A stretch of DNA of 24,670 bases, from IMG/VR virus record IMGVR_UViG_3300032397_000077, positions 1 through 24,670 of that record; one strand, given 5' to 3'. Under the pieces are notes generated by a model. It made no database searches. It worked only from the letters and a program-made list of their open reading frames with translations, and was not told where the DNA came from. Shown in pieces: positions 1 to 24,670 of the stretch (position 1 is the first letter of the stretch; the number at the start of each line of letters is the position of its first letter). A program made the position numbers and the translations under genes. The stretch comes from a virus.

Positions 1-1
1 A

Positions 2-736
2 GATGGACTGAAGTGGGTGAAGCTGGGGAGCCCGAACCTGACTGAGCTGCCCGAGGGAGTGAAGCTGCACGAGCATGCGCACTTCGGTAACAATTCTAAG
101 ATTCGTGGGTATCATGTAGGCGAGCCATCAGACCTTGCTTCTACAGGTGAGATTTTCGGCTCCTCTGAAGAGGCCGTCGGCGACTATTTGAAGAAGTACA
201 ATCGGAACCAACTTGAGGCGGGGCTCAACGCCGAGGGAGACGCAATGGGCCACTGCGTAGGCGGGTACTGTGACGACGTCGCTAGTCGCGGTACGCAGAT
301 CTATAGTCTCCGCGACGCGAAGAATAACCCGCACGTGACCGTCGAGGTGCGACCCAGCCGCAGCAACAAGCTGGGCGACCTCAAGGCGGGCACCCCTACC
401 GCGTTCGACATCATACAGATTAAGGGCAAGCAGAACGCAGCACCTGTCGAGAAGTACCTGCCCCACGTGCAGGACTTTGTGAAAAGCGGGGAGTGGGGGC
501 AGGTAGGAAACTTAGGTAACACGGGGTTAGTTCGTATAGATCCGTCGGGGGATCTGGCGATATCTTTGCGGCTGCGAAAGAAGCCCGTACCCGCTTACGT
601 TACGCAAGACGAACTGACACAGTTGCTAAGCGATTACAGAGGAGCCTTGCCCGGTTACTACGCCGCAGGCGGCTCAGTCCAGGCGTATACTCCGCCCACC
701 GTACGGCAGTTCCTGCTCGACAGACTCGAAGGATAG
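2..736 (+). CDS. PcfJ-like domain protein, C-terminal part (5' end outside window)
   Basis: The frame is open from the first complete codon, and the residues before the first possible start (GTG at 17) read DGLKWV, which fits as continuous protein, so this is the C-terminal part of a longer gene. The core GDAMGHCVGGYCDDV (about nt 235-280), followed by IYSLRDAKNNPHVTVEV, matches the HCVG-Y ... SLR pattern of PcfJ-type domains, known from conjugative plasmids and common in phages; their biochemical role is unsettled. A QIKGK motif and a C-terminal YAAGGSVQAY tail follow. That tail resembles A-x-G-G-x-V motifs in other proteins of this window. The gene ends in TAG, 3 bases before the portal ATG and in the same frame; the portal has its own ribosome site, so the two are probably separate but translationally coupled. 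Confidence is good for the domain, low for function. Confidence 0.75.
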   Translation, partial: DGLKWVKLGSPNLTELPEGVKLHEHAHFGNNSKIRGYHVGEPSDLASTGEIFGSSEEAVGDYLKKYNRNQLEAGLNAEGDAMGHCVGGYCDDVASRGTQIYSLRDAKNNPHVTVEVRPSRSNKLGDLKAGTPTAFDIIQIKGKQNAAPVEKYLPHVQDFVKSGEWGQVGNLGNTGLVRIDPSGDLAISLRLRKKPVPAYVTQDELTQLLSDYRGALPGYYAAGGSVQAYTPPTVRQFLLDRLEG

Positions 737-739
737 CGA

Positions 740-3532
740 ATGGACCCCATCAACGACCCTGACGAGCGTGACCGCGCGGTCCCGCCGACGGACTTCGCAG
801 ACTCAGAGATGGGCGAGGAGCTCATCGCGCCGGGTATTCACGATAAGGTGAAAGACCTTCAGGAGCAGGCCGACGGTAGCGCCACGGTCACGTTCGACGA
901 GCCCGAGGAGCCCAAGGAAGACAGCGGCTTCATGTCCAACCTGGCGGAGACTCTACCCTCCTCTATGCTCGCTGCGCTTTCCACCACGATGCTCGACGCT
1001 ATTGAGCGGGACAAGGAAAGCCGCAAGAAGCGCGACGAGCAGTACGCCGAGGGCATTAAGCGCACCGGCCTCGGCAACGAAGCCCCGGGCGGCGCGAGCT
1101 TCGACGGCGCTAGCCGCGCCGTGCACCCCGTGCTCATCGAGGGCTGCATCGAGTTCTCGGCGAGGGCGATGAAGGAGCTGTTCCCGCCCAACGGCCCGGT
1201 GAAGACCGCCATTATCGGCCCCGTCACTGACGAGAAGCTGCAGAAAGCCGAGCGCAAGAAGACCTACATGAACTGGCAGCTCACCCGCCAGATTAAGGAG
1301 TACCGCAGCGAGCTCGAGCAGACGTTGACACAGGTACCGCTGGGCGGGAGCCAGTACCTGAAAATCTGGCACGATGATCGGGTGGAACGCCCTCGGGTCG
1401 AGTTCGTTCCGGTCGATGACCTACTGCTACCCTTCGCGGCGAGCGACTTTGAGACCGCCGAGCGTAAGACCCATGTCCAGCTGCTCACCACCGCAGCGCT
1501 GAAGGGGCGTATTGCCAGCGGGCTGTACCGTGAGACCAGCGTCATGAGCGCGGGCGCTCTTTCCCCTGATCAGACCGAGGCGAGCAAGGCTAGCGCCAAG
1601 GTCGAAGGTAAGGAGGAGTCAGGGCTCAACGAAGATGGGTTACGCAAGGTCTACGAATGCTACTGCGAGCTCGAGATCGAGCAGGACAAGGTCAGCAAGG
1701 GCGCTCAGCGCGGCTACATCCTCACCATTGACGACGACACCAAGCAGGTGCTGGCTCTGTACCGGAACTGGGATGAGAAGGATGATAAGAAGTCGCCGGA
1801 CACGCTCTGCTGGATGGTCGAGTTCGGGTTCATCCCGTGGCGCGGCGCGTACAAGATTGGCCTCGCGCATATCATCGGGGGTCTGAGCGGGGCGCTCACA
1901 GGAGCCTTGCGGGCCATCTTGGACAGCGCCCACCTACAGAACACCGCCGGGGGCATCATGCTCAAGGGCGCGCGGCAGACGGGCAAGAACGTCAGCGCCG
2001 AGCCTACCGAGTTCACGGTGCTCGACGCACCCCCGAACGTCGACGACATCCGCAAGGTGGCGATGCCGTACCCGTTCAACGGCCCCTCCCCGATGCTCTT
2101 CAACGTGCTCCAGTGGCTTACCGAGCAGGCTAAGGGGGTGGTAGGCACCGCCAACGAAGCGATCAAGGACGCAGGCTCCGACATGCCCGTGGGGACGGCG
2201 CTGGCGCTGATCGAGCAGGGGTCGATGACGTACAGCGCCATCCACGCTCGGCTGCACAACAGCCAGCGCCGCGTACTGGAGATCCTACACCGGATCAACG
2301 CCACCTACCTCGAAGACGAGGAGACCATCGAGGAGCTAGGTAGCCTGGTGGTGAAGCGGGTGGACTTTGACGGCCCGATGGACGTTATGCCCGTCTCGGA
2401 TCCCAATATCTTCAGCGACGCTCAGCGCTACGCGCAGAACCAAGCGGCGTTGGCGATGGCCGAGAAGTTCCCGCAGGCTTTCAAGCTCGACAAGTTGCTG
2501 GCGCGATCTATGCAGCTGATTCACTATCCGGAATACGGAGAAGTGATGAACGTCCCGTCGGAAGCGAAGGAGCTCTCCGACATCGTCGAAAACGTCGAAT
2601 CCGCCAAGGACGACACCGAACTCAAGGCGTACCCCCAGCAAGACCACCTCGCCCACATCAAGACCCACGTGCACTTCCTGGTGAGCCCGATCTTCTGTTC
2701 CAACCCGATGATGGCAATGCCGGCGATGCCGAAGCTGCTGAAGCACGTGAAGGATCACCTACTCTTGCTCTACAAACAACATTCCCTCGCGGCCATCGAG
2801 GCCACAAAGGCTATCATGGGCGCTAAGGGATCCGTCGAAGGGGCCTCTTTCGCTGATCAGGAGCTGGCCAAGGAGCTCGCTCCGCTCATGCCGCTGCTGG
2901 AGCAAGCGCTGAAGGCGGCTAAGGAGTTTGCGCCGCAACCCCCGCCGGATCCGAAGGCCGCAGCCTCACTGAAGATTAACGAGGACAAGCTGAAGTACCA
3001 GGCACAGAAGGACCAGGAGGATCGGAAGATCGACGGGCTGATGGCGCAGGTGAAGGCGGAAAGCGACAAGTCCGAAGCAGATCGCAAGACGATGCTCGAA
3101 TCTGCGCAGATTCAAGCAGACACCGCACGGTACACGCAAGAAATGCAAGTCGCCGCGCACAACGCAGCGCTGGCGGAGCAGTCCGAGGGTGAGAATCGGC
3201 GTATCCAGCTGATCATCGAGCACATGAAGCAAGACGCCGAGACCTCACGGCAGGCCCAGGCCCAGCAGACCCAGTTGATGATCGCGGAGATTACTGCGGG
3301 CCGTGAGGCAGACCAGGCAGCGATGGAGCAGGACTTCCAGGCGTACCAGGGGCACGTACAGCGCCAGTTCGACTTGATGCAAGCGCTGCTTACGCAGAAG
3401 AATGCGTCGGCGTCGGAGTCCGCAGACAAGCAGATCGCAGGCGGCACTTCTCCTCCCAAGAAGAAGAAATGGGTGATTAACCGCCACCCTCACACCGGCG
3501 ATCTGCAGTCCATCGAGCAGGAAGAAGAGTAA
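740..3532 (+). CDS. Portal protein (930 aa)
   Basis: Forms the dodecameric ring at one capsid vertex through which DNA is packaged and ejected. The middle of the protein carries DMPVGTALALIEQGS followed by AIHARLHNSQRRVLEIL (about residues 481-515), a signature I associate with large podovirus portals. The N-terminal third contains RAVHPVLIEGCIEFSARAMKELFPP, also portal-like. Residues about 745-890 are Gln/Glu/Ala/Lys-rich and predicted long helix or coiled coil, which would fit a P22-like helical barrel extending into the capsid. The C-terminus ends in a Lys-rich stretch followed by WVINRHPHTGDLQSIEQ. At 930 residues it is longer than P22 gp1 (725). The start ATG at 740 has an AAGGA site at 729-733. 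A terminase would be expected upstream but is outside the window. Confidence 0.9.
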   Translation: MDPINDPDERDRAVPPTDFADSEMGEELIAPGIHDKVKDLQEQADGSATVTFDEPEEPKEDSGFMSNLAETLPSSMLAALSTTMLDAIERDKESRKKRDEQYAEGIKRTGLGNEAPGGASFDGASRAVHPVLIEGCIEFSARAMKELFPPNGPVKTAIIGPVTDEKLQKAERKKTYMNWQLTRQIKEYRSELEQTLTQVPLGGSQYLKIWHDDRVERPRVEFVPVDDLLLPFAASDFETAERKTHVQLLTTAALKGRIASGLYRETSVMSAGALSPDQTEASKASAKVEGKEESGLNEDGLRKVYECYCELEIEQDKVSKGAQRGYILTIDDDTKQVLALYRNWDEKDDKKSPDTLCWMVEFGFIPWRGAYKIGLAHIIGGLSGALTGALRAILDSAHLQNTAGGIMLKGARQTGKNVSAEPTEFTVLDAPPNVDDIRKVAMPYPFNGPSPMLFNVLQWLTEQAKGVVGTANEAIKDAGSDMPVGTALALIEQGSMTYSAIHARLHNSQRRVLEILHRINATYLEDEETIEELGSLVVKRVDFDGPMDVMPVSDPNIFSDAQRYAQNQAALAMAEKFPQAFKLDKLLARSMQLIHYPEYGEVMNVPSEAKELSDIVENVESAKDDTELKAYPQQDHLAHIKTHVHFLVSPIFCSNPMMAMPAMPKLLKHVKDHLLLLYKQHSLAAIEATKAIMGAKGSVEGASFADQELAKELAPLMPLLEQALKAAKEFAPQPPPDPKAAASLKINEDKLKYQAQKDQEDRKIDGLMAQVKAESDKSEADRKTMLESAQIQADTARYTQEMQVAAHNAALAEQSEGENRRIQLIIEHMKQDAETSRQAQAQQTQLMIAEITAGREADQAAMEQDFQAYQGHVQRQFDLMQALLTQKNASASESADKQIAGGTSPPKKKKWVINRHPHTGDLQSIEQEEE

Positions 3533-3570
3533 ACTACCGCCACCCACATCCTTTCTAGGAGTTAGACACC

Positions 3571-4176
3571 ATGACCAAAGCACGCGGCGAGTACACCGTC
3601 TCGCACCTCCGCCCGATCCCGGAAAAGATGGACGAATTCATGCCTTTGTGGAACGCGCGCAATGCGGCCACGGAAGCTGGTAATCGTGAAGAAGAAGAGC
3701 GCTTAACCGCCCTGATGCGCCCGTTGCAGTTCGAGGCCAGCCCGACGGAAACTTTCCCTAACCTGCTCACCAACGTGGGCAAGAACGACTTGCTCGACAA
3801 GTACCTGAAGGGCTCCACGTATACACAGACCATCCGCATGGGCATTAAGGGCGCGGGCACGGCGGTGGTAGGCGATACCCAAGGCTCGCACGGCGGCTGG
3901 ACCGAGCGCGGCGGCACCAACGCCCCCGCCTACACCGGCAACCGCAAAGACGTGACGATGGGCGCGGCGTCCGGTCAGGTGAGCACCTCCCCCACCCAAG
4001 CCTTCGCGATCACCTCCAGCGGCAACGCCGACGGCTGCTTCATCAACAACGGAGGCTCCGCCACGAAGGACGACACCACGGGCATCCTGTTCTCGGCGGG
4101 CGACTTCACCGGAGGCGCCAAGACCGTCGCCAACCTGGACACGCTCAACGTGGTGTACACGCTGACTGCCGCCTGA
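3571..4176 (+). CDS. Virion structural protein, beta-rich
   Basis: A 201-residue protein. FPNLLTNVGKNDLLDKYLKG (about residues 63-82), then a GIKGAGTAVVGDTQGSHGGW segment and a C-terminal LDTLNVVYTLTAA, follow the pattern of a common phage virion protein family (N-V-x-T-x-G-K-N-x-L-L-D ... aDtmasHaGWtE ... gDTLnVtvTLTAA). Members are usually small beta-sandwich proteins of unassigned role, found near capsid or tail-fibre genes. The first 60 residues are charged and probably helical. The ATG at 3571 has a CTAGGAG site at 3555-3561. It lies between the portal and another surface-type gene, which suggests a head-surface or neck location; that is inference. Confidence is good that it is a real phage gene, moderate that it is a virion component. 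Confidence 0.7.
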   Translation: MTKARGEYTVSHLRPIPEKMDEFMPLWNARNAATEAGNREEEERLTALMRPLQFEASPTETFPNLLTNVGKNDLLDKYLKGSTYTQTIRMGIKGAGTAVVGDTQGSHGGWTERGGTNAPAYTGNRKDVTMGAASGQVSTSPTQAFAITSSGNADGCFINNGGSATKDDTTGILFSAGDFTGGAKTVANLDTLNVVYTLTAA

Positions 4177-4184
4177 ACCTAGGA

Positions 4185-4200
4185 GCGCCCTACGGGGCGC
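4185..4200 (+). other. GC hairpin between two structural genes
   Basis: GCGCCC at 4185-4190 and GGGCGC at 4195-4200 form a perfect 6-bp stem with a 4-base loop, 9 bases after the TGA of the preceding gene. No T-run follows, so it is not a standard rho-independent terminator. It could be a weak attenuator, an RNA 3'-end stabiliser or chance in GC-rich DNA. Confidence 0.35.
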
Positions 4201-4223
4201 GTGCGTAAGCTGAGAGGGTACTG

Positions 4224-6122
4224 ATGGCTGCCGTAGTAACCCTACTCGGTACTGCGACGTTCACGACGGCGAGCGGGACTAAGACCGTCACCGCTACGCC
4301 CGCCGTCGGCGACCTCATCGTTATCGTCGTCGCTAACTCGGGAAGTACAGCTTCCGTAGCGCCGACCGACAACAACAGCAGCGGTACCTACACTAAGATT
4401 ACCTCCTCCGTAAAGGCGACCTCCGCCGATACGATGGAGATCTACATCCGCACCGCCTTGATAGGTGCGGCGTCTTCTACTGTATTTACGCACGCCCCAG
4501 GAACGACGACCGGGGGTGGTCTCGCCGTCCTGAAGGTGACGGGCATGACCCGGGTGGGCAGCAACGCCTCCCGTCAAAGCGCAATACAGAGCAACCAGGC
4601 TACAACAACCACCCCGACCCCGGTATTCGGCTCCGCAGCGCTTACCGCCAACGCCGTCATTGGCGCGGTGTTCAACGCCTCCAACGTCGCCGCGCTCACC
4701 CCTAGAGGCACCCCCGCCTACACGGAACGATGCGACGTAGGCTACAACACCCCGGCTTCAGGCCTGGAGGTGATGACCATTGACTCCGGCGAGACGGGCA
4801 CGTCTATCGCTTGGGGCAGTACGTCGCCGTCTGCGTTCTGCGACTTGGTTCTAGAACTAGACACTTCTAACAGCTACAGCGTCACGCAAGGCGAGACCGT
4901 CACGGTCACGGACGCGCAGACGGCTACAGCGGTATTCTCTTCTAGCACGAGAGCAGAGACCGTCACCGTCACGGACGCACAAACGGGGCAGGTAGATTTT
5001 TCGACGGTACGTGCAGAGACCGTCACCGTCACGGACAGCCAAGACGCAACGGTTACGACGGGCGTCGTATACAACGTACAGCGGGATGAGACCGTAACGC
5101 TCACGGATGGGCAGACGGCGCAGGCAGACTTCTCGGTAGTTCGGGCTGAAACCGTTACCGTCACGGACGGACAGACGGTGCAGACGGTCTTTTCCGTAGC
5201 ACGGGCTGAAACCGTCACGCTGACAGATGCGCAGACAGCCACTGCGACGCTCTCTGTGCAGCAAGACGAGAGCGTAACGCTCACGGACTCTCAATCTTCT
5301 ATAGTCACGTTTTCAGCATCTGAAGCGGAGACTATCACACTAACAGATGCGCAGACTGGTGTCGCGGTATTCGTCGTTACGCAGGCAGAGACAATCACCG
5401 CCACGGATTCCCAGAGCGCTACAGCGGAATTTTCAGTACAGCGCGACGAGTCCGTTACGCTCACAGATAGCCAAGACGCCAGTGTAACGATCGTAATAGA
5501 TGCCGACGTAGTTGAGCAGGTCACGCTCACAGACTCACAAAGCGCTATAGCGGAGTTCAACGTCACAACGAGTGAGAGCATCACACTCACGGATTCGCAA
5601 GATGCGGGGCTGTACGTCACGGCGGCGGTAGACGAGACCGTAACAGTTACGGATTCGCAGGATGCTGCTATCCACGTACCCGCCACGTACGATGTAGCAG
5701 TCGATGAGACGGTGCTGCTACTGGACAGCCAAGACGCCACCGTAGTCAACATCCCTCAGGGGCGCTCGCAGCTTTCCCGCGCTGACCTGATCGCTATCTA
5801 CGAACGCGAGTGGGAAGCGAAGAAGCCGAAACCTGAGCCTGAAGCCGTGCCCGCTCCCGCACCGCGCAAGCCGAAGGTCCACCGCCTGCCCCCGAAGCCC
5901 GAGGCCGCGCCCAGTATTCTGCCCCCGGTCGAGCAGGAGGAACAGGGTAAACTTCCGGCTGAAAGCCAGGTGACTATCCCTGAGCTGGTCACAGAGATGT
6001 TGAAAGAGCTTCAGATGCCGGCCCCACGACCGGAGTCGAAGGCAGAGGCCAAGCGGAAACGCCGCAGGGCGGAGGAAGAAGAGATCGTGGCGTTCCTAGT
6101 CCAGCAAGAAGAGTTCAGCTAA
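4224..6122 (+). CDS. Repeat-containing virion surface protein / adhesin-like (632 aa)
   Basis: Three parts are visible. Residues 1-215 form a beta-rich domain with the pattern GDLIVIVVANSGS ... TDNNSSGTYTKI ... GMTRVGSNASRQ ... WGSTSPSAF ... LELDTS, which I recognise as a domain frequent in phage and environmental proteins and probably a beta-sandwich. Residues about 224-512 are 14 tandem repeats of roughly 21 residues with the core E-T/S-V/I-T-x-T-D-x-Q. Residues 513-632 are rich in Pro, Lys and Glu, with a short helical segment and a basic-acidic C-terminus (AKRKRRRAEEEE). There is no signal peptide or membrane segment. The start ATG has GAGAGGG at 4212-4218. The architecture (globular tip, beta stalk, charged anchor) suggests a fibre-like virion decoration or receptor-binding protein. 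That is inference; no enzyme motif is seen. Confidence 0.65.
   Translation: MAAVVTLLGTATFTTASGTKTVTATPAVGDLIVIVVANSGSTASVAPTDNNSSGTYTKITSSVKATSADTMEIYIRTALIGAASSTVFTHAPGTTTGGGLAVLKVTGMTRVGSNASRQSAIQSNQATTTTPTPVFGSAALTANAVIGAVFNASNVAALTPRGTPAYTERCDVGYNTPASGLEVMTIDSGETGTSIAWGSTSPSAFCDLVLELDTSNSYSVTQGETVTVTDAQTATAVFSSSTRAETVTVTDAQTGQVDFSTVRAETVTVTDSQDATVTTGVVYNVQRDETVTLTDGQTAQADFSVVRAETVTVTDGQTVQTVFSVARAETVTLTDAQTATATLSVQQDESVTLTDSQSSIVTFSASEAETITLTDAQTGVAVFVVTQAETITATDSQSATAEFSVQRDESVTLTDSQDASVTIVIDADVVEQVTLTDSQSAIAEFNVTTSESITLTDSQDAGLYVTAAVDETVTVTDSQDAAIHVPATYDVAVDETVLLLDSQDATVVNIPQGRSQLSRADLIAIYEREWEAKKPKPEPEAVPAPAPRKPKVHRLPPKPEAAPSILPPVEQEEQGKLPAESQVTIPELVTEMLKELQMPAPRPESKAEAKRKRRRAEEEEIVAFLVQQEEFS
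4893..5759 (+). repeat. 14 tandem coding repeats, core E-T-V-T-x-T-D-x-Q
   Basis: Fourteen units begin with Glu at residues 224 to 495 of the 632-residue protein, spaced on average about 62.5 nt. Unit cores include ETVTVTDAQ, ETVTLTDGQ, ESVTLTDSQ, EQVTLTDSQ and ETVLLLDSQ. Spacers are mostly 11-13 residues and are more variable. The codons for identical residues differ widely between units, so the repeats are conserved at the protein rather than the DNA level. Confidence 0.9.
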
Positions 6123-6140
6123 CCTTTGTAGGAGAAGACG

Positions 6141-6356
6141 ATGGCAGCAGCAATCAACCAGCACAAGCGCATGGCCATGGGCCAAGGCGTGCCGCAAAAC
6201 CTCGCCCGGGGCGGCTCGGTCGCGTCCCCGGTGGGCTCCAGCGGCATGGTGCCCCGTCCTAGCGGCGCGTCCCAGTCCCCCCTGGTCACCGCGCGGCACA
6301 ACAACGGCGTCCCCGGCATGTGCGGGGGCGGCGCGATGAAGGGCAAGAAGCGCTGA
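6141..6356 (+). CDS. Small Gly/Met-rich phage protein (71 aa)
   Basis: A 71-residue basic protein starting MAAAINQHKRMAMGQG, with ARGGSVASPVG in the middle and GGGAMKGKKR at the end. The INQHKRMAMG start and the glycine-lysine-rich tail resemble a family of tiny phage proteins of unknown function often found near capsid genes. The ARGGSV motif resembles motifs in the PcfJ-like protein and the 1024-residue ejection protein of this window. A TAGGAG site lies at 6128-6133. It ends one base before the ATG of the next gene. No function can be assigned. It could be a minor virion or internal head protein. Confidence 0.6.
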   Translation: MAAAINQHKRMAMGQGVPQNLARGGSVASPVGSSGMVPRPSGASQSPLVTARHNNGVPGMCGGGAMKGKKR

Positions 6357-6357
6357 G

Positions 6358-6555
6358 ATGGCGGCGCTAGCCCCCGAGCAGAAGCTCATGGCGGGTCTGA
6401 AGGCTCGCCAAGCGGAGCTGCAGCACGAAGTGTTCGAGCACCCTCCGCACGACTATCCCGAGTTCATGAGGACTCTGGGGCAGTGGCAGGAGAACCAGGC
6501 GCAGCAGGAGAGCTTGCGCGTCATCATGAGAACAGCAGACGAGGAAGATATATGA
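6358..6555 (+). CDS. Small hypothetical protein (65 aa)
   Basis: A 65-residue acidic, probably helical protein (MAALAPEQKLMAGLKARQ..., ending MRTADEEDI). I do not recognise a family. It starts one base after the preceding stop, and its TGA overlaps the ATG of the next gene (ATGA at 6552-6555), which supports coupled translation and a genuine gene. The length and helical composition would suit a small chaperone, spacer or assembly factor, but no motif shows this. Confidence 0.5.
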   Translation: MAALAPEQKLMAGLKARQAELQHEVFEHPPHDYPEFMRTLGQWQENQAQQESLRVIMRTADEEDI

Positions 6556-6764
6556 GCAAATTCAAGATCACGTGGTCGAACGGTAACACCACTCATGAAG
6601 AGTGCGAGGACTGGAAGACCGTCGACGACATGGCCATGGCGCGTTGGGGTAGGAACTCCGCCAAGACGCTGCTGAACGAGTTCGCGATCAAGATCGAACT
6701 CGTGGACGCGCCGGTCGAAGAGCCCAAGGCCGAAGAGCCCAAGGCCGAAGAGCCCAGCGAGTAA
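6552..6764 (+). CDS. Small hypothetical protein with EEPKA repeats (70 aa)
   Basis: A 70-residue protein beginning MSKFKITWSNGNTTHEEC. I chose ATG 6552 because it overlaps the upstream stop as ATGA and has GAGGAAG at 6541-6547; an upstream GTG/ATG-type extension in the same frame lacks comparable support. The first 50 residues are a compact mixed segment (KTVDDMAMARWGRNSAKTLL), and the C-terminus is an acidic repeat EEPKAEEPKAEEPSE. The family is not recognised. It is the last of three small genes before the GroES gene. Confidence 0.55.
   Translation: MSKFKITWSNGNTTHEECEDWKTVDDMAMARWGRNSAKTLLNEFAIKIELVDAPVEEPKAEEPKAEEPSE
6717..6755 (+). repeat. In-frame 15-bp minisatellite
   Basis: The 15-base unit GAAGAGCCCAAGGCC occurs twice exactly (6717-6731 and 6732-6746), followed by 9 bases of a third copy (6747-6755). 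It encodes the EEPKA repeats. Gain or loss of a unit keeps the frame. Confidence 0.85.
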
Positions 6765-6792
6765 CTCTTTCTTAACTCATTAAGGAGCCGTT

Positions 6793-7218
6793 ATGGCCTC
6801 TGATTCTTTCGACCCCGAAGGCGCACAAGCCCTCGCCGACGCTTTCCCCGACGTCGACCCCAACAGCGTACCCCTCGGGGCGCGCATCCTGGTGCAGCTC
6901 CGGCGCACCGCCAACACCACCAAGAGCGGTATCGTTCTCGTCGAAGAGACGAAGGAAACGGTCAAGTGGAACAACCAAGTGGCCAAGGTTGTCTCCATGG
7001 GTCCCCTCGCATTCAAGAACCGCGAGACCATGAAGGATTGGCCCGAGGGCGCGTGGGTGCAGCCCGGCGACTATGTGCGGGTGCCCCGCTGGGGCGGCGA
7101 CCGTATTGAGATCCCCGTGAAGAATGACGCTCCCGTCATCTTCGTCATCTTCTCGGACCACGAGATTATCTCCAAGGTACCCGGCGACCCGTTGACGGTC
7201 CGGACCTACATTCTGTAA
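6793..7218 (+). CDS. GroES-like co-chaperonin (141 aa)
   Basis: Caps the host GroEL cage during folding of substrate proteins, probably the phage capsid protein. Residues 27-36 (PLGARILVQL) match the first GroES strand. TKSGIVLVEE aligns with the GroES mobile loop, including the I-V-L tripeptide that contacts GroEL. GAWVQPGDYVRVPRWGGDRIEI and VIFVIFSDHEIISKV align with the later barrel strands. It is longer than bacterial GroES (about 97 residues) through a 25-residue N-terminal extension, a larger insertion around FKNRETMKDWPEG and a short C-terminal tail. AAGGAG at 6781-6786 precedes the ATG. No GroEL gene is present, so the host chaperonin must be the partner. The position just before scaffold and capsid genes is comparable in role to T4 gp31. 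Confidence 0.85.
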   Translation: MASDSFDPEGAQALADAFPDVDPNSVPLGARILVQLRRTANTTKSGIVLVEETKETVKWNNQVAKVVSMGPLAFKNRETMKDWPEGAWVQPGDYVRVPRWGGDRIEIPVKNDAPVIFVIFSDHEIISKVPGDPLTVRTYIL

Positions 7219-7233
7219 AGGATGAGCGCAGTC

Positions 7234-8271
7234 ATGGCCACCGAACAAACCCCGGGCGGATCCTCCGCCCCGCCTGAAGACGATCTTCCCCTTCACGAGC
7301 ACCCTGACGGCAGTGTCACAATAGGCGATGTCTCTGCTCAAGGAGCCGAGGACGATCATGAAGACGAAGACGAGCGCCCCGTAACGGGCGGCGCAGGTAC
7401 CGTCGCGGAGCAGCAAGAGCTAGCCCAGGCCGCCACTGAGGACGAACGAGAAGCTATCCGCGCTCGCCGTCGCCAGGAACGCAAGGACAAACAGCAACGC
7501 GCTCGGGACCGTGAGGACAATCTGCGTACCCAGTTGGCCGCAGCCCAGCGCGCTAACCAGGCTCTTAGCGAGCGCATGGGGCTCATCGAGCGTAAGACCA
7601 GCGGGTCCGAGCTCGCCCAGCTCGACAACGCCATCAACCAAGCAGGCCAGGCTTACGAAGCCTTCAAGTCCCAGGTGGGCGAAGCGGTCACCCGCCAGGA
7701 CGGCCAGGCAGTAGCCGAGTTTACGGAGCGCATGGTGATCGCACGTGAGCGTCAGCGCGAGCTCACCAACATCCGCCAACAGTACACCACGCAGCCGCAA
7801 CGCACAGCTCCGCCGTTGGATCCGGACCTGGTACGACATGCGCAGAAGTGGATGGCGGACAACAAGTGGTATGACCCGCAGGGGAAGGACGTCGACTCCC
7901 GTATTGCGCTCACGCTCGACAAAGCGCTGGCCGACGAGGGCTACGCTCCGAACACCGAACGCTACTGGCAAGAGCTCAGCACCCGCGTGGGCAAGTACCT
8001 GCCCCACCGGGCATCCCCGGGCACGCCTGAACCGGGTATACTCCCCGCTAACGATACCGCAGCGAGAAACAAGCCTAGTCGGAACGTAGTAACAGGGTCA
8101 GGACGCGAAGCCTCTACCGGCAATACCGGAGGCGCTGCGTACACCTTGTCTCCCGACCGAGTGCAGGCTTTGAAAGATGCGGGAATGTGGAACGACGTCA
8201 AGCAGCGTAACGACATGATCCGTCAATACCGCGATTACGACCGGAAGACCGGTTCTAGCGGGAGGACGTAA
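7234..8271 (+). CDS. Scaffolding protein (345 aa from ATG 7234)
   Basis: Directs prohead assembly inside the capsid shell and is then removed. The N-terminal 65 residues are acidic. Residues about 60-190 are highly charged and helical (REAIRARRRQERKDKQQ ..., typical coiled-coil composition). A WMADNKWYDPQGKDVDSRIA segment, with downstream G-Y-A-P-N-T-E-R-Y-W, follows a pattern I associate with podovirus scaffold proteins. The C-terminus (LSPDRVQALKDAGMWNDVKQ) fits the capsid-binding end of such proteins. Two starts are possible: ATG 7222 directly abuts AAAGG with no spacing, while ATG 7234 lies 7-12 bases from GGATGAG/AAAGG, so I prefer 7234. Position before the capsid gene supports the call. 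Confidence 0.75.
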   Translation: MATEQTPGGSSAPPEDDLPLHEHPDGSVTIGDVSAQGAEDDHEDEDERPVTGGAGTVAEQQELAQAATEDEREAIRARRRQERKDKQQRARDREDNLRTQLAAAQRANQALSERMGLIERKTSGSELAQLDNAINQAGQAYEAFKSQVGEAVTRQDGQAVAEFTERMVIARERQRELTNIRQQYTTQPQRTAPPLDPDLVRHAQKWMADNKWYDPQGKDVDSRIALTLDKALADEGYAPNTERYWQELSTRVGKYLPHRASPGTPEPGILPANDTAARNKPSRNVVTGSGREASTGNTGGAAYTLSPDRVQALKDAGMWNDVKQRNDMIRQYRDYDRKTGSSGRT

Positions 8272-8294
8272 ACACTGCGATCCACTTGACTTCG

Positions 8295-8310
8295 ACTTGC
8301 GCACGCAAGT
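8295..8310 (+). other. Perfect 7-bp palindrome in intergenic gap
   Basis: ACTTGCG (8295-8301) and CGCAAGT (8304-8310) are inverted copies separated by CA, within the 75-base gap before the gene at 8347. No T-run follows and no good promoter hexamers flank it (TTGACT at 8286-8291 has no matching -10). It could be a repressor site, an RNA hairpin affecting expression of the capsid genes, or chance. Confidence 0.35.
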
Positions 8311-8346
8311 AGACCTGAGCCCTGTCCACGATCATAGGAGGCCGCA

Positions 8347-8886
8347 ATGGCTACCGACTCCGACACCCGCATTCGCAAAGACACCGCCGCAGAAGTTCGC
8401 GGTTCTCGTTCCGTGACCGCTGACGCCGAGCGTGAGAAAGACGCTTCGGGGATCAGCCCTGAGGAACGTGCACGTCTCCTGCGCGATGAATTCAAGCAAG
8501 AAGCTCTGCCCACCGCACCGAACATCCCTGGCTGGCATGTCTGCTGGCTCGCTAGCAACAACAACTACGACCCCATCCACAAGCGTATGCGCCTCGGGTA
8601 TCAGCCTGTCATGGCTGACGAAGTGCCCTCCATGGCCGGACATCGCATGACGACGGGCGAGTACTCAGGAGTTGTTGCGTGCAATGAAATGCTGCTCTTC
8701 AAGATTCCCCAGGAAGCCTACGAGCAGATCATGCGCGAGTACCACCACGACGCTCCGTTGCGCGAAGAGGAAGGCCTCCGGGCTCAACTCGTGCGCGGCG
8801 AGAAGGACTCCCACGGTAAAGAGCTGGAACAGATTGAAGGCTTCGACGACATCGCTCAACGTCGCAGCGCACCGCAATTCGCCTAG
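8347..8886 (+). CDS. Conserved phage protein of unknown function (179 aa)
   Basis: A 179-residue, mostly soluble protein. The first 50 residues are charged and helical. The core is NIPGWHVCWLASNNNYDPIH followed by KRMRLGYQPVMADEVP and a TGEYSGVVACNEMLLFKIP segment. I recall this pattern from uncharacterised proteins located between scaffold and capsid genes in podovirus-like genomes. The C-terminal half is charged (RAQLVRGEKDSHGKELEQIE). ATAGGAGG at 8334-8341 precedes ATG 8347, and the gene ends in TAG. The location suggests a capsid assembly or minor head role, with no direct evidence in the sequence. Confidence 0.6.
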   Translation: MATDSDTRIRKDTAAEVRGSRSVTADAEREKDASGISPEERARLLRDEFKQEALPTAPNIPGWHVCWLASNNNYDPIHKRMRLGYQPVMADEVPSMAGHRMTTGEYSGVVACNEMLLFKIPQEAYEQIMREYHHDAPLREEEGLRAQLVRGEKDSHGKELEQIEGFDDIAQRRSAPQFA

Positions 8887-8920
8887 TCGTCCCCACCTCA
8901 ATTACCAGGAGTGAACAGAA

Positions 8921-9475
8921 ATGAGTGCAGTTTCCGCACCGTTCGGCTTCCGCCCCGCGTATAACCCGATCGGGTTGGACCGCGCCAAGAAGTACACGAT
9001 CGCCGCCGCGTACGGCACGGCCATTTACGAAGGCCAGCCCGTCATCCTCAACACCAACGGCACGATTACCGCTGGCACCGCCGCCGCCGACCTGCTCGGG
9101 GTCTTCGCGGGCTGCGAGTACATCGACGCCACCGGCAAGCCCAACGTCAGCAACTACTGGCCGGGCACCGCCGGAGCAACGAACATCGTGGCGTGGGTCT
9201 ACGACGACCCGAACAACGTCTACGAAGTCCAGTCCGACGGTTCCATCGCGCAAACCGCGATCGGCGACCAGGCTGATATCTCCAACGCTACCGCGAACTC
9301 CAATGGCCGCTCCCAAGCGACGTTGTCGTCCACAGTCGCAACGGTGGGTGTGCAGGCTCAGTTCCGTATCGTTGGCTTCGGTCAGCAGCTGGACAACGCC
9401 CCGGGCGATGCGTTCACGATTTGCCAAGTGCAGATCGCGCGCCATCAGTACATCACCAGCAAGGTCGCCATCTAA
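8921..9475 (+). CDS. Probable head decoration / minor capsid protein (184 aa)
   Basis: Starts MSAVSAPFGFRPAYNPIG, a motif (A-P-F-G-x-R-P) common to small proteins encoded next to phage major capsid genes. The rest is beta-rich (IYEGQPVILNTNGTI, LLGVFAGCEYID, AQFRIVGFGQQLDNAPGD) and reads like a compact barrel of the type that coats or stabilises capsids. CAGGAG at 8908-8913 precedes ATG 8921. The stop TAA overlaps the AAGGAG site of the capsid gene, so the two are tightly linked. The decoration role is inferred from position and the N-terminal motif; a minor head protein is the alternative. Confidence 0.65.
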   Translation: MSAVSAPFGFRPAYNPIGLDRAKKYTIAAAYGTAIYEGQPVILNTNGTITAGTAAADLLGVFAGCEYIDATGKPNVSNYWPGTAGATNIVAWVYDDPNNVYEVQSDGSIAQTAIGDQADISNATANSNGRSQATLSSTVATVGVQAQFRIVGFGQQLDNAPGDAFTICQVQIARHQYITSKVAI

Positions 9476-9479
9476 GGAG
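9474..9479 (+). promoter_or_regulatory. Ribosome binding site of the major capsid gene
   Basis: AAGGAG lies 2 bases before ATG 9482 and 8 bases before ATG 9488, which favours 9488 as the start. It overlaps the stop codon of the preceding gene. Confidence 0.75.
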
Positions 9480-9487
9480 CCATGACC

Positions 9488-10513
9488 ATGAACTTCAATC
9501 TGAAGCAAATTGGCGCGGCCCTGAAGGTCCGCCTGCTCGCGGCGCTCTTGCCGCTCTACGCAGCCCTCACGGGCTACATGTTCCGTACCGGGCTCGCGCT
9601 CGGCGCAGCTCCAATGCGGAGTACGGACTTCAAGGCCATCGTCGAGCCGATTCTGAACAAGGCTTTCGACGGCGTCTACGATCTCCGCAAGGACGAGTGG
9701 AAGCAGGTCTTCAGGGAAGACGACGGCATTCCTCGAGCGTACCATGAAGAGCCTGTCTTGTTCGGGTTCGGGGCTGCGCCGGAACTGCCGGACGGTATGC
9801 CCGTCACCTACCAAGCGGGCGGCGTGCTCTTCCAGAAGCGCTACGTGTACAAGGTCTACGGACTGGCCTACGCGCTGACGCAAGTGCTCGTCGAAGACGG
9901 AGACCACATCCGCATCGGCGCCACCTACGCCAAGCACCTGGCGCAAGCCCTCGTCGAGACAGTCGAGACCAAGGCCGCGAACGAGTTCAACCGCGCCTTC
10001 AACGGCTCCTACGTCGGCGGCGACGGCGTGTGCCTCACCAACGCCAGCCACCCGATCATCGGCAGCACGTTCAGCAATATTCTGGCGACCCCGGCTGCTC
10101 TCAGCCAGACGTCGTTGGAGCAGATGCTGATCATGGTCCGCTCGGCCGTCGACAACAACGGCAAGAAGATCCGCCTGCAACCGAAGAAGCTGGTCATCGC
10201 TCCGTCGAATATCTTCCAAGCCGAAGTGTTGCTGAAGTCCGTCCTGCGTGCAGGTACGAACAACAACGACATCAACCCGGTGAAGTCGATGAACCTCGTC
10301 GAAGACGCGGCGGTCCTGAGCCGTCTTACCTCCCCGACCGCCTGGTGGCTCACCACCGACGCGCCGGAAGGTCTGAAGTGGCTGTGGCGTCGCCGGCTCA
10401 CCAAGAGCATGGAAGGCGACTTCGAAACCGACAGCATGCGCTACAAGGCCACGCTGCGCGGCGAGTCGGGCTGGACCGACGCGCGTTGCGCGTTCGGTAC
10501 GCAGGGTGCTTGA
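9488..10513 (+). CDS. Major capsid protein, HK97-like (341 aa)
   Basis: The shell-forming subunit. From residue 43 onward (MRSTDFKAIVEPILNKAFDG) it matches capsid proteins of the podovirus/SU10-like kind. Further signature segments are KVYGLAYALTQVLVEDGDH, a central NRAFNGSYVGGDGVCLTNASHP, and the C-terminal GDFETDSMRYKATLRGESGW, in which the D-F-x-T-D-x-x-R-Y-K-A and G-W-T-D-x-R elements are typical. The first 42 residues (MNFNLKQIGAALKVRLLAAL...) are an extra, hydrophobic-basic extension. The start is set by the AAGGAG at 9474-9479; ATG 9482 is an alternative. No ribosome site precedes the internal ATG at 9614 that would remove the extension. A terminator follows. Confidence 0.9.
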   Translation: MNFNLKQIGAALKVRLLAALLPLYAALTGYMFRTGLALGAAPMRSTDFKAIVEPILNKAFDGVYDLRKDEWKQVFREDDGIPRAYHEEPVLFGFGAAPELPDGMPVTYQAGGVLFQKRYVYKVYGLAYALTQVLVEDGDHIRIGATYAKHLAQALVETVETKAANEFNRAFNGSYVGGDGVCLTNASHPIIGSTFSNILATPAALSQTSLEQMLIMVRSAVDNNGKKIRLQPKKLVIAPSNIFQAEVLLKSVLRAGTNNNDINPVKSMNLVEDAAVLSRLTSPTAWWLTTDAPEGLKWLWRRRLTKSMEGDFETDSMRYKATLRGESGWTDARCAFGTQGA

Positions 10514-10525
10514 AGTAGTTCTCCT

Positions 10526-10544
10526 CTGATCAGTGAGTGATCAG
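10526..10544 (+). repeat. 7-bp inverted repeat upstream of terminator
   Basis: CTGATCA (10526-10532) and TGATCAG (10538-10544) are exact inverted copies around GTGAG. They sit 13 bases after the capsid stop codon and just before the terminator hairpin. The arm contains GATC, so it could carry Dam methylation. It may form an extra mRNA 3' hairpin or a protein site. Confidence 0.5.
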
Positions 10545-10549
10545 CCTTG

Positions 10550-10590
10550 ACACGCCCTGGAGCCCACTAGCCCCGGGGCGTGTTTCTTCT
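10550..10590 (+). terminator. Rho-independent terminator after the capsid gene
   Basis: ACACGCCC (10550-10557) and GGGCGTGT (10576-10583) form a perfect 8-bp stem with an 18-base loop, followed by TTCTTCTTG. It lies 37 bases past the capsid stop and is the only clear hairpin-plus-T-tract in the window. Transcription could stop or be reduced here, separating the head module from the tail module. Confidence 0.75.
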
Positions 10591-10625
10591 TGTTAGTAGA
10601 GCAAATTTTCATGAAGGAGCTCTAA

Positions 10626-11369
10626 ATGCAGATCAGTGATGACCTCTTCTTGGGTCCGGCTGTCGGTCCCAATCCTCTCTTCGGTAGCGACGGCAACCCC
10701 GCACCGATGAGCCAAGGCGTCGGGCCTATGGGCCGCGTCTTCATCTGGGACGTCGTCCCGCTCACCTTGCAGGCCGCAGGCCTGGCCAGCTCACAGAACC
10801 CGGCTTCGGGCGGTTCGTTTACGCTCACGGCGGGTACCGGCGTCACTCGCGTGACGCTGCCCTCGGGGGCGCTCGGGTACGTCCTGGACGTTCCCCGGTG
10901 CGTCACCATCACCGCCGCTGGCGCCAACACCGCGACTTATCAGGTGCAGGGTTATGACCTGTACGGACAGCCGATGACTCAGAACCTCGCGGCTCCGAGT
11001 ACCAGCACGGTGGCGACGACCAAGGCGTTCAAGATCGTGACCGCGATTGTCAACCTCAACACCACCGCAGGCCTCAACAACCTCACGGCGGGCTTCAACG
11101 ACAAGCTGGGCCTCCCCGTCCGAGTGACGGATGTGTGCTACGTCGTTTCTATCAAGTGGGCGACCACTCTGGCGGACGCGGCAGGCACTTTCGTGGTTGC
11201 GGACGTCACCAGCCCGGCGACGGTTTCCACCACCGATGTGCGCGGGTGCTACACCCCGGCTTCGGCGGCGGACGGTACCAGGCGACTCATCGCCTGCATC
11301 GCGATCCCGGCAATCGGTAGCGGGCCGCAGGCCACGCGCATCGGGGCGTACGGCGTCACGCAGGTGTAA
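10626..11369 (+). CDS. Beta-rich virion structural protein (247 aa)
   Basis: Starts MQISDDLFLGPAVGPNPLFG, a sequence I recognise from structural proteins encoded directly after podovirus capsid genes. The rest is Thr/Val/Ala-rich alternating beta sequence (GSFTLTAGTGVTRVTLPSGA, YVLDVPRCVTITAAGANTAT) with no enzyme motif. The length of about 250 residues suits a head-surface or head-fibre subunit. GAAGGAGC at 10613-10620 precedes the ATG. The role is inferred from position and composition. Confidence 0.65.
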   Translation: MQISDDLFLGPAVGPNPLFGSDGNPAPMSQGVGPMGRVFIWDVVPLTLQAAGLASSQNPASGGSFTLTAGTGVTRVTLPSGALGYVLDVPRCVTITAAGANTATYQVQGYDLYGQPMTQNLAAPSTSTVATTKAFKIVTAIVNLNTTAGLNNLTAGFNDKLGLPVRVTDVCYVVSIKWATTLADAAGTFVVADVTSPATVSTTDVRGCYTPASAADGTRRLIACIAIPAIGSGPQATRIGAYGVTQV

Positions 11370-11372
11370 GCC

Positions 11373-11690
11373 ATGAGGAGCTCAAGCGTTTCCGTAACGG
11401 GGGTTGCGGCCTCCGCGTGGTTGCCGCTGGACGCAGGGACGGTAGGTACGAATTTCGGGCTCTACCTGACCCCGGGGGCGGGCGCTACGGTCACGGTGCA
11501 AGTGACCCCGGACAACGTGCTGGATGCGTCTGTGACTCCTGTGGCGTTCGCTATCCCAGTAGCGACGCTCGTGGGTGCCACGGTCAACATAGCGGCGGCG
11601 CTGCCTCTCGGGGCTCTCGCTGTGCGCATGAACCAGACCGCCGGGGCCACCACCAGTAGGCTGCAAGTCGTCACTCAGGGCATCCGCTGA
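11373..11690 (+). CDS. Small beta-rich phage protein (105 aa)
   Basis: A 105-residue protein with TVTVQVTPDNVLDASVTPVAF and a C-terminal ALAVRMNQTAGATTSRLQVV. This follows a pattern (v-Q-x-T-x-D-x-x-x-D ... P-x-x-A-x-R-x-N) common in small phage virion proteins, probably a single beta-sandwich. It starts 4 bases after the preceding stop with AGGTG at 11362-11366, and its TGA shares one base with the next ATG. It may be a fibre-base or decoration subunit; no direct evidence. Confidence 0.6.
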   Translation: MRSSSVSVTGVAASAWLPLDAGTVGTNFGLYLTPGAGATVTVQVTPDNVLDASVTPVAFAIPVATLVGATVNIAAALPLGALAVRMNQTAGATTSRLQVVTQGIR

Positions 11691-12676
11691 TGACCACGTC
11701 AGGAACAGTAGGCCGCACCGTAATAGATGCGACTTCGGTAATCGAGCACGCAGCACGACGCTGCGGAGTCCTCGCGACCGCGCTGACCGGGGAAATCCTC
11801 CAGTCGGCGAAAGAGAACCTGTTCCTGATTCTCTCCAATTTCGTCACCAAGGGCATGGAGCTCTGGTGCATAGGCAAGGCCAGCTATCCCACCACGGCGG
11901 GCGCAGCTACGTTGGACTTAGACGTAGGGTGGGTGGACCTGGAAAACGCGCTGCTGCGTACCGTCACCTCCACGCCTGCAGATGTGCTCATTGCGGGCGG
12001 GGCCACATATACCCCTGCAGCAGCTGTATTGATCAGCTCGGCGATCCTAGAGATTGCCGCTGGGACGTACACCTACGTGCTAGAAGGCAGCCCCACCGGG
12101 GTCACCTGGACTCAATACGGCACAAAGACCTTCACCCTCAGCGCGACGGGGCGCGTCTGTATAGATGCGGACGTCTTCGTGACTTTGGGGTTTTGGCGTC
12201 TGCGTGAGACTACGGGGTCCGTAGTTGCGCCGACCGACGCCACGTTCTGCAGCGGGGCGACTGAGATCCCGATGTCTAAGATCGCTCGGGATGACTACGT
12301 GCAGATGCCGAATAAGTCGTTCGCTTCTCGACCGCTTCAGTACTGGTTCGACAAACAAGCTACACAAGCCCGCTTGTGGCTCTGGCCCGTGGCGCCGAAC
12401 TCTACCCAGTACCAGTGTGTTATCTGGGGACACCGGCAGATTCAGGACGTAGGGGCGCTGACCAACACCCTCGACGTGCCCCAGCGCTGGGTAGACGCGG
12501 TGATCAGCGAGCTGGCCACGCGCATGTGTCTCGAGTTGCCCAAGGAGCTGATCCCACAAGGTCGCTACGCAGAACTTCTAACGGCTGCTGCCTCCATCCT
12601 ACGCGACGTGCAAGACGCCGAGATAGATGGAGCCCCCATGCGCCTAGCGCCGAACATTCGCGCCTACACTCGGTAA
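11690..12676 (+). CDS. Head-tail adaptor / tail tubular-like protein with inserted domain (328 aa)
   Basis: The N-terminal helical part (ALTGEILQSAKENLFLILSN ... KGMELWCIGKASYPTTAG) and the C-terminal part (RPLQYWFDKQATQARLWLWP ... VPQRWVDAVISELATRMCLE) match head-completion/adaptor proteins of the P22 gp4 and T7 gp11 kind, which bind under the portal and carry the tail. Between them, residues about 90-182 form a beta-rich insertion (YTYVLEGSPTGVTWTQYGTK ... FWRLRETTG) that resembles a discoidin-like (F5/8 type C) domain in the W-x-x-x-G ... W-R-l-R pattern. The insertion is unusual for the core family and might bind carbohydrate; that is inference. It starts with a 1-base overlap (TGATG) and ends 5 bases before the next gene. 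Confidence 0.65.
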   Translation: MTTSGTVGRTVIDATSVIEHAARRCGVLATALTGEILQSAKENLFLILSNFVTKGMELWCIGKASYPTTAGAATLDLDVGWVDLENALLRTVTSTPADVLIAGGATYTPAAAVLISSAILEIAAGTYTYVLEGSPTGVTWTQYGTKTFTLSATGRVCIDADVFVTLGFWRLRETTGSVVAPTDATFCSGATEIPMSKIARDDYVQMPNKSFASRPLQYWFDKQATQARLWLWPVAPNSTQYQCVIWGHRQIQDVGALTNTLDVPQRWVDAVISELATRMCLELPKELIPQGRYAELLTAAASILRDVQDAEIDGAPMRLAPNIRAYTR

Positions 12677-12681
12677 GCAGC

Positions 12682-12906
12682 ATGAGCCGCTACCTAGACA
12701 CCCGAGGCCTCAGTTCGGTAGCGATCGGCGTATGTGACCGCTGTAAGCTCAAGTACAGCATTACGGAACTCATGGCAGACGGCAACGCCCCCGGATTGCG
12801 CGTCTGCGTGGACTGCCGCGACGTGCTGGATCCGTACCGACTGCCCGCGAGGAAGTCGGAAAACATCGTGTTGCGCTACCCGCGCCCTGACGAGCCGCTA
12901 TCATGA
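12682..12906 (+). CDS. Small zinc-ribbon protein (74 aa)
   Basis: Starts MSRYLDTRGLSSVAIGVCDR. It has two Cys pairs, C-D-R-C and C-V-D-C, 20 residues apart, giving a zinc ribbon (CxxC-x20-CxxC). The sequence VCDRCKLKYSITELMADGN resembles small zinc-binding phage proteins seen among tail genes. I chose ATG 12682 because the same frame is open far upstream only as a shadow of the preceding gene. The TGA overlaps the fibre start (ATGA). The ribosome site is weak, so translation may depend on coupling. Function is unknown; it could be an assembly factor. Confidence 0.6.
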   Translation: MSRYLDTRGLSSVAIGVCDRCKLKYSITELMADGNAPGLRVCVDCRDVLDPYRLPARKSENIVLRYPRPDEPLS

Positions 12907-13775
12907 CTTCTTTTGTCAACATTTTTGGCGGCTCTACGATACAGGCTTCTCAGGTCGCCTACCGAGCAGTCGCGCTCGACACTGTTCCCGTACAACTGGA
13001 GTGGCCTAGCGCTTCGGTTACTGCAACTGATGTTGCAGCGCGAACCATGGACGTGACGTCTAGCATGGGCGGGGGCATCATCATGCCCGCTGCGGATGCG
13101 GCCAGTGTGGGGTATGACTTCCTGATCTCTAATGTGGGGGCCAACGCCTTCACGGTGCAGGACTTCGACCTCAACGCGATAGCTACCGTCGCGGTAGGGG
13201 AAGTCAAGTACCTCCAAATCACGGACAACTCTACCGAAGCGGGAACGTGGCGGGTGATATTATTCGGCTCAGTAGTGAATGCCGCAGATGCAGCTTCGCT
13301 GGCAGGGTCGGGGTTGACCGTTATCGGGTCTATGCTGGCGGCTTCTGAACCTGTACATGTTCTTAGTGCAGGGGTGACGATAGTCGAGGCCGACCGGGCG
13401 CAGGTTCTAGTTTGGGACAGCGGGACGGGAACCTACACGCTCCCGCCTGCCGCAGGGTTAGGAGACGGATTCTACTTCGACGTGCGCAATCAAGGCACAG
13501 GGGCTCTCGCTATAGTTGCGGATGGGGCCGAGACCATTGACGACGCCTCTACAATTACGCTTCAGCCCGCGGACTCTGCTCGAGTACACTGCTCAGGTGC
13601 GGGGTGGCATACGGTGGGACGTGGACGTTCGACGCAGTTTAACTTTTCTCTTCTTGTCAAGAATATCACAGGCGGCACAGTCACGCTGACCCCTACGGAA
13701 GCTGCGAACACTGTGCAGCGCTACACAGGCGTGCTCGTCAGCAATGCGAACGTCGTATTCCCTCCGGTAGTGTAG
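12903..13775 (+). CDS. Tail fibre/appendage protein, N-terminal part up to in-frame TAG (290 aa)
   Basis: The N-terminal region (NIFGGSTIQASQVAYRAVAL, then LQITDNSTEAGTWRVILFG) follows the conserved base domain of podovirus tail appendages that begin F-G-G-S-T-I-x-x-S-Q-V-x-Y. Two or more beta-repeat domains follow (VWDSGTGTYTLPPAAG; SARVHCSGAGWHTVGRGR). The last domain starts NTVQRYTGVLVSNANVVFP and is cut by TAG at 13773-13775. The same frame then continues with 254 more residues that complete this domain and a fibre C-terminus, so 290 residues is either a truncated form or an interruption. The ATG overlaps the upstream stop (ATGA). Codons here look less GC-biased than in the capsid module. 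Confidence 0.75.
   Translation: MTSFVNIFGGSTIQASQVAYRAVALDTVPVQLEWPSASVTATDVAARTMDVTSSMGGGIIMPAADAASVGYDFLISNVGANAFTVQDFDLNAIATVAVGEVKYLQITDNSTEAGTWRVILFGSVVNAADAASLAGSGLTVIGSMLAASEPVHVLSAGVTIVEADRAQVLVWDSGTGTYTLPPAAGLGDGFYFDVRNQGTGALAIVADGAETIDDASTITLQPADSARVHCSGAGWHTVGRGRSTQFNFSLLVKNITGGTVTLTPTEAANTVQRYTGVLVSNANVVFPPVV
13773..13775 (+). other. In-frame amber codon interrupting the fibre gene
   Basis: TAG sits between GTG and GTT codons inside a domain whose pattern (VVFPPVV / VYYVSNLTSGAHTVTFKT ... VAQGTNAVLFCDGTNVY) is continuous on both sides. The nearest downstream start candidate, GTG 13860, has no ribosome site and lies inside the same domain. Three other genes here end in TAG (734, 8884, 15518), so general TAG recoding is unlikely. 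Confidence 0.8.
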
Positions 13776-14537
13776 GTTTACTACGTTAGCAATCTGACTT
13801 CTGGGGCACATACTGTAACTTTCAAGACTGCTGCGGGGGGAACTCCGGACGTATTCGCAGTGGCGCAAGGAACGAACGCTGTTCTATTCTGCGATGGAAC
13901 AAACGTCTACAACGCTACGACGACCAGCTTAGGCACCACGAACGTACTCACTCTGCAAGCAGGCACAGTGGGGGCGCCTCCGCTAAACTTTGCGGGGGAT
14001 CTAACTACTGGGGTGTACCAGCCCGCTGCTGGGCAGATTGGGTTTACCTCTGTAGGGTCCAATATTCTTACCCTCACAGGCGCTGCCGCCACCTTCGCCG
14101 TACAGCCTAAATACGCCGTAGCCCCCTCGGTAGCCGCCGACCTAGCAAACAAAGCATACGTGGACAGCGTGGTCCCGGGCGGAGCCGGAGCAGGTACGGT
14201 CGCGCAGAACCCCGTAGACATCACAGCGAGCCGGGCGCTCGTGGCTGCGGATTTCGGGACGGGGGTTATGCGTATCAACGCGGCGGGCGTGGTCGCTATC
14301 ACGGTGCCCACCGTAGCGGCGATGAGTCTGCCGGTCACGGCGGGTAAGCTGCGCACTATTGCCTTCGAATGCTACGGGGCAGGGATTCCGACATTCGCGG
14401 GAGCCACCTCCTCCACGTCTATCAATGGTCAGGCGGGCCCCACGACGAAGACCCCTATAGGAGGCGCTCCCGTACGTTATCAATTCGTGGTGTTGACTCA
14501 GCTCGCGCCCAGCTCTGACGCTTGGAGTCTCGTGTGA
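13776..14537 (+). CDS. Tail fibre/appendage protein, C-terminal continuation after amber (about 253 aa)
   Basis: This is the same frame as 12903-13775. It begins VYYVSNLTSGAHTVTFKTAA and completes the split domain with AVAQGTNAVLFCDGTNVY. Then comes LNFAGDLTTGVYQPAAGQIG and SNILTLTGAAATFAVQP, the common 'D-x-x-T-G-i-y ... G' fibre motif, and DLANKAYVDSVVPGG, a trimerisation-type segment in fibres. A beta-rich C-terminal domain ends at TGA 14537. A free-standing gene would have to start at GTG 13860, without ribosome site and without the domain's first strands, so I treat it as the readthrough extension or a broken half. The full-length fused protein would be 544 residues. Confidence 0.7.
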   Translation, partial: VYYVSNLTSGAHTVTFKTAAGGTPDVFAVAQGTNAVLFCDGTNVYNATTTSLGTTNVLTLQAGTVGAPPLNFAGDLTTGVYQPAAGQIGFTSVGSNILTLTGAAATFAVQPKYAVAPSVAADLANKAYVDSVVPGGAGAGTVAQNPVDITASRALVAADFGTGVMRINAAGVVAITVPTVAAMSLPVTAGKLRTIAFECYGAGIPTFAGATSSTSINGQAGPTTKTPIGGAPVRYQFVVLTQLAPSSDAWSLV

Positions 14538-15520
14538 GTTGGACAAAGAACGGACTGACAGGGTCCGTTCTGGCCCTCGGGGCTAACTCAGCCCAAGTCC
14601 TGATGCCGTCGGGGAATCCTACGGGACGTAATATCGTCATCGTACAACTCACGACTAAGCATCCTTCGTATCAACCTCTCGTTAGCTTGACACACGACTT
14701 CGGCGGCAGCCCTGGCGGTACGTTCACCCACGTCAACACACAGAACCTGACGGACCCAGACGGGCAACTCATCCTTCAGTATCTATACTGGACGGAGATA
14801 TCAGGTAGCGCAGGACACCAGATAGACGCAACGTTCGGGGCTTTGATCGATGACATAGCAATGTCGGTAGTGTGCTATGAATGCGGTAGTGACGGGTACA
14901 TAGCAGAAGAAAACATTGGGCTCGACTACAGGACGACGTCTTCTATTCCTTGTGCCTTATTGACTACTCCAGCTAGGACGGACGGTATATCTATCGCCGT
15001 CGACTGGTACCGGGGCACAGTGACCAACGCCGCGACGGCGTCCTGGGCGTTGACCACCTCGATGGCCCCCGACTCGCCGCAAAAGGCAGTCGCGCAGCAA
15101 CGGATGACGGTCGCGGGGACCAACGGGGCTTCGAGTCTCGCGCTCACGGATCCTACGTCTAAGTGGATGTCGCAGTGGATGATGTTCGCGCACTACGTGC
15201 CCCCCATCATTACCTCTAACCCCTCCATCATAGGCACTCCTACCGTCGGAGTGGCGACAACGTACACGCCCAGCACAGCGAGCTCCGGGTCTATCACTTC
15301 GCGTACCTGGTATGTGGACGGCACGCCGGTAGGAACGGGCTCGACGTACACTCCTGTTATTGGCGACTCAGGCAAGACTCTCGTTATCACTGAAGTGTGG
15401 ACCAACGCGGACGGGTCCACCTCCGCCAGCAGTCCGGGTAAGGTAATAAGCTCTACCCCTGTACCGACGGTGGGCAACGCCGCCTGGTTCAACTACCTGC
15501 AGGCGGCAGGATCTATCTAG
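14534..15520 (+). CDS. Adhesin-like virion protein with Ig-like domain (328 aa)
   Basis: The start GTG 14534 overlaps the preceding TGA (GTGA) and has GGAG at 14524-14527; a TTG 12 bases upstream is less likely. Residues 1-225 are a beta-rich domain (SYQPLVSLTHDFGGSPGGTF, DGQLILQYLYWTEISGSAGH). Its overall layout recalls the N-terminal domain of the 632-residue repeat protein, but I cannot show homology by eye. Residues about 226-310 (PPIITSNPSIIGTPTVGVAT, then SITSRTWYVDGTPVGTGSTY) form an Ig-like/bacterial-Ig domain with the W-Y-v-d-G pattern. The C-terminal WFNYLQAAGSI is short. It probably belongs to the host-contact set with the fibre. No signal peptide. Confidence 0.65.
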   Translation: MSWTKNGLTGSVLALGANSAQVLMPSGNPTGRNIVIVQLTTKHPSYQPLVSLTHDFGGSPGGTFTHVNTQNLTDPDGQLILQYLYWTEISGSAGHQIDATFGALIDDIAMSVVCYECGSDGYIAEENIGLDYRTTSSIPCALLTTPARTDGISIAVDWYRGTVTNAATASWALTTSMAPDSPQKAVAQQRMTVAGTNGASSLALTDPTSKWMSQWMMFAHYVPPIITSNPSIIGTPTVGVATTYTPSTASSGSITSRTWYVDGTPVGTGSTYTPVIGDSGKTLVITEVWTNADGSTSASSPGKVISSTPVPTVGNAAWFNYLQAAGSI

Positions 15521-15532
15521 CAAGGAACAGAC

Positions 15533-16162
15533 GTGGCAACGCAGACCTACACTTCCCTCTTAGCAGACTGCCTGCTCTATTCTGAGCGTGTGGACGACGC
15601 CGTCTTACTGTCGCAGCTACCTACTTTGGTCATGCTCGCGGAGAATCGTGTCGCTACGGATATGAAGACCGAGGGTTCGGAGCTCGTGGTTACGGGGGTG
15701 CTGACGAGCAATTCGCCTGTCTTAGACAAGCCTACCTACTGGCGCGACACGGTCAGCCTACAGCTAACCCGTCCGAGCGATGGGACGCGGTTCAACGTGC
15801 TGCCCCGGGCGTACGAGTATTGCGTCGGGTTCTGGCCTGATCGTGAGCAGGTAAGAGAGCCGAGGTTCTATGCAGACTACGACTTCGACCACTTCTTCCT
15901 CGCCCCTACGCCCGACGCGGCGTACGAATTCGAACTGAAGTATCACGCGCGACGCGACCCCCTGAGTCCCGCGCACCAGACAAACTGGATGACGCTCAAT
16001 GCGCCGCAGCTTCTCTTCTACGCTACGATGCTCGAAGTATCTACGTTCCTCAAGAACGATGACAAGATCACCGTTTGGGGCAACCTCTATCGCGACTCAA
16101 TCATGGGGTTGAGCAAGGAAGATTCAGGGCGTCGATCTGATGCAACCACGGTGCCGAAGTGA
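15533..16162 (+). CDS. Phage adaptor/head-tail connector protein (209 aa)
   Basis: A helical-beta protein with TYTSLLADCLLYSERVDDAV, LPTLVMLAENRVATDMKTEG, YEYCVGFWPDREQVREPRFY and APQLLFYATMLEVSTFLKND. This is the pattern of adaptor proteins in podoviruses such as SU10 and relatives, which join the portal to the tail nozzle. GTG 15533 is the start, with AAGGAA at 15522-15527 inside the gap after the TAG of the preceding gene. It ends with the GTGA overlap into the nozzle gene, which fits coordinated synthesis. The 209-residue length is normal for the family. Confidence 0.75.
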   Translation: MATQTYTSLLADCLLYSERVDDAVLLSQLPTLVMLAENRVATDMKTEGSELVVTGVLTSNSPVLDKPTYWRDTVSLQLTRPSDGTRFNVLPRAYEYCVGFWPDREQVREPRFYADYDFDHFFLAPTPDAAYEFELKYHARRDPLSPAHQTNWMTLNAPQLLFYATMLEVSTFLKNDDKITVWGNLYRDSIMGLSKEDSGRRSDATTVPK

Positions 16163-17919
16163 AAACCAACGTCTTTACCCTCACCAGCAAACCCGGCGTA
16201 AAGCGGGATGGCACTGACCTGGACAACGAATACTTTCAAGAAGCCCAATGGGTGAGATTCCAGCGTGGGCGGCCTAAGAAGATGGGCGGGTACCGAGCGA
16301 TGAGCAGCGTGGTGTCGGCTCCTGTTTGTGGGGTCACCGTGCACCCTAACGCTACGGATAACCTCGCACACATCTTTAGCCACTGGGGAATACAAAGACT
16401 AGAGTTCGACCCCACCGGGTCGGGCGGAGGGCTTATAGAACGCACCCCAGCGGGGTTCACGTATAACGCGAACATGAACTGGCAGCATGATGCGATGTTC
16501 AATGCGGGCGGGGGCGGAGGCGCCGTGTTGGTTTGCGCAGCTACTCCGGATATGGATGCCATCGCTAGCGACGTTGCAGGAAAAGTATACTCTGGGCTTA
16601 TAAACGATGTGGCGGTGCTCACGCCTATCTCTGACGGAGGGGGTAATATCTTGGTCTCTGGGGGCTGCTGCGTGCTGCAGCCTTTTCTCTTCGTGTACGG
16701 CTCAGACGGGCTGATCAAGAACAGCAACGCTAACGACTTTTCTGTCGCCACAGGCTGGTCGGGCACGAACGCCAACGAGGTCAATGTCGACGCCTTAAAG
16801 ATAGTCAAAGGCCTCCCCGTGCGCGGCGGGGCCAACTCTCCTGCTGGGTTGTTCTGGTCTTTGTGTTCCTTAATCCGGGTCAGTTTTGTGGGCGGCACTA
16901 CACTGTGGAAATACGACCCGGTAAGTACCCAGATTACGGTTCTGAGTAAGTCCTCTATTCTGGAATACGACGGGGTCTTCTTCTGGCCCGGGGTCGACCG
17001 CTTCTACATGTACACTGGAGTGGTGCAAGAGCTACCCAACGCGATGAGCTTGAACTTCTTTTTCGATAATCTGAACTATGCGCAAGCGCAGAAGGTCTGG
17101 GCGTTGAAAGTGCCGAGGTACGGAGAGATCTGGTGGTTCTTCCCCTCCGGAACTAATACAGAATGTGATTCAGCGGTGATCTTTAACATACGGGAAAATA
17201 CCTGGTACGATACACGCTGCATGAGGTCAGCGGGGTACTCAGCCCAGGTATTTCGGTTCCCTATAGCTGCAGGCGGGGAAGCTGAGGATACAAGGGACAC
17301 AACACTGCTCACGTACACAGTGGGGATAGGGGCCTTCGCGGCGGGGCAAACTATTACCGGAGGAACCAGCAGCGCAACGGGGCTCCTCGTGAGGTGTCTC
17401 ACAGGGCAGTTGAGTGTGGTCTCGGTGACAGGGGGGCCTTTTGTGAACGGCGAGACGGTCACCAACAACGACGCCTCTGCCACAGGGACGCTAACCTCAG
17501 CCCCTCAAGCGCAGCAGCTCACCACGCTCTGGCAGCACGAGTACGGACGAGACAAGATCAAGGCGGACTCTGTCACGGCGGTCGAGGCTTACTTCGAGAC
17601 CAACAACTTCCAGTGGTCTACCGGGGGCCCCGTGGAAGAGACTGCCATGGGTGCCAATGTCAGCACTCGGATTACTCGTATTGAGCCCGACTTTATCAGC
17701 TCCGGCGAGATGGAAGTCATAGTCCGGGGCCGAGGTTACGCGAACAGCGCCGTAAAGGACAGCGAGCCTTTTCTTTTCGACAACACCACTCAATACGTCA
17801 GTATGCGGGAGCAACGAAGAGAGATGTCTTTGCGGGTGAGGTCCAATGTGGCAGGAGGGCACTTTGAAGGCGGGCGCACATTGATCACTGTGGAGCCGGG
17901 AGACGAACGTGCCACTTGA
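16159..17919 (+). CDS. Tail nozzle/hub protein, beta-propeller type (586 aa)
   Basis: A large beta-rich protein. LDNEYFQEAQWVRFQRGRPK near the start, then SILEYDGVFFWPGVDRFYMY, LNYAQAQKVWALKVPRYGEI and SAVIFNIRENTWYDTRCMRS, have the repeated Tyr/Trp strands of propeller-like nozzle proteins (T7 gp12 / P22 gp10 kind), which continue the tail channel below the adaptor. Residues about 380-455 are a Gly/Thr-rich insertion with two related units (GQTITGGTSSATG and GETVTNNDASATG). The C-terminal part (EVIVRGRGYANSAVKDSEPF) is again beta-rich. GTG 16159 overlaps the upstream TGA. It overlaps the next gene by 11 bases. Confidence 0.75.
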   Translation: MKTNVFTLTSKPGVKRDGTDLDNEYFQEAQWVRFQRGRPKKMGGYRAMSSVVSAPVCGVTVHPNATDNLAHIFSHWGIQRLEFDPTGSGGGLIERTPAGFTYNANMNWQHDAMFNAGGGGGAVLVCAATPDMDAIASDVAGKVYSGLINDVAVLTPISDGGGNILVSGGCCVLQPFLFVYGSDGLIKNSNANDFSVATGWSGTNANEVNVDALKIVKGLPVRGGANSPAGLFWSLCSLIRVSFVGGTTLWKYDPVSTQITVLSKSSILEYDGVFFWPGVDRFYMYTGVVQELPNAMSLNFFFDNLNYAQAQKVWALKVPRYGEIWWFFPSGTNTECDSAVIFNIRENTWYDTRCMRSAGYSAQVFRFPIAAGGEAEDTRDTTLLTYTVGIGAFAAGQTITGGTSSATGLLVRCLTGQLSVVSVTGGPFVNGETVTNNDASATGTLTSAPQAQQLTTLWQHEYGRDKIKADSVTAVEAYFETNNFQWSTGGPVEETAMGANVSTRITRIEPDFISSGEMEVIVRGRGYANSAVKDSEPFLFDNTTQYVSMREQRREMSLRVRSNVAGGHFEGGRTLITVEPGDERAT

Positions 17920-18148
17920 ACTCTCTATCCCGGACCCGTCTCTTACCCCGTTCTACAGATGGGGGGCAACTATAGTCGATGAGCTGGCGGCGTATAATGC
18001 ACCCATACCTCCGGCAGAAGACCAGTGGAAACAGTGGGCTGAGCAAGTCTACGCCATCCCCGAAGTCGTGGAAGCAGGGTGCCCCAGCCCTCGGGACTAT
18101 ACCGACTGGCGGGCGTGGGGCCTGGCGTTCCGTCAAGTGACAGGGTGA
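17909..18148 (+). CDS. Small conserved phage protein (79 aa)
   Basis: A 79-residue protein (PDPSLTPFYRWGATIVDEL ... DWRAWGLAFRQVTG). A short Trp-rich protein with the D-W-R-x-W ending is frequently encoded directly after the nozzle gene in related phages, though its role is unknown. GTG 17909 has GGGAG at 17898-17902. It overlaps the nozzle gene by 11 bases and stops 6 bases before the next gene. Confidence 0.6.
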   Translation: MPLELSIPDPSLTPFYRWGATIVDELAAYNAPIPPAEDQWKQWAEQVYAIPEVVEAGCPSPRDYTDWRAWGLAFRQVTG

Positions 18149-18154
18149 AGCAGT

Positions 18155-21100
18155 ATGACTCTTGAAGAATACAACGCAGCCTTGCTCGCTGGTAAGATCC
18201 AGCCGCAGAATTATAACGACTACGTGACCCTCGCGTACGCGAAGGGTAGCGACCCCAGCCTGGGCGCGGTGGGTACGAACGGCATCGCTGACGCCTACGG
18301 TTCGGCCTATGCGTCGCCGGATCGGTACAACACGTACCAAAGCGATCTTCGCTCGTTTATGTCAACGCAGCAAGATCAAGACATCAACGCTTATCTAGAC
18401 GCTCACCCTGAGTATTTAGATGAAGTGCAGCAACGGCTCCAGCAAGACCAAGCCGGAGCCGGATGGGGGGAGAACTACAACCCAACGTCGTTGATGCAGG
18501 CGGTCGGTAGCGGCACTCCGAGGGAGGCGGCGTATCAGGCATTGCTGCAAACTACCTATACCCCACCGGGTAACCCGATGGACTACGCGGGGTCGGATAC
18601 GACTCCAATGTTCCAGTCGCAAGACCCGTACCAGGCTTGGCGGAATACCCTGACTCCGAGTCAGCAAGCCGAGTACGACCAAGTCGCCGGAGCCAAGTAC
18701 AGCAAGGGGACGTCGACAGGGCGTGGCGGCTTCCTGGCGGTACTAGCTGCGATGACTGGCGGGGCGGCGCTAGCTGCTGAAGCAGGGGCAGGGGCTGCCG
18801 CCGGAGCCGTAGGTAGCATTGGAGGTGAACTGACTGCTGGGCTCACGGCGCAGCAGATCGCAGCGCTCGGAGAAGGCATCGCGGGCAGCTCCGCCGGTGC
18901 GGCTGGGCTGGGCGGGGCGTTCAGCGGCATCGCCCCCGAGTTGTTTACGGGCGCCGGGGTCGTGGGCTCGGGGGCGAGCGCGTTGCCCGAGGCCAACATG
19001 GCCGATTGGTACCTGAATGCGGCGGGGCAGCCGATGACGTCGGCCGAGTACGCCGCCCTGAGTGCGGAGGCCGCGTCTCCGTTATCTGAGGTCGCTGCAG
19101 AACAGCTGCCGAAGGTCGAGATCAACGCTACCCAAGACCCATACGCAAACTGGGAAGGCGGGCCCCAAGGCCCCATGACCGAGACAATAGTGCCTCCCCC
19201 GCCGGTGGACCCGTACGCGAACTGGGAAGGCGGACCGCAGGGGCCAATGACGGAGACGACGGTCCCTCCCCCGCCCACGGACCCATACTCGAACTGGGAA
19301 GGCGGGCCGCAGGGGCCGATGACGGAGACGCAAGTCGTAACTCCGCCGATCGACCCTAGCACGGGATTGCCGTGGGACAAGATCATTAAGGGCGGGCTGA
19401 ATGCGCTACCCTTCCTGCCTGCGGTCTTGGCCCCTCTTCTTAACAACGGTAATCCTTCCACACCCCCTACAGGGTCCACGCCCGGTCCGGCCCCGTCGCC
19501 TTTGCAGATGGGGGCTGCGCGCACCTTCGCTCCTGTGTACCACCCCGGACCGGGCGCTGGACCGTGGGAGAACCACACTCGGGGGCCGAGCGGTGCGGTA
19601 AACCCGAACGACCCGAGTGCCGCGCTGTTCGGCTACGGACAGCTACCCGACTACTTCCAACAACCCGGGCAGACCGTCTTGCCCGGTGTTCCTGCGTTGC
19701 CCTCGGGGGCTCCGCCACGGCAGATCACCGGCATGGCTGAAGGAGGTCCTGTGGTTCCTACATATACTGACCTAATGGCTCAGTGGCAACCGGCTCTGCG
19801 CATTCAGGAAAATACTCCTCCCAATGCTGAGCACTTCGCCGCTACAGACAAGATTAAAGATCTAAATGATCAAATGTACGGTCTGGGTAAGTACGCCGGG
19901 CAAGGCCCCGCTACCGGGGCCCAGCAATGGTGGAACCAACAAGACACCCTCCAAGGCCAGATGGCGGCCAGGGACAAGGCGAATTTCGTCAACTCCAACG
20001 GGCAGATGGGGTCGATGTGGGATCAACAACGTGCAGCGGAACAAGCACAACTCGCAAATCGATTCCGTTCGACACCCAACCCAGCCGACCCGCGCTTCAA
20101 CCACATGGTGGGGCCGGGCGGCGGGGCGTTCGCGCTCAACCAGCAACGCGGCGCAGGCCCCATGACTCCTCCGCCCAGGGCGACTATTCCCCCTATACAG
20201 TCGGCCCCTTGGGGGTCGCAGCAAGGCATGAACCAGCCTGTGTACATGGGAGGTTCAGCCACTTTCAACGAGGCCGCTCCGCACCCCGCGATGCAGCCCT
20301 CTGAGCAAGGCATGAACCAGCCTGTGTACATGGGAGGTTCAGCCACTTTCAACGAGGCCGCTCCGCACCCCGCGATGCAGCCCTCTGCTATGGGCGGCGG
20401 GCATACCTACGCGAGTCCACCGATGATCGGCAACTCAGCGCGACCTCCGGGTATGGCCGAGGGCGGCGCAGTGGACGAGACTTCAGGACTGCCCCCGTAC
20501 TGGGATCCGATGTACGTGGCTGAAGGGCCTTCTACGCAAGATGACCCTGACGTTGGCGAGCCCGTTCAAACCGACCTGCACCGTCCGCCTTACGATGACC
20601 GTTTGCCCACGCAAGACGAAGGCCCGATGGGGTGGCTGACGCGGGTGATGGCCTCGGAGAAGGGTATGACTCCGGAGGAGCTCAAGGCTTCTCGCAAGGC
20701 GAAGAATCAAGCTCTTGCGGGAGTGGGCGGACTCGGGTTCCTGGCAGCGTTGTTGCAGAAGCGTGGGGTGAACCCGGGGTTCCAATCCGCCGCGCAGCTC
20801 AAGGCGGGACTGCCCACAAATGCGAACATGTCTACCCAACAGCTCGCGAAGATGGCCTCGTATTTCAGTGCTCCGCCCCATAGCTACGTCCCCGCGCCTG
20901 GGCTGCCCGGCATCGTCCGCACTGGCGGCAAGGGTCTCGGGTACGCCGAGGGCGGGCAGCACCCCACCTTCAACTCCGCCGCTCAATCGCACGTCGATTA
21001 CGGGAACGGCGGAGGGCAAGACGACCGCGTACAAGCCAACCTCAGCCCGGGCGAGTACGTGATGGACGCTGACGTGGTGAGCGCCCTGGGGGACGGATCT

Positions 21101-21229
21101 AACGCTGCGGGGGCGAAGGCCCTGGACGCTATGCGCCAACGAGTACGGGAGCACAAGCGCGGGGCCCCCGCTGACAGCATCCCGCCCCGGGCTAAGAGCC
21201 CTCTAGAATACTTCCGCGGAGGCCGCTGA
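18155..21229 (+). CDS. Large ejection/internal virion-type protein (1024 aa)
   Basis: Parts in order: a charged helical N-terminus (residues 1-185); an Ala/Gly-rich hydrophobic region (about 189-280) that could insert in or cross membranes; three 24-residue repeats (328-399, DPYANWEGGPQGPM); a Pro-rich segment; a Gln/Asn-rich region with two 28-residue repeats (about 689-744, QGMNQPVYMGGSATFNEAAP); a second hydrophobic patch (about 855-870); and a C-terminal domain (about 950-1005, VQANLSPGEYVMDADVVSAL) that I recognise from the C-terminal end of phage ejection and tape-measure-like proteins. GMAEGGPV, GMAEGGAV and GYAEGGQH occur along it. Size, composition and place after the nozzle gene suggest a protein packaged in the head and ejected. 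No peptidoglycan hydrolase motif is seen. Confidence 0.65.
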   Translation: MTLEEYNAALLAGKIQPQNYNDYVTLAYAKGSDPSLGAVGTNGIADAYGSAYASPDRYNTYQSDLRSFMSTQQDQDINAYLDAHPEYLDEVQQRLQQDQAGAGWGENYNPTSLMQAVGSGTPREAAYQALLQTTYTPPGNPMDYAGSDTTPMFQSQDPYQAWRNTLTPSQQAEYDQVAGAKYSKGTSTGRGGFLAVLAAMTGGAALAAEAGAGAAAGAVGSIGGELTAGLTAQQIAALGEGIAGSSAGAAGLGGAFSGIAPELFTGAGVVGSGASALPEANMADWYLNAAGQPMTSAEYAALSAEAASPLSEVAAEQLPKVEINATQDPYANWEGGPQGPMTETIVPPPPVDPYANWEGGPQGPMTETTVPPPPTDPYSNWEGGPQGPMTETQVVTPPIDPSTGLPWDKIIKGGLNALPFLPAVLAPLLNNGNPSTPPTGSTPGPAPSPLQMGAARTFAPVYHPGPGAGPWENHTRGPSGAVNPNDPSAALFGYGQLPDYFQQPGQTVLPGVPALPSGAPPRQITGMAEGGPVVPTYTDLMAQWQPALRIQENTPPNAEHFAATDKIKDLNDQMYGLGKYAGQGPATGAQQWWNQQDTLQGQMAARDKANFVNSNGQMGSMWDQQRAAEQAQLANRFRSTPNPADPRFNHMVGPGGGAFALNQQRGAGPMTPPPRATIPPIQSAPWGSQQGMNQPVYMGGSATFNEAAPHPAMQPSEQGMNQPVYMGGSATFNEAAPHPAMQPSAMGGGHTYASPPMIGNSARPPGMAEGGAVDETSGLPPYWDPMYVAEGPSTQDDPDVGEPVQTDLHRPPYDDRLPTQDEGPMGWLTRVMASEKGMTPEELKASRKAKNQALAGVGGLGFLAALLQKRGVNPGFQSAAQLKAGLPTNANMSTQQLAKMASYFSAPPHSYVPAPGLPGIVRTGGKGLGYAEGGQHPTFNSAAQSHVDYGNGGGQDDRVQANLSPGEYVMDADVVSALGDGSNAAGAKALDAMRQRVREHKRGAPADSIPPRAKSPLEYFRGGR
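19136..19351 (+). repeat. Three tandem 72-bp coding repeats
   Basis: Copies at 19136-19207, 19208-19279 and 19280-19351 encode D-P-Y-A/S-N-W-E-G-G-P-Q-G-P-M-T-E-T plus a Pro-rich linker. The DNA copies differ at scattered, mostly silent sites, so they are not recent. Confidence 0.9.
20220..20386 (+). repeat. Perfect 83-bp direct duplication, period 84
   Basis: Bases 20220-20302 and 20304-20386 are identical. The period of 84 keeps the frame and adds one 28-residue unit. Identity over 83 bases, with no silent changes, points to a recent duplication or an assembly artefact. Confidence 0.9.
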
Positions 21230-21230
21230 A

Positions 21231-22307
21231 ATGGCGCTCGAATTCTTAACCGATGGGTCGCCTGCGACCAAGAATGCGAACCAGGCTACGCAGAGCACTC
21301 TGCCGGACTGGTACAATTCGTACATACAGGGTGTGGCGAGCAAGGCGACCGATATCGCTGCGCAGCCCTATGTGAACTACCCTGGGCAGCAGGTCGCGGA
21401 CTTCAACGACACCCAGCGCAACGCCTTCGACCTGGTGGACCAGAACGTCGGCAACTACGCTCCGTATATCGACTCCGCGAGCTCGGCATTCGGGGCCTCT
21501 AGCGGGTACGGGTCCGGGGCGGTGGGCGCTGCGGGGGGCAATCCCTCCGGGGCGATGGGCCAGGCGGCGATGAATGCCGTAGCGGGGCCCGCACAGAGCT
21601 GGGTCGACCCGGGCACATTTCAGAAGTACATGAGCCCCTATACGTCGAGCGTCGTCGACGAGATAGGTCGGCTAGGGAACCAGAACTTACTGCAGAATAT
21701 CATCCCGCAGACCCAGGCCAACTTCGTCGGCTCGGGGCAGTTCGGTTCGACGCGCAACGCACAAATCCTAGGCCAGAACGTCCGGGACACTCAGAGCAAT
21801 ATCTCCGGTCTGCAGTCGAACGCACTTCAGTCGGGCTACAACACGGCGGCGAACATCTTCGGGGCAGACGCCAACCGTGCGCAGCAGCAGGGCTCACTGC
21901 AAGCGAACGCCGCTATCGGGGCTGGAGGGCTGGCGAATACTGCGGCTTCGAACGCGGTGCAGGCTAACCTCGGGGCCGGGCAACTCGCAAACCAAGCGGG
22001 CACGGGTATGAGCGCCCTGGCGCAGATGCGGCAGGCCCTGGGCATGAACGACGTGACGGCTCTGGGTGCGGCGGGTGGGCAGCAACAGGCCCTGGAACAG
22101 TCCGCGTACGACAAGTCTGTCGCCAACTTCGACGCGCAACGCAACTGGGACTGGACCCAGCTGGGCAAGGTGCAGTCCGCCGTCAACGGCGTGCAGCTCC
22201 CCACCGGACAGACCGCGTCCACCAGCGCTACCTCTGCCCCCGCAGGTACCAGCCCGTTGCAGTGGCTCACTGCGATCGGCGGGCTCTACAAGGCAATCAA
22301 CCCGTAA
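21231..22307 (+). CDS. Internal virion/ejection protein, small (358 aa)
   Basis: An Ala/Gln/Asn/Gly-rich protein. The central part YMSPYTSSVVDEIGRLGNQN (about 134-153) with NFVGSGQFGSTRNAQILGQN following matches a conserved core of a phage virion protein family (S-P-Y-T ... V-D-E-I ... G-Q-x-G-S-T-R). Much of the rest is low-complexity helix (ALAQMRQALGMNDVTALGAA). The C-terminus WLTAIGGLYKAINP is short and hydrophobic. GGAGG at 21218-21222 precedes ATG 21231. It is the second of four consecutive ejection-type genes. The role is inferred from family pattern and position. Confidence 0.65.
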   Translation: MALEFLTDGSPATKNANQATQSTLPDWYNSYIQGVASKATDIAAQPYVNYPGQQVADFNDTQRNAFDLVDQNVGNYAPYIDSASSAFGASSGYGSGAVGAAGGNPSGAMGQAAMNAVAGPAQSWVDPGTFQKYMSPYTSSVVDEIGRLGNQNLLQNIIPQTQANFVGSGQFGSTRNAQILGQNVRDTQSNISGLQSNALQSGYNTAANIFGADANRAQQQGSLQANAAIGAGGLANTAASNAVQANLGAGQLANQAGTGMSALAQMRQALGMNDVTALGAAGGQQQALEQSAYDKSVANFDAQRNWDWTQLGKVQSAVNGVQLPTGQTASTSATSAPAGTSPLQWLTAIGGLYKAINP

Positions 22308-22316
22308 GGTTCCGTC

Positions 22317-23915
22317 ATGGCCGAAGACACCGAAGACACAGGCCCGGGCATCGGGTACGGTGGGCTGAGTTCTATGCGCCTCGCGGGCGCGGACCAGCTC
22401 GACCAACTCGCCAACCAGCCTATAGTCGACCCCTCCACCAAGTGGCTCAAGTTCGCCGCAGGGGCCCTGGATCCGTCGGCGGGCGGCAAGTTCGGCAACG
22501 CGATGGGCAACGCCGTAGGGGCGCTGGCGGGGCAGCAGAACGTAGAGGCAGAGCTCCGCGCTAAGTACCTGCCCATCGTCGCACAGGCGCTGCTCATGCG
22601 GCAGCAGCAGGCGATCTCTATCCAGCAGCATCAACAGAAGCTGCTAGGCGACTGGGACGCCGCGCTGACGGGGCAGCTGACAGGGTTGCTGCGCAAACCC
22701 AGCTTTACAACGGAAGACGTACAACGCACTATCGGAGGGGTGGTGCGTCTGGGGCAGGTACATCCTGCGTTTGCGCTCCAATACTGGCAGAATATGCCGA
22801 AGGATAGCCCGGAGGAGATGCGCGCGTACATCATGAGCAAGGCCATAGGCGGCATGGGTAGCAACGAGCGCGTCGGCGCTGTCTCGCCGAAGGTCGAGCT
22901 GAAGAACCCGAACGAGGGCTTCACCCCGGCGAACATTAACCCCAACGCTCCGCAGCCCGTGGGTCCGATGAAGGGTGGCATACCTCCTACTCTCACGCCG
23001 AAGGACCGACTGCCGGTAGGGGTAGACACCCCGCAGGGCCCGATGGTACGCGATCCGGTAGAGGGTACCGCTGCGTTTGTCGGCAGCCCGGGGGCACAGG
23101 CGCTGTCGCAAGGCGCCACGCGTGGGTTACTGCCCGAGCCGCTCGTGGGAGCGCCCGGTGGCGCCCCGGGCCAGCCTACCCCACAGGTGCCAATGCCGGT
23201 TACGCCGCCCCCGTCAGTTTCGGCACAGCAAAACCTAGCGAGGAACGAAGCCGACAAGGGCGCGGGCACTTCGTTCTCTAAGTACGAAGATGCGTTGAAC
23301 GCAGAGGTGAGTACGATGAGCGACTTGGTATTCCGTACCAAGCAGCTGCAGGAGTACGCAAAAGCCTTCCGTACCGGCGCCACCGGTGATATCCGTTCTA
23401 AGGGCGCTGCGTTCGCTAAGGACGTGGCTCTCAGCCTGGGCGCGTCGCAGCAGTACGCAGATAAACTCGGTAACGGCATCGCGGGTGGCGACGTAGCCTC
23501 CGCGCAGGCGTTCCATAAGCTGGCCGTGCAAAGTGCGATGCAGTCCCTCAAGGCCGCCGCAGGCCCGGGTCAGCGGTTTACGCAAGCCGAATTCCAAAAG
23601 TTCCAAGACGCCAACCTCAACCTCGATATGGATCCGAGGGCGATGGAGACGATCTCCAACTTTGTCATGGACCAAGCTCGCAAGGTCTCTGCGGAGCAGG
23701 AGTTCGTCGCCAAGGCCCGCGCCGCCAACATGCCTATCCCGCAGATCCGAGTTGAGTGGGAACGTGAAAAGGCGAAGATCAACGAGAACCAGCCCGTCAA
23801 GATAGGAAACGTGCTGAAGGGTACTATCGGACCGTCCAGTCGGACTCGCATTGGAACTGACGTCGACGGGCGAAAGATGAAACTCAACGCAGCAGGTCAG
23901 TGGGAGTATGAATAA
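22317..23915 (+). CDS. Internal virion/ejection protein (532 aa)
   Basis: Starts with a charged N-terminus (MAEDTEDTGPGIGYGGLSSM). A helical Gln-rich region follows (KYLPIVAQALLMRQQQAISI), then a Pro/Gly-rich linker (about 195-300), and a helical C-terminal half with GQRFTQAEFQKFQDANLNLD, a segment found in phage internal proteins. The end KINENQPVKIGNVLKGTIGP and DVDGRKMKLNAAGQWEYE look like a small compact tail. AAGG at 22306-22309 precedes ATG 22317, and the TAA shares one base with the next ATG. No catalytic motif seen. Confidence 0.6.
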   Translation: MAEDTEDTGPGIGYGGLSSMRLAGADQLDQLANQPIVDPSTKWLKFAAGALDPSAGGKFGNAMGNAVGALAGQQNVEAELRAKYLPIVAQALLMRQQQAISIQQHQQKLLGDWDAALTGQLTGLLRKPSFTTEDVQRTIGGVVRLGQVHPAFALQYWQNMPKDSPEEMRAYIMSKAIGGMGSNERVGAVSPKVELKNPNEGFTPANINPNAPQPVGPMKGGIPPTLTPKDRLPVGVDTPQGPMVRDPVEGTAAFVGSPGAQALSQGATRGLLPEPLVGAPGGAPGQPTPQVPMPVTPPPSVSAQQNLARNEADKGAGTSFSKYEDALNAEVSTMSDLVFRTKQLQEYAKAFRTGATGDIRSKGAAFAKDVALSLGASQQYADKLGNGIAGGDVASAQAFHKLAVQSAMQSLKAAAGPGQRFTQAEFQKFQDANLNLDMDPRAMETISNFVMDQARKVSAEQEFVAKARAANMPIPQIRVEWEREKAKINENQPVKIGNVLKGTIGPSSRTRIGTDVDGRKMKLNAAGQWEYE

Positions 23916-24670
23916 TGGCGCTGGTCCCGCTCGATAAGATCCCTCAGCAGTACCGCGCGGAAATCCTGCCCGGTACCGACGCCTTTAAGGCGTACGCCAC
24001 GGAACTAGAGCGCACGCATGGGCTGGAGCCGGGCACGTTGTCGAACGCCAAGTACGCAGTCGCGCCGGACATCGATGGACTAGCGTTGCTGAAGGCTGCG
24101 GCGCTAGACGCGAAGAAGCACCCCGTCGCCCCTGACCCGTCGGAAGGCGGGGGCACGTTGCAGTTCGGGCCTTGGGACACGGGGATTAAGACCCCGCAAG
24201 GCGTCGAGCGCACGCTCGCGGGAATCGGTAAGTCTTTCTCGGACACCGGGCTGGGCGTGAAGCAGGCGCTCGGGCTCGCGTCTCAGGACGAAGTGTCGGA
24301 GCGGCAGAAGCTGGACAAGCCGCTGATGGACACCGGGGCCGGGATGGCGGGGAACGTGATAGGCTCGCTGGCGCAGACCGCCTTGCCCGCTACCGGGCTG
24401 CTCAAGGGCGCCAACGCGGCGGTGCAGGGGGCCCGGGCAATGAGGGTCGCCAACGCGACGAGGGCAGGTCTAGCGGGCACCGCTGCGGCCACCGTGGCCA
24501 ACCCACTGACCCAGGGGGCAATCGTTGGCGGCGGGTTCTCAGCCGCGCAGCCGGTAGAGGAAGGCGGTTCCCGAGGACTCAACACGGCGACGGGCGCGGG
24601 ACTCGGCGCGGCGGGTACGGGCGTGACGCTCGGGCTGGCAGCTGCGGGGCGAGCTGCAACGGAAAACGCT
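23915..24670 (+). CDS. Large ejection-type protein, N-terminal part (3' end outside window)
   Basis: The frame is open from ATG 23915 to the end of the window (252 codons, no stop). The start has GGGAG at 23902-23906 and overlaps the upstream TAA by one base. It begins MALVPLDKIPQQYRAEILPG and carries SFSDTGLGVKQALGLASQDE, then residues about 140-252 are Ala/Gly-rich and hydrophobic (MAGNVIGSLAQTALPATG), as in membrane-active ejection proteins. In related phages the gene at this place is often very long and may carry a peptidoglycan-cleaving domain further on, but that is not visible here. The gene is incomplete. Confidence 0.65.
   Translation, partial: MALVPLDKIPQQYRAEILPGTDAFKAYATELERTHGLEPGTLSNAKYAVAPDIDGLALLKAAALDAKKHPVAPDPSEGGGTLQFGPWDTGIKTPQGVERTLAGIGKSFSDTGLGVKQALGLASQDEVSERQKLDKPLMDTGAGMAGNVIGSLAQTALPATGLLKGANAAVQGARAMRVANATRAGLAGTAAATVANPLTQGAIVGGGFSAAQPVEEGGSRGLNTATGAGLGAAGTGVTLGLAAAGRAATENA

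Follow-up and report, generated by a model that had tools for sequence, protein, structure and literature searches.

A private in-frame amber codon in a phage tail-fibre-like gene: probable nonsense change in a single metagenomic record

Introduction

In phage Q-beta, readthrough of a UGA stop is established, and the short product is itself the complete coat protein. UAG can be misread by glutamine tRNA, and tail fibres are at times split into subunits. Genetic code 15, in which TAG is read as glutamine, has been validated experimentally in phages (PMC9523058; PMC11210395), and a Sup-CTA tRNA is carried by about half of code-15 phages (PMC11210395). One-base changes that break tail genes are known in nature. 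The side tail fibre gene (stf) of lambda PaPa carries a frameshift (Hendrix and Duda, 1992, as cited in PMC4929510 and PMC10695390). In Gordonia phages, gene 29 of SoilAssassin, compared with Attis, is a natural single-base break of a tail gene, and the intact form was judged parental, the whole sequence being kept in distant phages (PMC4929510).

The locus described here shares features with each of these systems. As in Q-beta A1, a stop codon lies inside the open frame of a virion protein, but here the stop is TAG, is private to the record and splits a domain. As in code-15 phages, TAG stands where relatives have glutamine (PMC9523058; PMC11210395), but only one such TAG is present, other genes end in TAG and no suppressor tRNA was seen. 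The likeness to lambda PaPa stf, as that gene is described in the citing papers, is that one base change breaks a fibre gene found intact in relatives, with the halves persisting as adjoining frames; in lambda PaPa, a cultured laboratory strain with large plaques, the change is a frameshift, whereas ours is a nonsense codon in an uncultured contig. SoilAssassin and Attis are two high-coverage isolates that differ in their plaques (PMC4929510), whereas the present change is known from the consensus of one record.

Results

The window, meaning the whole stretch of DNA analysed, is a 24,670-base linear virus record, a metagenomic contig that is probably a fragment. All genes of the module lie on one strand and form a virion-structure set, including a portal, a GroES-like co-chaperonin, a major head protein, an SU10-type adaptor, a virion structural protein and a DNA ejection protein. 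Coding density under table 11 is 96%. Judged from its sequence, the window is the structural module of a phage akin to the Caulobacter phages RW/GB2A and to MW202545.

A tail-fibre-like gene lies on the plus strand at 12903..14537, supported by phrog_12796 (tail fiber protein), GB2A, RW, MW202545 and about 80 homologous loci in IMG/VR. It is one frame of 545 codons, starting with ATG at 12903 and ending with TGA at 14535-14537, and a single TAG at 13773..13775 on the same strand, with no further stop, separates a 290-residue N-terminal part from a 253-residue C-terminal part, as the earlier note on this DNA had read it. The 253 codons past the TAG are open. The first usual start 3' of it is GTG at 13860, which has no well-placed ribosome site; the earlier claim that the downstream part lacks a start with a ribosome site therefore holds. 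G+C by codon position is alike in the downstream frame (0.61/0.57/0.63) and the N-terminal part (0.62/0.51/0.61). A chance long open frame downstream of the TAG is excluded because homology is found on both sides of the site.

Similarity to a phage tail fibre family (phrog_12796; RW/GB2A-type) covers the N-terminal and middle domains. The phrog_12796 match (E=1e-5) covers residues 254-443, a stretch spanning the stop. The Caulobacter phages GB2A, RW, RLK and KcrB show 35% identity over fibre residues 1-338, and MW202545 shows 43% over residues 1-381; the homologue is annotated as "tail fiber protein" in GB2A and "tail protein" in MW202545. Matches by tblastn cover fibre residues 1 to about 390 and have no gap at the TAG site. 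The gene also lies where a fibre gene is expected, in a virion-structure operon near SU10-type adaptor and stabilization-type proteins. The adaptor gene itself (15533..16162, plus strand; Pfam PF24175, E=1.3e-18) marks this context. Synteny with relatives includes the portal, GroES, head protein and g13 (11690-12676), and in two relatives (L008 and L030) the fibre gene lies shortly 3' of g13. Gene order in the region 12903-16162 varies, the fibre being upstream of the adaptor here and immediately 3' of it in L001, L032 and L033. In L008, a second partial copy of the fibre N-terminal region (residues 29-118) is found at 22082-22357, soon after the fibre gene.

Several searches returned no match. 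The window had none at the DNA level in phage records, and an exact pattern across the TAG site had none in viral contigs, so that no near-identical sister turned up there. The last 253 residues alone had no relatives in viral contigs, separately encoded or otherwise, and the whole fibre protein had none in the genome contigs collection. Within the window, no second fibre copy able to stand in was found.

Codon usage at the TAG site was compared across 97 homologous loci, or 84 after identical proteins were merged. The pattern search behind this set kept the best 80 of 500, a choice that may favour whole relatives over truncated ones; its patterns lay N-terminal to the site (around residues 107-116 and 189-198), so truncated relatives could be found. 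All 97 loci have one frame across the site with a sense codon aligned to the TAG, the alignment being less sure in a few distant rows (L002, L003, L034, L036 and L128). Glutamine is the residue in 64 of the 84 non-redundant homologues (CAG 47, CAA 17). The others have Asn (12; AAC 8, AAT 4), Ala (3; GCG 2, GCC 1), Lys (3; AAA 2, AAG 1), Thr (1; ACC) or Ser (1; TCT). In the syntenic L008 and L030 the codon is CAG and the flanks are similar. With a stop at the site in none of the 84, best 80 of 500 included, the TAG is private to this record. Clear homologues also have no stop in core residues 61-373; one was flagged in L002, which matches clearly only at residues 223-337. The TAG is one C-to-T step from CAG, the commonest codon at the site, which stands as the presumed rather than the observed ancestral codon of this lineage, the closest homologues being just 40-50% identical.

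The fibre was modelled with AlphaFold2 from 35 sequences, two phage-record rows being left out of the alignment. The model has confident beta domains to about residue 400 and low confidence after that. One predicted beta domain (approximately 13641..13922, plus strand; about residues 247-340) is cut by the TAG. Its pLDDT is 86-95 at residues 251-310, with low-confidence joints at 244-246 and 341-346, and residue 291 lies at the beginning of one of its strands (290-301). NANVVFPPVV on the left of the stop and VYYVSNLTSG on the right fall in the same predicted domain, which agrees with the earlier reading of the two sides as one unit. The domain of residues 247-340 is kept even in the many homologous frames of just about 402-430 residues. 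Because these short relatives keep it, the short product would lack half a core domain and not merely an optional tip. A sequence search of solved structures with the fibre gave no match, and a fold search gave weak matches only, five of them below E=0.001, two of which are phage spikes.

The gene following the fibre (14534..15520, plus strand) begins with a GTG that overlaps the fibre TGA, and no homologues of this gene between fibre and adaptor were detectable. Translation of the two genes may be coupled through this overlap, and since GTG 14534 overlaps the fibre TGA, early termination at the TAG might also lower translation of 14534-15520.

Of 22 gene ends counted, nine are TAA, nine TGA and four TAG, the fibre TAG being among the four. 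The other TAG-terminated genes are 2-736, 8347-8886 and 14534-15520. The TAG of 8347-8886 lies at a point where 7 of 17 homologues also end, and that of 2-736 adjoins the portal start, whose ribosome site overlaps it.

Discussion

Very probably, the TAG reflects a nonsense change of one base in a tail-fibre gene that is normally in one piece, and it occurs in this record alone. It most likely represents either a true mutation or an incorrect consensus base. A lone C-to-T transition would turn CAG into it. Translation would then yield 290 residues and end midway through a beta domain; the remainder of the domain would go unmade, as would the variable C-terminal tip, save for a trace from natural misreading of UAG. 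We infer a loss of fibre function from the TAG. The virion of the sampled phage is likely fibre-defective or fibre-altered, or unaffected should a minority or erroneous base have entered the consensus. Since the frame beyond the TAG contains no further stop and has kept its resemblance to relatives, the change appears to be recent.

As one form of this explanation, the TAG could be an error from sequencing, damage or assembly, or a minority allele that entered the consensus, with the fibre gene intact. The record is a metagenomic virus contig, one transition would explain the TAG and further broken genes were not seen in the module, all of which would suit an error. The sequence itself carries no sign of one, however, and consensus errors in metagenomes are rare per base, so we consider this form possible but somewhat unlikely.

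The earlier note had offered two readings, a nonsense mutation or error and a readthrough or suppressor-dependent switch. The first stood, the TAG being private. The second holds that the TAG is read at some rate to give two fibres, a short one of 290 residues and a long one of 544, comparable to the coat and A1 proteins of Q-beta. The frame after the TAG is open and conserved, and a glutamine tRNA misreading UAG would insert the residue that relatives have. Against this, the stop is conserved in 0 of 84 non-redundant homologues (best 80 of 500 included), and the short form would end within a domain of the AlphaFold2 model, unlike the complete coat protein of Q-beta. Predicted RNA folding 3' of the TAG is no better than in shuffled sequences (z=0.13), and a stimulating 3' structure is a feature of some known cases only. 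The search for a phage amber-suppressor tRNA suggested in that note yielded none in the window, itself a fragment, or in 15 related records: the window and 13 related IMG/VR records gave no tRNA, all six tRNAs in MW202545 are ordinary and lack an amber anticodon, and GB2A has only a below-cut-off match not called by ARAGORN. With a private stop, a split domain and no suppressor tRNA, recoding signal or unusual RNA structure found, we judge the switch very unlikely. We give equally little credence, if not slightly less, to host-dependent expression of the fibre, in which an amber-suppressor host or natural misreading of the TAG would supply enough full fibre.

A division into two genes, one for a fibre base of 290 residues and the other for a C-terminal protein with its own start, would accord with the subunit structure of some fibres. 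It is highly improbable. Homologues (best 80 of 500 included) are all in one piece across the site, so the case foreseen earlier of homologues ending there beside a separate C-terminal gene was not seen; in addition, the region 3' of the TAG offers no start equipped with a ribosome site, the cut falls within a predicted domain and the C-terminal part has no separately encoded relative in viral contigs. A structured readthrough signal was rejected on the folding score. Use of code 15, for which a TAG at a conserved glutamine position is a typical mark, deserves almost no credence: many in-frame TAGs at glutamine positions and avoidance of TAG as terminator are its hallmarks, but a lone in-frame TAG against 282 CAG and 134 CAA codons left intact, together with three other TAG-terminated genes, rules it out within the window, as the earlier note had argued against global recoding, and the high coding density under table 11 also speaks against it, as does the negative search for a suppressor tRNA in the window and 15 related records.

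The main lesson of this locus is one of care: when a single metagenomic phage contig shows a solitary in-frame stop, homologues need to be consulted before anyone invokes a readthrough switch. Should the mutation prove genuine and frequent in its population, the phage would join lambda PaPa and SoilAssassin as a naturally occurring fibre-loss variant.

Other genes of the window have features of their own. Positions 2-736 hold the end of a protein whose relatives lie in frames of 771-1722 codons with variable, longer C-termini. The gene at 4224-6122 had no family match in PHROGs; it encodes a protein of 632 residues that contains roughly twelve imperfect repeats of the ETVTVTDAQTATAVFSV type and has a C-terminus that is charged and rich in proline. 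The GroES-like co-chaperonin gene (6793-7218; phrog_3188, E=1.9e-10) lies inside the head module and is kept in most relatives covering that stretch.
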